A stretch of 64,000 nt of DNA from Neoroseomonas alkaliterrae (lineage in GTDB: Bacteria; Pseudomonadota; Alphaproteobacteria; Acetobacterales; Acetobacteraceae), in assembly GCF_014199195.1 (NCBI RefSeq), contig NZ_JACIJE010000003.1, positions 1 through 64,000 on the forward strand, given 5' to 3'. Shown one piece after another: positions 1 through 64,000 of this stretch. The notes beneath the pieces are model-generated. The model saw nothing but the letters and a program-made list of their open reading frames with translations. It was not told the DNA's origin and searched no databases. The first letter of the stretch is position 1; the number at the start of each line of letters is the position of its first letter. The position numbers and the translations under genes are program-made.

Positions 1-1
1 C

Positions 2-43
2 CGCGAGCCGCAGAACCGCCGCGTGGAGATCATCCTCCGCTAA
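2..43 (+). CDS. 3' end of an OmpA-family protein gene (partial)
   Basis: Only the last 13 codons and a TAA stop are in the window. The peptide REPQNRRVEIILR is the characteristic C-terminal end of the peptidoglycan-binding OmpA-like domain. It differs by one residue from the C-terminus of the next gene, which ends REPQNRRVEIVLR. The two genes are therefore tandem paralogues. The rest of this gene lies to the left of the window. Confidence 0.75.
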   Translation, partial: REPQNRRVEIILR

Positions 44-73
44 GCGGTCGCCAGAGGCGACACGAACCGCGAA

Positions 74-96
74 GGGGCGCCGAAAGGCGCCCCTTT
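74..96 (+). terminator. Rho-independent terminator after the first OmpA-family gene
   Basis: A perfect 8-bp stem (GGGGCGCC, GAAA tetraloop, GGCGCCCC) is followed directly by TTT. It starts 30 bases after the upstream stop codon. It separates the two OmpA paralogues into different transcripts and argues against a start for the second gene at the TTG at 102. Confidence 0.85.
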
Positions 97-233
97 CTGC
101 ATTGCGGCGACGGCGACGCTCGTCCAGAGTCGTTGTCCATGTCGCGACTGCCATGATTCGACTGATGACCCGCCCCGCCCCCGCCCGCCCCTTGCCCGCG
201 ACGCCCCGCCCCGATGGAGAGCCGCGCGGAGCC

Positions 234-1373
234 GTGGCTGCGCGCCTGCCGGAGATCGCGCGCGGAGGGCTGTGCTCCGCCCTGGCGCCGGCCCTGCTGG
301 CCGCGTCCCTGCTGGCGGCGCCGGCCTCCGCGCAGTTCGTGGAGGGGCCCTATGTCGCCGGCGGAGCCGGGCTCAACCTCGTTCCCGACACCGACCTCAA
401 CCTCGACCGCAGCGCCACCCTGGGGCTTGGCGCGGCGGGGTATGGCGCCCGCGGCTCGGCCGGATTCGTGCCCGGCTTCGGCACCGTGCTCAGCCTCGGC
501 TGGGGCTTCGGCAACGGCCTGCGCGCCGAGATCGAAGGATCCTGGCGCAGCAACGACGTGGACAGCATCTCCGGCGCCGCCGGCTCGGCCCGCGGGCCTT
601 CCCCGGGCGGGCGGCAGGATTCCTGGGGGGTGATGGGCAACCTGCTGCTCGACCTCGCCGTGATCGGGCCGGTCGTGCCCTATGTCGGGGTCGGCCTCGG
701 CTACGTCACGACGGACTGGGCGGGCGTGCGCAGCCTCTCGGCCGATGGCGCGCTGCGCATGCGCGTGGACGACAGCGACGGGCGCTTCGCCTACCAGGGG
801 ATTGCCGGCCTCGCCTTCCCGCTCTCCTTCGCGCCGGGCCTCGCGGTGACGGCCGAATACCGCTTCCTCGGCGTGCTCCAGCCGCGGCTGCAGGTGCGCT
901 ACGACAACCCCGCGACCGGCGCCCCCGTGGCCCGCGGCACGGTGGAACCGGACGCCTTCAATCATTCGCTGCTGCTCGGCCTGCGCTACGCCTTCCGTGC
1001 GGCGCCGCCAGCCGCGCCGGCGCCCGCAGCGGCGCCGCAGCCGCAGCGCAGCTTCATCGTCTTCTTCGACTGGAACCGCGCCGACCTGACCGACCGCGCG
1101 CGGCAGATCATCGCCGATGCCGCGCAGAACGCGCGCAGCCAGCGCACCACGCGCATCGAGGTCGCCGGCCATGCCGACCGCTCCGGCACGGTGCAGTACA
1201 ACCAGGCGCTCTCGCGCCGCCGGGCCGAGACGGTCGCGGCGGAACTGGTGCGCCTCGGGATCGCGCGGGAGGAGATCGTCGTCACCGCGCTCGGCGAGAC
1301 CCAGCCCCTGGTCCCGACCGCCGACGATGTGCGCGAGCCGCAGAACCGGCGCGTGGAGATCGTCCTGCGCTGA
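234..1373 (+). CDS. OmpA-family outer membrane protein
   Basis: Predicted outer membrane protein of about 379 residues. A Sec-type signal peptide ends ASLLAAPASAQ. A glycine- and aromatic-rich region typical of an outer membrane beta-barrel follows. After a Pro/Ala linker, the last 108 residues or so form an OmpA-like peptidoglycan-binding domain, with FFDWNRADLT, VAGHADRSG and NRRVEIVLR visible. The family anchors the outer membrane to peptidoglycan. The start is uncertain: GTG at 234 gives a conventional signal peptide, while ATG at 153 or 165 would add a Pro/Arg-rich extension. The reading frame opens at a TTG at 102 that abuts the upstream terminator and is unlikely to be used. The preceding gene encodes a close paralogue. 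Confidence 0.85.
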   Translation: MAARLPEIARGGLCSALAPALLAASLLAAPASAQFVEGPYVAGGAGLNLVPDTDLNLDRSATLGLGAAGYGARGSAGFVPGFGTVLSLGWGFGNGLRAEIEGSWRSNDVDSISGAAGSARGPSPGGRQDSWGVMGNLLLDLAVIGPVVPYVGVGLGYVTTDWAGVRSLSADGALRMRVDDSDGRFAYQGIAGLAFPLSFAPGLAVTAEYRFLGVLQPRLQVRYDNPATGAPVARGTVEPDAFNHSLLLGLRYAFRAAPPAAPAPAAAPQPQRSFIVFFDWNRADLTDRARQIIADAAQNARSQRTTRIEVAGHADRSGTVQYNQALSRRRAETVAAELVRLGIAREEIVVTALGETQPLVPTADDVREPQNRRVEIVLR

Positions 1374-1468
1374 GGGCCGCCCGGCGGGCGCCGGCGCAGT
1401 CCGAGGTCCGCGTGCATGGTTCGCACCATCCTTCGCCAGTTCCCGGGCGAACGGGGTCCGGAGAGCAG

Positions 1469-1493
1469 TGTCACGTCTCCAGGGAGCGTGACA
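1469..1493. repeat. Inverted repeat in the 1374-1741 intergenic region
   Basis: Perfect 7-bp arms TGTCACG and CGTGACA flank an 11-base spacer that itself contains CTCC and GGAG, so the hairpin can extend inward. It lies about 95 bases after the OmpA stop with no T run, so it is not a classical terminator. Apart from this hairpin and the minus-strand terminator at 1675-1696, I see no gene or signal in this 368-base gap. Confidence 0.4.
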
Positions 1494-1674
1494 ACGCCCA
1501 TGCCCCCGATTGCAAGGCGCATCATCTCCCGGTCAGGCGCCCCTATCGCATCGGGAACCACCCCGGCTTCCGCGATCCCGTCGGGCGGGCGGAACCCTCG
1601 CCAGCCGTGTCCTTCACTCCAGGCCGCCGGATATGGCCCCAGCCAGCAGCCATCGGCCATGCCCAAACGCGAAA

Positions 1675-1696
1675 GGGGCGGCCCGGAGGCCGCCCC
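1675..1696 (-). terminator. Rho-independent terminator of the small exported protein gene
   Basis: Read on the minus strand, a 9-bp perfect stem GGGGCGGCC / GGCCGCCCC with a 4-base loop is followed by TTTCGCGTTT. It lies 45 bases downstream of the minus-strand gene ending at 1742, as expected for its terminator. Confidence 0.8.
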
Positions 1697-1741
1697 ATCA
1701 TCCAGCCATGGGCCGCGCCGGCACGCGCCGGCGCCGTGCCT

Positions 1742-2257
1742 TCAGCGCCGCGCCGCCGCGCGCGTGGCCGCGGCGCGCCGGGCCGGGGCAGCAGCAGTGC
1801 CGCCGGCCGGGCAGTCGTCCGCCGCCAGGGTCTGCGGGATGTTGCGCTGCACGGCGAACTGCGCGAGCTGCGGCCCGGGCGTCGCCAGCGCCTGGCGGAA
1901 CAGCGACTCCGCGTCGCGGCAGAAGAAGGAGCCGGCGCGGATGCCGTCCTCCGAATGCTCGTTGGCGAGGTTGGTGTTGTGCGCGTCGAAGCGCGTGCGC
2001 CCCTGCCCGCCATGGGCGCGCTGGAAATAGGCGCTGGTGGTGCGCGCGGCGACGCCGAGCTCGTTGCCGAAGCGCTGGACGAACTGGTTGTAGCTCTCCC
2101 CGCGCTGGCAGGAGAGGGCGCTGACCATCAGGTAGGACTGCAGGGCGCGGACCTCGAGCGCGTTGCGCTCCTCGGGCCGCAGGCAGGCATTGGCCAGCGC
2201 GGGGCCGGCGATCAGAAGGCCGCCCAGGGCGGCGAGGACGGTGCGGGACTTGATCAT
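1742..2257 (-). CDS. Exported hypothetical protein
   Basis: 171-residue protein of unknown function. The N-terminus MIKSRTVLAALGGLLIAGPALA is a clear Sec signal peptide, so the product is probably periplasmic. The mature part has three cysteines (NACLRPEE, LSCQRGE, FFCRDAE) and ends in a low-complexity Ala/Arg tail. The start at 2257 is preceded by GGGGAG at a suitable distance; an in-frame opening further upstream lacks a signal peptide. A strong minus-strand terminator follows. I do not recognise a named family. Confidence 0.7.
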   Translation of the reverse strand: MIKSRTVLAALGGLLIAGPALANACLRPEERNALEVRALQSYLMVSALSCQRGESYNQFVQRFGNELGVAARTTSAYFQRAHGGQGRTRFDAHNTNLANEHSEDGIRAGSFFCRDAESLFRQALATPGPQLAQFAVQRNIPQTLAADDCPAGGTAAAPARRAAATRAAARR

Positions 2258-2444
2258 GGGCGCCGTGCGCTCCCCTGCATGGATCGGTCGCGGCATCCGC
2301 GCCGCCCTTCGCCCGATGGCGGGCAGGCCGAATCGCCGCTCCTCGCTCCTTAGCGGCACCCGCGCCGGGAGGGAACCGCTTTTTTGTTTCAATACCCCGC
2401 CGATCCAACGGGTTACGCATCGGGCTGAAGATGCCGCGGCAAGA

Positions 2445-3047
2445 TCACGCCGCGCGCGCCGCAGCCCCCTTGCGGCGGCACCTGGTCAGACGCGCGAGAT
2501 CGGCCAGCCGCCGGTCGAGGAAGTCGAGCGTCGGCCCGAGATCCTCCGAATCGTCGCGCAGCCAGAAGGCGAGCGTCGCGCCGTAGATCGCCGCGAGGCT
2601 CACCCTTCGCGTGTACCAGGAGAAATCCGCCGAACGGTCGCCGGCCGCATACCACATCGCGCTCGCCGTCCGCGCGGCGGTGCGCAGCGCCGAGGGCGCG
2701 TTCCACGGCATTGCCTGCACCGCGAGCGCCTGGCGCACCGCCTCCTTGTGCGGTGCGGCGAGGCGCAGGCGCGTGGCGATCAGCGTGCGGATGCGGTCGG
2801 GCGTGCGCAAGGCGGAAAGATCCCCCGCCTGCTCGGCCATCTCCCGGTCCGCGAGGTCGAGCCACGCCTCGATGGCCGAGATTACGCCGCGCGGGAACAG
2901 GAAGGTCGCCTCGTCCTCGGGCAGGCCCTCGGCGCGGAGGGCATCGGCGATGCTCCGCCGCGTCCAGCCGGTGGCGGGCACGCGGGCCAGGATGGCGCGC
3001 ACCGCGCCGTCGCGCAGCGCGCGGTCGGGATCCTCCTCGGTGCTCAT
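2445..3047 (-). CDS. COQ9 family protein
   Basis: 200-residue protein resembling the COQ9 family, whose eukaryotic members bind lipids and assist the COQ7 hydroxylase in ubiquinone synthesis. The N-terminal part has a TetR-like helical layout (ILARVPATGWTRRSIADAL). The central and C-terminal parts carry the family pattern of WNAPSALR, an ADFSWYTRR segment and a late hydrophobic YGATLAFWLRD. The start codon overlaps the def stop by four bases (ATGA), so the two are translationally coupled. Divergent rpsU next door is a neighbourhood common in alphaproteobacteria. A role in ubiquinone biosynthesis is inferred from the family. Confidence 0.85.
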   Translation of the reverse strand: MSTEEDPDRALRDGAVRAILARVPATGWTRRSIADALRAEGLPEDEATFLFPRGVISAIEAWLDLADREMAEQAGDLSALRTPDRIRTLIATRLRLAAPHKEAVRQALAVQAMPWNAPSALRTAARTASAMWYAAGDRSADFSWYTRRVSLAAIYGATLAFWLRDDSEDLGPTLDFLDRRLADLARLTRCRRKGAAARAA

Positions 3048-3562
3048 GCTTCCTCCTTCGCCGCCGCCCGCGCCGCGGCGCGGGCGAGTTCCTCGTTGAA
3101 GCCGAACTGCGAGAGGTCCTCCATCCGCATCGGGTAGAGGATGCCGTCGAGATGGTCGGTCTCGTGCTGCATGACGCGCGCGACGAGGCCCGAGGCCTCG
3201 CCCTCGATCGCGTTGCCGGCGATGTCGAGGCCGCGGAAGCGCAGCCGCGCCGCCCGCCGCACCGCGCCGCGCAGGCCGGGGATGGAGAGGCAGCCTTCCC
3301 AGGCGGTCTCCGTCTCCTCGCCGACCGGCTCGATCTCGGGGTTGATCAGCGCCGAGACGCCGCCCGCCCCGGTGCGCCAGACGAAGATCCTGAGCGGGAC
3401 ATGCACCTGCGGCGCGGCGAGGCCGACGCCGCCGGCATCCTCCATGGTCTCGGCCATGTCGGCGACGAGGCGCCGGATCTCGGGCGCGGTCGGGTCGGCG
3501 ACCGGCTCGGCCACGCCGAGAAGGATGGGGTGGCCCATGCGGGCGATCTTGAGGATGGCCAT
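3044..3562 (-). CDS. def: Peptide deformylase
   Basis: 172-residue metalloenzyme that removes the formyl group from the initiator methionine of new proteins in the cytoplasm. All three family motifs are present: GVGLAAPQ near residue 46, EGCLSIP near residue 91 (the Cys is a metal ligand) and HETDHLDG (an HExxH metal site) near residue 133. The start MAILKIARMGHP is typical of the family. It is the first gene of a two-gene operon with the COQ9 gene and diverges from rpsU about 180 bases away. Confidence 0.96.
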   Translation of the reverse strand: MAILKIARMGHPILLGVAEPVADPTAPEIRRLVADMAETMEDAGGVGLAAPQVHVPLRIFVWRTGAGGVSALINPEIEPVGEETETAWEGCLSIPGLRGAVRRAARLRFRGLDIAGNAIEGEASGLVARVMQHETDHLDGILYPMRMEDLSQFGFNEELARAAARAAAKEEA

Positions 3563-3743
3563 GGCGCTCCGGGCGCGTGGAAAAGGGCTGCGCCGCCACA
3601 CATATAGGGGCATCGGCCGGCATGGGAGGGCTTCCGGCGCGCGGCGAATCCGTGCTACACGCTGCGCCGAAGCGGACCGGGCGACCGGTCGCGCTGCCTT
3701 TCGTGCTTTCTGACAACCCTTTTCGCGCAGGAGGTTGCGCCGC

Positions 3744-3947
3744 GTGCAAGTCGTCGTTCGGGACAACAATGTGGATCAGGCGCTGAAGGCGCTGAAGAAG
3801 AAGCTGCAGCGGGAAGGCGTGTTCCGCGAGATGAAGCTTCGCCGTCATTACGAGAAGCCGTCCGAGCGCCGCGCGCGCGAGGCCGCCGAGGCCGTCCGCC
3901 GCGCCCGCAAGGTCGAGCGCAAGCGCCTGGAGCGCGAGGGCTTCTGA
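3744..3947 (+). CDS. rpsU: 30S ribosomal protein S21
   Basis: 67-residue, highly basic small-subunit ribosomal protein. The sequence [20 protein letters not shown] is the canonical alphaproteobacterial S21 N-terminus. The GTG start at 3744 is supported by a perfect AGGAGG at 3729-3734, nine bases upstream. An in-frame TTG at 3735 would sit on top of that site. The C-terminal half is rich in Arg/Lys/Glu ([20 protein letters not shown]), as expected. A long hairpin terminator follows at 4001. Confidence 0.97.
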
Positions 3948-4000
3948 GCCCCTGCCCGCCGCGCCCCGGCGCGCGGCGGATCAATCCGGAACGGGTCCGC

Positions 4001-4043
4001 AAGCCGCGGCACGGGATACTCCCCGTGGCCCGCGGCTTTCGCT
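4001..4043 (+). terminator. Rho-independent terminator of rpsU
   Basis: Arms AAGCCGCGG (4001-4009) and CCGCGGCTT (4030-4038) enclose a second inner stem ACGGG / CCCGT. TTCGCTTT follows. It lies 54 bases after the rpsU stop. A further GC-only inverted repeat sits just upstream, around 3957-3980. Confidence 0.75.
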
Positions 4044-4052
4044 TTGGACGCC

Positions 4053-4795
4053 TCAGGCCAGCCCCGCCTGCCGCAGCAGCGTCGAGCCTGCGAGCACCAC
4101 GATCGCCAGCCCGACCACCGCCATCAGGCGCCGTGCCGGGATCGCTCGCGTCGCCAGCGCCGCGAAGGGCGCGGCAAGCGCACCGCTCAGCACCAGCCCC
4201 GCCACCACCGGCCAGATGCCGAGGCCGATGCCCGTGAGGAAGGCCACCGTCACCGCGCTGGTGACGAAGAGCTCCGCCGCGCTGGAGGTGCCGATGGCGA
4301 GTTTCGGCTCCATGCCGCGCGCAATCAGGGTGCAGGTCACGATCGCCCCCCCCCAGCCGCCGCCGCCCGCCGCGTCCAGGCCCCCCCGCCGAAGCCGAGC
4401 GGGCGGACATCCGGCAAACCGGGCCCCGAGACTGGGACCGACACGCTCCGCCAGGCCCGGCGCAGCACCAGCATCCCCATGAGCAGAAGATACGCGCTGA
4501 CCAGCGGCCGCAGCACCGCCATCGGCAGATGAACCGCCAGCATTGCCCCGGCCACGCCACCCAGCGCGCCGGCCAGAGCAAGGCGCAACATCACCCGGGG
4601 CAGCACATGCCCCAGGGGCCAATGGGCGAGGCCGGAAAGCCCGGCGGTGGCGACCTCTGCGGCATGGGCCCCGGCCGAGGCGACGACCGGGGGCGCGCCC
4701 TGGAACAGCGGAGCCGAGGTCGCGGTCAGGCCATGGGCGATGCCGATCGCACCATCCACGAGCTATCCGCGGAAGCCGATCAGGTCCTGGGTCAG
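4053..4795 (-). pseudogene. TauE/SafE sulfite-exporter-family permease, degraded
   Basis: Remnant of a membrane permease of the TauE/SafE family, of the subtype with a VDGAIG motif and an HAAEVAT segment. On the minus strand 4759 to about 4390 encodes the N-terminal half (DGAIGIAHGLTATSA, SAYLLLMGMLVLRRAW). From about 4380 to 4053 a different frame encodes the C-terminal half (LDAAGGGGWGG, IARGMEPKLAIGTSSAAELF). The switch falls in a run of seven C (4381-4387 on +); one extra base would restore GFGGGGLDAAGGGG. A TAG at 4763-4765 also stands where a Gln is expected before LVDGAIG, and the upstream LTQDLIGF opens with CTG rather than ATG behind a GGAG. Two or three independent lesions make a real pseudogene more likely than a sequencing slip. 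Confidence 0.8.
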
Positions 4796-4883
4796 CGCGC
4801 AGCTCCGCGGTTCGGGAGCACGCCCGGCGTCACGCGCCGCGCGCGGGCGACGCTTCCTCGGAACCAAGCCTAGGCGCACCGCC

Positions 4884-4920
4884 CCGCCGCGCGCCACGCA
4901 CGATGCGCGGCGCGCGGCGG
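4884..4920. repeat. 12-bp perfect inverted repeat downstream of pntB
   Basis: Arms CCGCCGCGCGCC (4884-4895) and GGCGCGCGGCGG (4909-4920) are perfect complements around a 13-base loop. It begins 17 bases beyond the pntB stop on the minus strand. There is no T run, so it could be a 3'-end stabiliser or a weak terminator between pntB and the TauE pseudogene. Confidence 0.5.
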
Positions 4921-4936
4921 GCCCGGCGCGGGTGCG

Positions 4937-6340
4937 CTACCGCTGCAGCGCCTGCACGATCTCCTGCGTCACCTTCTTGGCGTCGCCGAACAGCATCAGC
5001 GTGTTCGGCCGGTAGAACAGCTCGTTCTCCACCCCGGCATAGCCCGAGGACATGCCGCGCTTGACGAAGAACACCGTCTTGGCGCGCTCCACGTCCAGGA
5101 TCGGCATGCCGTAGATGGGGCTCGACTTGTCCGTCTTGGCCGCCGGGTTGGTCACGTCGTTGGCGCCGATGACGAAGGCGACGTCGGCGTCGGCGAATTC
5201 GGGGTTGATCTCCTCGAGCTCGAACACCTCGTCATAGGGCACGTTGGCCTCGGCCAGCAGCACGTTCATGTGCCCCGGCATGCGGCCCGCCACGGGGTGG
5301 ATCGCGTACTTGATCTCCGCGCCTTCCTTCTTCAGCAGGTCGGCCATCTCGCGCAGCACCTGCTGGGCCTGCGCCACCGCCATGCCGTAGCCCGGCACGA
5401 TGATGATCTTCTGCGCGTTCTTCATCATGTAGGCCGCATCCTCGGGGCTGCCGGCCTTGACCGGCGGGCGGTCGCCCGCCTCGCCGGCGCCGGCCGTGCC
5501 GCCCTCGGAGCCGAAGCCGCCCAGCAGCACGTTGACGATGCTGCGGTTCATCCCCTTGCACATGATGTAGGAAAGGATGGCGCCCGAGGCGCCGACCAGC
5601 GCGCCGGTGATGATCAGCAGCAGGTTGCCGATGGTGAAGCCGATGCCCGCCGCCGCCCAGCCCGAGTAGCTGTTCAGCATGGACACCACGACCGGCATGT
5701 CCGCCCCGCCGATCGGGATGATCAGCAGGAAGCCGAGCGCGAAGGAGAGGATCGCGATCAGCCAGAACAGCAGCCCGTTGCCGGTCGCGACGAAGAGGAC
5801 GATCAGCAGCAGCAGCAGCAGCCCGAGGCCGAGGTTCAGCCAGTGCTGCCCCTGGAAGGTGATCGGCGCGCCCGACATCTTCCCCGCGAGCTTGGCGAAG
5901 GCGATGACGGAGCCGGAGAAGGTGATGGCGCCGATGGCGAGGCCGAGCGACATCTCGATCAGCGAGGCCGCCTTGATGTTGCCCCGCGTGCCGATGCCGA
6001 AGCTCTCCGGCGCGTAGAAGGCGGCCGCCGCGACGAACACCGCCGCCATGCCGACCAGCGAGTGGAAGGCCGCGACGAGCTGCGGCAGCGCCGTCATCTG
6101 GATGCGCTGGGCGATGATGGTGCCGATGGTGCCGCCGACGGCGAGGCCGGCGATGATCAGCACGATCCCGCCGAAGCCCATCCCCTTGGTGAAGAGCGTC
6201 GCGACGATCGCGATGCCCATGCCGATCATGCCGTAGAGGTTGCCGCGCCGGCTCGTCTCGGGGTGCGAGAGGCCCTTCAGCGCCAGGATGAACAGGACGG
6301 ACGCGACCAGATAGGCGAGCGTCGAGAAGGTGCTGCCCAT
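4937..6340 (-). CDS. pntB: NAD(P) transhydrogenase subunit beta
   Basis: 467-residue subunit of the proton-translocating transhydrogenase, which uses the proton gradient to drive hydride transfer from NADH to NADP+. The N-terminal 270 residues or so carry about nine hydrophobic membrane segments, including the conserved DMPVVVSMLNSYSGWAAAG. The C-terminal domain III binds NADP(H), with PGYGMAVAQAQ, HPVAGRMPGHMNVLL and DVTNPAA visible. The length matches the family. It is the last gene of pntAa-pntAb-pntB, with only four bases separating it from pntAb. Confidence 0.97.
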   Translation of the reverse strand: MGSTFSTLAYLVASVLFILALKGLSHPETSRRGNLYGMIGMGIAIVATLFTKGMGFGGIVLIIAGLAVGGTIGTIIAQRIQMTALPQLVAAFHSLVGMAAVFVAAAAFYAPESFGIGTRGNIKAASLIEMSLGLAIGAITFSGSVIAFAKLAGKMSGAPITFQGQHWLNLGLGLLLLLLIVLFVATGNGLLFWLIAILSFALGFLLIIPIGGADMPVVVSMLNSYSGWAAAGIGFTIGNLLLIITGALVGASGAILSYIMCKGMNRSIVNVLLGGFGSEGGTAGAGEAGDRPPVKAGSPEDAAYMMKNAQKIIIVPGYGMAVAQAQQVLREMADLLKKEGAEIKYAIHPVAGRMPGHMNVLLAEANVPYDEVFELEEINPEFADADVAFVIGANDVTNPAAKTDKSSPIYGMPILDVERAKTVFFVKRGMSSGYAGVENELFYRPNTLMLFGDAKKVTQEIVQALQR

Positions 6341-6344
6341 CCCC

Positions 6345-6782
6345 TCAGCCCCCCTTCTTCTTGAACATGGAGAGCATCCGTCGGGTCACGAGGAAGCCGC
6401 CGAAGATGTTCACCGCCGCGAGCGTGACCGCGAGGAAGCCGAACATCCGCGCCACGAACCCGTCGGCCGTGCCGGCGGCCAGGATGGCGCCCACCACGAT
6501 GACCGAGGAGATGGCGTTGGTCACGCCCATCAGGGGCGAGTGCAGCGCCGGCGTGACCGACCACACCACGTGGTAGCCGACGAAGCAGGCGAGCAGGAAG
6601 ATCGTCAGCAGGTAGAGGAAGGGCTCGGCCGCCGCGGCCACCGGCGCCATGGCCTCGAGCGCCTGGCGCGCCTGCTCGGCGAGTTCCAGCGCCCGGTTGG
6701 CGCTGCCCTGCGCCTGCCCGGCGAGGTCGAGCGCGCGGCGCGCCGAGTCCTGCGCCTGGTTGGCGAGATCCGTCGGATTCAT
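6345..6782 (-). CDS. pntAb: NAD(P) transhydrogenase subunit alpha, membrane part (PntAb)
   Basis: 145-residue membrane fragment of the alpha subunit, encoded separately from the NAD-binding part as in Rhodospirillum rubrum. Membrane segments include [22 protein letters not shown] and an Ile/Val/Ala-rich stretch after [12 protein letters not shown], a hallmark of the family. The first 46 residues are unusual: a Gln/Ala/Leu-rich amphipathic region built from an imperfect 14-residue unit repeated nearly three times (see findings), probably a coiled coil. The gene sits between pntAa and pntB on the same strand. Confidence 0.95.
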
Positions 6783-6795
6783 CGTCCTGCCCCCC

Positions 6796-7929
6796 TCAAG
6801 CCGCCGGGTTCATCAGCGGATGGACCACCGCGCCGCCGCGCGTCAGCGTGACACCCTTCACGATCTCGTCCTCCTCCGGCAGCTTCGGCGTCTTCGCCTC
6901 CTTGTCCCAGAAGGTCGAGAGGAAGGTGTGGAGGTTGCGCGCATAGAGCGCGGAGGCCGCCGCGGGCAGACGCCCCGGCCAGTTGGTGAAGCCGAGCACC
7001 TTCACGCCATTGGCGGTGACCACCATCTCGCCCGGCTTCGTCAGCGCGCAGTTGCCGCCCGCATCGGCGGCGATGTCCACGATCACCGAGCCCGGCTTCA
7101 TCGAGGCCACCATCGCCTCGGTGACCAGCGTCGGCGCGCGCCGGCCCTGCACCAGCGCGGTGCAGACCACGACATCCTGCTTGGCGATGTGGGCGGCGAC
7201 CACCTCGGCCTGCCTGGCGTAGAACTCGGCCGAGAGCTGCTTCGCGTAGCCGCCCGCGGTCTGCGCCTGGCGGCTCTCCTCATCCTCGTAGCCCACGAAG
7301 GAGGCGCCGAGGGACTTGATCTCCTCCTTCGCCGCCGGGCGCACATCGGTCGCCGAGACGCGCCCGCCGAGCCGCCGCGCGGTGGCGATGGCCTGCAGCC
7401 CCGCCACCCCCGCGCCCATGACGAAGACATTGGCCGCCGGCACCGTGCCGGCCGCCGTCATCATCATCGGGAAGCCCTTGTCATAGGCCGCCGCCCCCTC
7501 GATCACCGCGCGGTAGCCAGCGAGGTTGGCCTGGGAGGAGAGCACGTCCATGGACTGCGCGCGGGTGATGCGCGGCAGCAGTTCCATGGCGCAGGCGTCG
7601 ATGCCGGCGGCCGCGTAGCGCGCGGCGGCCTCGGCATCGGCGCCGAGCGTGCCGATCAGCAGCGCCCCGCGCGGGATGGCGGCGAGTTCCTCCTCCTCCG
7701 GCGCGCGGACCTTGAGCACGATCGCCGCCCCTGCCAGCGCGGCGGCGGCATCGGGCACTACCGAGGCGCCGGCCGCGGCATAGGCCTCGTCCGTGATGCC
7801 CGAGGCAAGGCCGGCGCCGGCCTCGATGGCCACCTCCAGCCCCATCCCCACGAACTTCTTCGCAGTCTCGGGTGTGGCGGCGACGCGGGTTTCCCCGCTC
7901 CGCCGCTCCTTCAACACCGCCAAACGCAT
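6796..7929 (-). CDS. pntAa: NAD(P) transhydrogenase subunit alpha part 1 (PntAa)
   Basis: 377-residue cytoplasmic NAD(H)-binding domain I of transhydrogenase. The start [21 protein letters not shown] is the family N-terminus; GGGGGAG precedes the ATG at 7929. The nucleotide-binding loop [10 protein letters not shown] lies at residues 171-180, and the [17 protein letters not shown] loop, which approaches the nicotinamide sites, lies at 123-139. The domain resembles alanine dehydrogenase. It is the first gene of the three-gene pnt operon. Confidence 0.96.
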
Positions 7930-8070
7930 CCGGGTACTCCCCCTCGCGCCACAGGAACCGGCGCACCTAGCCACATCGCGCCGGGGTGTCCAGCGCCGAG
8001 CCGTGACGGGCGGGCCGCAAGGGCCGCGAAACCGACCGGCCGCGACGAGCAGGGGATGGTCGCCGGATTT

Positions 8071-9453
8071 TCAAGCCCCGGGCGGGTGCGGGTCCGGCAG
8101 GCCGGCCTGGGCGAGGGCCTCGCGCTGCCGCCGCGCCAGCACCTCGGCGTCGAAGCCCTGGATCAGTTCCTGGAACAGATTATGCCAGTTCAGCTTCGCG
8201 CCGAGGCGCAGGAAGACCGAGCCCAGCCCGATCGCCGCGCGGTCCATCAGCGGGAACTCCCGCGGCACCCGCACCCCGCCGGTGCGCTTGAGCCCCGCAT
8301 GGACCTCCTCGGCGATCCTGCGGCCGTATTGCGGGTCGTCGTTCACCTGGATCGGCCGCACGCGGTCGTCGAGCAGCGGCTCGTAGAGGAACTTCGCCCA
8401 GATGTTCAGGACCTCGATCGTCTCGCGCTTGAGGTTCTTGAAGCCCCAGATGCGGTAGGCCTCGGCCGCCTTGTCGAAATCCCCGTCGCGGATCGCCTCG
8501 AACAGCATGATCACGCCGCCGATGAAGGCCGGGGGGAAGATCCGCACCACCCCGAAATCGAGCAGGTTGATCCCCCAGCCGCCATTCTCCGGCGCGTCCG
8601 AGCGCACCTGGTAGTTGCCCAGATGCGGGTCGCCATGGATCACGCCATAGCCGTAGAGCGGCACATACCAGGCGCGGAACAGCGCGCGGGCGTAGGCGGC
8701 GCGCTCCTCCTCGGGCGGGTCCTCGTCGATGCGCGCCTGGATGGCCCGGCCATCGAGCCAGGTCATGGTGAGCAACCGCTTCGTGCAGTAGCCCTCGATC
8801 GGCTCGGGCACGCGGATGCCCGGCACGCCGGCGAGCATCCGCCCGTAAAGGCGCTGCTGGGCCGCCTCGCGCAGGTAGTCGAGCTCCTCGCGCAGCCGCT
8901 CGGACAGCTCGACATAGGCCTCCTCGTTCTCGAGCGTGCTGTCCATGCGGCGATAGATCGCCATGGCGATCTTGAGTTGCCGGAGATCGGCCTCCACCAC
9001 GCTCGCCATGTCCGGGTACTGCAGCTTGCAGGCCACGCGCCTGCCATCGGGCAGCACCGCCCGGTGCACCTGGCCGAGCGAGGCGGCGGCCGCGGCCTCC
9101 CGCTCGAAGGAGGCGAAGCGGCTCTCCCAGTCGGGGCCGAGCTCGCTCGCCATGCGCCGGCGCACGAAGGGCCAGCCCATGGGAGGCGCATTGGCCTGCA
9201 GCGTGGCCAGTTCCTTCGCGTATTCGGGCGGCAGCGCGTCCGGCACGGTCGAGAGGAACTGCGCCACCTTCATCATCGGGCCCTTGAGGCCGCCGAGCAC
9301 GGCCTTGAGGTCCTCGGCATGGGCGGCCTTGTCGCTCTTCACGCCGAACAGTTTCTGCCCGGCATAGCGCGCGGCGATGCCGCCAACCGCGCCGGAGGTG
9401 CGCAGCATCCGCCGCGCCTCGCCGAACAGCGTGCTGCCCTCGCGCTCAGCCAT
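8071..9453 (-). CDS. ABC1/AarF (UbiB-like) atypical kinase family protein
   Basis: 460-residue protein of the ABC1/AarF/UbiB atypical protein-kinase-like family, which is linked to ubiquinone metabolism. Visible elements are a KxGQ-type motif variant (GPMMKVAQFLS), the Ala-rich nucleotide loop AAAAASLGQVH, the presumed ATP lysine in VACKLQYP, the catalytic-loop-like HGDPHLGNY and the metal-binding LLDFG. There is no obvious C-terminal membrane pair, unlike UbiB. Its start overlaps the end of the upstream M3 peptidase gene by eight bases, so they are probably co-translated. Which substrate it serves cannot be told from sequence. Confidence 0.9.
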   Translation of the reverse strand: MAEREGSTLFGEARRMLRTSGAVGGIAARYAGQKLFGVKSDKAAHAEDLKAVLGGLKGPMMKVAQFLSTVPDALPPEYAKELATLQANAPPMGWPFVRRRMASELGPDWESRFASFEREAAAAASLGQVHRAVLPDGRRVACKLQYPDMASVVEADLRQLKIAMAIYRRMDSTLENEEAYVELSERLREELDYLREAAQQRLYGRMLAGVPGIRVPEPIEGYCTKRLLTMTWLDGRAIQARIDEDPPEEERAAYARALFRAWYVPLYGYGVIHGDPHLGNYQVRSDAPENGGWGINLLDFGVVRIFPPAFIGGVIMLFEAIRDGDFDKAAEAYRIWGFKNLKRETIEVLNIWAKFLYEPLLDDRVRPIQVNDDPQYGRRIAEEVHAGLKRTGGVRVPREFPLMDRAAIGLGSVFLRLGAKLNWHNLFQELIQGFDAEVLARRQREALAQAGLPDPHPPGA

Positions 9454-11281
9454 CGCCGGCTTCCAGCTCGTCGATGAAGCCCGCGATCACGTCGAGCCCG
9501 CGCGTCCAGAAGGCCGGGTCGGCGGCGTTGAGCCCGAAGGGCGCGAGCAGTTCCTTGTGCCGCTTGGTCCCGCCGGCGCGCAGCATCGCGAGATACTTGC
9601 CCTCGAAATCCTTCACCCCGCCGTCGCGATAGACCCCGTAGAGCGCGTTCACGAGGCAATCCCCGAAGGCATAGGCATAGACATAGAAGGGCGAGTGCAC
9701 GAAATGCGGGATGTAGGCCCAATAGACCGCGTAGTCCGGGCTGAACTCGAAGGCCGGGCCGAGGCTTTCGGTCTGCACCTGCATCCACAGCTCGCCGATG
9801 CGCTCGTGGCTCAGCTCGCCGCGGCGGCGCTCGTCGTGCAGCAGCGTCTCGAAGCGGTAGAAGGCGATCTGCCGCACCACCGTGTTCAGCATGTCCTCGA
9901 CCTTGCCGGCGAGCATGGCACGCCGCCGGCGCGGGTCGGTCTCGGCGTCGAGCACGGCGCGGAAGGTGAGCATCTCGCCGAAGACGGAGGCGGTCTCGGC
10001 AAGCGTCAGCGGCGTGGAGGAGAGCAGGTATCCCTGCGCGCCCGCCAACACCTGGTGCACCCCGTGGCCGAGCTCGTGCGCGAGCGTCATCACGTCGCGC
10101 GCCTTGCCGTGGTAGTTCAGCAGCAGATAGGGATGCGCCGAGGGCACGGTCGGGTGCGCGAAGGCGCCCGAGGCCTTGCCCGGCCGCAGCGCCGCGTCGA
10201 TCCAGGGCTTGTCGAAGAAGCGCCGCCCGATCGCCGCGAGTTCAGGGCTGAAGGCGGCGTAGGAGGAGAGGACGCGCTCCACCGCCTCCGGCCAGGGGAT
10301 CTTCCGGTCGTCCTCGTCGGGCAGCGGCGCGTTGCGGTCCCAGTGTTGCAGCTTCGGCAGACCCAGCCACTTCGCCTTCATCGCATAGTAGCGGTGCGAC
10401 AGCCGCCCGTAGTTCGCGGTGACGGCCGAGACGAGGGCATCCACCACCTCGTCCTCGACCATGTTGGAGCGGTTCCGGTAGGAGCCCGGGCGCGGGTAGT
10501 GGCGCCAGTTGTCCTCGATCTCCTTGTCCTTCGCGAGGACGTTGGTGATCAGCGAGAACAGCCGCACCCGCTCCCCGAAGGCGGCGGAGATGCCCTCGGC
10601 CGCGGCGGCCCGCCGGCCCCGGTCGCGGTCCGAGAGAAGGTTCAGCGCGGCGGAGACGGTCAGCCCCTCCCCGGCCACCTGCACCTTCATGTTGGCGATG
10701 GTCTCGTCGAACAGCCGCACCCAGGCCGAGCGCCCGGCGACCTCCTTCTCGTGCAGCAGCTTCTCCGCCTCGTCCGAGAGCTGGTGCGGGCGGAACACGC
10801 GCAGGTCGCGCAGCCAGGGCCGCCAGCGGGCGAGCGCGGCAGAGGCGCCGAGCTTCGCCTCCAGCGCATGGTCCTCGAGGCGGTTGATCTCGAGCGTGAA
10901 GAAGATCAGGTGCGAGGAGATCGCCGTCACCCGCTCCTGCATGGTCTGGTAGAAGCGGCCATTCGCCGGGTCCTGGGCATCGCCGCTGAACACCAGACCG
11001 GCGTAGGAGGTGACGCGGCCGAGCCGCTCCCAGATCGCCTCGTATTCGGCGATCGCCTGCGCCAGCGCATCCCCCGCGAGGCCCGCGAGCCGGCCGGCGA
11101 GGCGTGTCTCGAAGGCGCGCGCCTCCGATTCGGCGCGGTCGAGATCGGCCGCGAGGCGCGGGTCGTCCGTCCCGGCATAGAGGTCCGAGAGATCCCAGAC
11201 GGGCAGCGCGGCATCCGGGCCGGCGGCGTCCAGGGGGGCGAAGGCGGGGGCGGGAAGGGCGGTGCGGGTCACAGCGCCCAT
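9446..11281 (-). CDS. M3 family oligoendopeptidase (PepF-like)
   Basis: Zinc-dependent cytoplasmic oligopeptidase of about 611 residues, the usual PepF length. The metal site HELGHGVHQ lies near residue 400, and the typical SAHPYLLLNYHGKARDVMTLAHE context precedes it in part. The N-terminal segment VWDLSDLYAG is characteristic of the family. The ATG at 11281 is chosen; a GTG at 11272 is an alternative, and the frame opens upstream at a TTG. It diverges from the acyl-CoA ligase gene and overlaps the ABC1 gene downstream. Confidence 0.93.
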   Translation of the reverse strand: MGAVTRTALPAPAFAPLDAAGPDAALPVWDLSDLYAGTDDPRLAADLDRAESEARAFETRLAGRLAGLAGDALAQAIAEYEAIWERLGRVTSYAGLVFSGDAQDPANGRFYQTMQERVTAISSHLIFFTLEINRLEDHALEAKLGASAALARWRPWLRDLRVFRPHQLSDEAEKLLHEKEVAGRSAWVRLFDETIANMKVQVAGEGLTVSAALNLLSDRDRGRRAAAAEGISAAFGERVRLFSLITNVLAKDKEIEDNWRHYPRPGSYRNRSNMVEDEVVDALVSAVTANYGRLSHRYYAMKAKWLGLPKLQHWDRNAPLPDEDDRKIPWPEAVERVLSSYAAFSPELAAIGRRFFDKPWIDAALRPGKASGAFAHPTVPSAHPYLLLNYHGKARDVMTLAHELGHGVHQVLAGAQGYLLSSTPLTLAETASVFGEMLTFRAVLDAETDPRRRRAMLAGKVEDMLNTVVRQIAFYRFETLLHDERRRGELSHERIGELWMQVQTESLGPAFEFSPDYAVYWAYIPHFVHSPFYVYAYAFGDCLVNALYGVYRDGGVKDFEGKYLAMLRAGGTKRHKELLAPFGLNAADPAFWTRGLDVIAGFIDELEAGDG

Positions 11282-11358
11282 ATAGGCCAATCCCGGGCTT
11301 GGCCAAGCAGCCCGGCCCCGCCAACATTCCCGCCAGCCAGGGGAGGCACGGAAACCGG

Positions 11359-13083
11359 ATGCCCTATTCGCCGGGAGGCTGGCCGACGCTGCCCGCCATG
11401 ATGCTGACGCGCGCGGCCGAATGGGCCGACCGGCCGCTGTTCCGCCACTGGCAGGACGGCGCCTGGCGCTCCGTGCCCTGGGGCGCGTTCGCGATGCAGG
11501 TCGCCGCCGTCGCCGCCTTCCTGCGCGCCCGCGGCGTCGCGCCCGGGGACCGCGTGCTGCTGGTCAGCGAGAACCGCCCGGAATTCCCGATCGCCGACAC
11601 CGCCATCATGGCGATCGGCGCGATCACCGTGCCGACCTACACCACCAACCTCGCGGCCGACCACGCGCATATCCTGCGCGACAGCGGGGCACGCGCGGCG
11701 ATCGTCTCGACGCGCCGGCTCGCCGAGCGCGTGCTGGAAGGCGCGGCGCTCGCCGGCGGGCTCGACCTGCTGGTCTGCGCCGAGGATCCGCCCTCCGCCC
11801 CCGGCCTCGCCGCCCATGGCTGGGCCGAGGCGCTGGCCGCGCGGGGCGATGTCGCGGCCCTGCGCGCCGCGGCCGAGCAGGCCTCGGCCGAGAGCCTCGC
11901 CTGCCTGATCTACACCTCCGGCACCGGCGGGCTGCCCAAGGGGGTGATGTTGCCGCACCGCGCGCTGCTCGCGAACCGCACGGGGGTGCTGCCGCTCGCC
12001 GAGCGCCTCGGCCTCGCGGGCAAGCCCTACCTCTCCTTCCTGCCGCTCTCCCATTCCTACGAGCACACGGTCGGCGGCTTCCTGCTGCCCTCGATCGGAA
12101 TGGAGGTGGTCTATTCGCGCGGCGCCGACCGGCTCAGCCAGGAATTCGCGGAGATCAGGCCGGCGGTGATCACCGCCGTGCCGCGCCTGTTCGAGGTGCT
12201 GCGCGGCCGCATCCTCGCCGGGCTCGAGAAGGAGAAGGCCTGGAAGCGCGCCCTTTTCGAGCGCGCCGTCGCGCTCGGCCTGCGCAGGCTGGACGGCCCG
12301 CCGCTCGGCCTGCTGGAACGCCTGCAGGATGCCGTGCTCGACCGGCTGGTGCGCGAGAAGACGCGCGCGCGCTTCGGCGGGCGCCTGCAGGCCATGGTCT
12401 CGGGCGGGGCGCGGCTCGATCCCGAACTCTCGGGCTTCTTCATGGCGCTCGGCCTGCCGGTGCTGCAGGGCTACGGCCAGACCGAGGCCGGGCCGGTGGT
12501 CAGCGTCAACCTGCCCTGGGCCAATCGCCGCCACACCGTGGGGCCGCCGCTCAAGGGCGTCGAATGCCGCATCGCCGAGGATGGCGAGGTGCTGATCCGC
12601 GGCGACCTCGTGATGACGGGCTACTGGAACAACCCGGAAGCCACCGCCGCCGCGCTCGTCCCCGCCTCGGGCGAGAACCGCCCCTGGCTGCACACCGGCG
12701 ATGTCGGGGTGATGGAGGAGGGCTACCTCCGCATCACCGACCGCAAGAAGGACTTCATCAAGACGCTTGGCGGCGACATGGTCAGCCCCGCGAAGATCGA
12801 GAGCCTGCTGATGGCCGAGCCCGAGATCCACCAGGCGGTGATCGCGGGCGAGGGCCGGCCCGCGCTCGTCGCCCTCATCGTCCCGGCGGAGGGCATGGCG
12901 GGCAGGACGGGCGAGGCGGTGCGCCGGGTGAACGCGAAACTGCCGACCATCGAACGCATCCGCCACTTCGCCGAGACGGAGCCCTTCACGATCGAGAACG
13001 GCCTTCTCACCCCGACGATGAAGGTCAAGCGCCGCGCCGCGGTCGAGGCGCGGGCGGCGGAGATCGAGGCGCTCTGGGACTGA
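11359..13083 (+). CDS. AMP-dependent synthetase/ligase (long-chain acyl-CoA synthetase type)
   Basis: 574-residue ANL-superfamily enzyme that activates a carboxylic acid, probably a long-chain fatty acid, to its acyl-CoA through an acyl-AMP. The P-loop is IYTSGTGGLPKGVML near residue 190. PLSHSYEHTVG follows, then the GYGQTEAGPVVS core, LHTGDVG (the ribose-binding Asp) and DRKKDFIKTLGGDMVSPAKIE, the hinge. A Lys near the C-terminus (PTMKVKR) fits the adenylation lysine. The ATG at 11359 is preceded by GGGGAGG. Substrate chain length is inferred only from resemblance to FAA1-like members. Confidence 0.92.
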   Translation: MPYSPGGWPTLPAMMLTRAAEWADRPLFRHWQDGAWRSVPWGAFAMQVAAVAAFLRARGVAPGDRVLLVSENRPEFPIADTAIMAIGAITVPTYTTNLAADHAHILRDSGARAAIVSTRRLAERVLEGAALAGGLDLLVCAEDPPSAPGLAAHGWAEALAARGDVAALRAAAEQASAESLACLIYTSGTGGLPKGVMLPHRALLANRTGVLPLAERLGLAGKPYLSFLPLSHSYEHTVGGFLLPSIGMEVVYSRGADRLSQEFAEIRPAVITAVPRLFEVLRGRILAGLEKEKAWKRALFERAVALGLRRLDGPPLGLLERLQDAVLDRLVREKTRARFGGRLQAMVSGGARLDPELSGFFMALGLPVLQGYGQTEAGPVVSVNLPWANRRHTVGPPLKGVECRIAEDGEVLIRGDLVMTGYWNNPEATAAALVPASGENRPWLHTGDVGVMEEGYLRITDRKKDFIKTLGGDMVSPAKIESLLMAEPEIHQAVIAGEGRPALVALIVPAEGMAGRTGEAVRRVNAKLPTIERIRHFAETEPFTIENGLLTPTMKVKRRAAVEARAAEIEALWD

Positions 13084-13354
13084 TGCCCCGCGGGCGAGGG
13101 GACACCCTCTGTCCGCCGGGAATCAGGCGCTCGGCAGCACCATCAGCCCCGCGGCCCATGCCGGCAGGCGACGGGTCCAGCCTTTGGCCCGCCGGCACGA
13201 GGGCCGGAGGGCGACGGATCGCCCCTCGTCCGCCACGCATTGCCACAGGACGACGGGGGCGCCGTCCGCTGCCTGGCCGTGAACCCGCGCCCGCCGGCCG
13301 GCGGCATCCCGCGCCCCGCTGGACGCCGGCCGCGACCGGCGCGAGGCTCGCGCC

Positions 13355-14746
13355 ATGCCAGTGCCGCCCCCCGACGCCTTCGCCGCCCTCTGGCGCCTCG
13401 CCGGCCTCCCGCCCGGGGCCATGCCGGAAACCGTGCTCGACGGCGCCGACCCGGTGCAGCCCTCGACCTACGCGCTCGGCACGGCGGCGCTCGCCTCCAT
13501 CGGCGCCTGCGGCGCGGCGGCGGCGGCGATCCACCGCGCGCGCGGCGGGCCGGCGCAGCGCGTCGCGGTCGGCATCGCGCACGCCCTGATCGAGTTCCAT
13601 TCCGAACGCCATCTGCGCGTGAACGGCGAACCCGTGCACGAAGGCTGGGACCGCATCGCCGGGCTGCACCGCTGCGGCGACGGCCGCTGGGTGCGGCTGC
13701 ACACCAACCTGCCGCATCACCGCGAGGGCATGCTGCGCCTGCTCGGCTGCGACTACGACCGCGACGCGGTGGGCCGCGCGCTGCAATCCTGGCAGGCCGA
13801 GGCGCTGGAGACCGCCGCCGCCGAGGCCGGCCTCGTCGCGACCATGACCCGCAGCCTCGCCGAGTGGGAGGCCCATCCGCAGGGCGAGGCCGCGGCTAGC
13901 CTGCCCGCGCTGACCATCGAGCGCATCGGCGATGCCCCGCCCACGCCGCTGCCGCCGCTCGCCGCGCGCCCGCTCGCGGGCATCCGCGTGCTCGACCTCA
14001 CCCGCGTCATCGCCGGCCCGGTCGCGGGGCGGACGCTCGCCGCCCACGGGGCCGAGGTGCTGCACATCAGCGGCGCGCATCTGCCCTCCATCCCCGCGCT
14101 GGTGATGGATACCGGCCGCGGCAAGCGCTGCGCCGCGCTCGACCTGCGGCGGGAGGAGGACCGCGCGCGACTGCGCGGCCTCGCCGCGGGCGCCGACATC
14201 TTCCTCCAGGGCTACCGCCCCGGTGCGATCGCCGGGCGCGGCTTCGGGCCGGAGGCGCTGGCCGCGATCCGGCCCGGAATCGTCTGCGTCTCGCTCTCCG
14301 CCTATGGCCATCGCGGCCCGTGGTCGGGGCGGCGGGGCTTCGATTCCCTGGTGCAGAACGCCAACGGCATGAACGAGGCCGAGCGCGAGGCGGCGGGCGA
14401 GGAGAGGCCGCGCCCCCTGCCCTGCCAGGCGCTCGATCATGCCTCGGGCTATCTGCTCGCCTTCGGCGCCATGGCCGCGCTGCTGCGCCGCGCGGAGGAG
14501 GGCGGTTCGTGGCTGGTGCGCGTCTCGCTCGCCTCCACGGGCGAATGGATCAAGCGGCTGGGCCGCGTGGAAGGCGGGCTCGCGGCCCCGGGCATCGGCG
14601 AGGCCGAGATCGCGGCGGCGATGGAGGACGGCCCGAGCGGCTTCGGCCCGATGCGCGCCGTGCGCCACAGCGCGATACTCTCGGCGACACCCGCGCATTG
14701 GAGCCTGCCCGCGGTCCCGCTCGGCACGCATCCCGCCTGCTGGTGA
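13355..14746 (+). CDS. CaiB/BaiF family CoA transferase
   Basis: 463-residue class III CoA-transferase-like protein. The second half has the recognisable core RPLAGIRVLDLTRVIAGPVAGRTLAAHGAEV (residues ~210-240), TGRGKRCAALDLR and SAYGHRGPWSGRRGFDSLVQ. The first ~200 residues are a shortened, more divergent copy of the same fold. Such proteins move CoA between carboxylic acids. The donor and acceptor are unknown. It follows the acyl-CoA ligase on the same strand after a 271-base gap with no obvious signal, so co-regulation is possible but unproven. Confidence 0.88.
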   Translation: MPVPPPDAFAALWRLAGLPPGAMPETVLDGADPVQPSTYALGTAALASIGACGAAAAAIHRARGGPAQRVAVGIAHALIEFHSERHLRVNGEPVHEGWDRIAGLHRCGDGRWVRLHTNLPHHREGMLRLLGCDYDRDAVGRALQSWQAEALETAAAEAGLVATMTRSLAEWEAHPQGEAAASLPALTIERIGDAPPTPLPPLAARPLAGIRVLDLTRVIAGPVAGRTLAAHGAEVLHISGAHLPSIPALVMDTGRGKRCAALDLRREEDRARLRGLAAGADIFLQGYRPGAIAGRGFGPEALAAIRPGIVCVSLSAYGHRGPWSGRRGFDSLVQNANGMNEAEREAAGEERPRPLPCQALDHASGYLLAFGAMAALLRRAEEGGSWLVRVSLASTGEWIKRLGRVEGGLAAPGIGEAEIAAAMEDGPSGFGPMRAVRHSAILSATPAHWSLPAVPLGTHPACW

Positions 14747-14802
14747 CGGGCGCCGGGGGCTTCCGGCTTTCCGCGGCGCTTTTCGCGGCGACGACGCGGC
14801 GA

Positions 14803-15768
14803 TCAGCCGCGCCGCCCGGCCCGCTTGCGCTGGATGAGCTGGTCGAGCCGCGCGCCGTCCTGGTCGGTATTGACCTGGATCCAGAGCGGCAGGTGGTCCG
14901 ACAGCTCGTAGGTGAACTGCTCCTTGGTCAGCGTCGGGAACAGCGGCCGGTGGTCGCGCGCATAGAAGTCCAGCACGCCGCCCGCATTGCAGAAGTTCTC
15001 GGGGAAGTGCGGCATGTGCAGGATCTGGTCGTAGCGCTTGTTGCGCGCGAGGTTGGTGCCGAACGCGCCCCGCGCCAGGGGCTTGGGCAGCATCAGCCCG
15101 GTCGAGGTGATGGCCTGGAACATCGGCCCCTTCGTGTCGGGCACGTTGAAGTCGCCCATGGCGATGATGTCGCGGTCCTCCTTGTACTTCTCGCGCGACT
15201 TCGCCCCGATCCAGTTGGCGAGCCCCTGCAGCTCGGCGATGCGCGCCTCGGCGCTGCTGCCCCAGCGGACATGGGTGGTGAAGGCGACGAAGTCGAAATT
15301 GCCTGCCTTGAAGGAGGCGACATAGGGGGCGCGCCACCAGCTCGCCTCGGAGATGTACTCCGTGCCGGACTTGCGCCGCGGCGGGCTCGCCTCCGCCGCG
15401 AGGCCGTTGAAGCAGACCGCGCGCTCGTCGAAGACGTAGCAGACGCGCTCGCGGTTGCCGCCCGCATCGAGGATGGCATCCGAATAGACCACGTCCCAAT
15501 AGGGCCCGAGGATCTCGAGCACGCGCCCGAGATCCGTGAGGTCGTCGCGCAGCTCGACCACGCCGATGAGGTCGAACTGGCCGAGGATCTCCGCGATGTA
15601 GTGGATCGCCGCCTGGCTGCGGCGCCGCTTGCCGAACTCGCGGATGTTCCAGGTGGCGATGTTGACCGTCTCGTCGAGTTTCGACGACGGGATCCCCGCC
15701 TTCGCGATGCGCGCGCGAAGCGCCTTCAGCCCCTCCGCGATCTCGAGGCTGACATTGCCGTGGAACAT
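14803..15768 (-). CDS. Endonuclease/exonuclease/phosphatase (EEP) family protein
   Basis: 321-residue protein of the metal-dependent EEP fold (DNase I/exonuclease III-like). Motifs seen are VNIATWNIREF near residue 36, IGVVELRDD (metal-binding Glu), TTHVRWG, MGDFNVPD and the terminal SDHLPLWIQV. No signal peptide is visible. The C-terminus is basic (RKRAGRRG), which would fit nucleic acid contact, but whether it is a nuclease or a phosphatase cannot be decided. Confidence 0.88.
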   Translation of the reverse strand: MFHGNVSLEIAEGLKALRARIAKAGIPSSKLDETVNIATWNIREFGKRRRSQAAIHYIAEILGQFDLIGVVELRDDLTDLGRVLEILGPYWDVVYSDAILDAGGNRERVCYVFDERAVCFNGLAAEASPPRRKSGTEYISEASWWRAPYVASFKAGNFDFVAFTTHVRWGSSAEARIAELQGLANWIGAKSREKYKEDRDIIAMGDFNVPDTKGPMFQAITSTGLMLPKPLARGAFGTNLARNKRYDQILHMPHFPENFCNAGGVLDFYARDHRPLFPTLTKEQFTYELSDHLPLWIQVNTDQDGARLDQLIQRKRAGRRG

Positions 15769-15910
15769 GCGCCCCTCCCGGCCCGGTGCCGGCCCGCGGG
15801 GATCGCGGGTGCCGGGCGGCGGGATGCTCGGCGCAGCCGGCGCCGGGCGCCATGAGGCAGCGCACAGGCCGCGCAGGGCCGCTCGCGGGGCGAGGGCCGC
15901 GCGCCGCTTC

Positions 15911-16234
15911 TCACATGCCGAGGGCGCGGCGGTAGAGGTCGAGCAGCGTCTCCTGCTCCTCCACCTCGGCGGGCTCCTGCTTGCGGATGCGCAGCACCTG
16001 GCGGATCACCTTGACGTCGAAGCCGGCCGACTTCGCTTCCGCCATGATGTCCTTGATGTCGGAGGAGAGCGCCTTCTTCTCCTCCTCGAGCCGCTCGATC
16101 CGCTCGATGATCGAGCGCAGCCGGTCGGCCGCGATCCCGCCCACCTCGGTGTCGTCGTTCTTCGCCGCCGCCTGCGCCATCGTCCTGCCCGTGGTCTGGA
16201 GGGAGGCGGGTTTAGCCTTGGGCCTGCGCGCCAT
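15911..16234 (-). CDS. DUF2312 / GapR-family nucleoid-associated protein
   Basis: About 107-residue protein of the DUF2312 family. The Caulobacter member GapR binds overtwisted, AT-rich DNA and assists topoisomerases. The conserved core LRSIIERIERLEEEKKALSSDIKDIMAEAKSAGFDVKVIRQVLRIRKQ, seen in parts, is a long charged coiled coil. ATG at 16234 is preceded by GAGGGGG; the internal ATG at 16180 gives exactly 89 residues, the Caulobacter length, and is a real alternative. It sits 10 bases downstream of the DUF1244 gene. Confidence 0.88.
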   Translation of the reverse strand: MARRPKAKPASLQTTGRTMAQAAAKNDDTEVGGIAADRLRSIIERIERLEEEKKALSSDIKDIMAEAKSAGFDVKVIRQVLRIRKQEPAEVEEQETLLDLYRRALGM

Positions 16235-16244
16235 CAACGCCCCC

Positions 16245-16592
16245 TCAATGCCCGGGATTGGCGGCAGCGAAGGCGGCCTTCTGCTCGGCCGAGGCCTCGG
16301 TCTGGAACTTCGCCTGCCACTCCTTGTAGGGCATGCCGTAGACGATCTCGCGCGCCGCCGGCGTCTCGAGCGCCAGGCCGCGCTCGGCCGCCGCCTCCTG
16401 GTACCAGCGGGAGAGGCAGTTCCGGCAGAACCCGGCGAGGTTCATCATGTCGATGTTCTGCACGTCGGTGCGCGCGCGCAGATGCTGCACGAGCTTGCGG
16501 AAGGCCGCGGCCTCGATGCGGTCGCGCTCGGCCGGGTCGAGGCCGGCGGCAGCGCCGAGGGCGAGGTCGGCTTCGGGCTGGGGTGCGGGCAT
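16245..16592 (-). CDS. DUF1244 domain-containing protein
   Basis: 115-residue protein of the small DUF1244 family, of unknown function and common in alphaproteobacteria. The conserved segment includes VQNIDMMNLAGFCRNCLSRWY with two cysteines two residues apart, then YGMPYKEWQAKFQ. ATG at 16592 has AGGAGAGG upstream. It forms a pair with the downstream GapR-like gene, a known neighbour, and diverges from the glycerate kinase gene. Confidence 0.9.
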   Translation of the reverse strand: MPAPQPEADLALGAAAGLDPAERDRIEAAAFRKLVQHLRARTDVQNIDMMNLAGFCRNCLSRWYQEAAAERGLALETPAAREIVYGMPYKEWQAKFQTEASAEQKAAFAAANPGH

Positions 16593-16739
16593 GGGATCCT
16601 CTCCTGCGCGTCTCACGCCGCCAAGATGCGCCCTCGCGCGGCGCGATCAAGCGCGGCGCGGCATCGCCGGGGCGGACCCGCCCGGCTTGCCGCTGCGCAC
16701 ACCCTGTCCCACCCTGGCCCGAGGGAGTATCGCCGCCGC

Positions 16740-18020
16740 ATGACGATGACCGACGCCGCCGCCCGCACCGCGCTCCGTGCCCTCTTCGATGCCGCCGTCG
16801 CCGCGGCCGACCCGCGCCGCGTGCTCGCCCGCCACCTGCCCGAGCGCCCGTCCGGCCGCGTGCTCGTGCTCGGCGCCGGGAAATCCGCCGCGGTCATGGC
16901 GGCGGCGCTGGAGGATGCCTGGCCCGATGTGCCGATGCGGGGCCTCGTCGTCACGCGCTACGGCCACGGCCACCCCACGCGGCTGATCGAGGTCGCCGAG
17001 GCCTCCCACCCGGTGCCGGACGAGGCCGGCGCCGAGGCCGCGCGGCGGATGCTCGCACTGGCCGAGGCCGCGGGGCCGGAGGATCTGGTGCTGTTCCTCG
17101 TCTCGGGCGGCGGCTCCTCGCTCACCACCCTGCCCGCGCCGGGGCTCTCGCTCGCGGATCTCGTCGCGGTCAACAAGGCGCTGCTCGCCTCGGGCGCGAC
17201 CATCCACGAGATGAACTGCATCCGCCGGCACCTCTCCGCCTTCTCGGGCGGCAGGCTCGCGGCGGCGGCGCATCCGGCCCGCGTCGTCACGCTCGCCATC
17301 TCCGACGTGCCGGGGGACGATCCCACCGTCATCGCCTCCGGCCCCACCGTCCCCGACCCCTCGACCTTCGCGCAGGCCCGCGCCCTTGTCGCGCATTACC
17401 GGATGGCGCTGCCGCCCGCCGTCACCGCGCATCTCGCCGCCGCCGCCGAGGAAAGCCCCAAGCCCGGCGACCCTCGCCTCGCAACGACCGACTACCGCTT
17501 CATCGCCACGCCGCTGATGGCACTCGAGGCCGCGGCGGCGCATGCGCGCGGGCTCGGCCTCACGCCCCTCATCCTCGGCGATGCGCTGGAAGGCGAGGCG
17601 CGCGAACTCGGCACCGCGCTGGCCGGAATCGCGCTCTCGGCCCGCGCCCATGGCCACCCGCTGCCCGCCCCCTGCGTGCTGCTCTCGGGCGGGGAGAGCA
17701 CCGTGACCATCCGGGCGGAGAAGCCCGGGCGCGGCGGCCGCAACGCCGAATGCCTGCTCGGCTGCACGCTGGCGCTCTCGGGTGCCTCCGGCATCTGGGC
17801 CCTGATGGCCGATACCGACGGGATTGACGGCTCCGAGGACAATGCCGGGGCCATCGCCACGCCCGATACGCTGGCCCGCGCGCACGCCGCCGGCCTCGAC
17901 GCGCGCGCCCTGCTCGCCGCCCATGACAGCCACCGCCTTTTCGCCACGCTGGACGACCTGGTGCGAACCGGACCGACGCTGACCAACGTCAACGATTTCC
18001 GGGCCCTGCTGGTCGCCTGA
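16740..18020 (+). CDS. Glycerate 2-kinase (TtuD/GckA type, DUF4147)
   Basis: 426-residue enzyme of the family variously annotated as glycerate 2-kinase or hydroxypyruvate reductase (TtuD). It most likely phosphorylates glycerate to 2-phosphoglycerate. The family signatures are RVLVLGAGKSAAVMAAA (residues ~40-56), LFLVSGGGSSL, NCIRRHLSAFSGGRLA, SDVPGDDPTVIASGPTVPD and the C-terminal GRGGRNAE and TDGIDGSEDNAG. The next gene is a pyruvate kinase, so the pair connects glycerate to pyruvate through PEP. This matches known tartrate and glyoxylate utilisation clusters. Confidence 0.92.
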   Translation: MTMTDAAARTALRALFDAAVAAADPRRVLARHLPERPSGRVLVLGAGKSAAVMAAALEDAWPDVPMRGLVVTRYGHGHPTRLIEVAEASHPVPDEAGAEAARRMLALAEAAGPEDLVLFLVSGGGSSLTTLPAPGLSLADLVAVNKALLASGATIHEMNCIRRHLSAFSGGRLAAAAHPARVVTLAISDVPGDDPTVIASGPTVPDPSTFAQARALVAHYRMALPPAVTAHLAAAAEESPKPGDPRLATTDYRFIATPLMALEAAAAHARGLGLTPLILGDALEGEARELGTALAGIALSARAHGHPLPAPCVLLSGGESTVTIRAEKPGRGGRNAECLLGCTLALSGASGIWALMADTDGIDGSEDNAGAIATPDTLARAHAAGLDARALLAAHDSHRLFATLDDLVRTGPTLTNVNDFRALLVA

Positions 18021-18026
18021 CGATGA

Positions 18027-18043
18027 ACTTACATTTCGTAAGT
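18027..18043. promoter_or_regulatory. Candidate operator palindrome 1 upstream of pyruvate kinase
   Basis: Perfect inverted repeat ACTTAC-ATTTC-GTAAGT, 49 bases before the pyruvate kinase ATG. It overlaps a second dyad, TTTCG / CGAAA (18034-18050). The core CTTAC-N5-GTAAG recurs exactly at 18069-18083. The segment is clearly less GC-rich than its surroundings. The binding protein is inferred, not known. Confidence 0.6.
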
Positions 18044-18068
18044 CACGAAAGCGTCTCGGACGCGCATG

Positions 18069-18083
18069 CTTACTCGTGGTAAG
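18069..18083. promoter_or_regulatory. Candidate operator palindrome 2 upstream of pyruvate kinase
   Basis: Perfect inverted repeat CTTAC-TCGTG-GTAAG, with the same arms and spacer length as palindrome 1. The centres are 41 bases apart, close to four helical turns. It overlaps the AAGGG ribosome binding site (18081-18085), so a bound protein could block transcription and a hairpin could hinder translation. Confidence 0.6.
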
Positions 18084-18091
18084 GGTGCGCC

Positions 18092-19741
18092 ATGCGCGAC
18101 CCGATCCTGGAAGAGATCTTCGCCCGCCGCGGCGCGATCACCCGCATCGCCACCGAACTCGGCATCTCCACCGCCGCCGTCTCGCAATGGCGCCGCGTGC
18201 CCGATGAGCGGGTGCTCGACGTCGCCCGCATCCTCGGGATGGACCCGAAGGCCCTGCGCCCGGACCTCGCCTCCCCCCCGCCGCCGAAACCGGAAGGGCC
18301 GCTCCGCATGGCCAGCCGCACCGCACTCCGCCGCCGCCGGCGCACGAAGATCATCGCGACGCTCGGCCCCTCCTCCTCCACGCCCGAGATCATCGAACGC
18401 CTCTACCGCGGCGGGGCCGACGTCTTCCGCCTCAACTTCTCCCATGGCAGCCACGAGGACCACGCCGCGCGCATCGCCATGATCCGCGCGGTCGAGCGCA
18501 AGGTCGGCCGGCCCATCGGCATCCTCGCCGACGTGCAGGGGCCGAAGCTGCGGGTCGGGCGCTTCCAGGCCGGCCGCGTCCAGCTCCAGACGGGCCAGAC
18601 ATTCCGCCTCGATCTCAACCCCACGCCGGGGGATGCGCGCCGCGTCAACCTCCCCCATCCCGAGATCATCCGCGCCGCGCAGATCGGCACCACGCTGCTG
18701 CTCGACGACGGCAAGCTGCGCCTGCGCGTCGCCCGCGTCCGCCCCGACCACCTGGAGACCGAGGTCGTCACCGGCGGCCCGCTCTCGGACCGCAAGGGCG
18801 TGAACGTGCCCGACGTGGTGCTGCCCATCCCCGCCCTCACCGAGAAGGACCGCGCCGATCTCGACTTCGTGCTGCCGCTCGGCATCGAGTACATCGGCCT
18901 CTCCTTCGTCCAGCGGCCGGAGGACGTGGCCGAGACGAAGCGCATCGCCGACGGGCGCGCCTGGGTCATGGTGAAGATGGAGAAGCCCCAGGCGCTCGAG
19001 AACCTCGATGGCATCCTCGCGCTGACCGACTGCGTGATGGTCGCGCGCGGTGATCTCGGCGTGGAACTCCCGCCCGAGGAAGTGCCGCTGGCGCAGAAGC
19101 GCATCGTCCGCACCGCGCGCGCGCTCGGCAAGCCGGTGGTGGTCGCGACGCAGATGCTCGAATCCATGATCACGGCGCCGAGCCCGACGCGCGCCGAGGT
19201 CAGCGATGTCGGCACCGCGGTCTTCGACGGCGCCGATGCGGTGATGCTCTCGGCCGAGACCGCCGCCGGCCAGTATCCCTACGAGGCGGTCAACATGATG
19301 GACCGCATCGTCGCGCGGGTGGAGCAGGACCCGGACTGGCGGCGCCTGACCGACGCCTCCCGCCCCGCGCCCGAGCGCACCAGCGCCGGCGCCATCGCCA
19401 CCGCCGCCCGCCAGGTGGCCGAGACGATCGATGCGGAGGTCATCGCGACCTTCTCCTCCACCGGCTCGACCACGCTGCGGGTGGCGCGGGAACGCCCCAA
19501 CTGCCCGATCCTCGGCCTGACCGCGAGCGGTGCGACGGCGCGCCGCATGGCCGTGATCTGGGGCGTGCATCCGCTGGAGGTCAGCGAGATCCACTCCATG
19601 ACCGAGATGGTCGCCCGCGCGGTGCGCGCGGCGCAGACCGAAGGCTTCGCCACCCATGGCGACGAGGTGGTGGTCACGGCCGGCGTTCCCTTCGGCACGC
19701 CGGGGACGACGAACGCGCTGCGGGTGGCGGTGGTGAAGTGA
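18092..19741 (+). CDS. pyk: Pyruvate kinase with N-terminal YdaS-like helix-turn-helix domain
   Basis: 549-residue protein. Residues ~75-549 are a full pyruvate kinase (PEP + ADP to pyruvate + ATP): RTKIIATLGPSS, RLNFSHGSHE, DVQGPKLRVG, VKMEKPQALENLD, MVARGDLGVELP, ATQMLESMI and DAVMLSAETAAGQYP. Residues 1-60 look like a YdaS/Cro-type DNA-binding domain (AITRIATELGISTAAVSQWRR, then DPKALRPDL), joined by a Pro-rich linker (ASPPPPKPEG). No stop separates them. ATG at 18092 has AAGGG six bases upstream. An internal ATG at 18308 (MASRTALRRRRR) could make kinase alone. Twin palindromes precede the gene, suggesting autoregulation. The kinase call is firm; the DNA-binding role is inferred. Confidence 0.93.
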   Translation: MRDPILEEIFARRGAITRIATELGISTAAVSQWRRVPDERVLDVARILGMDPKALRPDLASPPPPKPEGPLRMASRTALRRRRRTKIIATLGPSSSTPEIIERLYRGGADVFRLNFSHGSHEDHAARIAMIRAVERKVGRPIGILADVQGPKLRVGRFQAGRVQLQTGQTFRLDLNPTPGDARRVNLPHPEIIRAAQIGTTLLLDDGKLRLRVARVRPDHLETEVVTGGPLSDRKGVNVPDVVLPIPALTEKDRADLDFVLPLGIEYIGLSFVQRPEDVAETKRIADGRAWVMVKMEKPQALENLDGILALTDCVMVARGDLGVELPPEEVPLAQKRIVRTARALGKPVVVATQMLESMITAPSPTRAEVSDVGTAVFDGADAVMLSAETAAGQYPYEAVNMMDRIVARVEQDPDWRRLTDASRPAPERTSAGAIATAARQVAETIDAEVIATFSSTGSTTLRVARERPNCPILGLTASGATARRMAVIWGVHPLEVSEIHSMTEMVARAVRAAQTEGFATHGDEVVVTAGVPFGTPGTTNALRVAVVK

Positions 19742-19789
19742 TGCGCGCGGGCGGCGGGTCTGCCCCACCGCCCGCCGGCACGGCGCGCG

Positions 19790-20773
19790 CTATTCGGGCC
19801 GCACCCCGGCGGCGCGCAGCACGGCGGTGTAGTTCTCCATCTCGCGGCGGATGAAGGCCATCACGGCGGCGGAGGTGTCGAAGCCGGGGCGCGGCTGTTC
19901 GGCAACCTCGCGCAGGCGCGGCTCGATCTGCCTGAGCCCGGCCTGGAAGGCGGCGCTGAGCGCGGCGAGCGCGGCCGGCGGCGTGGCGGCGGGGGCAAGG
20001 GCGGCCCGCCAGTTCTCGTAGAAGAAGTTCGGCAGCCCGGCCTCGGCCGAGGTCGGCACGTCGGGCAGGAGCGGATGGCGTTCCCGCACCGTCAGCACGA
20101 TCGGGCGCATCGTGCCGGCGCGGATGAATTCGAGGCTCGCGGCGATGCTGAGGATGGTCATCTGCGCCTCGCCGCCGACGATCGCCGTCGCGGCCGGCGC
20201 GCCGCCGCGGTAATGGACCATCTCCATCTGGACATTCGCCGCGGTGCGCAGGATCTCGGCGGCGATGTGCACCGGCCCGCCAACGCCCGAGGTCGCCATG
20301 TTGAAGCGGCCGGGATTGGCGCGCAGCAGCGCGAGCAGCTCGTCGAGGCTGCGCGCCGGAACGCGGGGGTTCACCGAGAGCACGAGCGGCGCGAAGACCA
20401 GGACGCCGATGCCCGAGAAGTCGGTCACCGGGTCGAAGGGCAGCCGCGCGACAAGGGCCGGGGCCACGGCATGGGCGCTGTCATGGACGAGGATGGTGTG
20501 GCCGTCGGGCGGCGCCTTCGCCACGAGTTCGGCGCCGATCGCCCCGCCCGCGCCGGTGCGATTCTCGACCACCAGAGGCTGGCCGAGCGCAGCGCCGACC
20601 GGCTCGGCCAGCATGCGCGTCAGCAGATCCGTGGGGCCGCCGGCGGCGAAGGGGACGATGGCGCGGATGGGCCGGCTCGGGCGCCATCCGGCGGGTGCCT
20701 GCGCCCGGGCGGCGGCGGGTGCGAGCAGGGTCGTCGTCGCGGCCGCCAGCAGACGGCGTCGGTCAAGCGGCAT
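19790..20773 (-). CDS. Bug-family (tripartite tricarboxylate transporter) substrate-binding protein
   Basis: 327-residue periplasmic binding protein of the Bug/TctC family. The N-terminus (DRRRLLAAATTTLLAPAAARAQA) is a Tat-like or Sec signal. The family pattern follows: IRAIVPFAAGGPTDLLTRMLAE, VENRTGAGGAIGAELVAKAPPDGHT, MVHYRGGAPA and PDVPTSAEAGLP. Such proteins capture carboxylates or other small solutes. No TctA/TctB membrane genes are adjacent, so it is an orphan receptor and its ligand is unknown. AGGGAGG lies just upstream of the ATG. Confidence 0.92.
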   Translation of the reverse strand: MPLDRRRLLAAATTTLLAPAAARAQAPAGWRPSRPIRAIVPFAAGGPTDLLTRMLAEPVGAALGQPLVVENRTGAGGAIGAELVAKAPPDGHTILVHDSAHAVAPALVARLPFDPVTDFSGIGVLVFAPLVLSVNPRVPARSLDELLALLRANPGRFNMATSGVGGPVHIAAEILRTAANVQMEMVHYRGGAPAATAIVGGEAQMTILSIAASLEFIRAGTMRPIVLTVRERHPLLPDVPTSAEAGLPNFFYENWRAALAPAATPPAALAALSAAFQAGLRQIEPRLREVAEQPRPGFDTSAAVMAFIRREMENYTAVLRAAGVRPE

Positions 20774-20940
20774 GGGGCCTCCCTGGTGCGGGCGCTCGTC
20801 ACGACGCCCTGGCGGGGCGAGCCTAGCCGCGGCCGGGGGCCTTCTTCCAGCGCAGCGACACGACCGGTGGGGCGCGCGCACGAAAACGGCGCGCCGGGGA
20901 TCCGGCGCGCCGCCTGCCGCTGTCGCGGACGGTCCGGCGT

Positions 20941-21672
20941 CTAGGCGCGCGCGCGCCGGCCCCGGCGCACAGCGCCGAGGCCCAGCAGCCCGAGGCCGAG
21001 CAGCGCGAGGCTCGCCGGCGCCGGGATGGGCGCGGCGCTGAGCGCCACGTTGTCGAACTCGAAGGCGAAGGAACTCGAGCGCGCCACGACGCGGTTGAAG
21101 CCGAGGGTGGACTCGATGTTCACGTAGAGCGTGCCGTTCACGCCCTGGTTGCCGTTCGGGCTCGCGGTCACGTCGCTGCCGGTCACGGAGCCGACCAGCG
21201 TGGCGCCGTCGTAGAAGAACAGCGTATTGTAGCTGTCCACCGAGCCCCAGAGGATGCCGAAATAGGTCGCGCTGAAGGGCAGGACGAGTTCCACCTGCGC
21301 CGCCGCCACCGATCCGGTGGAGCCGCTGGTGAGGTAGGTCGTCGCATTCACGCCATCGGCCTGGTTGCTGCCGCCCAGGCCGAAGCCCGTGCCGTTGCCG
21401 CCCGAGAGGAACGGGGCGGCATAGACGCCGGTCGCGCTGCCCTGCACCGCCTGGCCGTTCGTGGTGATGTTCACGATGATCTGGTCGGTGCTGTTGACGG
21501 CGGTGGAGGCGCCGCCCGCCGTGCCCAGCGGCAGGTCGTCGAAGTTGAAGCGGATCGTGCCGGTGGGGGCGCCACCGACCGAGCCGCTGACGCTCAGCGC
21601 GGCCTGCGCCGAGGACATCCCGAGCCCGATGGCCGCCACACCCGCCAGAACCGCCTTGCCGAACCGCGTCAT
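20941..21672 (-). CDS. PEP-CTERM sorting-domain exported protein
   Basis: 243-residue exported protein with an N-terminal signal peptide (MTRFGKAVLAGVAAIGLGMSSAQA). It has a low-complexity Ser/Thr/Gly/Asn-rich body, with few charged residues, and a C-terminal PEP-CTERM-type tail: PAPASLALLGLGLLGLGAV followed by RRGRRARA. The usual PEP triplet is PAP here. Exosortase is expected to process the tail and release or anchor the protein outside the cell. ATG at 21672 is preferred because GGAGA lies six bases upstream; ATG at 21678 would overlap it. A sigma-54-type promoter precedes the gene. The body matches no enzyme I know. Confidence 0.88.
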   Translation of the reverse strand: MTRFGKAVLAGVAAIGLGMSSAQAALSVSGSVGGAPTGTIRFNFDDLPLGTAGGASTAVNSTDQIIVNITTNGQAVQGSATGVYAAPFLSGGNGTGFGLGGSNQADGVNATTYLTSGSTGSVAAAQVELVLPFSATYFGILWGSVDSYNTLFFYDGATLVGSVTGSDVTASPNGNQGVNGTLYVNIESTLGFNRVVARSSSFAFEFDNVALSAAPIPAPASLALLGLGLLGLGAVRRGRRARA

Positions 21673-21715
21673 CAGCATTCTCCAAGCCAAAGGGCTACAT
21701 CTCGATCCGTGAAGC

Positions 21716-21731
21716 AGCATGAAGCGTGCCA
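21716..21731 (-). promoter_or_regulatory. Sigma-54 type promoter of the PEP-CTERM gene
   Basis: On the minus strand TGGCACG-CTTC-ATGCT matches the sigma-54 consensus TGGCACG-N4-TTGCT with one mismatch and exact GG/GC spacing (-24/-12). It lies 43 bases upstream of the chosen ATG, implying a short leader of about 30 bases. Sigma-54 with the PrsK/PrsR pair is known to control PEP-CTERM genes in other bacteria. Confidence 0.7.
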
Positions 21732-21824
21732 CCACGAAAAGGCGTGTCCGCCCAGGGGGTTGGCGGCGGGCATTCGATCCGCGCCGGCAGCGGTGTAAAG
21801 TCGGCCGACGCCGCCGCGCGCCCC

Positions 21825-22892
21825 TCAGCCCCCGCGCCCGGCCTTCTCGCCAGCAAGCAGCGCCCGCTTGCGCGCCACCCCCCAGCGATACCCGGTCAGG
21901 TCCCCATCCTTGCCCACCACCCGGTGGCACGGCACGGCGATCGAGACCTTGTTCTGCGCGCAGGCCCGCGCCACCGCGCGCGTCGCCGCCGGCATGCCCA
22001 TCCCGGCCGCGAGGGCGGAATAGCTGCGCGTCTCGCCGAAGGGGATCGCGCGCAGCGCCTCCCACACCCGCCGCTGGAAGGCCGTGCCCCGGAGGTCGAG
22101 CGGCAGGTCGAGCGCCGCCTTCGGCTCCGCGACATGGGCCACCACCCGGCGCACCGTCCCGGCCAGCGCCTCCGGCGCCTCCTCGATGCGCGCCTTGGGG
22201 AAGCGCGCCATCACGTCCCCGAGCAAGGCCTGCCCATCCTCGCCGAAGCCGATGAAGCAGACCCCCGCCCCGGTCGCGCCGACCATCAGCGGGCCCAGCG
22301 CGCTCTCGGCGAGTGCGACGCGGATCACCTCCCCCGCCCCGCCGCGCCTGGCCGCCCCGGGCGTCATGCCGAGGACGCGGCCCTTGTCCTCGTAGACCCG
22401 GCTCTCGCTGCCGAAGCCGGCCCCGGCCACCGCATCGGCCACCCGCGCGCCGCCGGCGAGTGCCGCAGCGAGCCGCCGCGCCCGCACGCTCTCGGCATAG
22501 GAGCGCGGCGTCACCCCCGTGATGTCGCGGAACAGGCGCAGGAAATGGTGCCGCGCATACCCCGCCCGCGCCGCCAGCACCGCGAGCGAGGGGATCGCCT
22601 CGCTCGCCTCGATCATGGCGCAGGCGGCGCGGATCGCCGCGGCATGCAGCGCGGCGCGCTCGCCCTTCGGGTCGCAGCGGCGGCAGGCGCGGAAGCCGGC
22701 GGCCTCGGCGGCGGCCGCGTCGCTGAAGAAGCGCGTGTTCCGCCTGAGCGGCGGGCGCGAGGGGCAGCCCGGCCGGCAGAACACGCCCTGTGTCGTCACG
22801 GCATAGAGGAACGGCCCGCAGGTGGGCGCGGGGTCGCGCGCGAGCACGGCTTGCCAGCGGAGGTCGTCGGCAGGAGGAAGGGCGTCAGGCAT
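21825..22892 (-). CDS. ada: Bifunctional Ada: transcriptional activator and O6-methylguanine-DNA methyltransferase
   Basis: 355-residue adaptive-response protein. The N-terminal Zn domain has the Cys4 set GVFCRPGCPSR and FRACRRCDP; the first Cys accepts methyl groups from phosphotriesters in E. coli Ada. A central AraC-type HTH follows (SLAVLAARAGYARHHFLRLFRDITGVTPRSY in part). The C-terminal methyltransferase domain carries the active-site IAVPCHRVVG and FQRRVWEALRAIPFGETRSY. All three domains are complete, so both DNA repair and self-activation are expected. The ATG at 22892 (MPDALPPADD) is chosen over upstream in-frame starts because homologues begin close to the Zn domain. Confidence 0.94.
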   Translation of the reverse strand: MPDALPPADDLRWQAVLARDPAPTCGPFLYAVTTQGVFCRPGCPSRPPLRRNTRFFSDAAAAEAAGFRACRRCDPKGERAALHAAAIRAACAMIEASEAIPSLAVLAARAGYARHHFLRLFRDITGVTPRSYAESVRARRLAAALAGGARVADAVAGAGFGSESRVYEDKGRVLGMTPGAARRGGAGEVIRVALAESALGPLMVGATGAGVCFIGFGEDGQALLGDVMARFPKARIEEAPEALAGTVRRVVAHVAEPKAALDLPLDLRGTAFQRRVWEALRAIPFGETRSYSALAAGMGMPAATRAVARACAQNKVSIAVPCHRVVGKDGDLTGYRWGVARKRALLAGEKAGRGG

Positions 22893-22981
22893 GGCCCGGT
22901 TGTTCCATGCGCCGCCGCCCGGGCGCCATCCGCGCGTTGCGCCGGCATGCGCCACTGCGGCGCGCGGCGGGGCCTCCCGGC

Positions 22982-23557
22982 TCAGGTCGCGTCGCCCTCG
23001 GCCTTGCGGCGGAGTTCGCGCAGCCGCTCCCGCCCGCCGCGCAGGCGCGGATGCAGCGCGAGCGCCGCCTCCATGCTGCGCAGCGCGGCGGCGGCGTCGC
23101 CCGCCTGTTCCTGCAGCATCGAGAGGGTGACGAGCGCGCCGAAATGCCGCGGCTCGAGGCGCAGCGTCTCCTGCAGGTCGCGCGCGGCGGCCGCCGCATC
23201 GCCCATCGCCGCATGGGCCTGGGCCCGCTGGTGCCAGGCCTCGGCCGATTGGGGGGCAAGGATCAGCGCGGCGTCGAAATCCTCGAGCGCCTCGTCATGG
23301 GTGCGCGCGGCGAGGTTGCGCACGCCCCGGCGCAGCAGCAGCACCGCGGCCGGGGAGGCGCCCTCGATCCAGAGGGCGCGGATGCGCGCCTCCATCATCG
23401 CGGCGGCGGCATCGTCGGGCGCGGCCTTCAGGCCCTCGAACAGGCTGTCGAGTTCGGCGCGGCGGTTCTCCTCGGCGCGGCCGGGCGGGCGCGGCGCCTG
23501 GGCCTCGGCCAGGGCGGGCAGGACCAGCAGCGGCAGGGCGAACAGGGCGGCGCGCAT
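22982..23557 (-). CDS. Exported TPR-repeat protein
   Basis: 191-residue protein with a signal peptide (MRAALFALPLLVLPALAEAQA) followed by about three to four tetratricopeptide-like units. The best examples are ALEDFDAALILAPQSAEAWHQRAQAHAAMG and the next two helices pairs, ending RSMEAALALHPRLRGG. TPRs mediate protein-protein contacts, so this is probably a periplasmic scaffold, with an unknown partner. It lies between ada and a small membrane-protein gene on the same strand. Confidence 0.85.
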   Translation of the reverse strand: MRAALFALPLLVLPALAEAQAPRPPGRAEENRRAELDSLFEGLKAAPDDAAAAMMEARIRALWIEGASPAAVLLLRRGVRNLAARTHDEALEDFDAALILAPQSAEAWHQRAQAHAAMGDAAAAARDLQETLRLEPRHFGALVTLSMLQEQAGDAAAALRSMEAALALHPRLRGGRERLRELRRKAEGDAT

Positions 23558-23604
23558 GGCCTCATGTTCCGTCAGGCGTGGCGGGCGGCGCAAGCAGGCG
23601 CCGC

Positions 23605-23901
23605 TCATGTCAGGCTGAGGATGGTCATGCCGATGACGACGGCAAGCCTCGCCGGCCCGGACCAGCGCGGATCGGCGTCCGGCCGGCCGGCCGAACGCCA
23701 GGCGCCCACCCCGGCGAGGATGTTGTAGGCCACCGAGATGACGTAGCCGACGATGATGGCCGCCGTGGTCCGTTCCGCCATCACCAGCCAGTAGAAGCCG
23801 ATGGTGGTGAACAGGTTGACCACGAGCGCGACCAGCACCGCCCAGGTCCAGAACGCCTCGGCGAGCGGCAATTCGCCGCGCCAGAGGCGCAGCAGGATCA
23901 T
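23605..23901 (-). CDS. Small membrane protein coupled to glcF
   Basis: 98-residue protein with about three hydrophobic segments (AVLVALVVNLFTTIGFYWLV, a Val/Ile/Ala-rich stretch near 48-66, and LAVVIGMTILSL at the end). I do not recognise a family. Its start overlaps the glcF stop by four bases (ATGA), so it is translated with the glycolate oxidase Fe-S subunit. It may help membrane association or transport of the substrate, but that is a guess. Confidence 0.75.
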   Translation of the reverse strand: MILLRLWRGELPLAEAFWTWAVLVALVVNLFTTIGFYWLVMAERTTAAIIVGYVISVAYNILAGVGAWRSAGRPDADPRWSGPARLAVVIGMTILSLT

Positions 23902-25214
23902 GCCGCGGCGCGGGCGCGCGCCACCGCCGCCGGCTCCGGGCCGCCCGCCATCCAGTCGAGCAGCTCGACGGTGTGCACCGCGGGGATCGCGCCGTCGCCG
24001 AGCTGCGTCAGGCAGCCGATATTGCCCGAGGCGATCAGCGCCGCGCCCGTGCGCGCGATGTTGGCCTGCTTGCGCGCCTTCAACTGCCCCGCGATGGCGG
24101 GCTGCAGCAGGTTGTAGGTGCCGGCCGAGCCGCAACAGATGTGGCTCTCGGCCGGTTCCTTCACGATGAAGCCGGCGGCGCGCAGCAGCGCCTTGGGCTC
24201 CTGCGTGATCTTCTGGCCGTGCTGGAGCGAGCAGGCGGCGTGGTAGGCGACCGTGATCCCGGGCGGTGGGCGCGTGGCCGCGTAGCCGAAGCGGGTCAGC
24301 ACCTCGCTGATGTCGGCGGCGAGGGCGGCAACCTTCGCGGCCTGCGCGGCGTCCTTCTCCTCGCGGAACATGAAGCCGTAGTCCTTGAGCGTGGTGCCGC
24401 AGCCCGAGGCGTTGACCACGATCGCGTCCAGCCCCTCGCCCTCGATCTCGGCCGTCCAGGCGGCGATGTTGCGGCGCGCGAGGCGCATCGCGGCGTCGTG
24501 GTGGCCCATGTGGTGGTCGAGCGCGCCGCAGCAGCCCTGCCCCTTCGTCACCACCACCTCGATCCCCATGCGGGTGAGCAGGCGGATCGTCGCCTCGTTG
24601 ATCGAGGGGCTGAGCACCTGCTGCGCGCAGCCCATCAGGATGCCGACGCGGCCGCGCCGTGCGCCTTGCGCGGGGTGGATGCGCGGTCGTTCGACATCCG
24701 AGGGCGAGGGCACCGAGGCGGGCGCAAGGCGCAGCATGGCGCGCAGCCGCTCGGCCGTCATGGAGGTGCCGGGCACCAGCCGCGCGAAGGGCCGGGCGAA
24801 CCAGGCGCCGATCAGCGCGAGGCGGAAGCGCGCGGGATGGGGCAGCACGAAGGAGAGCACCCGGCGCAGCGCGCGCTCCGGCCAGGGGCGGCGGTAGGTC
24901 CGCTCGATATAGGCCCGGGCGTGGTCCACGAGGTGCATGTAGTGCACGCCCGAGGGGCAGGTCGTCATGCAGGAGAGGCAGGAGAGGCAGCGGTCCACGT
25001 GGCGGACCACCGCCTCGGTGGCCGGGCGCCCGGATTCCAGCATGTCCTTGATGAGGTAGATGCGGCCGCGGGGCGAATCGAGCTCGTCGCCCAGCAGCAG
25101 GAAGGTCGGGCAGGTCGCGGTGCACATCCCGCAATGGACGCAGGTGCGCAGGATGCGGTTGCTCTCCGCGATGTCCGGGTCGGCCAGTTGCGCGGCCGAG
25201 AAGCTGGTCTGCAT
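23898..25214 (-). CDS. glcF: Glycolate oxidase iron-sulfur subunit
   Basis: 438-residue Fe-S subunit of glycolate dehydrogenase, which oxidises glycolate to glyoxylate with electrons passed to the quinone pool. Two 4Fe-4S ferredoxin motifs lie near residues 25-36 (CVHCGMCTATCP) and 76-87 (CLSCLSCMTTCP). Two CCG-type domains follow (GCCGALDHH near 210 and ICCGSAGTYN near 350). GlcD and GlcE are not in the window to the left or right, so they must be elsewhere. It starts a two-gene unit with the small membrane protein and diverges from the ferric permease gene. Confidence 0.94.
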   Translation of the reverse strand: MQTSFSAAQLADPDIAESNRILRTCVHCGMCTATCPTFLLLGDELDSPRGRIYLIKDMLESGRPATEAVVRHVDRCLSCLSCMTTCPSGVHYMHLVDHARAYIERTYRRPWPERALRRVLSFVLPHPARFRLALIGAWFARPFARLVPGTSMTAERLRAMLRLAPASVPSPSDVERPRIHPAQGARRGRVGILMGCAQQVLSPSINEATIRLLTRMGIEVVVTKGQGCCGALDHHMGHHDAAMRLARRNIAAWTAEIEGEGLDAIVVNASGCGTTLKDYGFMFREEKDAAQAAKVAALAADISEVLTRFGYAATRPPPGITVAYHAACSLQHGQKITQEPKALLRAAGFIVKEPAESHICCGSAGTYNLLQPAIAGQLKARKQANIARTGAALIASGNIGCLTQLGDGAIPAVHTVELLDWMAGGPEPAAVARARAAA

Positions 25215-25264
25215 GTCCTCAGTCTAGGGAGGCCCGGACAGGCCCGCCAGGGCGGGGCGGTAAA

Positions 25265-25277
25265 GGGGGGGGGGGGG
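25265..25277 (+). repeat. G13 homopolymer in the glcF-permease divergent promoter region
   Basis: Thirteen consecutive G residues lie in the 101-base gap between glcF (starting at 25214 on minus) and the permease (starting at 25316 on plus). It is the longest homopolymer I noticed in the window. Tracts of this length are prone to slippage. It is outside coding sequence, so a change in length would alter promoter spacing rather than a reading frame. Confidence 0.7.
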
Positions 25278-25315
25278 TCGCCGGGCGGCGGGGGTTGTGC
25301 TAGCTGCTCTTGCGA

Positions 25316-26977
25316 ATGACTCGCATCCTCTCGCCCGCCCTGCCCGCCCCGCCCCGCAGGCGCGTGCCGGCCTGGGCCTGGGCCTCCTTCCTGGTCGCGG
25401 CCTGCATCGCGGCGCCGCTGCTCGCCGTGGCGGTGACCGCGGCGACACGGCCAGGCGCGAGCTTCCTGCACATCGCCACCACCACCCTGCCGGAGATGCT
25501 CGCCAACTCCGCGCTGCTGGTGCTGCTGGTGGCGCTGATGGCGGGCTCGGCCGGGGCGATCTCGGCCTGGATCGTCTCGACCTGCGAGTTCCGCTTCCGG
25601 CGGGTGCTGGAAGTGGCGCTGCTGCTGCCGCTTGCCATGCCCGCCTACCTCAACGGCTACGTCTACACGTGGCTGTTCGACGTGGCGGGGCCGGTGCAGC
25701 AGGGTTTCCGCGACCTGACCGGGCTGCGCTACGGCGAGTACTGGGCGCCCGAGATCCGCTCCCTGCCCGGGGCGGCGCTGATGCTCGCGATGGTGCTCTA
25801 CCCCTATGTCTATCTGCTTTGCCGCGCGGCCTTCCTGCAGCAGAGCGTCTGCCTCGTGGAGGCGAGCCGCACCCTCGGCCACGGGCTGCCGCGCACCTTC
25901 CTCCATGTCGCGCTGCCGCTCGCGCGGCCGGCGCTTGCCGCCGGCATCGCGCTCGCGCTGATGGAGACGCTCGCGGATTTCGGCACGGTCCAGCATTTCG
26001 GCGTGCGCACCTTCACCACCGGCATCTACGAGGCCTGGTTCGGCATGGACGACCGCGGGGCGGCCGCGCAGCTCTCGGTCGCGCTGCTCGGCTGCGTCTT
26101 CCTGCTGCTGGCGCTGGAGCGGATCTCGCGCGGGGACCGGCGCTTCCACCCGACCACCACCCGGCATCCGCCGCTGCGCGCGCACCCCCTGCATGGCTGG
26201 CGGGAGGCGGCGGCGATCCTCGCCTGCGGGGCGCCGGTGCTGCTCGGCTTCGGCGTGCCGGCCGGGGCGCTCGCCTGGCTCGCCGTGACCTCGGGCGATC
26301 CGCTCGCGCCGCAGCGCTTCCTGCCCTTCGCGCTGAACTCCCTGACGCTGTCGGGCATCACGGCCGCGATCGCGGTGGCCATCGCGGCGCTGATGGCCTG
26401 GGCGGCGCGGATGCATCCCTCCCCGGCGCGGGTGATGGCGAACCGCATCGCGGCGATGGGCTATGCGCTGCCGGGCTCGGTGATCGCGGTGGGCACGCTG
26501 GTGCCCTTCGGCCTGTTCGACAACGCGCTCGATGCCTTCATGCGGGAGAGGTTCGGCGTCTCCACCGGCCTGCTGCTCTCAGGGACGATGGCGGCGCTGG
26601 TCTTCGCCTATCTCGTGCGCTTCCTCGCGGTGGCGCTGTCCTCGGTGGAATCGGGGCTGGCGCGGCTCAAACCGTCCCTGTTCGCGGCCGCGCGGGTGCT
26701 CGGGCGCACGCCGGGCCAGGCGGTGCGGGAGGTCGAGCTGCCGCTCGCCCGCGGCGCGCTGCTCACCGCCGCCGTGCTGGTCTTCGTGGACACCATGAAG
26801 GAACTGCCCGCGACGCTGATCGTGCGGCCCTTCGACCTCGATACGCTGGCGGTCCGCGTCTACAACCTCGCCTCCGATGAGAGGCTGGCCGAGGCCTCCA
26901 CCGCCGCGCTGCTGATCGTCCTGGTCGGGCTGCTGCCGGTGGCGGCGCTGACGCGGGCGATGCGCCGGCAGGACTGA
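25316..26977 (+). CDS. Ferric iron ABC transporter permease (FbpB/SfuB type)
   Basis: 553-residue inner-membrane permease made of two fused permease modules, about 12 hydrophobic segments in all. Each module has the EAA-like cytoplasmic loop: EASRTLGHGLPRTFLHVALPLARPAL (near residue 180) and AAARVLGRTPGQAVREVELPLARGAL (near residue 465), both seen in part. This two-in-one layout is typical of FbpB/SfuB ferric transporters. A ferric-binding protein gene lies 5 kb to the right on the other strand. No ATPase gene is adjacent. ATG at 25316 is chosen over an in-frame TTG six bases earlier. Confidence 0.9.
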   Translation: MTRILSPALPAPPRRRVPAWAWASFLVAACIAAPLLAVAVTAATRPGASFLHIATTTLPEMLANSALLVLLVALMAGSAGAISAWIVSTCEFRFRRVLEVALLLPLAMPAYLNGYVYTWLFDVAGPVQQGFRDLTGLRYGEYWAPEIRSLPGAALMLAMVLYPYVYLLCRAAFLQQSVCLVEASRTLGHGLPRTFLHVALPLARPALAAGIALALMETLADFGTVQHFGVRTFTTGIYEAWFGMDDRGAAAQLSVALLGCVFLLLALERISRGDRRFHPTTTRHPPLRAHPLHGWREAAAILACGAPVLLGFGVPAGALAWLAVTSGDPLAPQRFLPFALNSLTLSGITAAIAVAIAALMAWAARMHPSPARVMANRIAAMGYALPGSVIAVGTLVPFGLFDNALDAFMRERFGVSTGLLLSGTMAALVFAYLVRFLAVALSSVESGLARLKPSLFAAARVLGRTPGQAVREVELPLARGALLTAAVLVFVDTMKELPATLIVRPFDLDTLAVRVYNLASDERLAEASTAALLIVLVGLLPVAALTRAMRRQD

Positions 26978-27134
26978 GCGCGATACATTTCGCGACAGGC
27001 CCGCGCCCTTGCCGACTTGCGGGCCGTCGCCATGCTCGGTCCGCATCATCGAGGTTTCCCGCCCGCATGACACTGCCCGGACGACGAAGCCGCCCCTGCC
27101 CCGCACCCGGCCACGCCGGCGGGCGGGCCGCGTG

Positions 27135-29411
27135 ATGCGCCGGGGGTGGCGCATGCGCGCGCTGATCGCCGCCCTGCTCCTGCTGCCCGGCTGCGCGGCG
27201 CTGAGTCCCCGCCCCGTCGGCGTCGAGCAGCGCATCGCCGCCTTCCCCGCCGCCGGCGCGGACCTCGAGCGCCCGGTCACCATCCGCTGGAACGCGCACA
27301 TGGTGCCCTGGGTGGAGGCGGAGACCGATCGCGACCTGTTCTACGCGCTCGGCATGATCCAGGGGCACCTGCGCGGGGCGCAGGTCGCGCTGCTGCGGCT
27401 CGCGGCGCGCGGCCGGCTCTCCGAGGCGGCGGGGCCCTTCGCCACCGAGATCGACCACGCGCTGCGCATCCTCGATTTCGGCCGCGCCGCGCCGGCGATC
27501 CGCGCCGCCTGGCCGGAGGAGACGCGCCGGCTGATGGCGGCCTACACTGCGGGGCTGAACCATGCGGTGATGAACACCCCCCCGCCGCCCGAGTTCGGCC
27601 TGCTCGGCCTCTCGCGCGAGCCCTTCACCGAGGACGACCTGCTCGCCATCGGCCGGCTGGCGGGGACCGACGTGAACTGGCTCGGCTATTTCGCGCTGCT
27701 GCCGGCGCGCGGCACGCCGGGCTTCGCGCGGCTGTGGGAGCGCACCGTCGCCGCCGGCTCCTCCGCGCCGGAGGCCGCGCTCGCGGGGCGGCGCCTCGCG
27801 GTGATCGGGGACATCCTGGCCGGGGCCTCGCGGAGCGGGTCGAACACGGTCGCGGTGGCCGGGCGGCGCTCGGCAAGCGGCGGGGCGCTGATCGGCTCCG
27901 ACCCGCATCTCGGCCTGACGCAGCCCAATGCGTGGCTCGCGGCCGGGATGCGCTCGCCCTCCTTCCACGCGGTCGGGCTCATGCTGCCCGGGCTGCCGCT
28001 GCTCGGCCTCGGGCGCAACCCCGAGATCGGCTGGGGCGGGACCAACCTGCGCGCGGCCTCCTCCGACCTGTTCGACGTCTCCGCGCTGCCGCCCGGGGCC
28101 TTCACGACCGAGCGCGTGCGGATCCGTCAGCGCCTGTGGTTCAGCGCCGAACGCACGGTGCGGCGGACGGAGCACGGGCCGGTCATCACCGATGCCTCGG
28201 TGCTGCCGCGCCGGCCGGGCGACGTGCTCGCGCTGCGCTGGGTCGGGCACGAGCCGACCGACGAGGTGACGGCGCTGCTGGGCGCGGCCCGCGCGCGCGA
28301 CGGCGCGCAGTTCCGCGCCGCCTTCGCGCGCTTCGGCGTCTCGGCCCAGACCATGACCTGGGCGGCGCGGGACGGCAGCATCGGGCAGTTCTACGCCACG
28401 ACCATCCCCGCGCGCGCGGGCTTCCCGTCGGAGGATCCGGTGCTCGACGCGCGCGATCCGGCCGCGACGGCGCCGTGGCGGCGCCTGCTGCGCACGCCCG
28501 ACCTGCCCTTCGTGGTCAACCCGCGCGAGGGCTTCCTCGCCAGCGCCAACAACAGGCCCGAGGCGCTGGGCGGGCGGTCGCCGCCTCCGCTCGGCTTCTT
28601 CTTCTCCGACAGCGACCGCGTGGAACGCCTGCGCGAGATGCTGGCCGCGCTGCCGCGCGCCACGCCGGCGGACATCATGGCGATCCAGGCCGATACGCGC
28701 TCGCCGCGCGCGGGGCGGATCGCCGCGGCGCTGGCGGAGCGCCTCGAGGGCATCGCCGAGGCCGCGCCGCTGCTTGCCGCGCTGCGCGGCTGGGATGGCG
28801 ACTATCGCGCCGATGCGCGCGCGCCGGTCGCCTTCGAGGTGCTGCTCGCGCGCCTCGTGCCGCTGCTGCAGCCCGAGGAACGCCAGGGCGCGACCGAGAG
28901 CCGGCGCGCGCCGGAGAGCCAGTGGAACTTCATCACCGCCTTCCTGCTGCCCGACCTCGATGCCCTGCCGCCCGCGCGGCGCGAGGCGGCGCTGCGCGAG
29001 GCCGCGCGCCAGGCCGCCGCGGACATGGCGCGGCTGACCACCTGGGGCGAGATGCATCGCCTGCCGCTGGCCCATGCGCTGGTGAACCTGCCGGTGGTGG
29101 GCGAGGCCTTCCGATACGGCGACCACCCCATCGGCGGCTCACGCGAGACGCCGATGAAGACCAGCCACGGCCTGGTGACCGCGCGGCACAACACCGCCTT
29201 CGGCTCGATGGCGCGGCATGTGAGCGACATGGCGGACCCCGATGCCAACTGGTTCACGCTGTGGGGCGGGCAGGATGGCTGGCTGGGCTCCGCCGCCTTC
29301 GCCGACCAGGTGCCGCTCTGGCTCGAGAGGCGCAGCATCCGCATCCCGCTGCGCGCCGAGACGGTGACGCGCGAATTCCCGCTCGTCACGCGCATCGAGC
29401 CGCGGCGGTGA
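27135..29411 (+). CDS. Penicillin acylase family (Ntn-hydrolase) lipoprotein
   Basis: About 758-residue N-terminal-nucleophile amidohydrolase. A lipobox (ALIAALLLLPGCAAL) predicts an envelope lipoprotein. Penicillin-acylase-family precursors cut themselves; the presumed site is the Ser near residue 236 in SRSGSNTVAV, leaving an N-terminal Ser nucleophile on the beta chain. Other family features are GSDPHLGLTQPN, GRNPEIGWGGTN, REGFLASANNRP and WNFITAFL. Relatives hydrolyse penicillins, acyl-homoserine lactones or N-acyl amino acids; the substrate here is unknown. ATG at 27135 or 27153 is possible. The stop overlaps the GTG of the GH3 gene (GTGA), so the two are coupled. Confidence 0.9.
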   Translation: MRRGWRMRALIAALLLLPGCAALSPRPVGVEQRIAAFPAAGADLERPVTIRWNAHMVPWVEAETDRDLFYALGMIQGHLRGAQVALLRLAARGRLSEAAGPFATEIDHALRILDFGRAAPAIRAAWPEETRRLMAAYTAGLNHAVMNTPPPPEFGLLGLSREPFTEDDLLAIGRLAGTDVNWLGYFALLPARGTPGFARLWERTVAAGSSAPEAALAGRRLAVIGDILAGASRSGSNTVAVAGRRSASGGALIGSDPHLGLTQPNAWLAAGMRSPSFHAVGLMLPGLPLLGLGRNPEIGWGGTNLRAASSDLFDVSALPPGAFTTERVRIRQRLWFSAERTVRRTEHGPVITDASVLPRRPGDVLALRWVGHEPTDEVTALLGAARARDGAQFRAAFARFGVSAQTMTWAARDGSIGQFYATTIPARAGFPSEDPVLDARDPAATAPWRRLLRTPDLPFVVNPREGFLASANNRPEALGGRSPPPLGFFFSDSDRVERLREMLAALPRATPADIMAIQADTRSPRAGRIAAALAERLEGIAEAAPLLAALRGWDGDYRADARAPVAFEVLLARLVPLLQPEERQGATESRRAPESQWNFITAFLLPDLDALPPARREAALREAARQAAADMARLTTWGEMHRLPLAHALVNLPVVGEAFRYGDHPIGGSRETPMKTSHGLVTARHNTAFGSMARHVSDMADPDANWFTLWGGQDGWLGSAAFADQVPLWLERRSIRIPLRAETVTREFPLVTRIEPRR

Positions 29412-30940
29412 TCGGGGCGGGCGTTCCCTTCGATGCGACGCCCTGCCTGCGCCTCGTCGCCGCGCGGCGGCTGCGGCAGTTGCAGGCGATGGACCCGGCG
29501 GCGACGCAGGAGGCGCTGCTGCTCGGCCTTCTGCGCCGCGCCGCGGGCACGCGCTTCGGGCGCGATCACGGCTTCGCGGACATCGGCTCGGTCGCCGATT
29601 TCCAGCGCGCGGTGCCGCTGCGGCGCTACGAGGCGCTGCATGCCGAGTATCTCGCGCCCGCCCTGTCGGTGCTCGATGGCGTGGTGTGGCCGGGGCGCAC
29701 GCCCTATCTCGCGCTGACCTCGGGCACCACCTCCGGGCGCACCAAGCACATCCCGGTGAGCCGGGAGATGGTGCGGGCCAATCGCGGCGCGGCGCTCGAT
29801 GTCCTGGTGTGGCATCTCGCCGCACAGCCGGGGGCGCGGCCCTTCGGCGGCCTGTCCTTCATGCTCGGTGGCTCGACCGCGCTCGAGGAGGTGGCGCCGG
29901 GCGTCCGCCAGGGCGACCTGTCGGGCATCGCGACGCATGAGGTCCCGGCCTTCCTGCGCGCCTGGTCCTGGCCGCCCGAGCGCGTCGCGCTGATGGCGGA
30001 CTGGGACGCCAAGCTCGATGCGCTGGCGCGCGAGGCGCCGGTCGGCGCGATCCGCGCGCTGTCCGGCACGCCGTCCTGGCTGCTGGTGCTGTTCGAGCGG
30101 CTGGCGGCGCTGCACGGCTGCCCGCCGCTGCCCGCACTCGAACTGCTGATCCATGGCGGCGTCGCCTGGGCGCCCTATCGCGAGCGCATCGCGCCCTTCC
30201 TGCCGCCGGGCTGCGTGACGCGCGAGGTCTATCCGGCGAGCGAGGGCTTCATCGCCATCGCCGACCGCGGCGAGGGCGAGGGCATGCGGCTCTGCCTCGA
30301 CCGCGGCTGCTTCTTCGAGTTCGTGCCGGTGGGCGAGCTCGATTCCGCGGCGCCGACGCGCCACTGGGCCGGCACGATCGAGACGGGGGTGGAGTATGCC
30401 GTCGTCGTCTCCTCCTGCGCCGGGCTGTTCGGCTACGTGATCGGCGACACGGTGCGCTTCCTGGACCGCGCCCCGCCGCGGCTGCTGGTCACGGGGCGCA
30501 CCTCCTGGATGCTCTCGGCCTTCGGCGAGCACCTGGCGGGGGAGGAGATCGAGGCGGCGCTGCTCGCCGCCGCCGCGCAGGCGGGGCTGCGCGTCGCGGA
30601 ATATGCGGTCGGGCCCGAGTTCGCGGGCAGCCGTGGCCGGCATCGCTGGTGCGTGGAGACGCAGGCGCCCGCGCCCGCCGATGCGGCGCGGCACCTCGCG
30701 GCCCTGCTCGACGCCGCGCTGCGGGCGGAGAACGACGACTACGCCGCGCACCGAGACGGCGCGCAACTGGCCGCGCCCGAGGTCGTGCTGGTGCCGCAAG
30801 GCGCCTTCGCCGCCTGGATGCGCGCCGAGGGCAAGCTCGGCGGCCAGCACAAGGTGCCGCGGGTGGTCGCCGACCCCGCGCGTTTCGCGGCGATGGCCGC
30901 CGCCCTCAGTGATCCTGGTCGGGCGCCGCGTCCGAGTTGA
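29408..30940 (+). CDS. GH3 family acyl-acid amido synthetase-like protein
   Basis: 510-residue protein of the GH3 auxin-responsive family, part of the ANL adenylating superfamily. Plant members adenylate acids such as indole-acetate or jasmonate and join them to amino acids. The ATP-binding P-loop LTSGTTSGRTKHIPVS lies near residue 100. YPASEGF (compare YxxSEG) and FGYVIGDTVRF follow, and a C-terminal GGQHKVPRV carries the likely catalytic Lys. The GTG start overlaps the acylase stop by four bases. The last 35 bases overlap the convergent bacterioferritin gene. Bacterial GH3 proteins are little studied; the coupled hydrolase hints at amide conjugate chemistry. Confidence 0.88.
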   Translation: MIGAGVPFDATPCLRLVAARRLRQLQAMDPAATQEALLLGLLRRAAGTRFGRDHGFADIGSVADFQRAVPLRRYEALHAEYLAPALSVLDGVVWPGRTPYLALTSGTTSGRTKHIPVSREMVRANRGAALDVLVWHLAAQPGARPFGGLSFMLGGSTALEEVAPGVRQGDLSGIATHEVPAFLRAWSWPPERVALMADWDAKLDALAREAPVGAIRALSGTPSWLLVLFERLAALHGCPPLPALELLIHGGVAWAPYRERIAPFLPPGCVTREVYPASEGFIAIADRGEGEGMRLCLDRGCFFEFVPVGELDSAAPTRHWAGTIETGVEYAVVVSSCAGLFGYVIGDTVRFLDRAPPRLLVTGRTSWMLSAFGEHLAGEEIEAALLAAAAQAGLRVAEYAVGPEFAGSRGRHRWCVETQAPAPADAARHLAALLDAALRAENDDYAAHRDGAQLAAPEVVLVPQGAFAAWMRAEGKLGGQHKVPRVVADPARFAAMAAALSDPGRAPRPS

Positions 30941-31394
30941 GCAGCGTGTAGCGCTCGATGCCGATGCGCGCGATCAGGTCGAACTGGGTGTCCACGAAGT
31001 CGGCGTGCTTCTCCTCGTCGCGCAGGATGGAGAGGAAGAGGTCGCGCGAGACGTAGTCGCGCACCGATTCGCAATAGGCGATGGCCTCGCGCAGGTCGGC
31101 GATGGCCTTCTGCTCGAGCTTCTGATCGCATTCGAGGACCTCGCGCACGCCCTCGCCGATCAGCACCGGGTTGAGGCGCTGCACGTTGGGATGGCCGCCG
31201 AGGAAGAGGATGCGGTCGATCAGCGCATCCGCGTGCTTCATCTCCTCGATGGATTCCTCGTATTCGTGCTTGCCGAGCTTGGTGACGCCCCAATGCTTCA
31301 GCATCCGCGCGTGCAGGAAGTACTGGTTGATGGCGGTCAGCTCGTTGGTGAGCTGGGTGTTGAGATGCTCGATGACCTTCGGGTCGCGCAGCAT
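30906..31394 (-). CDS. bfr: Bacterioferritin
   Basis: 162-residue haem-containing ferritin that oxidises and stores iron in a 24-subunit shell. The four-helix core shows ferroxidase ligands in NELTAINQYFLHARM, EYEESIEEMKHADALIDRILFL (in part, with ExxH) and the later ILRDEEKHADFVDTQ. The haem-binding Met fits in the IDRILFLGGHP region. A GGAGG lies seven bases before the ATG. Bfd is encoded just upstream on the same strand, so iron storage and release are together. Its last 35 bases overlap the end of the GH3 gene. Confidence 0.97.
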   Translation of the reverse strand: MLRDPKVIEHLNTQLTNELTAINQYFLHARMLKHWGVTKLGKHEYEESIEEMKHADALIDRILFLGGHPNVQRLNPVLIGEGVREVLECDQKLEQKAIADLREAIAYCESVRDYVSRDLFLSILRDEEKHADFVDTQFDLIARIGIERYTLLNSDAAPDQDH

Positions 31395-31493
31395 GGGTCA
31401 GCCTCCGGCGCTGCGGCGCGGGCCGCCGCGCCGCCTGCCCGCGATGACGACGCAGGCGCACGGTGAAGTCAAGCAAGCAACTGATTTTGCTGG

Positions 31494-31518
31494 ATAATGC
31501 GCCTGAGGCGCATTCTCA
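31494..31518 (-). promoter_or_regulatory. Candidate iron-regulator palindrome between bfd and bfr
   Basis: Perfect inverted repeat AATGCGCC-TGA-GGCGCATT (31496-31514). On the minus strand it extends to TGAGAATGCG...GGATAA-type ends, resembling Fur-like half-sites. It starts at the bfd stop and lies about 100 bases upstream of bfr. It could be an operator of bfr or a bfd-end hairpin; there is no T run. Similar TGAGA half-sites flank the dyad upstream of the ferric-binding protein gene. Confidence 0.45.
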
Positions 31519-31695
31519 CTTCGGCGCGGAATCACCCGAGCCGGAGCGCAGCATGCCGAGGATGGTCTTGCAGCAGCAGCCGCATTGCGCGCCGCAGCCG
31601 CAGCCCGCATAGACCTCGGCGGGGCGGGACGCCCCGGCGGCGATGGCCGCGGCGATCTGCGCATCCGTCAGGCGGTTGCAGTGGCAGACGACCAT
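31516..31695 (-). CDS. bfd: Bacterioferritin-associated ferredoxin
   Basis: 59-residue 2Fe-2S protein that reduces bacterioferritin to release stored iron. The four cluster cysteines are in VCHCN (residues 4 and 6) and the Cys-rich GCGCGAQCGCCCK segment, where the C-x-x-C pair lies. The size fits the family (about 60 residues). It lies 11 bases downstream of the ferric-binding protein gene and upstream of bfr, forming an iron-handling run. Confidence 0.93.
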   Translation of the reverse strand: MVVCHCNRLTDAQIAAAIAAGASRPAEVYAGCGCGAQCGCCCKTILGMLRSGSGDSAPK

Positions 31696-31706
31696 CGCGG
31701 AGGGCC

Positions 31707-32741
31707 TCAGCGCCAGCCCGCGCGCTGCATGATCTGCAGCGCCTGCGGGGCGAGCGCGCCGTAGCGCTGCGCGTTCAGCTCGTCGGCGCGGAAGGTGCCG
31801 AGGGCGGCGAGCGCAGGATGCGGCGGCACATCGGCCACGACCGGGTATTCGAAGTTGCCGTTGGCGAACATCTCCTGCGCGCGCGGGCCGGTCAGGTATT
31901 CGATGAACTTCAGCGCCATCTCCCTGTTCGAGGAGGAACGCACCACGCCCGCGCCCGAGACATTCACATGCGCGCCGCGATCGCCCTCGGCTTGGTTGGG
32001 GAAGATCACGCCGATCCTGTCGTAGAGGGCCCTCTGCTCGGCGTTGCTCGAGGCGCCGAAGCGCGCGAGGTAGTAGGTGTTGGCAATGGCAAGCCCGCCG
32101 ACGCCGGCCGCGACCGCCTGGAACTGCGGCGTGTCCCCGCCCTGCGGCGGGCGGGCCATGTTCTGCGCGACGCCGCGCGCCCAGGCCTCGGCGGCCTGTT
32201 CGCCGTTGGCGACCATGATGCTCGCCATCAGCGAGGTGTTGTAGGGATGGGCCGCGGCGCGGACGAGGATCTGGCCGCGGAACTCCGGCCTGGCGAGGTC
32301 CTCGTAGCGGTCGAGCCCGGCGGGGCGGCCCTTCGTCTTGTCGAACATGATGACGCGGGCGCGGCGCGAGACGCCGTACCACTCGCCCTCGGGGTGGCGG
32401 AGGCTCGCGGGGACGCGGCCGTTCAGGATCTCGCTGCGCGTCGGCGCGAGGATGTTGGCCGCCGAGGCGCGGGCGAGGCGCGCGCCGTCCACGGTGATCA
32501 GCACGTCGGCCGGCGTGTTGGCGCCCTCGGACTGGATGCGGGCGATGAGCTGGTCGGCATCGCCCTCGATGAGGCGGATGCGCATCCCGGTCTCGGCCGT
32601 GAAGCCGTCATAGAGGGCGCGGTCGGTATCGTAGTGGCGGGACGAATAGAGATTCAGCGTGCGTTCCTGCGCGAGCGCCGGGCGTGCGAGCGCGCCGGCG
32701 GCGGCGAGGGCGGGAACGGCAAGAAGCTGGCGACGACGCAT
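31707..32741 (-). CDS. Ferric iron ABC transporter substrate-binding protein (FbpA/FutA type)
   Basis: 344-residue periplasmic iron-binding protein. A signal peptide (RRRQLLAVPALAAAGALARPALAQ) precedes LNLYSSRHYDTDRALYDGFTAETG, the family's opening; its Tyr/His can be iron ligands. The paired tyrosines near the C-terminal third (NTYYLARFG) match the YY iron-binding motif of FbpA/FutA. The permease is 5 kb away on the other strand. ATG at 32741 is preferred to a GTG three bases upstream. A symmetric dyad with TGAGA ends lies in the promoter region. Confidence 0.93.
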   Translation of the reverse strand: MRRRQLLAVPALAAAGALARPALAQERTLNLYSSRHYDTDRALYDGFTAETGMRIRLIEGDADQLIARIQSEGANTPADVLITVDGARLARASAANILAPTRSEILNGRVPASLRHPEGEWYGVSRRARVIMFDKTKGRPAGLDRYEDLARPEFRGQILVRAAAHPYNTSLMASIMVANGEQAAEAWARGVAQNMARPPQGGDTPQFQAVAAGVGGLAIANTYYLARFGASSNAEQRALYDRIGVIFPNQAEGDRGAHVNVSGAGVVRSSSNREMALKFIEYLTGPRAQEMFANGNFEYPVVADVPPHPALAALGTFRADELNAQRYGALAPQALQIMQRAGWR

Positions 32742-32783
32742 CACGGAACCCCGAATGGCTGGCGGGCGGATTCCTACTGCAAA

Positions 32784-32821
32784 TGAGAAACGCTCGCAAG
32801 TGCAATTGCGAACGCATCTCA
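32784..32821 (-). promoter_or_regulatory. Symmetric dyad upstream of the ferric-binding protein gene (candidate iron-regulator operator)
   Basis: A 38-base two-tier palindrome: TGAGA-N5-TCGCAA-N6-TTGCGA-N5-TCTCA, with equal N5 spacings on both sides. It lies 43-80 bases upstream of the ATG in an AT-richer patch. The position and the neighbouring iron genes suggest a Fur/Irr-family site. It does not match a textbook Fur box exactly, so the regulator is unassigned. Confidence 0.55.
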
Positions 32822-32836
32822 GTTACAGAAGCGCCA

Positions 32837-32859
32837 GGCGGGGGTTCCCGGCCCCCGCC
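32837..32859 (-). terminator. Possible terminator hairpin after the HpcH/HpaI aldolase gene
   Basis: Arms GGCGGGGG (32837-32844) and CCCCCGCC (32852-32859) around a 7-base loop, 12 bases beyond the aldolase stop on the minus strand. There is no T run, so termination strength is uncertain. It separates the aldolase gene from the ferric-binding protein promoter. Confidence 0.45.
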
Positions 32860-32870
32860 CCGCGGCCGGG

Positions 32871-33656
32871 TCAGGCCTGGAGGCCACGCAGGAAGCGCGC
32901 CCGCGCGCCGCCGCCAGCCATCAGGAAGGCATGGTCGGAACCGGAGAGCAGGAAGCGCGCGCCGAGCGCGATGTAGTCCGGCGCAACCGTCTCGTCATAG
33001 ACGCCGCCCATGCCCATGTGCTTGCCATGCGCCTTGCAGGCCGCGGCGACCTTCGCATAGGCGGCGCGCACATCCGGATGGCCGATCTGCCCCGCGATGC
33101 CCATCGAGGCCGTGAGGTCGGAGGTGCCGATCATCAGGCTGTCCACCCCGGGCACGGCGGCGATGGCATCGGCATTCGCGACCGCCTCCGGCGTCTCGAT
33201 CATCACGCAGACCAGGATCTCGGCGTTGAGTTCGCGCTGCGCGGCGGCGGTGTCGGCGACGACGAAGCCGTATTGCGCCGGCGGGCCGCCCCAGGAGCGC
33301 TCGCCGAGCGGCGGGTAGCGGAAGGCGCGGACCACGGCGGCGGCTTCCTCGGCCGTGTCCACATGCGGCACCACCACGCCCATCGCGCCGTTGTCGAGGC
33401 AGCGCGTGCCCTCGAACAGCGCGTCCTTGCACACGCGCACGATCGGCGTGACACCTTGGCTGAGCGCGGCCATCGCCATGCGCGTGGCATCGTCCACGCT
33501 CATCGCGCCGTGCTCCATGTCGATGAACAGCCAGTCGAAGCCGGAGGCGGCGGCGATCATGCCGACGGCGGGCGTGCGCAGGTGATGCACGCCGAAGCCG
33601 AGGGCGAGTTCGCCGGCTTCGAGGCGGCGGCGGGCCAGGTTGGGTGCGATGGGCAT
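32871..33656 (-). CDS. HpcH/HpaI family aldolase
   Basis: 261-residue class II aldolase/citrate-lyase-like TIM barrel that cleaves or forms 2-keto-3-hydroxy acids with a divalent metal. The signature region shows FDWLFIDMEHGAMS (metal/base residues), TPIVRVCKD, LDNGAMGVVVPHVDTAEEA and VMIETPEAVANADAIAAVPGVDSLMIGTSDLTASMG (in parts). The MPIAPN start has GGGGGAA upstream. The exact aldol substrate cannot be told. Confidence 0.92.
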   Translation of the reverse strand: MPIAPNLARRRLEAGELALGFGVHHLRTPAVGMIAAASGFDWLFIDMEHGAMSVDDATRMAMAALSQGVTPIVRVCKDALFEGTRCLDNGAMGVVVPHVDTAEEAAAVVRAFRYPPLGERSWGGPPAQYGFVVADTAAAQRELNAEILVCVMIETPEAVANADAIAAVPGVDSLMIGTSDLTASMGIAGQIGHPDVRAAYAKVAAACKAHGKHMGMGGVYDETVAPDYIALGARFLLSGSDHAFLMAGGGARARFLRGLQA

Positions 33657-33738
33657 GGCGGCGTTTCCCCCGGGGTTGCGTGGCGCGCAGGGCACCACGC
33701 AGGCCCGGGGCGGTCAATCGGCGGGCGCCGCGGCCCGC

Positions 33739-34179
33739 TCAGCGCGCCGCGATGGCGGCGATCTCGATCCTCACGTCGCGCGGCAGCCGGGCGGCCTGCA
33801 CGGTGGCGCGCGCCGGCGGATTGGTCGGGAAGTAGGTGGCATAGACGGCGTTCATGCGCGCGAACTCGTTCAGGTCGGCCATGAACACGGTGGTCGAGAC
33901 GATGTCGGACATGGAGAAGCCCGCCGCCTCGACCACCGCGCGCAGGTTGTCGAGCACCTGGCGCGTCTCGGCCTCGATGCTGCGGTCGGCGATCATCTGG
34001 TTGGTCCGCGGGTCGAGCGCGATCTGGCCCGCGAGGTAGAGCGTGTTGCCCACGCGGATCGCCTGGCTGTAGGGGCCGATCGCCTCCGGCGCGTTGCGGG
34101 TGGCGATGACGCGGTCCTGGGCGGTCGCGGCGAGGGGCAGCAGCAGCGCGAGGGCGGCGAGGGCGGGAAGGCGGATCAT
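33739..34179 (-). CDS. Exported RidA (YjgF/Rid) family protein
   Basis: 146-residue Rid-family protein. Cytoplasmic RidA hydrolyses reactive enamine/imine intermediates. Here an N-terminal signal peptide (MIRLPALAALALLLPLAATAQ) sends it to the periplasm. The fold is otherwise complete: APEAIGPYSQAIRVGNTLYLAGQIALDP, DIVSTTVFMADLNEFARMNAVYATYF and the terminal RDVRIEIAAIA (the Arg of the active pocket). It stands alone between the aldolase and the DNA ligase gene. Confidence 0.9.
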   Translation of the reverse strand: MIRLPALAALALLLPLAATAQDRVIATRNAPEAIGPYSQAIRVGNTLYLAGQIALDPRTNQMIADRSIEAETRQVLDNLRAVVEAAGFSMSDIVSTTVFMADLNEFARMNAVYATYFPTNPPARATVQAARLPRDVRIEIAAIAAR

Positions 34180-34214
34180 GGCGGTCTCCTGGCCGGCTGG
34201 TGGCCGGCCGAGGG

Positions 34215-35822
34215 TCACCCGGGCCGCTCCCCTTCCGCAAGCGCGGAGGCGATCATCGCCTCGACCGTCGCGAGGCGGTCCGCCTCCTCCGCCGGCTTGT
34301 CGCGCCGGATGCGCGCGATGCGCGGAAAGCGCAGCGCCACGCCCGACTTGTGCCGGCTGCTGCGCTGCACCGCGTCGAAGGCCACTTCCAGCACCAGGCC
34401 GCGCTCCACCTCCCGCACGGGGCCGAAGCGGTTGACCGTGTTGTTGCGGATCCAGCGGTCGAGCCAGGCGAGCTCCTCGTCCGTGTAGCCGGAATAGGCC
34501 TTGCCGATCGGCACGAGCTCGCCGTCCTCGCGCCAGACGCCGAAGGTGTAGTCGGAATAGAAGCTGCTGCGCCTGCCGTGGCCGCGCTGGGCGTACATCA
34601 GCACCGCATCCACCGTGAGAGGCTCCCGCTTCCACTTCCACCACAGCCCCTTCACGCGCCCCGACACATAGGGCGCATCGGCGCGCTTGAGCATCAGCCC
34701 CTCGATCGCGGCGGCGCGCGCACCCTCGCGCAGCCGGGCGAGCGCATCGAGGCTGTCGAAGGGAACGAGGGCCGAGAGGTCCATGCGCGCCGGTGCCGCG
34801 CGCGCGTGCCAGGATTCGAGGCGCGCGCGCCGCGCGTCGAAGGGCAGCGGGCGCAGATCCTCCTCTGCGTCGAAGAGCAGATCGTAGAGCCGCACCGCCG
34901 CCGGATGGTCGCGCTGCATCTTCGCCGTGACGGTCTTGCGATTCAGGCGCTGCTGCAGATCGGCGAAGGGTGCGACCTCGCCGTCGCGGATGACGAGCAG
35001 CTCGCCGTCGAGGACGGCATGGAAATCCATCGCGGCGAGGATCTCGGGGAAGGCGGCGGAGATGTCCTCGCCCCCGCGCGAGAAGAGCCGCCGCCCGCCG
35101 GGGCCGGCGACGAGCTGGACGCGGATGCCGTCCCATTTCCACTCGGCGCGCCACTCCTCGGCGCGCAGGGCGGCGAGATCTGCGGCTTCCAGCGGATGGG
35201 CGAGCATCAGCGGGCGGAAGACGGGGGCCTCGCGCGGGTCCGGGCGCGGCCCCGTGCCGTCCAGCCAGCGGAACAGCGGCGCATAGGGCAGGCTGACGCC
35301 GTGCCAGACCTCCTCGATCTCCTCGACCGGCCGGCCGGACCATTCGGCGAGCGCAACGCGCGCGAGGCGGGCCGAGACGCCGACGCGCAACCCCCCCGTG
35401 ACCAGCTTGATGAGCGCGAGCCGCCCGCCGGCATCGAGCGTGTCTAGCCAGCCGGCGATCAGCGCCGGGATCTCCGCCTTCGGCGCCGCCTCCAGCGCGG
35501 CGACGACATCCGAGAGCGCCGGCGGCGGCGCGTTGACGCCCGCGCGCGGCTGCCAGATCAGCGCCACCGTCTCGGCCATGTCGCCGACATAGTCGTAGGA
35601 GAGGCGCCAGAGCTCGGGATCCGTGCACGTCATCACCAGCTCGCGGATCATCGCGGGCCTGGCGGCGGAGAGGCGCAGCTCCTCGGTCAGCGCGGCAAGG
35701 CCGATGCCGCGCTCGGGGTCGGGCTGCTCGGCGAACCACTGCCGGAGCAGGGCGAGTTTCGCATTCCGCCCGGGCGTGAAGACCAGGCGCTCGAGCAGGG
35801 CCGCGAAGGCGGAGAGGCTCAT
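34215..35822 (-). CDS. Ligase-associated repair cluster: ATP-dependent DNA ligase
   Basis: 535-residue ATP-dependent DNA ligase of the type called cisplatin damage response ligase in alphaproteobacteria. The adenylated Lys is in EWKWDGIRVQ (Lys ~229). VLDGELLVIRDGE, EGLMLKRADAPYVSGR and WWKWKREPLTVDAVL supply motifs III to V. An N-terminal DNA-binding helical domain precedes them. The start overlaps the exonuclease gene's stop by four bases. With the MBL exonuclease, the DEXH helicase and PdeM it forms a known four-gene repair set. Confidence 0.95.
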   Translation of the reverse strand: MSLSAFAALLERLVFTPGRNAKLALLRQWFAEQPDPERGIGLAALTEELRLSAARPAMIRELVMTCTDPELWRLSYDYVGDMAETVALIWQPRAGVNAPPPALSDVVAALEAAPKAEIPALIAGWLDTLDAGGRLALIKLVTGGLRVGVSARLARVALAEWSGRPVEEIEEVWHGVSLPYAPLFRWLDGTGPRPDPREAPVFRPLMLAHPLEAADLAALRAEEWRAEWKWDGIRVQLVAGPGGRRLFSRGGEDISAAFPEILAAMDFHAVLDGELLVIRDGEVAPFADLQQRLNRKTVTAKMQRDHPAAVRLYDLLFDAEEDLRPLPFDARRARLESWHARAAPARMDLSALVPFDSLDALARLREGARAAAIEGLMLKRADAPYVSGRVKGLWWKWKREPLTVDAVLMYAQRGHGRRSSFYSDYTFGVWREDGELVPIGKAYSGYTDEELAWLDRWIRNNTVNRFGPVREVERGLVLEVAFDAVQRSSRHKSGVALRFPRIARIRRDKPAEEADRLATVEAMIASALAEGERPG

Positions 35823-36871
35823 GCGGCGGCCTCGCCGGGGGCTTCGCCCTCGTCCTCCTCCCCGCGGCCGACGAGGTGCAGCGCGCGGCCGCGGATGCCG
35901 CGCTGGCCCAGCGCATGGATGAGCGCATCCTCGCGCCCATGCGTCACCCAGACCTCGGGCGCCTGGACCTCCTCCGCGGTGGCGAGCAGCTCGTCCCAGT
36001 CGGCATGGTCGGAGATGACGAGCGGCAGCTCCACCCCGCCCTGCTTCGCGCGCTGGCGCACCCGCATCCAGCCCGAGGCGTTGCAGACCACCGGCTCGGC
36101 AAGGCGCCGCGCCCAGCGGTCGGCGATGGCCGAGGGCGGCGCGAGCACGATCGCGCCCTTGAGGTCCTCCTTCTTCGCCACCGTCGCGGTGCGCAGCGGG
36201 CCGAGGGGGATGCCGAGCGCCTCGTAGGTGCGGCACAGCGCGACATGGGCGCCGTGCAGGTGGATCGGCGCCTCCCAGCCCGCCTGCCGCAGCATCGCGG
36301 CAAGGCGCTGGCATTTGCCGAGCGAGTAGCAGCCGACGACATGCGTCCGCTCGGGGAACAGCGCCACCGAGCGCAGCAGGCGCGCGATCTCCGCCTCGGG
36401 CGGCGGGTGGCGGAAGACCGGGAGGGCGAAGGTCGCCTCGGTGACGAAGACGTCGCAGGGCTCGGGCTCGAAGCCCGCGGCGGTGGGGTCGGGCCGGCGC
36501 TTGTAGTCGCCCGAGACGACCACGCGCGCCCCGCGCCATTCGAGGCAGACCTGCGCCGAGCCCAGCACATGCCCCGCCGGGCGCAGCCAGAGCCTGACGC
36601 CGTTGACATCGAGCGTCTCGCCGAAGCGCAGCGCCTGCTGGCTCACCCCCGCCCTGCCCTCGCCCATGCGCGCGCTCATGATGGCGAGCGTCTCGGCTGT
36701 CGCGAGTACATGCGCATGGCCGGGCCGGGCGTGGTCCGAATGGCCGTGGCTGATCACGGCGCGGTCCACCGCGCGCGTCGGGTCGATGAAGAAGCCGCCG
36801 GGCTCGCAGAACAGGCCGGCGGGCGTCACCTTCAGCCAGGTCTCGGGGTGGGGTGCTGTCACGGGGCGCAT
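35819..36871 (-). CDS. Ligase-associated DNA damage response exonuclease (MBL fold)
   Basis: 350-residue metallo-beta-lactamase-fold nuclease of the SNM1/Pso2-like group. The metal site is AVISHGHSDHARPG (HxHxDH) near residue 42. RPAGHVLGSAQV, VVVSGDYKRRPDP (a metal-binding Asp) and a late VISDHADWDELL follow. It is the first gene of the minus-strand half of the cluster, four-base-coupled to the ligase, and diverges from the helicase gene with only 47 bases between the start codons. Confidence 0.94.
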   Translation of the reverse strand: MRPVTAPHPETWLKVTPAGLFCEPGGFFIDPTRAVDRAVISHGHSDHARPGHAHVLATAETLAIMSARMGEGRAGVSQQALRFGETLDVNGVRLWLRPAGHVLGSAQVCLEWRGARVVVSGDYKRRPDPTAAGFEPEPCDVFVTEATFALPVFRHPPPEAEIARLLRSVALFPERTHVVGCYSLGKCQRLAAMLRQAGWEAPIHLHGAHVALCRTYEALGIPLGPLRTATVAKKEDLKGAIVLAPPSAIADRWARRLAEPVVCNASGWMRVRQRAKQGGVELPLVISDHADWDELLATAEEVQAPEVWVTHGREDALIHALGQRGIRGRALHLVGRGEEDEGEAPGEAAA

Positions 36872-36918
36872 ATGGGCGGCTTCCCGGCTCGGGGAACCGC
36901 CGCCATATTGGCCCGCCG

Positions 36919-39462
36919 ATGAGAACATTGCCAGAACCCTTCGCCGGCTGGTTCGCCGCGCGCGGCTGGACGCCGCGGCCGCACCAGCTGGCGCTGCTGG
37001 AGGCGGCACGGCGCGGCGAGCATGCCCTGCTGCTCGCGCCGACCGGGGGCGGCAAGACGCTCGCGGGCTTCCTGCCCTCGCTCGTGGATCTCGCGCGCGC
37101 GCCGCGGGAGGGGCTGCACACGCTCTATGTCTCGCCGCTCAAGGCGCTGGCGGTGGACATCGCGCGCAACCTGACCGCGCCTGTCGCCGAGATGCGCCTT
37201 GCCATCCGCATCGAGACGCGCACCGGCGACACGCCCGCGAACCGGCGGCAGCGGCAGCGCGAGCGCCCGCCGCAGATGCTGCTGACCACGCCGGAAAGCC
37301 TGACGCTGCTGCTCTCCCTGCCCGATGCGCCGGCGATGTTCGAAGGCCTTTGCGCCATCATCGTGGACGAGGCGCATGCGCTCGCGGGCACCAAGCGCGG
37401 GGACCAGCTGGCACTGGGCATGGCGCGGCTGGCGCGGCTCGCGCCCGCGGCGCGGCGCGTCGGGCTTTCGGCCACGGTCGCGCACCCCGGGGCGCTCCGC
37501 GCCTGGCTTTCGCCCAGCGCGCGGGCGGAGGATGTGCGCCTGATCGAGACGCGCGGCGGCGCCGCGCCGGTCTTCGACCTGCAACTGCCGGAGGGGCGCC
37601 TGCCCTGGGGCGGGCATATGGGCCTCGCCTCGGCGCCGGAGATCTACCGCCGGATCGCGGCCGCGCGGGTGACGATCGTCTTCGTCAACACCCGCGCCCA
37701 GGCGGAACTCATCTTCGCCGCGCTGTGGCGGCTGAACGAGGCCGCGCTGCCCATCGCCATGCACCATGGCAGCCTCGAGATCGGCCTGCGCCGCAAGGTC
37801 GAGGCCGCGATGGCCGAGGGGCGGCTGCGCGCGGTGGTGGCCACCGCCTCGCTCGACCTCGGCATCGACTGGGGCGATGTGGACCAGGTGATCCAGGTCG
37901 GCGCGCCGAAGGGTGTCTCGCGTCTGCTGCAACGGGTGGGGCGAGCCAACCACCGCATGGACGAGCCCTCCCGCGCCGTGCTGGTGCCGGCCAACCGCTT
38001 CGAGGTGGTCGAATGCGTCGCCGCGACCGAAGCCGTGGCGGCGGGGGAGCTGGACGGCGAGCCGCCGCGGCCCGGCGGGCTCGACGTGCTGGCGCAGCAT
38101 GTGCTGGCCATGGCGTGCAGCGCGCCCTTCCACCCGGATGCTCTCTATGCCGAGGTCACCAGCGCCGGCCCCTATGCCGCGCTGCCGCGTCGCGACTTCG
38201 ACGACGTGCTGCGCTTCGTCGAGGATGGCGGCTACGCGCTTCAGGCCTATGACCGCTTCCGCAAGCTGTTCCGCGATGCCGAGGGGAAGGTGCATGTGCG
38301 TGGCACGGCGGTGGCGCGGCAGCTGCGGATGAACCTCGGCACCATCGTCGAGACGCCGATGGTCAAGGTGCGCATCCGCGGCGGCGGGGTGCTGGGCGAG
38401 GTGGAGGAGTGGTTCGTCTCCACGCTCGAGCCCGGCGACTGCTTCCTCTTCGGCGGGCAGGTGCTGCGCTACGAAAGGCTCGATCCCGGCGCCGTCATCG
38501 TCTCGCGCGGCGGCGAGGGCGAGCCGCGCGTGCCCGTCTATGCCGGCACGCGCATGCCGCTGACCACCTGGCTCGCGGCGCGGGTGCGCGCCATCCTCTC
38601 CGATCCGAGGCGCTGGCGGCATCTTCCCGAGCCGGTGCGCGAATGGCTGCGGCTGCAGCGGATGAGATCCGAACTGCCGCCGCGCGAGGGGCTGCTGGTC
38701 GAGACCTTCCCGCGCGGCGGCAAGTGGTTCCTGGTGGCCTACACCTTCGAGGGGCGGCTCGCCCACCAGACGCTCGGGCTCCTGGTGACGAAGCGGATGG
38801 AGCGCCGCGGTTTCGGGCCGCTCGGCTATGTCGGCACGGACTACGCGCTGACCATCTGGTCGGCCTTCGAGCCGGCCGGCATGGACGACCTCTTCGCCGA
38901 GGACATCCTGGGCGACGAGATGGAGGAATGGCTGGCGGAATCCTCCATGCTGCGGCGGACCTTCCGCCATGTCGCGACCATCGCCGGGCTGATCGAGAAG
39001 ACCCACCCGGGCCAGGAGAAGTCGGGCCGCCAGATGACGATGAATGCCGACCTGATCTACGACGTGCTGCGCCGGCATGAGCCGGACCACATCCTGCTGC
39101 GCGCGACGCGCGCCGAGGCCGCGCAGGGGCTGACGGACGTCGCGCGCATCGCCGCCCTGCTCGCGCGCGTGAAGGGCCGCATCCGGCATCGCGTGCTCGA
39201 CCGCGTCTCGCCGCTCGCCGTGCCGGTGCTGATCGAGGAAGGGCGCGAATGGGTGGCGGGCGGGGCGGAGGAGGCGCTGCTCGCCGAAGCCGCCGCGCTG
39301 GTGGAGGAGGCGACGGACGGCGCCGAGCATTTCGCCGAGGTGCTCGCCGAGGTGACCGGGAAGGTCGCGCCGCGCGGAACCTCGGTGACGCGGGAGAAGG
39401 AACGCGCGCGGCGGCGCTCGCACTGGGTGCGCAGCGCCCCGCGCATGGTGACGGGCCGATGA
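36919..39462 (+). CDS. Ligase-associated DNA damage response DEXH box helicase (Lhr-like)
   Basis: 847-residue superfamily 2 helicase of the Lhr-core type. Walker A is LLAPTGGGKT (residues 38-47), Walker B is IIVDEAH (about 147-153), SAT follows in VGLSATVAHPG, and the motif VI region is LLQRVGRANHR. The C-terminal half contains the winged-helix and beta-barrel parts typical of Lhr, ending in a basic tail. Lhr enzymes are 3'-to-5' translocases. Its stop overlaps the pdeM start (ATGA), so the pair is coupled. Confidence 0.95.
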   Translation: MRTLPEPFAGWFAARGWTPRPHQLALLEAARRGEHALLLAPTGGGKTLAGFLPSLVDLARAPREGLHTLYVSPLKALAVDIARNLTAPVAEMRLAIRIETRTGDTPANRRQRQRERPPQMLLTTPESLTLLLSLPDAPAMFEGLCAIIVDEAHALAGTKRGDQLALGMARLARLAPAARRVGLSATVAHPGALRAWLSPSARAEDVRLIETRGGAAPVFDLQLPEGRLPWGGHMGLASAPEIYRRIAAARVTIVFVNTRAQAELIFAALWRLNEAALPIAMHHGSLEIGLRRKVEAAMAEGRLRAVVATASLDLGIDWGDVDQVIQVGAPKGVSRLLQRVGRANHRMDEPSRAVLVPANRFEVVECVAATEAVAAGELDGEPPRPGGLDVLAQHVLAMACSAPFHPDALYAEVTSAGPYAALPRRDFDDVLRFVEDGGYALQAYDRFRKLFRDAEGKVHVRGTAVARQLRMNLGTIVETPMVKVRIRGGGVLGEVEEWFVSTLEPGDCFLFGGQVLRYERLDPGAVIVSRGGEGEPRVPVYAGTRMPLTTWLAARVRAILSDPRRWRHLPEPVREWLRLQRMRSELPPREGLLVETFPRGGKWFLVAYTFEGRLAHQTLGLLVTKRMERRGFGPLGYVGTDYALTIWSAFEPAGMDDLFAEDILGDEMEEWLAESSMLRRTFRHVATIAGLIEKTHPGQEKSGRQMTMNADLIYDVLRRHEPDHILLRATRAEAAQGLTDVARIAALLARVKGRIRHRVLDRVSPLAVPVLIEEGREWVAGGAEEALLAEAAALVEEATDGAEHFAEVLAEVTGKVAPRGTSVTREKERARRRSHWVRSAPRMVTGR

Positions 39463-40148
39463 GCGCCGCCCCCCTCCACATCGCCGGCGAGCGGCTGATG
39501 CTCGACCCCGCCGGCGTGCTGCACTGGCCGGCGCGGCGGCTGCTCTGCGTGGCCGACCTGCATCTCGAGAAGGGCAGCGCCTTCGCCGCGCGCGGGCGCC
39601 TGCTGCCGCCCTACGACACGCGGGAGACGCTCGGCCGGCTGTTCCCGCTGCTGCGCCGCTACCGGCCGCAGCGTGTGGTGTTCCTCGGCGACAGTTTCCA
39701 CGACGATGCCGGCGCGGGGCGGCTCGGCGCGGCGGAGCGGGCGGCGCTGGTGCAGGCGCTGGCGGGGATGGAGGCGGTCTGGGTCGCGGGCAACCACGAT
39801 CCCTCCCCGCCCGCCGGCCTGCCGGGTGTCGCGGTGGCGGAACACGCCGACGGCCCGCTGGTGTTCCGCCACGTGCCGCAGGCGCGCGCGACGGGCGAGG
39901 TGGCGGGCCATCTGCACCCCAAGGCGGCGGCGCCGACGCGCGCGGGGGGCGTGGTGCGCCCGTGCTTCGTCTCGGACGGGCGGCGGCTGCTGCTGCCCGC
40001 CTTCGGCGCCTTCACGGGCGGGCTCGATGTCGGCGATCCGGCGGTCGCCGGGCTCTTCCCGCGCGGGGCGCGCGTATTCCTGCTCGGCGCCGAGCGCCTC
40101 TATTCCTTCCCCGCGGCGCTGCGCCGCGCGGGCGCGCCGGCCGCCTAG
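39459..40148 (+). CDS. pdeM: Ligase-associated DNA damage response endonuclease PdeM
   Basis: 229-residue metallophosphoesterase. Metal-binding motifs appear in order: LCVADLHLEKG (DxH) near residue 32, VVFLGDSFHDD (GD), VWVAGNHDP (GNHD) and VAGHLHPKA (GHxHP). In the characterised cluster this protein is a manganese-dependent nuclease acting with the ligase, exonuclease and helicase. It is translationally coupled to the helicase gene. Confidence 0.93.
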   Translation: MSAAPLHIAGERLMLDPAGVLHWPARRLLCVADLHLEKGSAFAARGRLLPPYDTRETLGRLFPLLRRYRPQRVVFLGDSFHDDAGAGRLGAAERAALVQALAGMEAVWVAGNHDPSPPAGLPGVAVAEHADGPLVFRHVPQARATGEVAGHLHPKAAAPTRAGGVVRPCFVSDGRRLLLPAFGAFTGGLDVGDPAVAGLFPRGARVFLLGAERLYSFPAALRRAGAPAA

Positions 40149-40162
40149 CGCCGCCCCGCCCG

Positions 40163-41371
40163 TCAGGCGGCGAGGAAGCGCGCCGCCCCGTTCGCGAGCA
40201 CCTGGCAGGCCAGCGCGAGATCCTCGGGCTTCGTGTCCTCGGTCCAGTGATGGCTGATGCCGCCGATCGAGGGCGGGAAGAGCATCGCCACCGGCATGCG
40301 CTTGGCGATGTACTGCGCGTCGTGGCCCGCGCCCGAGGGCATGCGGCTCCAGGCGCCGGGCGCCTCCTCCTCGGCGGCGGCGTCGAGGGCGGCCATCATC
40401 GCCGGATCGCACAGCGCGGGCGTGGCGCGGCTCATCTGCTCGATGGTGGCGGGGCATTTCTCGCGGCGGTTGCTCTCGCGCACCAGGGCGCGCAGCGCCG
40501 CGTCCATCCGTTCCAGCACCTCGGGCGAGACATCGCGGAACTGGAACAGCACCTCCGCACGCCCGGGGATGATCGAGGGGGCGCCGGGATCGAGCGTGAT
40601 GCGCCCCGCCGTCCAGACGCTGCGCTCGGCGGCGACGCGCGGGAACTCCTCGTCTATCCGCGCCAGCAGGCGGATGGCCGAGAGGCCGGCGTCGCGCCGC
40701 TCGGCCATGGTCGTGGTGCCGGCGTGGTTCTGCTGGCCCTCGAAGACGATGCGATACTGCCAGATCGCGACGATGCCGGTGACGACGCCAATGCGCAGGC
40801 CGCTGCTCTCGAGGACGCGGCCCTGCTCGATGTGCATCTCGAAGAAGCCCTTGTGGCGGCCGGGTTCGAGCGTCATGCGCGGCTTGCCGGCAAGCCCCGC
40901 GGCGGCGAGCGCCTCGCGCAGCGGCGTGCCGTCGTTGCGGCTGCGGCTGCGGTCGATCTCCTCCTCGCTCAGTTCGCCGATGATCGAGCGGGAGCCGAGG
41001 AAGCCGCCCTCGAAATGGCCTTCCTCGTCGGCGAAGGCGCAGACATCCACCGGCAGCCCGGCCCGCGCGAGCGCGAGGCCCGCGACGACGCCGAGCGCGC
41101 CGTCCAGCCAGCCGGCGTAGTTCTGGCTCTCGATATGGCTGCCGACGAGCAGATGCGGCCCCGGCCCCTTGTGGCGGCCATAGACGTTGCCGATGCCGTC
41201 GATGCTGGGTTCGAGGCCGATCTCGGCCATGCGCTCCATCAGCCAGCGGCGCGATTCCATGTCCTGCGGGGAGTAGGTCGGGCGATGCACGCCGGTCTTG
41301 TAGGCGCCGATCTGCCGGAGGTCGTTGAGGTCGCGGAGGAAGCGTTCGGCGTCGATCCGGGGCATGGGCAT
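40163..41371 (-). CDS. M20 family Zn-dependent amidohydrolase (allantoate amidohydrolase / carbamoylase type)
   Basis: 402-residue amidase of the M20 metallopeptidase superfamily, in the branch of allantoate amidohydrolases, ureidoglycolases and N-carbamoyl amino acid amidohydrolases. Metal-binding residues are in LLVGSHIESQNYAGWLDGALG (His, Asp), FADEEGHFEGGF (Glu pair) and FFEMHIEQGRVLE (His). The GQQNHAGTTTM segment is the dimerisation-domain signature, and SGAGHDAQYIAKRMP holds another ligand His. The actual N-carbamoyl or ureido substrate cannot be assigned. Confidence 0.92.
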   Translation of the reverse strand: MPMPRIDAERFLRDLNDLRQIGAYKTGVHRPTYSPQDMESRRWLMERMAEIGLEPSIDGIGNVYGRHKGPGPHLLVGSHIESQNYAGWLDGALGVVAGLALARAGLPVDVCAFADEEGHFEGGFLGSRSIIGELSEEEIDRSRSRNDGTPLREALAAAGLAGKPRMTLEPGRHKGFFEMHIEQGRVLESSGLRIGVVTGIVAIWQYRIVFEGQQNHAGTTTMAERRDAGLSAIRLLARIDEEFPRVAAERSVWTAGRITLDPGAPSIIPGRAEVLFQFRDVSPEVLERMDAALRALVRESNRREKCPATIEQMSRATPALCDPAMMAALDAAAEEEAPGAWSRMPSGAGHDAQYIAKRMPVAMLFPPSIGGISHHWTEDTKPEDLALACQVLANGAARFLAA

Positions 41372-41505
41372 GGTCCTTTCGTCGTCCCGCCATGCTGCGG
41401 CGCGGAACAGGCGACGACAAGCCGCGTTAACCGCCCGGAAAGGCCGATGCGCTTTCGTAGCGGTGCCCGCAAACCGCGGCGAACCTGTCGGAAAGGCCGA
41501 AAAAC

Positions 41506-41715
41506 ATGTCCGATCTGGCTGCCAACCGTCGCCGCCCCGAGGATGTGTCCTCGGTGGCCCTCCTCGAATCCGCCCGCGGCGCCGAGCTGCATCTGCGCAG
41601 CCAGTCCGGCACGCTGATGCGCGTTCCGCTCGGCGATGCCGACCATCTGCGGGGGCTCGCCGCGCTCGCGATGATGGCCGGCACCCTCGGCGCCCTCGCC
41701 GCCAAGGGCGCCTGA
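41506..41715 (+). CDS. Small hypothetical protein
   Basis: 69-residue protein, no family recognised. It has a charged N-terminal third (DLAANRRRPEDV), a short amphipathic middle (LHLRSQSGTLMRVPLG) and an Ala/Leu/Met/Gly-rich tail (GLAALAMMAGTLGALAAKG). A GAAAGG lies about ten bases before the ATG. It sits alone between a divergent gene and a Bug gene. Codon use looks like that of the neighbours, which supports a real gene, but there is no homology evidence. Confidence 0.6.
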   Translation: MSDLAANRRRPEDVSSVALLESARGAELHLRSQSGTLMRVPLGDADHLRGLAALAMMAGTLGALAAKGA

Positions 41716-41845
41716 GCGTAAGCCGCAAGGCGTCTCGCGCCGGGCGGGCGACGGCTCGCCCGCCCATATCGCTTCCGCGCCCGCCTCATCGCGTCTAGCC
41801 TTCCCCCGGAACCCGCACCGAGAAGCGGGGCGATGGAGGACGCGC

Positions 41846-42778
41846 ATGAGGACGATGCTGACCGCGCTCGCCGCGGCCGTGATGCTGCCCGTGCTGCCTG
41901 CCCAGGCTCAGGTGCAGATGATCGTGAACTTCGCCGCCGGCGGGCCGACGGACATCGTCGGCCGCCTGATGCAGACCGAGATGGCGGCCGCGCTCGGCCA
42001 GCCCGTCGTGGTGCGCAACGTCGCCGGCGCGGCGGGCACCATCGGCACGGCGGAAGCGGCGCGGGCACGGCCGGACGGGCAGACCATCCTGTTCTCGCCC
42101 GTCGGTCCGGTGGCGATCCAGCCGCATTACAGGCGCAACCTGTCCTATTCGCTGCAGAGCTTCGAGGCGATCTGCCAGGTGGCCTCGAGCCCGGTGGTGA
42201 TGATGACGCCGCGGAACTCCGGCCTGCGGACGGTCGCGGACGTGATCGCGCGCGCGCGGCGGGAGGGCCAGGGCTTCCCCTTCGCCTCGACCGGCCACGG
42301 CACCATCCCGCACATCGCCATGGTCGGGCTGATGCGGCTTGCGAATGTGGAGCTGAACCACATCCCCTATCGCGGATCGGGCGAGGTGATGCTCGCCTTC
42401 CAGCAGGGGCAGGTGCAGCTCTTCACCGACCAGACGCTGCTGATCCGCCAGTACGAGCTGCACCCCATCGCCTTCCTGACCGAGACGCGCAACCCGGACT
42501 TCCCCGATGTGCCGACGATGCGGGAGGCGGGCTACGACCTCGTCTACACGATCTGGTCCGGCCTCTATGCGCCCGCGGGCACGCCCGAGCCGGTGCTCGC
42601 GCGGCTCGAGGCGGCCTGCGACCGGACGATGCGCCATCCCGATGTGGTGGCCGGCATGACGCGCGTCGCGCAGCCCATCCTCTACCGCAACCGCGCCGAC
42701 TTCGCCGCCTTCTCGCGGGCCGAGAGCGAGAAGTTCCGCGCCCTGATCGAGGCGGCCGGGCTGCGCGCCGCCGACTGA
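41846..42778 (+). CDS. Bug-family (tripartite tricarboxylate transporter) substrate-binding protein
   Basis: 310-residue periplasmic binding protein. Signal peptide MRTMLTALAAAVMLPVLPAQA is followed by VQMIVNFAAGGPTDIVGRLMQ and VVRNVAGAAGTIGTAEAARARPDGQT, the two family loops, then NHIPYRGSGEVM and PDVPTMREAGYDL. A GGAGG precedes the ATG at a short distance. No transporter membrane genes are nearby. It is one of three orphan receptors in the window; the three differ considerably in sequence, so they should bind different ligands. Confidence 0.92.
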   Translation: MRTMLTALAAAVMLPVLPAQAQVQMIVNFAAGGPTDIVGRLMQTEMAAALGQPVVVRNVAGAAGTIGTAEAARARPDGQTILFSPVGPVAIQPHYRRNLSYSLQSFEAICQVASSPVVMMTPRNSGLRTVADVIARARREGQGFPFASTGHGTIPHIAMVGLMRLANVELNHIPYRGSGEVMLAFQQGQVQLFTDQTLLIRQYELHPIAFLTETRNPDFPDVPTMREAGYDLVYTIWSGLYAPAGTPEPVLARLEAACDRTMRHPDVVAGMTRVAQPILYRNRADFAAFSRAESEKFRALIEAAGLRAAD

Positions 42779-42780
42779 CC

Positions 42781-43314
42781 TCAGCCTTCGGGCAGCGGGT
42801 CGGAGCCCTTGATGTCGAGGGCTTCGAGCACGCGGGAGACGCAGTTGTAGCCGGCGATGGTGACGGTCAGCTCCACCAGCTGGCGCGGCGGGAAGGCGTC
42901 CCGCACCGCTTGGGCGATGGCCTCCGGGACATGCACCTCCCGCGTCATCGCGTCGCAATAGGCGAGCGCCGCGCGTTCCGTCGGGTCGAAGGCGTCGCTC
43001 GCCTCCCAGTCCCGCAGCGCGTCGAGCTGCGCCTGGGTCGCGCCCTCCTGCAGGGCCAGCGGGGCGTGGGCCTCCCATTCATAGGGCGCGTCGTTGATCG
43101 CCGCGACGCGGCACATCATCAGCTCGCGGATCTTGCCCGGCAGGGTGGATTTCCAGCGCACCGCGTCGAACAGGGCGATCCAGCCCTGCGCGATGGGCGG
43201 GGCGTGCAGCAGCATCCGGTGCAGATGGCCGATCCGCTTGCGCGAGGCGCGGATGGTCTCGGCCGCCTCGCGATGCTCGGGCAGGGCGGGATCGGCATAG
43301 GGAATGCGGGCCAT
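42781..43314 (-). CDS. Carboxymuconolactone decarboxylase family protein
   Basis: 177-residue all-helical protein of the CMD/AhpD-like family. LPGKIRELMMCRVAAINDAPYEWEAHAPLALQEG (in part) is the CMD core; the canonical C-x-x-C redox pair of AhpD is absent (a single Cys, then NDAPYEW), so peroxidase activity is unlikely. It lies 25 bases downstream of the MaoC-type hydratase gene, so the two may be an operon. Confidence 0.88.
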   Translation of the reverse strand: MARIPYADPALPEHREAAETIRASRKRIGHLHRMLLHAPPIAQGWIALFDAVRWKSTLPGKIRELMMCRVAAINDAPYEWEAHAPLALQEGATQAQLDALRDWEASDAFDPTERAALAYCDAMTREVHVPEAIAQAVRDAFPPRQLVELTVTIAGYNCVSRVLEALDIKGSDPLPEG

Positions 43315-43339
43315 GGGGTCCTCCGTGGCGGAGCGGGGT

Positions 43340-43819
43340 TCAGGCGGGGCGGCGGCGCAGCAGGTAGCGCTGGCGGCCATCCATCACCAGCACGCCCCTC
43401 TGGTTGTGCACGGTGCTGCGCAAGCCGAGCACGCCAGTCGTGCGCTGGGGCGTCAGCTCGTCCACTTCGAGCGCCGGGTAGAGCGTGTCGCCGGCAAAGA
43501 CCGGGTGCAGGAAGCGGCTCGACTGGTCGAGAAAGCCCTTGAGGCTCTCCTCGACCATGTGCGGGAAAAGCCCCGCGCCGGCCGCGGTCTGGATCACGAT
43601 CTGGAAGCCATGGGCGAGCATCTGCGGCATGCCGCGCGCGCGGCAGTATTCCGCATCGTAATGGACCGGATGGTTGTCGCCGGAGGCGGCCTGGAAGGCG
43701 AGGAAGATCGCCTCGGTCATGGTCCGGCTCGGCAGCACGAAGCGTTCGCCCAGGGCGAAGTCCTCGAACCAGCGCTGGTCGGGCACCAGGCGGTGCGATG
43801 CGGGGTCGAAGGTGCTCAT
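43340..43819 (-). CDS. MaoC family dehydratase (hot-dog fold)
   Basis: 159-residue hydratase/dehydratase-like protein. The MaoC hydratase core is visible as FLAFQAASGDNHPVHYDAEYCR, where the Asp and His of SGDNHPVH are the catalytic pair. AHGFQIV and FLHPVFAGDTLYPALEV follow. Such enzymes hydrate enoyl-CoA or enoyl-thioester substrates. It precedes the CMD family gene on the minus strand. Confidence 0.92.
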   Translation of the reverse strand: MSTFDPASHRLVPDQRWFEDFALGERFVLPSRTMTEAIFLAFQAASGDNHPVHYDAEYCRARGMPQMLAHGFQIVIQTAAGAGLFPHMVEESLKGFLDQSSRFLHPVFAGDTLYPALEVDELTPQRTTGVLGLRSTVHNQRGVLVMDGRQRYLLRRRPA

Positions 43820-44167
43820 GGGCGGCCGAACTCCCTCTCGCGCGCCGGATCGGCGACGGTCATGCCGTGCGGAGGATCGCCACGGCCCCCGGTTGCGCCT
43901 TTCCCGGGCCCGGCTGGCGGCGCGCAGGCGCGCGGACGGGCCGCGCGCGCATCGCTGATCTGCGGGTGCGGAACACCGCCGCCATTGCCGGCCGCGGCCC
44001 GCCGCGGTTGCCCGCCGAAAATCCCGCCCATCGAGCATCCCGCCGTTGCCTCGCGCAGGCTAGTCGAGAGCGGGGCGCGCGCAAGCGGCGCGGAAGGCGG
44101 ATCGTTGCGCGATGGCACCGGCAGCGCCTAGGATCGCCGTGCCGGGCGAGCGACAGGAAGGTGTGCC
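43820..44167. other. Intergenic region between divergent genes, no gene seen
   Basis: 348 bases between the MaoC gene (minus) and the small exported protein gene (plus). It is extremely GC-rich with short CCGCGG-type repeats. Open frames here have no ribosome site or family features. Promoters for both flanking genes must lie here, but I cannot pick them out. Confidence 0.5.
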
Positions 44168-44530
44168 ATGCGGAACGTCCTGCTTGCCCTTGGTCTCGGT
44201 CTCCTGCCCGGCATCGCCGCCGAGGCGCAGACCGCCGGCCCCTTCGACGGCACCTGGGTCGGTCGCGGCACGCTGACGGCCAACCGGGGCCGCGGCACGG
44301 ATTGCGGACCGGAGACGGTGAACAACCGCCTCACCGTGCAGGGCGGGCGCCTGAGCATCCTCTACAGCCCGCAGGCGGGCATCCGCTTCGAGGGGCCGGT
44401 CGCCGCCGATGGGGGCTTCTCCATCGTTTCCGGCCAGTCCCGCTTCGCCGGCCGCTTCACCGAGCGCGGCATGGCCGCGACCTTCTCCCACCCCTCCTGC
44501 GAGCGCGCCTGGCGGTTCGTGCGCGGGTGA
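44168..44530 (+). CDS. Small exported hypothetical protein
   Basis: 120-residue protein with a clear signal peptide (MRNVLLALGLGLLPGIAAEAQ). The mature region starts GPFDGTWVGRGTL and has a beta-rich layout with two cysteines (DCGPETVNN and HPSCERAWRF) that could form a disulfide. The GTW opening and the RFVRG end resemble small lipocalin-like exported proteins, but I cannot name the family. AGGAAGG precedes the ATG. It lies 50 bases ahead of queA on the same strand. Confidence 0.75.
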   Translation: MRNVLLALGLGLLPGIAAEAQTAGPFDGTWVGRGTLTANRGRGTDCGPETVNNRLTVQGGRLSILYSPQAGIRFEGPVAADGGFSIVSGQSRFAGRFTERGMAATFSHPSCERAWRFVRG

Positions 44531-44580
44531 AGGGCCGCGGCGGTTGCGCCCGGTGAGCGGCCGGGCTACCCGCCGCCCCC

Positions 44581-45642
44581 GTGACCGGCAGCCCCCCTCC
44601 CCTTCGCACCGCCGACTTCGACTTCGCCCTGCCCGAGCGGCTGATCGCCCAGGCCCCGGCGCGGCCGCGCGATGCCGCGCGGATGCTGGTCGTCGGGCCG
44701 GGCGGGCCGCGCGATGCCGGGGTGCGCGACCTGCCGGGCCTGCTCGCGCCCGGGGACGTGATGGTGGTGAACGACACCCGCGTCATTCCCGCCCGCCTGC
44801 GCGCCCGGCGCGGGGAGGCGCGGCTCGAGATCATGCTCAACCGCGCCGAGGGCGGCGGCGTCTGGCACGCGCTGGTGCGCAACGCGCGCCGCCTGCGCGC
44901 GGGCGACCGCATCGCCATCGAAGGCGCCGAGGACTGCACCGCCACCGTGCTCGAGGCGCCGGAGGGCGGGGCCGTGCGCCTCGAATTCGGGCCGGATCAG
45001 GCCGCGCTGGCCGCCGCCCTGGAGAAGGCCGGGGAAGTCCCCCTGCCGCCCTACATCGCACGCCCGGACGGGCCGCGGCCCGAGGATGCGGAGGACTACC
45101 AGCCGGTCTTCGCCGCGCGCCCCGGCGCCGTCGCCGCGCCCACGGCCAGCCTGCACTTCACGGAGGCGCTGCTCGCCGCCATCGCCGCGCGCGGCGTGAC
45201 GCGCGCCACCGTCACGCTGCATGTCGGCGCCGGCACCTTCCTGCCGCTGCGTAGCGAGAACCCGCGCGCGCATCGGCTGCACGCGGAATGGGGGGAGGTC
45301 GGCGCCGGGGCCGCCGGCGCGATCAACGCCGCGCGGGAGGCCGGCGGGCGCATCCTCGCCGTCGGCACCACCGCGCTGCGGCTGCTGGAAAGCGCGGTGG
45401 ACGAGGCGGGAAGGATCCATCCCTTCCGCGGCCTGACCGACATCTACCTGCTGCCCGGCCACCGCTTCCGCAGCGCGGACCTCCTGATGACCAATTTCCA
45501 CCTGCCGCGGAGCACGCTCTTCATGCTGGTCTGCGCCTTCGCCGGCACGGAGCGGATGAAGGCCGCCTATGCCCACGCCATCGCGGCGGGCTACCGCTTC
45601 TACTCCTACGGCGACGCCACGCTGCTGGAGCGCGCGGCGTGA
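44581..45642 (+). CDS. queA: S-adenosylmethionine:tRNA ribosyltransferase-isomerase
   Basis: 353-residue enzyme that adds a ribosyl group from SAM to preQ1 in tRNA, making epoxyqueuosine. [24 protein letters not shown] is the family opening, seen in part; [33 protein letters not shown] and [32 protein letters not shown] (in part) are all typical. The start is GTG at 44581. The stop overlaps the tgt GTG (GTGA). It is the first queuosine gene in the operon. Confidence 0.96.
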
Positions 45643-46766
45643 GCCTGCACTGGAGCCTCGCGGCGCGGGATGGCGCGGCGCGCGCGGGCGTGCTGCACAC
45701 CGCCCATGGCGAGGTGCCGACGCCCGTCTTCATGCCCGTCGGCACCGCCGGGACGGTGAAGGCGATGACGGCCGACGCGGTGCGCGCCACGGGTGCGCGC
45801 ATGGTCCTCGGCAACACCTATCACCTGATGCTGCGCCCGGGGGCGGAGCGCGTGGCGCGGCTCGGCGGGCTGCACCGCATGATGGACTGGCACGGGCCGA
45901 TCCTGACGGATTCCGGCGGCTTCCAGGTCATGTCGCTCGCCGGCCTCCGCAAGATGGACGAGCAGGGCGTCACCTTCCGGAGCCATGTGGACGGGTCGAA
46001 GCACCGCCTGACGCCGGAGCGCAGCGTCGAGATCCAGCGCCTGCTCGGCGCCGACGTGACGATGTGCCTCGACGAATGCACGCCCTTCCCGGCCACCGAG
46101 AAGCAGGCGGCGGAGTCCATGCGCCTGTCCATGCGCTGGGCGGCGCGCTGCCGCGACGCCTTCGTGGAACGCGAAGGCCACGGCCTGTTCGGCATCGTGC
46201 AGGGCAGCACCTATCCCGACCTGCGCGCGGAGAGCGTGGAGGCGCTGACGCGCATCGGCTTCGAGGGCTATGCCGTCGGCGGCCTCGCGGTCGGCGAGGG
46301 GCAGGAGATGATGTTCTCCGTCCTCGATGCCACCGTGCCGCTGCTGCCCAAGGATCGCGCGCGCTACCTGATGGGCGTCGGCACGCCGTCGGACCTCGTG
46401 GGCGCCGTGCGGCGCGGCATCGACATGTTCGACTGCGTGATGCCGACGCGCTCGGGGCGCACGGGGCGGGCCTATACGCGGCGCGGCGTGCTCAACATCC
46501 GCAACGCGCGGCATGCCGATGACGACGGCCCGCTCGACCCCGATTGCGGCTGCCCGGCCTGCCGGCGGCATTCCCGCGCCTATCTGCATCACCTGTTCAA
46601 GGCGGGGGAGATGCTCGGGCCGATGCTGCTGACCTGGCACAACATCCAGTACTATCAGGACCTGATGGCGGAGCTGCGCGCCGCCATCCTGTCGGGCACC
46701 TTCGAGGAGGCCGCCCAGCGCATCGAGGCCGGCTGGCGCGCAGGCGAGGAGGAGAAGGCGGCATGA
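45639..46766 (+). CDS. tgt: Queuine/preQ1 tRNA-guanine transglycosylase
   Basis: 375-residue enzyme that swaps guanine-34 for preQ1 in GUN-anticodon tRNAs. Motifs: [11 protein letters not shown] with the catalytic Asp, [41 protein letters not shown] and the zinc site [22 protein letters not shown] (in part). The GTG start overlaps the queA stop; the stop overlaps the queF ATG. The full coupling implies that the proteins are made in fixed ratio. Confidence 0.97.
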
Positions 46767-47236
46767 GCGGCGCCCCCGACCACGAGTATCACGGTCTGAC
46801 GCAGCTCGGCCGCCAGACCGCCCTGCCCGTCAACCCGGCCGAGGCGGTGCTGGAGCGCGTGCCCGCGCCGCACAAGGGGCTGCACTACTGCGTGCGCTTC
46901 ACCGCGCCGGAATTCACCTCGCTCTGCCCGCTGACCGGCCAGCCCGACTTCGCGCATCTGGTGATCGACTACGTGCCGGGCGAATGGATCGTCGAGAGCA
47001 AGTCGCTCAAGCAATACCTCGCATCCTTCCGCAACCACGGGGCGTTCCACGAGTCCTGCACGCTGGATATCGCGCAGCGGCTGGTGGGGTTGCTCTCGCC
47101 CGTCTGGCTGCGCATCGGCGGCTACTGGTATCCGCGCGGCGGCATCCCGATCGACGTGTTCTGGCAGTCGGGCCCGCCACCCGAAGGCGTGTGGATACCG
47201 GCGCAGGATGTGCAGCCGTATCGTGGGCGCGGCTGA
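46763..47236 (+). CDS. queF: preQ1 synthase (NADPH-dependent 7-cyano-7-deazaguanine reductase)
   Basis: 157-residue T-fold enzyme that reduces preQ0 to preQ1. The catalytic Cys is in [11 protein letters not shown]. The substrate-binding [20 protein letters not shown] follows, the hallmark of QueF. It is the short, unimodular form. The stop at 47236 lies inside the start region of queG, which overlaps by 29 bases. Confidence 0.97.
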
Positions 47237-48338
47237 CGCATCCCGGAGGGGCGCCGCCCCTGCCGACCTCCCCGCCAAAGGCCGAAAAGCCTTTGGGAAC
47301 CTCGAGCCACGGGATGCCGTCAGGCAGCACGCGCTCGCGCTGGGCTTCGATGCGGTGGGGTTCGCGAAAGCGCATCTCGCCCCGCAGGCGCGCGAGCGGC
47401 TGATGCGCTTCCTCGCCGAAGGGCGGCACGGCTCCATGGGATGGATGGCCGAGCGCGCGGAGCAGCGCGCCCATCCCCGCGCGCTCTGGCCCGATGCCGT
47501 CTCGGTTATCGCGCTCGGGGTGAACTACGCGCCCGAAGAGGACCCGCTCGCCACCCTCGCGCTGCGCGACCGCGCCACCATCAGCGTCTATGCCCGCAAC
47601 CGCGACTACCACGACGTGCTCAAGTCGCGGCTGAAGGCGCTCGGGCGCTGGATGGCCGAGCGTTGGCCGGGCACGGGCATCAAGGTCTTCGTGGACACCG
47701 CGCCGGTGATGGAGAAGCCGCTCGCCCAGGCCGCGGGGCTCGGCTGGCAGGGCAAGCACACCAACCTCGTCTCGCGTGCATACGGGTCGTGGCTGTTTCT
47801 CGGCGAGGTCTTCACCACCCTCGACCTCGGCGCCGACGCGGCGGAGACGGACCATTGCGGATCCTGCCGCGCCTGCCTCGACGCCTGCCCGACCGCGGCC
47901 TTCCCCGCGCCCTACGAACTCGATGCGCGGCGCTGCATCTCCTACCTGACGATCGAGCATCGCGGGCCGATCGAGCCCGACCTGCGGCCGCTGATGGGCA
48001 ACCGCATCTATGGCTGCGACGACTGCCTCGCCGTCTGCCCGTGGAACAAGTTCGCCCGCGCGCATCAGGAACCCGCCTTCGCGCCGCGCGCCGCGCTCGA
48101 TGCGCCGCGGCTGGCCGCGCTCGCGGCACTGGACGATGCGGGCTTCCGCACGCTGTTCTCGGGCAGCCCCGTCAAGCGCATCGGGCGCGGCCGCTTCGTG
48201 CGCAACGTGATGATCGCCATCGGCAACTCGGCCGACGCCTCGCTGCGCGCCACGGCCCAGGCGCTGTGCGAGGATGCCGACCCGGTGGTGGCCGAGGCCG
48301 CGCGCTGGGCTGCGGAACGGCTGGAGGAACAGCGATGA
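47208..48338 (+). CDS. queG: Epoxyqueuosine reductase
   Basis: About 376-residue cobalamin-dependent Fe-S enzyme that reduces epoxyqueuosine to queuosine in tRNA. Two 4Fe-4S sites are [16 protein letters not shown] and [31 protein letters not shown] is a family signature. The conserved part begins at [20 protein letters not shown], but the only in-frame starts before it are ATG 47208 and GTG 47223, both inside or at the end of queF. So the first 30-odd residues are encoded by the repeat element at 47245-47297. The C-terminus has HEAT-like repeats, typical of the longer form. It is ATGA-coupled to queC. Confidence 0.93.
47245..47297 (+). repeat. Dispersed double-hairpin repeat, copy A (inside queG 5' end)
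   Basis: A 53-base element with hairpin 1 (GGGGC-GCC-GCCCC) and hairpin 2 (CCAAAGGC / GCCTTTGG, loop CGAAAA). It is about 80% identical to the intergenic copy at 60471-60522. Here it is read through as coding sequence. Paired changes in hairpin 2 between the copies suggest the structure is under constraint. Confidence 0.7.
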
Positions 48339-49039
48339 CGGACGAGGCGGCGCTGGTGCTCTTCTCCGGCGGGCAGGATTCCGCCACCTGCCTCGCCTGG
48401 GCGCTCGACCGCTTCGCGCGCGTCGAGACCATCGGCTTCGACTACGGCCAGCGGCACCGCGTGGAACTCGACTGCCGCCTGGCCTTCCGCGCCGCCATCC
48501 CCGCGATCAGCCCCGAATGGGGCGCACGGCTGGGACCCGACCACCTGCTGCGCCTCGATGCGCTGGGCGCGGTCTCGGAGACGGCGCTGACGCGCGAGGC
48601 GGAGATCGCCCTGGGCGCGGATGGCCTGCCGACCACCTTCGTTCCGGGCCGCAACCTGGTCTTCCTCGCCTTCGCCGCGGCGCTCGCCTACCGGCGCGGC
48701 CTCCGCCGCATCGTCGCCGGCGTCTGCGAGACGGACTACTCCGGCTACCCCGATTGCCGCGACGACACGATCAAGGCCATGCAGGTGGCGCTCAACCTCG
48801 GCATGGAGCGGCGCTTCGTGCTGGAGACCCCCCTGATGTGGCTCGACAAGGGCGCGACCTGGCGCCTGGCGGAAGCCCTCGGCGGCCAGGCGCTGGTGGC
48901 CGCGGTGGTCGAGCACACCCATTCCTGCTATCTCGGCGACCGATCCCATCGCCATCCCTGGGGCTTCGGCTGCGGCACCTGCCCGGCCTGCGACCTGCGC
49001 GCCAAGGGCTGGGCGGCCTTTGTGTCGGAGCGGCTATGA
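48335..49039 (+). CDS. queC: 7-cyano-7-deazaguanine synthase
   Basis: 234-residue ATP-dependent enzyme that converts CDG to preQ0. The PP-loop [13 protein letters not shown] lies at residues 7-19. [22 protein letters not shown] and the zinc-type [14 protein letters not shown] at the C-terminus complete the pattern. It is coupled to queG upstream (ATGA) and to the VUT transporter gene downstream (ATGA). The earlier enzymes QueD and QueE are not in this window. Confidence 0.96.
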
Positions 49040-49593
49040 CCCTCACCCCGCGCGCGGAAGGCGTGCTCGCGCTGATCGGCTTCGGCCTCTGCATCCCGGC
49101 GGCGAACTGGCTGATCGGCCATGCCGGGACGGTCTGCGTGCCGGGCGGACCCTGCCTCGTGCCGGTCGCGCCCGGGGTGATGGCGCCTTCGGGCGTGCTG
49201 ATGATCGGGCTCGCGCTGGTGCTGCGGGACCTCGTGCAGCGGCGCCTCGGCGTGGGCTGGGCGGCGGGCGCGGTGCTCGCCGGGGCGGCGCTCTCGGCCT
49301 TTCTCGCCCCGCCGGCGCTGGTCGTCGCCTCCGCGGTGGCGTTCCTGCTGAGCGAGTTCGCCGACCTCGCCGTCTACACGCCGCTGCAGCGACGGCGCCT
49401 CGTGCTGGCGGTCGCGGCGAGCGGGGCGGTGGGGCTGGTCGTGGACAGCGTGGTGTTCCTCTGGCTCGCCTTCGGCAGCCTCGACTTCCTCGCCGGGCAG
49501 GTGATCGGCAAGGCGTGGATGGTGCTGCTGGCGCTGCCCTTCGTGCAGGCGCTGCGGCGGCGGGACGAGAGGCTCGGGATCCAGCCGGCATGA
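49036..49593 (+). CDS. VUT family (YhhQ-like) queuosine-precursor transporter
   Basis: 185-residue integral membrane protein with five or six hydrophobic segments ([59 protein letters not shown] and others). The RDLVQR and [12 protein letters not shown] patterns are those of the VUT/YhhQ family, which imports queuosine precursors such as preQ0 or preQ1. It sits in the operon with QueC, QueF, QueA, Tgt and QueG. The cell therefore seems able both to make and to import the precursor. Confidence 0.85.
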
Positions 49594-50249
49594 TCGCCGG
49601 CCGCCGGGTGCTGATCGTCCGCAATTCCGAGACGGCGCCGGAGGGCGCCTTCGGCGCCTGGCTCGCCGAGGGCGGTGCGCGCCTGATGGTGGTCAGCGGC
49701 GAGGCCCTGCCCGCGCAGGAGGATGCGGCGCGCGCCGCGGACCTCGTCGTGCTGCTCGGCTCCCCGCATGGGGTCTACGAGACGGACATCCCCTGGATCG
49801 CGGCGCAGCGCGGCATCGTCGCGCGGCTCGCCGAGGCGGGCCGGCCCATCATCGGCATCTGCTTCGGCGCACAGATGCTGGCGGCGGCGACCGGCGGCGA
49901 TGCTGCGCCGATCGGTCAGGGGCGCGCCTTCCTCGGCGTCTTCGACAATGCGGAGGCGGCCGAGCCGGTCTGGCAAGGCCCCTTCGTGCGGTGGCACGGC
50001 GACCACATCACGCCCCCGCCCGGCGCCGAGGTGCTCGCGCGCGACGGCGGGACGGTGCAGGTGTTCCGGCAGGCGAACCGCCTCGGCGTGCAGTTCCACC
50101 CCGAGGCGACGCCCGGCATCGTCGCGGGCTGGGTGGAACGCTACGCGGACCGCGTGGACGGGCCGGCGGTGCTCGCCGCCGCGGCGGCCATGCCCCCGCA
50201 GGCCCCGGTCTATGCGCGGATGGTCCGCGAGGTGCTGGCGCCGGGCTGA
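49590..50249 (+). CDS. Type 1 glutamine amidotransferase domain protein
   Basis: 219-residue class I amidotransferase (GMP-synthase-like GATase domain). The nucleophile Cys is in IIGICFGAQMLA, and the catalytic His-Glu pair is in VQFHPEATPGI. LLGSPHGVYE is a typical oxyanion-side loop. There is no synthetase domain. The ATG overlaps the stop of the VUT gene, so it is the seventh member of the queuosine operon. Its role there is unknown; it may be a glutaminase partner of an unlinked enzyme or a general peptidase-like protein. Confidence 0.88.
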   Translation: MIAGRRVLIVRNSETAPEGAFGAWLAEGGARLMVVSGEALPAQEDAARAADLVVLLGSPHGVYETDIPWIAAQRGIVARLAEAGRPIIGICFGAQMLAAATGGDAAPIGQGRAFLGVFDNAEAAEPVWQGPFVRWHGDHITPPPGAEVLARDGGTVQVFRQANRLGVQFHPEATPGIVAGWVERYADRVDGPAVLAAAAAMPPQAPVYARMVREVLAPG

Positions 50250-50274
50250 CGCCCGGCCGCCACGGCCGCGCGGG

Positions 50275-51240
50275 TCAGTCCGCGCGGATGTTGTTCGCCC
50301 GGACCACCTCGCCCCACTTCGCCACCTCGCGCGCGAGGAAGGCGCCGAACTCGGCGGGGCTCGACATCACGAGGCGCGCCTGCTGCACCTCCTCCATCGT
50401 GCGCCGCACCTGGGCGTCGGAGAGCGATTCCTTCAGCGCGGCATTCATGCGCGCGATCGCCTCGGCCGGCGTGCCGCGCGGGGCCAGCACGCCCCACCAC
50501 GCCTCGGCCTCGAGGCCCTGGATGCCGGCCTCGGCCACCGTCGGCAGGTCGGCCAGCGCGGGCAGGCGCTCGGGACCGAACTGCGCGAAGGTGCGCAGCG
50601 TTCCGCCGCGCACATGCGGATGCACCACCGCGGCCGAGCCGATCATCATGTCCGTATGGCCCGCCACCGTGTCGTTCACCGCGAGGCCGCCGCTGCGATA
50701 GGGTAAATGCGTCATGCGCGTGCGGGTGCGGTTCTGCAGCAGCACCATCGTCAGGTGGCCGATCGTGCCGTTGCCGGTGGAGGCGAAGGAGACCGCATCG
50801 GGGCGCGCCCTGGCCGCGTCCACCACCTCGGTGATCGAGCGGAAGGGCTTGTCGGGCCGGCAGGCGAGCACGTAGGGCGCGCCGCCGATCTGCATCACCG
50901 GATCGAGGTCGCGCTCGGGGTCGAAGGGAAGCTGCGGCAGCAGGGCCTTGAGCGTGGCGTGGCTGTCGAAGGTGAGCAGCCAGGTGAGCCCGTCCGGGCG
51001 CGCCTTGGCGACCACATCCGTGCCGATGGAGCCGGCGGCCCCGCCCCGGTTCTCCACGATCACGGTCGCGCCGAGGCGCTGCGTCAGCCCCGGCGCGACG
51101 AGGCGGGCCACCGCATCGGTGGAGCCGCCGGGCGCGAAGGGCACGACGATGCGGATGGTCGCGGCCTGCGCGCGGACGGCAGGCGCGGCGAGGATGGCGG
51201 CGGCCGCGGCGAGCGAGGCGCGGCGGGTCAGTCGGGTCAT
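50275..51240 (-). CDS. Bug-family (tripartite tricarboxylate transporter) substrate-binding protein
   Basis: 321-residue periplasmic receptor. MTRLTRRASLAAAAAILAAPA is a signal peptide with paired Arg. IRIVVPFAPGGSTDAVARLVAP, VENRGGAAGSIGTDVVAKARPDG, VSFASTGNGTIGHL and TVAEAGIQGLEAEAWWG follow the family pattern. No TctA/TctB genes are near. It lies between the queuosine operon (convergent) and the Anbu operon on the same strand. Confidence 0.92.
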   Translation of the reverse strand: MTRLTRRASLAAAAAILAAPAVRAQAATIRIVVPFAPGGSTDAVARLVAPGLTQRLGATVIVENRGGAAGSIGTDVVAKARPDGLTWLLTFDSHATLKALLPQLPFDPERDLDPVMQIGGAPYVLACRPDKPFRSITEVVDAARARPDAVSFASTGNGTIGHLTMVLLQNRTRTRMTHLPYRSGGLAVNDTVAGHTDMMIGSAAVVHPHVRGGTLRTFAQFGPERLPALADLPTVAEAGIQGLEAEAWWGVLAPRGTPAEAIARMNAALKESLSDAQVRRTMEEVQQARLVMSSPAEFGAFLAREVAKWGEVVRANNIRAD

Positions 51241-51313
51241 GGCGTTCTCCCGGTTGCGTCGCCGGTTGATGGGCCGCGCGCGGAGCCGTGGCAAGCCCCG
51301 CCCGCCGGCCGCC

Positions 51314-52051
51314 TCAGCCCGCGACCCAGTCCGGCACCGGCATGGCGCGGTAGGCCTCGCGCAGCGCGGTGGACCAGCCTTCGCGCAGGGCGCGGAAATA
51401 GGGCTCCTCCTCGGTGATGCGCTTGCGCAGCCCGACGCGCTGCGTGCCTTCCCGATAGACGAGCAGGTCGAGCGGCAGGCCGACCGTGAGGTTGGAGCGC
51501 AGCGTGGAATCCATGCTGACCAGCGCGAGCTTCACCCCATCCACCAGCCGCGTGTCGAAGGTGAGGGCGCGGTCGAGGATCGGCTTGCCGTATTTGTGCT
51601 CGCCGATCTGCAGGAAGGGCGTGTCCTCCGTCGCCTCGATGAAGTTGCCGGCGGCGTAGATCATGAACAGCCGCTGCGCCTGCCCGCCGATCTGCCCGCC
51701 GAGCAGCAGCGCGACATCGAAGGCGATGCCCTGCGCGCGCAGCGTCGGGCCGTCGGCCTCGAACACCGCGCGCACCGCGGCGCCGGCCAGCTGCGCGGCG
51801 CGGAACATGGTCGGCACGTCGCGCAGCGTGTGGACCTGCCCATCCACCAGCAACCCTTCCTGCAACCGGTTCCAGACCGCCTGGCTGATGGCGAGGTTGC
51901 CCGCGGTCAGGAGGCACATCATCCGCTCGCCAGGCACGTCCTCGACATGCATCTTGCAGAAGGTCGAGATGTGATCCACGCCCGCATTGGTGCGCGTGTC
52001 CGAGAGCATCACGAGGCCCTCGCGCAGATAGAGACCGACGCAATAGGTCAT
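51314..52051 (-). CDS. Anbu, proteasome-like (ancestral beta subunit) peptidase
   Basis: 245-residue proteasome-fold peptidase of the Anbu type. After removal of the initiator Met the N-terminal nucleophile is Thr1 (TYCVGLYL). Asp17 is in LSDTRTNAG, and a Lys at about 32 (STFCKMH) occupies the Lys33 position of HslV and proteasome beta subunits. Anbu assembles into an open helical ring without an ATPase. It is the last of three genes, with a 21-base gap from the alpha-E gene. Substrates of Anbu are not known. Confidence 0.93.
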   Translation of the reverse strand: MTYCVGLYLREGLVMLSDTRTNAGVDHISTFCKMHVEDVPGERMMCLLTAGNLAISQAVWNRLQEGLLVDGQVHTLRDVPTMFRAAQLAGAAVRAVFEADGPTLRAQGIAFDVALLLGGQIGGQAQRLFMIYAAGNFIEATEDTPFLQIGEHKYGKPILDRALTFDTRLVDGVKLALVSMDSTLRSNLTVGLPLDLLVYREGTQRVGLRKRITEEEPYFRALREGWSTALREAYRAMPVPDWVAG

Positions 52052-52072
52052 GGCTCGCGCCTCCGGGCCTAC

Positions 52073-53014
52073 TCAGGCCTGCAGGTAGAAATCCTGGATC
52101 TGGCGGCCGAGCTCGACATTGCGGTCGATGGTCGCGGTCAGGAAGTCGTGCAGACCGCCAGCCATGATGTCGGCGATGCGGCCGAAGCGCAGCCGGGCGT
52201 GCATCTCGCCGGCGAGGCGGTGGCATTCCCCGCGCCGCCCGCCATGCGAGACGGCAAGCCCTTCGAGCGTCTCCTCGATGCGGGCGTAGCAGGCGATCAT
52301 GGAGCGCGGCAGTTCGGGGCGCAGGATGAGCAGCTCGGCGATGCGCCGCGGTTCGAGCCGCGCATGATAGACCCAGTGATAGGCGCGCAGCGCCGAAACC
52401 GAGCGCAGGATCGCCTGCCACTGCACATAGGCGACGGCGCCGTCGCCTTCCGTGTCGGCGATCGCGTGGTGATGCACGTCGAGCACGCGCGCCGTGTTGT
52501 CGGCGCGTTCGAGCATGGTGCCGAGGCGGACGAAGCGCCAGGCCTCGTCGCGCAGCATCGTGTCCGCATAGGCGCCGTTGAAGAGCACGGTGCGGCTCTT
52601 CACCCAGTCGAGGAAGGCCGGCAGGTTGTCGGGCGCGAAGGTGGCGGTGGTGGTGCGCCGCGCCTCGGACCAGGTTTCGTTCACCGCCTCCCACATGTCC
52701 ACTGTCAGCGCGGTGCGCACGGCGCGCGCATTGCGGCGCGCCGCCTCGATGCAGGAGAGGATGGAGGAGGGATTCTCGAGATCGGCGGCGAGGTAGCGGA
52801 CGATGGCCTCGGGCGTCGGCTCGAGCGCCTTGGCGCGGAAGCCCGGCTCGCAGCCCGAGGCGATCAAGAGCGCGCGCCAGGCGTTGCTGCGCTGCTCGAC
52901 GCCGCGCATCAGCGAGGCCATGCGCAGCGCCACCTGCAGGCCGCGCGCGTTGTTGCCGGCGCGCTCGATGTAGCGGCCGAGCCAGTAGAGGCTGTCGGCG
53001 GTACGGCTCAGCAT
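52073..53014 (-). CDS. Alpha-E domain-containing protein (DUF403)
   Basis: 313-residue helical protein of the alpha-E family, a constant partner of Anbu. LSRTADSLYWLGRYIERAGNNARGLQV is the family N-terminus, seen in part. WEAVNETW, RADNTARVLDVHHHAI and the RRIAELLILRPELPRSMIAC region recur in relatives. Its start overlaps the ATP-grasp gene end by seven bases. Families with this gene pair are proposed to make and process an amide-linked small molecule; no activity has been shown. Confidence 0.92.
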   Translation of the reverse strand: MLSRTADSLYWLGRYIERAGNNARGLQVALRMASLMRGVEQRSNAWRALLIASGCEPGFRAKALEPTPEAIVRYLAADLENPSSILSCIEAARRNARAVRTALTVDMWEAVNETWSEARRTTTATFAPDNLPAFLDWVKSRTVLFNGAYADTMLRDEAWRFVRLGTMLERADNTARVLDVHHHAIADTEGDGAVAYVQWQAILRSVSALRAYHWVYHARLEPRRIAELLILRPELPRSMIACYARIEETLEGLAVSHGGRRGECHRLAGEMHARLRFGRIADIMAGGLHDFLTATIDRNVELGRQIQDFYLQA

Positions 53015-54480
53015 TGCGCCTGCCCCTGCACCGCCTGCGGCGCGGGAATGTCGGCCGGGTCGTCCTCCAGCACCCAGGTGTCCTTGGTGCCGCCGCCCTG
53101 GGAGGAGTTGACGACCAGCGAGCCCTCCCGCAGGGCGACGCGCGTCAGCCCGCCGGGCACGATGCGCACCTCCTTGCCGCAGAGCACGAAGGGGCGCAGG
53201 TCCACGTGGCGCGGCGCGATGCCGGTCTCGGTCAGCGTCGGCACGGTGGAGAGGGCGAGCGTGGGCTGCGCGATGTAGTCGGCGGGCTTCGCCTTGATGC
53301 GCGCGGCGAACTCGGCGCGTTCCCCGGCCGTGCTGTGCGGGCCGACCAGCATGCCGTAGCCGCCCGAGCCCTTGGTCAGCTTGACCACCAGCTTGTCGAG
53401 ATGGGCGAGGACATAGGCGCGGTCCTCATCCCGCTCGCAGAGGTAGGTCGGCACGTTCTGCAGCAGCGGCTCCTCGCCGAGGTAGAAGCGGATCATCTCC
53501 GGCACGTAGGGATAGACGGCCTTGTCGTCGGCGATGCCCGCGCCGGGCGCATTGGCCAGCGCGACATTGCCCGCCTTGTAGGCGGCCATCAGGCCGGGCA
53601 CGCCGAGCACGCTCTCGGGGCGGAACACGCGGGGGTCGAGGTAGTCGTCGTCGATGCGGCGATAGATCACGTCCACCCGCCGCGGGCCCGTCGTGGTGCG
53701 CATGAAGACCACGTCCTCCTCGACGAAGAGGTCGGGCCCTTCCACCACCTCGACGCCCATCTCGTCGGCGAGGAAGCAGTGCTCGTAGTAGGCGCTGTTG
53801 TAGGAGCCGGGCGTCAGGATCACGACGCGCGGCACGCCGCGGCAGTTCGGCGGCGCGACGGATTTCAGCGTCTCAAGCAGTTCCTCGGGGTAATGGCCGA
53901 CGGGCAGGATGCGGTGGGCGCCGCAGAGCTCGGGGAAGAGGCGCAGCATCGCCTCCCGCCCCTCCAGCATGTAGGAGACGCCCGAGGGCGTGCGGCAATT
54001 GTCCTCGAGCACCCAGAAGTCGTTCGCCCCGGTGCGCACCACGTCGATTCCGGCGATGTGGGTATAGACGCCGCCGGGCGGGACGAAGCCCTTCATCTCG
54101 GGGCGGAAGGCCTCGTTGTCGCGGACGAGGGCAGCGGGAATGCGCCCGGCCCGCAGGATCTCCTGCGCGCCATAGACATCGAGCAGGAACAGGTTCAGCG
54201 CCCGCACCCGCTGCACCAGGCCGCGCGACAGCGCCTCCCACTCCGCGCGCGCGAGGATGCGCGGGATGATGTCGAAGGGGATCAGGCGTTCCGGATCGCC
54301 GCCCTCGCCATAGACGGCGAAGGTGATGCCGATGCGCTTGAACAGCAGCTCCGCCTCGCGGCTGCGGCGCTGCAGGGCCTCGCGCGGGATGGCGGCGAGC
54401 CAGCGCGCGATCTCCGCATAGGGGCCGCGGATGATGCCGTCGGCGGACATCTCGTCGAAGGCTTTGCTTGGTCCTGTCAC
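53008..54480 (-). CDS. Circularly permuted type 2 ATP-grasp protein (DUF404/DUF407)
   Basis: 490-residue ATP-grasp ligase-like protein of the circularly permuted group. Family segments include FDEMSADGIIRGPY at the start, GVYTHIAGIDVVRTGANDFWVLEDNCRTPSG, GSYNSAYYEHCFLADEMGV, NAPGAGIADDKAVYPYVPEMIRFYL and KLTKGSGGYGML, all given here in part. Such enzymes join a carboxylate to an amine with ATP. The GTG start at 54480 is inferred from the GGAGG upstream; the internal ATG at 54450 is possible. It is the first gene of the Anbu operon. Confidence 0.92.
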   Translation of the reverse strand: MTGPSKAFDEMSADGIIRGPYAEIARWLAAIPREALQRRSREAELLFKRIGITFAVYGEGGDPERLIPFDIIPRILARAEWEALSRGLVQRVRALNLFLLDVYGAQEILRAGRIPAALVRDNEAFRPEMKGFVPPGGVYTHIAGIDVVRTGANDFWVLEDNCRTPSGVSYMLEGREAMLRLFPELCGAHRILPVGHYPEELLETLKSVAPPNCRGVPRVVILTPGSYNSAYYEHCFLADEMGVEVVEGPDLFVEEDVVFMRTTTGPRRVDVIYRRIDDDYLDPRVFRPESVLGVPGLMAAYKAGNVALANAPGAGIADDKAVYPYVPEMIRFYLGEEPLLQNVPTYLCERDEDRAYVLAHLDKLVVKLTKGSGGYGMLVGPHSTAGERAEFAARIKAKPADYIAQPTLALSTVPTLTETGIAPRHVDLRPFVLCGKEVRIVPGGLTRVALREGSLVVNSSQGGGTKDTWVLEDDPADIPAPQAVQGQAQC

Positions 54481-54670
54481 CGGCGTTCGGTCCTCCGGTC
54501 CCGAGCCTTGCCGGTCGGATGGGCCCGACGCAAGCCCGCGCTGCGCCTCCGGGGCGCGGCCCGCACGAGACACGCTCGGAAAATGCCCAAGGAGCGGGCG
54601 CGGCCTGCCCGCTTATGGGCAGCATCGCCGCATCGCCCTATCCTCCCTGCCCCGCTGCCGGAGAGACCGC

Positions 54671-56299
54671 ATGGACGCGACACCCGCACCCGCCGCCACT
54701 GCCGCCGAGGCGCTGGTCTCGGCCTTCGCCGCCGCCGGGACGAAGCGCGTCTATGGCGTGCCGGGGGGCGGATCGAGCCTCGACCTGATCGCCGCGGCGA
54801 AGGCACAGGGGCTCGACTTCGTGCTGGCGCGGCACGAGAGCGCGGCGGTGATCATGGCGGCGACCGAGGCGGAACTCTCGGGCGCGCCGGGCCTTGCCCT
54901 GTGCACGCGCGGCCCGGGCGTGGGCAATGCGGCGAACGGTGTCGCGCATGCGGCGCTCGACCGCGCGCCGGTGGTGCTGGTCGCCGACGGCTTCGCGCCG
55001 GCCGAGCGCGCCTTCGCCACGCACCAGTATTTCGACCAGGCCGCGATGCTCGGCCCGGTGACCAAGGCGCAGTTCTCGGTGGGACAGATGGCGGCGGGCG
55101 AGGCCGCGGTGCGCGCGATCGGCGCCGCCATGGCCGCGCCGCGCGGCGCGGCGCTGGTCGAGTTGTCGGGCAGCGCAGCACGGCAGCCCGCCGCGCCGCC
55201 GCCCGCCCTCGCGACCGCCGGCCCGCCGGCACCGGATGCGGCGGCAATCGCGGCGGCGCGGCGCGTGCTGGCGGCGGCGAGGCGGCCGGTCATCATCGCC
55301 GGGCTGGAGGCGACGGAGGCCGCCGGTCCCGTGCGCGCGCTGGCCGCGGCGCTCGGCTGCCCCGTGCTCGTGACCTACAAGGCCAAGGGCGTGGTCGCGG
55401 ACGGCGATCCGCTCTTCGCCGGCGTCTTCACCTGCGGCGCGGCGGAAGGCCCGCTGCTCGACCGCGCCGATGCGGTGGTCATGGCGGGCGCGGACCCGGT
55501 GGAGTTCATCGCGCGGCCCTGGCGCTGGACGGTACCGGTGATCGAGGTCGCGACGGCGCCGCGCGCCCTGCCCTATGTCGCGCCGGCCGCGGCGGTGAGC
55601 GGCGCGCTGGGGCCGGCCCTCGAGGCCCTGGCCGCCGGCGCGGCGCGCTCGGCCTGGAGCCCGGACGAGATCGCGGCGCTGCGCGAGGGCTGGCGCGCGG
55701 CGCTGGCGAACGACCCGCGCAGCGGGCGCGGCATCGGGCCGCAGCGCGTCGTCGAGATCACGCAGCAGGCCTGCCGCGCGGCGGGATTCGATCCGCGCGT
55801 CGCGGTGGATGCCGGCGCGCACATGTTCCCTGCGACCACCTTCTGGGCATGCGAGCGGCCGGGCGACCTGCTGATCTCGAACGGACTCGCGACCATGGGC
55901 TTCGCCCTGCCCGCCGGGATCGCCGCCGCCCTGCACGACCCGCGGCGCGGCGCGCTGGCCTTCACGGGCGATGGCGGGCTGCTGATGGGCCTCGGCGAAC
56001 TCGCGACGGCGGCGACGCTCGGCGTGCGGCTGGTCGTCGTCGCCTTCAACGATTCGAGCCTCTCCCTCATCGACATCAAGAAGGAGGCGCGCGACCTGCC
56101 CGAGGGCGCGCTGGGCTGGCCCCGCGCCGACCTCGCGGCGGCGATGCGCGCGGTGGGCGGCATCGGCCTCTCCGCGCACAGCGAGGCGGAACTCGCCGAG
56201 GCGATCGCCACCGCCTGCGCCGCGACCGGCCCCGTGCTGGTGGACGTGGCGGTGGACCCCTCGGGCTACCCCGCGCAGATCAAGGCGCTGCGCGGGTAG
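54671..56299 (+). CDS. Thiamine diphosphate-dependent enzyme (acetolactate synthase large subunit-like)
   Basis: 542-residue ThDP enzyme of the acetolactate synthase/benzoylformate decarboxylase group. The catalytic Glu is in ARHESAAVIMAATEAE near residue 57. The FAD/central domain lies at about 190-330. The ThDP motif GDGGLLMGLGELATAATLGVRLVVVAFND (GDG with a distal Asn, seen in part) is near residue 435. No small regulatory subunit is adjacent, so it is probably not the biosynthetic acetolactate synthase. It may be a decarboxylase or a carboligase for an unknown substrate. Confidence 0.88.
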   Translation: MDATPAPAATAAEALVSAFAAAGTKRVYGVPGGGSSLDLIAAAKAQGLDFVLARHESAAVIMAATEAELSGAPGLALCTRGPGVGNAANGVAHAALDRAPVVLVADGFAPAERAFATHQYFDQAAMLGPVTKAQFSVGQMAAGEAAVRAIGAAMAAPRGAALVELSGSAARQPAAPPPALATAGPPAPDAAAIAAARRVLAAARRPVIIAGLEATEAAGPVRALAAALGCPVLVTYKAKGVVADGDPLFAGVFTCGAAEGPLLDRADAVVMAGADPVEFIARPWRWTVPVIEVATAPRALPYVAPAAAVSGALGPALEALAAGAARSAWSPDEIAALREGWRAALANDPRSGRGIGPQRVVEITQQACRAAGFDPRVAVDAGAHMFPATTFWACERPGDLLISNGLATMGFALPAGIAAALHDPRRGALAFTGDGGLLMGLGELATAATLGVRLVVVAFNDSSLSLIDIKKEARDLPEGALGWPRADLAAAMRAVGGIGLSAHSEAELAEAIATACAATGPVLVDVAVDPSGYPAQIKALRG

Positions 56300-57709
56300 T
56301 CAGAGCGCGGGCACGCACGCATGCCAGTCGGTGTCGCGCTGGAAGGCATCGGCGACCATCAGCGCGCGCGCCTCGGCGAAGGGCCGCGCGGCGATCTGCA
56401 GGCCGATCGGCAGGCCGCGATCGTCGAAGCCGCAGGGGATGCTGACGGTCGGCAGGCCGAGATAGTTGAAGGGCCGCGTATTGGCCGAGACCGCCATGTG
56501 CCGCGCCCAGTTGTCCGGGCTCGCGTCGATGTCGGTCTCGGCGAGGGTCGGGACGCGCATGCGCAGCGTCGGCGTGGCGACGACGTGGTGGCCGGCGAAG
56601 GCCTCGCGGCAGAACTGCCGCAGCAACGGCCCGCGCCGCGACAGCGCCTCGACATACCAGGTCGCCGGGATCGCGTAGCCGCCGTAGAGCCGGCCCGAGA
56701 GATGGGTGGCGTAGTCGCCCGCCCGCTCGCGCATCCATTCGGCGTGGATCGTCGCGCCCTCGACGCGGCTGACGACAGAGACGTAGGTGCCGACCGCGTG
56801 CAGCGACGGCGCCGAGACGCGCGTCACCGTCGCGCCGCGCGCCTTCAGCACCTCGAGCGCCGCCTCGAAGGCCTTCACCACGGCCTCCTCCGCGCCGTCG
56901 AAGAACCATTCGCGCGGAACGGCGACGGACAGCCCCCTGAGGTCGCCGGTCAGCGCGGCCTCGTAGTCCGGCACGGGCTCGGCGGCGCTGGTGGGGTCGC
57001 GCGGATCCTTCCCCGCGATCACGCGCATGATGCGCGCGGCGTCGCGCGCCGTGCGCGTCAGCGGCCCGACATTGTCCATGGAGAAGGAGAGCGGCATCGC
57101 CCCGGCGCGCGAGACGCGCGTCTGCGTGCCCTTGATGCCGGTCACGCCGCAGATGCTCGCGGGCAGGCGGATCGAGCCGCCGGTGTCCGAACCGAGCGCG
57201 GCGGCGAAGAAGCGCGCCGCCACGCCCGCCCCTGAACCGGAGGATGACCCGCCCGTGCAATAGGGCAGGTTCCAGGGGTTGTGGCAGTCGCCATGGTGGC
57301 GGTTGTGGCCGGTCGGGTTCTGGGCGAACTCGGCCATGTTCAGCGTGCCCATGTCGATCGCGCCCGCCGCGTCGAGGCGTTCGAGCACCGTCGCGGTCGC
57401 CTTGGGGCGGAAGTCGCGGCGGATGGCCGAGCCGCAGCCGCTGACCTTGCCCGCGCGGTAGTACATGTCCTTGTGCATCATCGGCACGCCGGCGAGCGGG
57501 CCGAGCTTCGCATTGCCCGCGCGCGCCCGGTCGAGCGCGGCGGCGGCGGCGAGCGCCTCCTCGCGGTCGAGGCGCACCACCGCGTTGATCCTGCCGTCGT
57601 GCGCCTCGATGCGCGCAAGGCAGGCGCGGACCATGGCCTCGGCGCTCGCCTCGCCCTTGGCGAAGGCGCCCGCGGCCTCGGTCACGGAAAGCAGCGCGAG
57701 GTCGCTCAT
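56300..57709 (-). CDS. Amidase (AtzE-like, amidase signature family)
   Basis: 469-residue amidase-signature enzyme. The catalytic Lys is in VPMMHKDMYYRAG; GGSSSGSGAGVAARF contains the cis-Ser and GSDTGGSIRLPAS the nucleophile Ser. The start overlaps the stop of the small AtzG-like gene by four bases. In the cyanuric acid pathway AtzE hydrolyses 1-carboxybiuret and needs AtzG as a small stabilising subunit, so this pair may form a similar complex. The substrate is not fixed by the sequence. Confidence 0.9.
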   Translation of the reverse strand: MSDLALLSVTEAAGAFAKGEASAEAMVRACLARIEAHDGRINAVVRLDREEALAAAAALDRARAGNAKLGPLAGVPMMHKDMYYRAGKVSGCGSAIRRDFRPKATATVLERLDAAGAIDMGTLNMAEFAQNPTGHNRHHGDCHNPWNLPYCTGGSSSGSGAGVAARFFAAALGSDTGGSIRLPASICGVTGIKGTQTRVSRAGAMPLSFSMDNVGPLTRTARDAARIMRVIAGKDPRDPTSAAEPVPDYEAALTGDLRGLSVAVPREWFFDGAEEAVVKAFEAALEVLKARGATVTRVSAPSLHAVGTYVSVVSRVEGATIHAEWMRERAGDYATHLSGRLYGGYAIPATWYVEALSRRGPLLRQFCREAFAGHHVVATPTLRMRVPTLAETDIDASPDNWARHMAVSANTRPFNYLGLPTVSIPCGFDDRGLPIGLQIAARPFAEARALMVADAFQRDTDWHACVPAL

Positions 57710-57912
57710 GCCTCCGGCTCCTTCTCCTCGCGCAGCACGGCCTCGAAGGCCGAGGGCTCGTCCTCGAAGGCGAGGCCGCCGCGCAGCGCGGCGAACTCGG
57801 CGATCAGCGCGGGGAAGTCGTCGAGCGCGCGGCGACCCGCCGCATTTGGGCATTCCACGCCGGTCCAGAGGCGGATCGCCGCCTGGGCCTGGTCCATCGG
57901 GTCGTCGGGCAT
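57706..57912 (-). CDS. AtzG-like small subunit (DUF4089)
   Basis: 68-residue protein of the DUF4089/AtzG-like family. The conserved helical parts are MDQAQAAIRLWTG and a later FPALIAEFAALRGGLAFEDEPSAFEAVL, seen in part. Its partner amidase gene follows with an ATGA overlap. In the known AtzE-AtzG complex the small subunit keeps the amidase stable. It diverges from the enolase-superfamily gene. Confidence 0.85.
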   Translation of the reverse strand: MPDDPMDQAQAAIRLWTGVECPNAAGRRALDDFPALIAEFAALRGGLAFEDEPSAFEAVLREEKEPEA

Positions 57913-58015
57913 GCGGGGATCTCCTCTGCGCGGCGTCATCCTCGCCGCGCCGGGGGAGTTTGCAAACCCCGTGCCCGGCTGGCAGCCTTCGCCCGGCACG
58001 CGAGGGAAACGCCGC

Positions 58016-59152
58016 ATGAAGATCGTGGACGTCAAAGCCTTCCCCACCTCCTTCCCGCTGCCGCAGGGCGGACCGCGGCTCGGCATCGGGCAGGCGGTCA
58101 AGCGCGACGCGGTGATGGTGAAGGTGACCACCGAGGACGGCATCGTCGGCTGGGGCGAAAGCCATCACGGCCGCGCGCACACCGCCATCGCGAAACTGAT
58201 CGAGACGACGCTGCGCGGCCTCATCCTCGGCATGGATGCCTTCGACACCACCGGCATCAATGCGCGCATCTACAGGTACCAGCTCGCCTCGCACGGCATG
58301 GGCGCGGCCTGCGCCATGGCGATGTCGGGCATCGACATGGCGCTTTGGGACGCCAAGGGCAAGGCGCTGAACCTGCCGCTCTACAAGCTGCTGGGCGGCG
58401 CGCGCCGGGCGGTGCCGGCCTATGCCGGCGGTGTCGCGCTCGGCTACCAGGAACCGGCGGCGCTGATCGACGAGGCCAGCCCGCACATCGAGGCCGGATA
58501 CCGGGCCGTGAAGCTGCGCGTCGGCGACACGGTGAAGGACGACATCGCGCGCATGGAGGCGGTGCGCGACGCCTTCGGCAAGGATCTCGCGATCCTGACC
58601 GATGCGAACATCGGCTATTCGATCCAGCAGGTGCGCCAGGTGATGCCGGAGATGGACCGGCTCAACATCGGCTGGCTGGAGGAGCCCTTCCCCGCCCACG
58701 ACCACCATCTCTACGCCCAGGCGCGCGGCTATGGCGCCACACCGCTCGCCGCCGGGGAGAACCACTTCACCCGCTTCGAGTTCACCCGCGTGCTGGAGGA
58801 TGGCGTCATCACCATCTGGCAGCCGGACCTCTCGAAATGCGGCGGCATCACCGAGGCGCTGCGCATCGCGGGCATGGCGAGCGCCTTCAAGATCCCGATC
58901 CACCCGCATTCCTCGATGACCGGGGTGAACCAGGCGGCCTCGATCCACTTCCTCGCCGCCATCGAGAATGGCGGCTACTTCGAGGCCGACATCTCGAAGG
59001 CCAACCGCTTCCGCGACGAGCTCGGCAGCGAGCCCTGGCGCATCCAGGCCGATGGGACGGTGCTGCCGAACAGCGCGCCGGGCATCGGCGTCGAGGTGGA
59101 TGAGGGCTTCCTCAAGGCCAACCCGGCCATCGAGGGGCCGGGCTATGTCTGA
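58016..59152 (+). CDS. Mandelate racemase/muconate lactonizing enzyme family protein
   Basis: 378-residue enolase-superfamily enzyme. A capping domain is followed by a TIM barrel. AVKLRVGDT holds the KxR/K acid-base region; ILTDANIGYS (Asp), WLEEPFPAHDHH (Glu) and AAGENHFTRFEF (Glu) are metal ligands. The second base is the His of IPIHPHSSMTG. Such proteins act on acid sugars or aromatic hydroxy acids. It lies beside an amidase and a ThDP enzyme. The end overlaps the histidine phosphatase gene by 10 bases (convergent). Confidence 0.92.
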   Translation: MKIVDVKAFPTSFPLPQGGPRLGIGQAVKRDAVMVKVTTEDGIVGWGESHHGRAHTAIAKLIETTLRGLILGMDAFDTTGINARIYRYQLASHGMGAACAMAMSGIDMALWDAKGKALNLPLYKLLGGARRAVPAYAGGVALGYQEPAALIDEASPHIEAGYRAVKLRVGDTVKDDIARMEAVRDAFGKDLAILTDANIGYSIQQVRQVMPEMDRLNIGWLEEPFPAHDHHLYAQARGYGATPLAAGENHFTRFEFTRVLEDGVITIWQPDLSKCGGITEALRIAGMASAFKIPIHPHSSMTGVNQAASIHFLAAIENGGYFEADISKANRFRDELGSEPWRIQADGTVLPNSAPGIGVEVDEGFLKANPAIEGPGYV

Positions 59153-59739
59153 GCCGCGGCGATCACGGCCTCGGGCATCAGCACGCTGACGAAGCGCGGC
59201 CCGGCGGCCTCGGGTGCGATCACGCCGAAGGCGCCTTCGGGGAACTCGGCCTGGGAGAGCATCCGCCCGAAGATCGCCGGGCCGAAGACATGGATGTGCC
59301 CGACCAGCAGCGCATTGCTGCCCGCGGGCGGCGGCGTGCCCATGGCGCGCCGGGCCGAGGCGATGGCGCCCGGCACGTCCGCCGTGTAGTCGTCGGCCAC
59401 CAGATCCATCGTGACATCCACCGGCCCGCCGCGCGCCATGATCGCGGCGGTGTCGGAGGCGCGGAAGACCGGGCTCGAGCGGATCGGGCGCAGCGGGATG
59501 CGCAGCCGCGCCATCGCATCGGACAGCGCCTCCGCCTGGGCGATGCCCGCCGCCGAGAGGTTGCGCTGGCCTGCACGGTCGCCGAGCCGGCCGGTATCCA
59601 CCTGGGTGCGGTCGGTGATGGCATGGCGCATGTAGAGGACGTATCCGCCCTCGCGCAGCGTCGGCACCCAGGCGGGCGTGCGCGCCAGGGCCGGCCCGGC
59701 GAGCAGGAGCGCGGGCAGGGCGCGGCGCGCGATCCTCAT
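59143..59739 (-). CDS. Exported histidine phosphatase family protein
   Basis: 198-residue phosphohistidine-type phosphatase. A short signal peptide (RRALPALLLAGPALA) indicates export. The catalytic RHA is in VLYMRHAITDRTQ (RHG in most relatives), and a second His lies in ALLVGHIHVFGP. SSPVFRASDTA contains an Arg of the phosphate pocket. It is coupled by an ATGA overlap with the DUF1194 gene upstream. Its end overlaps the convergent enolase-superfamily gene by 10 bases. Confidence 0.88.
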   Translation of the reverse strand: MRIARRALPALLLAGPALARTPAWVPTLREGGYVLYMRHAITDRTQVDTGRLGDRAGQRNLSAAGIAQAEALSDAMARLRIPLRPIRSSPVFRASDTAAIMARGGPVDVTMDLVADDYTADVPGAIASARRAMGTPPPAGSNALLVGHIHVFGPAIFGRMLSQAEFPEGAFGVIAPEAAGPRFVSVLMPEAVIAAAQT

Positions 59740-60428
59740 GCGATCTCCCGGATCAGTTTCGCGCGCATGGCGCGGGCGAAGTCCATGCGCGTCTCGGCCA
59801 CCATCACGAAGGCGCCCGGGCCGCCGATCACCTGGCGCTCGTAATGCGCGCGCAGCGGTTCGCCGAAGCGGGTGACGGGCGATACCTCGATGGCCAGCGC
59901 GTTGATGGTGATGCCGCGCGCCACCGCCGCGTCGCGCGCCTCGGGGGCGGGCAGGATGGAGCGCATGTCCGGCCCGTCGCCGGCCACGTCGATCACGCGA
60001 TCCTCGGCACGGAAGGGGGCGGCGGCGATCAGCGCATCCGCATGCGCGATGGCATCGCCGATGGCGTTGTAGGAGTGCCGCGAGCGGGGCGCGGCGCGGA
60101 TCGCCTCGGCCAGCGCGCGGGCCGAGGATGCGTCGCGCACCGCCATCCACTCCACCACCGTCGCCGCGCCGCCGGGGCTGCCCCATTCGGTCATCGCCAC
60201 CGCGATGGCGCCGCGCGGCTTGGAAGCGATGGCGGCAACGACGGCGGGGTGGCTCACCGACTCCGCGAGCCCCTCGCGCTGCAGGCGGAACTCGTCGGCG
60301 TCGATCGAGCCCGAGGCGTCCATGGCAAGGACGAGCAGCAGATCCACCACCGGCGCGGGCTGCGCCGCAAGCCTGGCGGGCAGCATCGTCGCGGGCAAGG
60401 CGGCGAGGGCGCGGCGGGGTACACGCAT
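59736..60428 (-). CDS. DUF1194 (von Willebrand A-like) exported protein
   Basis: 230-residue protein of the DUF1194 family, which has a von Willebrand A-type fold. A signal-like N-terminus (RRALAALPATMLPARLAAQ) is followed by the metal-ion-dependent adhesion site LAMDASGSIDADEF (DxSxS). RVIDVAGDGPDM is the later Thr/Asp-side loop. The protein is likely to bind a partner with Mg2+ outside the cytoplasm. The start is 33 codons from the end of the repeat at 60471. It is ATGA-coupled to the histidine phosphatase gene. Confidence 0.88.
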   Translation of the reverse strand: MRVPRRALAALPATMLPARLAAQPAPVVDLLLVLAMDASGSIDADEFRLQREGLAESVSHPAVVAAIASKPRGAIAVAMTEWGSPGGAATVVEWMAVRDASSARALAEAIRAAPRSRHSYNAIGDAIAHADALIAAAPFRAEDRVIDVAGDGPDMRSILPAPEARDAAVARGITINALAIEVSPVTRFGEPLRAHYERQVIGGPGAFVMVAETRMDFARAMRAKLIREIA

Positions 60429-60470
60429 GGTGGGAGAATGGGGAGCAGATCGGGGCAGGCAAGGCAGCGC

Positions 60471-60522
60471 GGAGGGGCGCCGCCCCTCCGCACCTCCCCG
60501 CCAGAGGCCGAAAGGCCTCTGG
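60471..60522 (+). repeat. Dispersed double-hairpin repeat, copy B (intergenic)
   Basis: Hairpin 1 is GGAGGGGC-GCC-GCCCCTCC and hairpin 2 is CCAGAGGCC-GAAA-GGCCTCTGG, both perfect. It matches the copy at 47245-47297 closely, with compensating base pairs in hairpin 2. It lies between two same-strand genes (DUF1194 and the gamma-glutamyltransferase-like gene). Confidence 0.7.
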
Positions 60523-60537
60523 ACACCGGGACCGGCG

Positions 60538-62241
60538 CTACCCCGCGACGGCGTAGGCCGGTCGGCGCGGATCCGCCCCGGCACGCACCAGCCCGGCCTG
60601 CGGGTCAGACAGCACCGCCTCCACGCTGCCCGCGAGCCAGGTCATCTCCGGCCAGTCCTTCACCTCGTGGCCGCGTGCCGCGAGATCATCGCGCACCACC
60701 TGCGGCACGCGGGCCTCGATGGCCACGCGCGCGGGGAAATAGTCGAAGGGCGCGAAGGAGGACGGGAAGGCGTAGGAGGCGAGGCGCGGCGCCTCGATTG
60801 CGTCCTGCAGCTCCATCCCGAAGTGGAAGACGTTGAGCAGCACCTGCAGCATGGCCTGGATCTGCACATCCCCGCCCGGCGTGCCGAAGGGCATCACGCC
60901 ACCCTCCGCCGTCACCAGCATCGCCGGATTGGGCGTCAGGCGCGGGCGCTTGCCCGGCGCGACGCCCGAGGGATGCGCCGGGTCCGGCCGCGACTGGCTG
61001 CCGCGGTTGGACGGGATCAGCCCGAGCCCCGGCACCACCGGCGAGTTCCACGACCCGTCCGACGGCGTGGCGCTGAACGCATTGCCCCAGCGATCCACCA
61101 CCGCGACGTAGGAGGTATCGGCCTCCACCTTCGGCAGATCGGCGCGCTGCGGGCCCTGCGCCGGCTCGCCCTGGCCGAGCAGCGGCCCGTACATCGCCGG
61201 ATGCGCGCGCTGCGGGTCGATCTGGCGAAGGCGGGCATCGAGATGCTGTGGCGAGAGCAGCGCATCGAGCGGCACCGGCGTGAACAGCGGGTCGCCGAAA
61301 TGGTATTCGCGGTCGGCCATGGCGGCCTTCACGCATTCGGTCAGCAGGTGCAGGTAGTCGGCCGAGTTGTGCGCCATGCCCCCGAAGCCGGCGCGTTCCA
61401 TCAGCAGGAGCGCCTGGGCCAGCGCCGGCCCCTGGCACCATGGGCCGCAGGTCAGCAGCGTATGCCCGCGCCAGGCGCACGCGACGGCGGGCTCGAGGCG
61501 GGAGCGGAAGCCCGCCATGTCCTCCATGGAGAGGAACCCGCCTTCGGCCTGGATGAAGCGGACGATCTCGCGCGCGATATCGCCGCGGTAGAAAGCGGCA
61601 TGGGCGGCGGCGAGGCCGGCCATGCGCCCGCCCTTCGCCGCGGCGCGGCGGTCCTCCTCGGCCATGAAGGCGAGGCTGCGCGCGAGGTCGGCCTGCACGA
61701 ACCGCGCGCCCACCTGCGGAGGCTCCCCGCCGGGCAGGAAGATCGCCGCGTTGGACGGATAGCGCGCATATTCGGCCGCATGCGCCGCCACCGTCTCGGC
61801 CAGCAGCGGATGGACGGCGAAGCCCTCGCCCGCATAGCGGATCGCGAACTGCGCGACATCGGCGAAACCCATGGTGCCGTGGCGCTCGAGCGCGGTGATC
61901 CAGGCATCCGGGGCGGCCGGCACCACCGTCCGGCGCACCCCGTCCGGGATCCGCCCGCCATGCTCGCGCATGAAGACATCGGGCGGCAGGGCGCGCGGCC
62001 AGTGGCCGAGGCCGGCGATGGTCTCCACCGTGCCGTCCGCCATGCGGATCATGATGGGTGCCACGCCCCCGACATTCACGAGATCGGGCAGCAGGACGCC
62101 GAGCGCCATGCCGGCCGCGCAGCCCGCATCCACCGCATTGCCCCCGGCCTCCAGCACCGCGATGGCGGCGGTGGAGGCGAGGTAGTGCCCGGCCGAGACG
62201 GCGTGGCGCGGGCCGGAGAGCGTCGGTCGGGTGGCGGTCAT
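60538..62241 (-). CDS. Gamma-glutamyltransferase family protein
   Basis: 567-residue Ntn-hydrolase of the gamma-glutamyltransferase family, which self-cleaves to expose an N-terminal Thr. The probable nucleophile is the Thr in EADTSYVAVVD, near residue 370, with GNAFSATPSDGSW after it. GGNAVDAGCAAG in the N-terminal part and NPAMLVTAEGGVMPFGTPGGD at the C-terminal part are typical. No signal peptide is visible, so it may be cytoplasmic, unlike classical GGT. It may act on glutathione-type or gamma-glutamyl amides. Confidence 0.9.
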   Translation of the reverse strand: MTATRPTLSGPRHAVSAGHYLASTAAIAVLEAGGNAVDAGCAAGMALGVLLPDLVNVGGVAPIMIRMADGTVETIAGLGHWPRALPPDVFMREHGGRIPDGVRRTVVPAAPDAWITALERHGTMGFADVAQFAIRYAGEGFAVHPLLAETVAAHAAEYARYPSNAAIFLPGGEPPQVGARFVQADLARSLAFMAEEDRRAAAKGGRMAGLAAAHAAFYRGDIAREIVRFIQAEGGFLSMEDMAGFRSRLEPAVACAWRGHTLLTCGPWCQGPALAQALLLMERAGFGGMAHNSADYLHLLTECVKAAMADREYHFGDPLFTPVPLDALLSPQHLDARLRQIDPQRAHPAMYGPLLGQGEPAQGPQRADLPKVEADTSYVAVVDRWGNAFSATPSDGSWNSPVVPGLGLIPSNRGSQSRPDPAHPSGVAPGKRPRLTPNPAMLVTAEGGVMPFGTPGGDVQIQAMLQVLLNVFHFGMELQDAIEAPRLASYAFPSSFAPFDYFPARVAIEARVPQVVRDDLAARGHEVKDWPEMTWLAGSVEAVLSDPQAGLVRAGADPRRPAYAVAG

Positions 62242-62358
62242 GGCGGGTCTCCCGGTCGGGCGGGGAGCCTCGGCGCGGTGCGGCCATGCGTCAACCGCGG
62301 CTTGGCGCGGCGCGGGCCGGGGGCAAGGATGCGGCCCTTCGCACAGAGGAGACGCGCC

Positions 62359-63144
62359 ATGGCCGACCCCGTCCTGCTCTCGGTGGATGCCCGCGGCATC
62401 GCCACCGCCACGCTGAACAAGCCCGCCAAGGGCAATGCCTATGACGAGGAGCTGCTCGGCGCGCTGATCGCCGGCCTGGACCGGCTGCGGGACGATGCCG
62501 CGGTGCGCGCCCTCGTCATCCGCGGCGCGGGCAAGCATTTCCAGGCCGGGGCGGATCTCGACTGGCTGGCCAAGGCCGCGACCTACGGGCCGGAACAGGC
62601 CTTCGCCGCCTCCATGGCGACCACCACCGCGATGCAGAAGCTGAACGAGTTCCCCAAGCCCACCTTCGCGCTGGTGCATGGCGCCTGCTTCGGTGGCGGC
62701 TGCGGCGTGGTGTGCTGCGTGGACGTGGCCATCGCGACGCCCGAGGCGATCTTCGGCCTGACGGAAGTGCGCGTCGGCGTGGCGCCGACGCCGATCAGCA
62801 CGCACATGGTCCATGCCATGGGCCTCAGGCACACCCGCCGCTATGCGCTGACCGGCGAACGTTTCGACGCCGCCGAGGCGCTGCGGATCGGCCTGGTCCA
62901 CGAGGTGGTGCCGGCCGACAAGGCCGAGGCGCGACTCGCCGAGATCATCGACCAGACCATGCTCTCCGCGCCCAGCGCCATCGCCGTGACCAAGGATTCG
63001 TTCCTGGGCGCCAACGGGCTGAAGCTCTCGGCGCGGGAGATGGCGCTGCTCGCCCACGAATCCTGGATGCAGAGGGCTTCGGCGGAGGGGAAGGAGGGGC
63101 TCGCCGCCTTCCGCGAGAAGCGCCGGCCGGCCTGGTACAGATAG
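62359..63144 (+). CDS. Enoyl-CoA hydratase/isomerase family protein
   Basis: 261-residue crotonase-fold enzyme. The oxyanion-hole segments are GAGKHFQAGADLDWL and VHGACFGGGCGVVCCVDVAIA. The second acid-base region is FGLTEVRVGVAPTPIS, where the usual catalytic Glu lies (LTEVRVG). The typical C-terminal trimer helix follows. An AGAGGAGA-type site precedes the ATG at 62359. It could hydrate enoyl-CoA or a methylglutaconyl-CoA-like substrate. Confidence 0.92.
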   Translation: MADPVLLSVDARGIATATLNKPAKGNAYDEELLGALIAGLDRLRDDAAVRALVIRGAGKHFQAGADLDWLAKAATYGPEQAFAASMATTTAMQKLNEFPKPTFALVHGACFGGGCGVVCCVDVAIATPEAIFGLTEVRVGVAPTPISTHMVHAMGLRHTRRYALTGERFDAAEALRIGLVHEVVPADKAEARLAEIIDQTMLSAPSAIAVTKDSFLGANGLKLSAREMALLAHESWMQRASAEGKEGLAAFREKRRPAWYR

Positions 63145-63153
63145 GGCCGAGGA

Positions 63154-63171
63154 GCGGGGTTCAGGCCCCGC
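63154..63171 (+). terminator. Weak terminator hairpin after the enoyl-CoA hydratase gene
   Basis: Arms GCGGGG (63154-63159) and CCCCGC (63166-63171) around TTCAGG, 9 bases after the stop. A T run is missing. It separates the hydratase gene from pstS. Confidence 0.4.
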
Positions 63172-63215
63172 CCCTCCCCGCCATGGAGGGATGATCGGGG
63201 CGGTTGTCGCCGCCT

Positions 63216-63244
63216 CTGTCATCGAACCTTCATCAAACTGCAAT
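63216..63244 (+). promoter_or_regulatory. PhoB-box-like direct repeats upstream of pstS
   Basis: Three 7-base units with 4-base spacers, in an 11-base period: CTGTCAT-cgaa-CCTTCAT-caaa-CTGCAAT. The first is a perfect PhoB unit; the others have two or three mismatches. The position, 90-120 bases before pstS, and the gene itself support control by PhoR/PhoB under phosphate limitation. Confidence 0.75.
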
Positions 63245-63334
63245 CGGGAGGTCTTTCGCGGCGCCTAGAAGCCCCGGCGGTGGTGCCGCCCGGCCGGGAC
63301 CGGCGCCCGTGCAACCGACATGGAGACGACGCTC

Positions 63335-64000
63335 GTGAACAGGCGGTCCATCCTTCTCGGCGCCGGTGCGGCGCTGACCCTTCCTCTCGCCGTGCGCGCC
63401 CAGACCGCGCAGATCACCGGCGCCGGCGCGACCTTCCCCAACCCGATCTACCAGAAGTGGGCCGAGGCCGCCCGCGCCGCGATCGGCATCCAGGTGAACT
63501 ACCAGTCCGTCGGCTCGGGCGCGGGCATCAACCAGATCCGCAACCGCACGGTGGACTTCGGTGCCTCCGACGCGCCGCTGAACCAGCAGCAGCTCACCGA
63601 GGGCAACCTGCTGCAGTTCCCGACCGTGATGGGCTCGCTCGTCGCCATCGTGAACATCCCGGGCATCGAGAATGACCAGCTCCGGCTGACCGGCCCGATC
63701 CTGGCCGACATCTACCTCGGCAAGATCACCCGCTGGAACGACCAGCGCATCACCGCGATCAACCCGGGGCTCAACCTGCCCAACCTCGCCATCGCGCCGG
63801 CCTACCGCGCGGACGGCTCGGGCACGACCTTCGTGTGGGTGTCCTACCTCGCGGATGTGTCCGAGGAGTGGAAGACGCGCGTGGGCGTGGGGACCTCGGT
63901 CCGCTTCCCCGCCGGCACCGGCGCGCGCGGCAATGAGGGTGTTGCCGGCACGGTGCGCCAGGTGCGCGGTGCGATCGGCTATGTCGAGAACGCCTACGCC
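63335..64000 (+). CDS. pstS: Phosphate ABC transporter substrate-binding protein (5' part)
   Basis: First 222 codons of a periplasmic phosphate-binding protein; it continues past the window. A signal peptide (RRSILLGAGAALTLPLAVRAQ) precedes ITGAGATFPNPIYQKW, the PstS opening. VNYQSVGSGAGINQI, VDFGASDAPLN, IYLGKITRWNDQRI and RADGSGTTFVW are phosphate-binding loops. GTG at 63335 is preferred because GGAG lies nine bases upstream; ATG at 63320 has no ribosome site. pst membrane genes probably follow outside the window. Confidence 0.95.
   Translation, partial: MNRRSILLGAGAALTLPLAVRAQTAQITGAGATFPNPIYQKWAEAARAAIGIQVNYQSVGSGAGINQIRNRTVDFGASDAPLNQQQLTEGNLLQFPTVMGSLVAIVNIPGIENDQLRLTGPILADIYLGKITRWNDQRITAINPGLNLPNLAIAPAYRADGSGTTFVWVSYLADVSEEWKTRVGVGTSVRFPAGTGARGNEGVAGTVRQVRGAIGYVENAYA

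What the first reader, a model, noticed from the sequence alone, without database searches (positions are those of the whole stretch)
18092..18325. Pyruvate kinase fused to an N-terminal YdaS/Cro-like DNA-binding domain
The pyruvate kinase frame opens 72 codons before the usual kinase start and encodes a compact helix-turn-helix (TELGISTAAVSQWRR) ending DPKALRPDL, as in YdaS-type regulators, then a Pro linker. No stop or frame change separates them. A metabolic enzyme with a DNA-binding domain could sense PEP or fructose-bisphosphate state and control its own or other genes. An internal ATG at 18308 would also allow kinase-only product. The run of C in the linker leaves a small chance of an assembly slip.
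Basis: partly seen in the sequence, partly recalled or inferred. Interest (0 to 1): 0.8.

Follow-up and report, generated by a model that had tools for sequence, protein, structure and literature searches.

The report
Pyruvate kinase carrying its own DNA-binding domain
In a group of Roseomonas-like bacteria the glycolytic enzyme pyruvate kinase carries a phage-Cro-like DNA-binding domain, and matching palindromes sit just ahead of its own gene, so this core enzyme probably doubles as a gene regulator.

Summary
The fusion is real. One open frame (18092-19741) encodes a Cro-like helix-turn-helix (residues 1-60), a disordered linker and a pyruvate kinase with its catalytic motifs, the only pyruvate kinase matched in its genome. 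The same in-frame fusion occurs in 80 of 80 named related loci (Roseomonas-group Acetobacteraceae); none was seen outside that family in the class and phylum samples.

New here: two palindromes, CTTA-N7-TAAG, at 18028-18042 and 18069-18083, the second ending 8 bp before the start codon. The 4.2-Mb genome holds only four such sites. Of the 80 relatives, 78 have at least one exact site (34 have two; shuffles: mean 0.33 genes); of 37 unfused pyruvate kinase genes from the same family, none.

In 11 of 13 same-genus genomes tested a further site lies 178-194 bp upstream of pckA (PEP carboxykinase), inside a neighbouring gene that uses the codon TTA only there (15 times in the site, 0 of 260 leucine codons elsewhere in it).

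Best reading: a trigger enzyme, a working pyruvate kinase that binds and autoregulates its own promoter and probably acts at pckA. DNA binding, its sign and its ligand are untested.

The parts
18092..19741 (+). HTH-pyruvate kinase fusion, 549 aa, stop included
   Evidence: open frame; only PK match in own genome; same fusion in 80 of 80 loci
18092..18271 (+). N-terminal Cro-like helix-turn-helix domain, residues 1-60; helices 15-23 and 27-31 form the HTH
   Evidence: P22_Cro 31.1 bits for residues 1-72; PDB profile hits 3bd1, 1rzs, 5w8y; AlphaFold five helices; top-ranked fold P22 c2 repressor, E 0.47, probability 0.95
18272..18334 (+). Pro-rich linker, residues 61-81 (67-81 with pLDDT under 50); holds the unconserved internal ATG 18308
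18338..19291 (+). pyruvate kinase barrel domain, residues 83-400
   Evidence: PF00224 1e-109; catalytic motifs in 23 of 23 fused family members
19391..19726 (+). pyruvate kinase C-terminal domain, residues 434-545
   Evidence: PF02887 2.2e-35
18028..18042 (.). palindrome 1, CTTACATTTCGTAAG, candidate operator, starts 64 bp before the ATG
   Evidence: conserved in relatives
18069..18083 (.). palindrome 2, CTTACTCGTGGTAAG, candidate operator, ends 8 bp before the ATG, overlaps an SD-like AAGGG (18081-18085)
   Evidence: exact in 32 of 32 genus loci parsed (of 33)
16812..18020 (+). upstream neighbour: glycerate 2-kinase (DUF4147 + MOFRL); start of CDS not determined, 16812 is the start of the stretch searched

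Best explanation
This is a trigger enzyme: a catalytically competent pyruvate kinase with an N-terminal Cro-like HTH that binds CTTA-N7-TAAG palindromes. Shown from sequence: the fusion, its conservation, its linkage to palindromes ahead of its own gene (commonly two, 41-42 bp or about four helical turns apart), and the near absence of such sites elsewhere in 13 genomes. Inferred: pairs of HTH domains on the kinase oligomer (pyruvate kinases are tetramers, recalled) bind the sites and, because site 2 covers the bases just ahead of the start codon, repress pyk when bound. Further inferred: binding is altered by PEP or an allosteric effector, so the enzyme's ligand state sets its own level; in the Neoroseomonas-type genus it also binds ahead of pckA, coupling the glycolytic and gluconeogenic enzymes of the PEP node.
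For: Fusion in 80 of 80 loci. 78 of 80 have at least one exact site within 150 bp upstream, 34 have two; 112 sites in the 100 bp upstream of the 80 genes, 78 genes hit, against a shuffle mean of 0.33 genes (at most 3 in any of 200 shuffles); spacing N7 holds 112 where the other spacings from N0 to N14 hold 0-6, apart from N12 with 38 (the longer palindrome of the small-genome MAG clade). Allowing one mismatch, 62 of 80 have both sites, 41 or 42 bp apart in 50 of 62. Family sample: 19 of 23 fused genes have an exact site within 700 bp upstream of the kinase core, 0 of 37 unfused. Genome-wide: 50 sites in 13 genomes, 26 of them the pyk pairs. pckA: exact site in 11 of 13 genus genomes tested, 0 of 22 unfused pckA loci; inside the overlapped gene TTA occurs 15 times in the sites and in 0 of 260 other Leu codons of the 11 genes, 0 of 618 in 14 PK genes and 0 of 422 in 11 pckA genes.
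Against: No binding, expression or enzyme data. Fused and unfused genes are phylogenetically clustered: the tree needs 7 changes, starred branches force only 2, and the independent-pairs test has 2 supported pairs, too few for significance. 4 of 24 fused genes (window included) lack the exact site: three show TTAAG repeated every 20 bp, one a site with N5 spacing. The pckA site is missing in G003 and G015, in 4 of 4 small-genome MAGs of the genus and, as an exact site, in 23 of 23 fused genomes outside the genus (8 of these 23 have a one-mismatch site, against 1 of 22 unfused). P22 Cro operators, as I recall them, have TAAG and CTTA the other way round. No sigma-70 promoter was recognised.
Confidence: 0.77

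Rival explanations
1. The palindromes belong to a different transcription factor; the HTH on pyruvate kinase binds elsewhere or is only structural.
For: No binding data; half-site polarity is the reverse of P22 operators as recalled; in Rhizobiales and Rhodobacterales separate LacI-type regulators (PckR, GapR) are predicted to control pyk and pckA (PMC4052901, passages).
Against: Sites are nearly private to this gene (26 of 50 in 13 genomes) and absent from 37 of 37 unfused relatives, including ones with 86-88% identical kinases. A separate factor's sites would not be expected to vanish with the HTH.
Confidence: 0.13
2. The HTH is a decayed or neutral remnant of a gene fusion with no present function.
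For: The fusion is patchy and seems to have been lost several times without loss of the kinase; HTH dN/dS is about twice that of the kinase.
Against: dN/dS 0.24 is well below 1; 20 positions invariant over 14 diverse members, including AAVSQW (partly by selection of the scan patterns); operator-like sites maintained.
Confidence: 0.05
3. A narrower form of the best reading: the protein regulates only itself; the pckA and oxidoreductase sites are chance or inherited passengers.
For: The pckA site is inside the upstream ORF, 178-194 bp from pckA, exact in one genus only among those tested, and could be one gain inherited by 11 genomes; the oxidoreductase site is exact in only 3 of 11.
Against: TTA only at the site in the overlapped gene (15 against 0 of 260); the inner bases vary while both ends stay; one-mismatch sites ahead of pckA in 8 of 23 fused genomes outside the genus against 1 of 22 unfused.
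Confidence: 0.4

Closest known systems
Trigger enzymes, above all E. coli PutA (also BirA, NadR, PepA, PyrH)
   Same: Metabolic enzyme that also acts as a transcription factor; PutA binds only the spacer between its own gene and putP and represses there (PMC8249747, passages).
   Different: The enzyme is a central glycolytic kinase, the DNA-binding domain is Cro-like (PutA's is ribbon-helix-helix, recalled), and pyruvate kinase is not among the five E. coli examples named in those passages.
BzdR (HTH-XRE fused to a shikimate-kinase-like domain)
   Same: N-terminal HTH, linker, kinase-derived domain (PMC3602430, passages).
   Different: BzdR's kinase domain is read there as having lost enzyme activity; here catalytic motifs stay and it is the only pyruvate kinase matched in its genome.
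P22 Cro / YdaS-type HTH
   Same: 31.1 bits to P22_Cro for residues 1-72; PDB profile hits 3bd1 and P22 Cro 1rzs; top-ranked fold P22 c2 repressor.
   Different: Phage Cro is a free small protein; here it is the first 60 residues of an enzyme. YdaS cut-off not reached.
Cra/FruR, PckR, GapR
   Same: Regulators of both pyk and pckA; PckR is predicted to repress pykA and activate pckA (PMC4052901, passages).
   Different: Those are separate LacI-family sensors; here the sensor would be pyruvate kinase itself.

Membership tests
Pyruvate kinase | Full-length PK barrel and C-terminal domains above curated cut-offs | tested here: met
   TIGR01064 497.5 bits (cut-off 306.4), PF00224, PF02887
Pyruvate kinase | Catalytic activity | not testable with these tools
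   only motifs: NFSHG, K..E, ARGDLG, TQMLESM, TRAE in 23 of 23 fused members
P22_Cro (PF14549) | Score above the Pfam gathering cut-off | tested here: inconclusive
   31.1 bits for residues 1-72 alone (cut-off 30.2), 26.5 for the whole protein
YdaS (PF15943) | Score above the Pfam gathering cut-off | tested here: not met
   25.9 bits at best, cut-off 30
Trigger enzyme | Enzyme with its catalytic motifs and a DNA-binding domain in one polypeptide | tested here: met
Trigger enzyme | Sequence-specific DNA binding that regulates transcription | not testable with these tools
   indirect: conserved palindromes tied to the fusion
Trigger enzyme | Substrate or ligand switches between the two roles | not testable with these tools
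   none

The most novel reading that the evidence does not exclude
In Roseomonas-group bacteria pyruvate kinase is itself the transcription factor of the PEP node: an oligomer whose HTH pairs span two operators four helical turns apart at pyk, sensing PEP and effectors through its active and allosteric sites, and also acting at pckA, thus replacing separate regulators such as Cra or PckR.
Probability: 0.4. Interest if true: 0.9.

Novelty: new variant of a known kind. Interest (0 to 1): 0.77.

Why it matters
Enzymes that also regulate genes are known, but no paper on a DNA-binding pyruvate kinase appeared in my six open-access searches (listings only). If true, flux through the last step of glycolysis would be read directly by the protein that carries it out, with no separate sensor. 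The operator prediction makes it testable in one gel shift, and the many fused and unfused sister species give natural before-and-after comparisons for how an enzyme gains or loses a regulatory role.

Tried and rejected
Assembly slip in the linker: rejected. Fusion spread across bacteria: not seen. N-terminal profile hits at E up to 1e-6 (a more diverged fusion would be missed) came in 9 of 385 class genomes and 18 of 398 phylum genomes, own included in each. Their frames other than the window's are 77-328 aa, too short for a pyruvate kinase fusion, except G050 with 588 aa, which is not a pyruvate kinase. I read the frames of 15 of these loci (L203-L210, L280-L286): 12 are TorD-like (label recalled), two are small HTH proteins and G050 is an NAD(P)H-hydrate epimerase/dehydratase-like frame (recalled); the remaining phylum hits were not read. 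Internal start 18308 as a conserved kinase-only start: not conserved. Sigma-70 promoter or terminator in 17900-18200: none found. Operator in TorD-fusion promoters: no clear common palindrome by eye in six. Foldseek gave no E below 0.001 for the HTH model in either library; the placement rests on rank and probability. The independent-pairs test on the tree was underpowered. One of 37 unfused genes (L179) has a one-mismatch site, 489 bp upstream of the kinase core, and two (L148, L166) had only 498 and 655 bp upstream. 'Unfused' rests on the absence of an AAVSQW-like word in the frame and on alignments that start at query residue 39-78. In one search my catalytic-Lys pattern matched 22 of 37 unfused genes; I did not look into the misses. 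Of the 24 non-pyk sites in 13 genomes, 10 were not assigned a target; 9 of these 10 were fetched and their flanks printed, without annotation.

Full report
What is there. The frame 18092-19741 encodes 549 residues without a stop. An in-frame TAA lies four codons before the ATG (18080-18082), so no upstream ATG start in this frame is possible. Residues 1-72 alone score 31.1 bits to Pfam P22_Cro (cut-off 30.2) and 25.9 to YdaS_toxin (cut-off 30). Residues 83-545 are pyruvate kinase, TIGR01064 497.5 bits. The own genome gives one match to the full protein at E up to 0.001. The upstream gene is a glycerate 2-kinase, DUF4147 plus MOFRL.

How far it is conserved. In 59 genomes (35 of the genus, own included) the N-terminal 72 residues matched in 35; 33 of these are of the genus, and the two genus misses are incomplete genomes. 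A scan of named genomes gave 88 relatives, 80 kept; the record titles name Neoroseomonas, Roseomonas, Falsiroseomonas, Plastoroseomonas, Humitalea, Siccirubricoccus, Belnapia, Roseococcus, Rubritepida, Craurococcus and Pararoseomonas, or MAGs, some titled only Acetobacteraceae, Rhodospirillales or Alphaproteobacteria and two titled Asaia. In 80 of 80 the HTH is in frame with the kinase. The scan patterns were STAAVSQW and MRDPxLE.., so conservation of those words is partly by selection. In a family sample of 200 genomes, 192 had a kinase match; 26 listed rows (own included) start at query residue 1 and the other listed rows start at 32-79 (the list was cut). In class and phylum samples the N-terminal profile hit 9 of 385 and 18 of 398 genomes at E up to 1e-6; apart from the window none is a pyruvate kinase fusion: frames are 77-328 aa, or 588 aa of another enzyme in G050. 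On a tree of 61 kinase cores the fusion is patchy inside one 40-row part (support 81), needing 7 changes, 2 of them forced by well-supported branches: most simply an old gain with several losses.

The operators. Reading the bases before the ATG showed two palindromes with the same half-sites, CTTAC-N5-GTAAG, at 18028-18042 and 18069-18083. Of the 33 genus loci my parser read 32; site 2 is exact as CTTA-N7-TAAG in 32 of 32; site 1 is exact in 16, and in the other 16, a clade of smaller genomes known mostly from lake-type MAGs, it usually reads CTTT-N7-TAAG. Of the 80 named loci 34 have two exact sites, 44 one and 2 none within 150 bp; the last two have one-mismatch sites at the same places. Allowing one mismatch, 62 have both, with a start-to-start spacing of 41 or 42 in 50 and 37-40 in 12. 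In the 100 bp upstream of the 80 genes there are 112 sites in 78 genes; dinucleotide shuffles give 0.33 genes on average, at most 3. The inner seven bases vary, as in a dyad read by a protein. These 80 overlap in species with the genus set and are not independent.

Control for a general pyk promoter motif. I fetched 60 kinase loci from the family sample: 23 fused and 37 unfused, the unfused taken mostly from the best-scoring, hence closest, rows. Exact sites within 700 bp upstream of the kinase core: 19 of 23 fused, 0 of 37 unfused. Unfused relatives with 86-88% identical kinases (L142-L144) have none. The four fused exceptions keep related half-sites: three have TTAAG at about -63, -43 and -23, two helical turns apart, and L161 has CTTA-N5-TAAG.

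Genome-wide count. The own genome has four CTTA-N7-TAAG, two of them here. Thirteen genus genomes, chosen by me out of 35, hold 50 in all, 2-5 each, and each has the pyk pair (26 of 50); the control pattern read backwards has 5-25 per genome. So the sites are close to private to this gene.

A likely second target. Of the 24 other sites, 11 lie in 11 different genomes 178-194 bp upstream of pckA, inside the end of an upstream PNPOx/DUF2470 gene. Where I could read the same codon in genus genomes without the site it is Pro in four (G003, G015, two MAGs) and Ser in one MAG; the 11 have TTA, and the downstream end is ..TA AGC. In those 11 genes TTA occurs 15 times within the sites and in 0 of 260 Leu codons elsewhere; it is 0 of 618 in 14 PK genes and 0 of 422 in 11 pckA genes. 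Against this: 10 of the 11 loci were fetched because of the site; it is absent in 2 of the 13 genomes, in 4 of 4 small-genome MAGs of the genus and, as an exact site, in 23 of 23 fused genomes outside the genus; and 11 may be one gain. One-mismatch sites ahead of pckA occur in 8 of those 23 fused and in 1 of 22 unfused loci (the 22 come from 21 of 30 unfused genomes searched, nine having no pckA match). A weaker third candidate is a FAD-dependent oxidoreductase: exact site 60-63 bp upstream in 3 of 11 genus genomes with the gene, one-mismatch at -59 to -73 in 4 more; no exact site in 3 fused genomes outside the genus (one has a one-mismatch site at -29) and none of either kind in 2 unfused.

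Structure. AlphaFold on 28 N-terminal sequences gives five helices, mean pLDDT 76.8; the full model on 25 sequences has mean pLDDT 80.4 with residues 67-81 below 50, i.e. a flexible tether. The top PDB fold is P22 c2 repressor 3jxb (probability 0.95 but E 0.47); the profile search gives Cro 3bd1 (1.2e-6) and P22 Cro 1rzs (3.5e-6). Catalytic motifs are in 23 of 23 fused kinases.

How it most likely works. Shown: fusion, constraint, operator-like sites tied to the fusion, near absence elsewhere. Inferred: HTH pairs on the kinase oligomer bind each palindrome; two palindromes about four turns apart lie on one face of the DNA, suited to one tetramer; site 2 covers the bases just ahead of the start codon, including an SD-like AAGGG, so bound protein should repress. 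Which ligand changes binding is unknown; PEP and the usual pyruvate kinase effectors are the first to try. At pckA the sign is open; Rhizobiales PckR is predicted to repress pykA and activate pckA (PMC4052901, passages), which is the pattern one would guess.

What is known. Trigger enzymes such as PutA, BirA, NadR and PepA are enzymes that act as transcription factors (PMC8249747, passages); BzdR is an HTH fused to a shikimate-kinase-like domain (PMC3602430, passages). I also saw passages of PMC9609185 (FruR) and PMC4488713 (phage Cro). Six searches of the open-access library for a DNA-binding or HTH-fused pyruvate kinase showed no such paper in their listings; most subscription papers are not held. 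It is best filed as a new variant of a known kind.

Noticed in passing
L203, L204, L205, L206, L208, L209, L280, L282-L286: Class relatives of the same HTH are fused to about 200-residue TorD-like chaperone domains (label recalled), 271-328 aa frames.
   Followed up: partly
L210 (G050:C86, minus strand): A Cro-like HTH in one frame with an NAD(P)H-hydrate epimerase/dehydratase-like protein (label recalled), preceded by two copies of GTAAGCATAACTT, the second a perfect palindrome GTAAG-N5-CTTAC: possibly a second enzyme with its own operator.
   Followed up: partly
L038 and relatives, hugZ-like 3' end upstream of pckA: A stretch with unusual AT-ending codons (GGT AAC ... GTT CGN CTT) is conserved next to the pckA site, also in G003 and G015, which lack the site; perhaps another regulator's site.
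   Followed up: no
L039 1501-1515; L185; L187: CTTA-N7-TAAG about 60 bp ahead of a FAD-dependent oxidoreductase gene; in the own genome the gene on the other side looks like a transporter binding protein (by eye).
   Followed up: partly
L035 (G028:C1): A second, 43%-identical HTH ending in a tail that looks like a CcdA-type antitoxin (recalled).
   Followed up: no
L059, L123: N-terminus duplicated as MRDPSLRDPALE, so the ATG keeps its distance to site 2 while the HTH shifts by five codons.
   Followed up: partly
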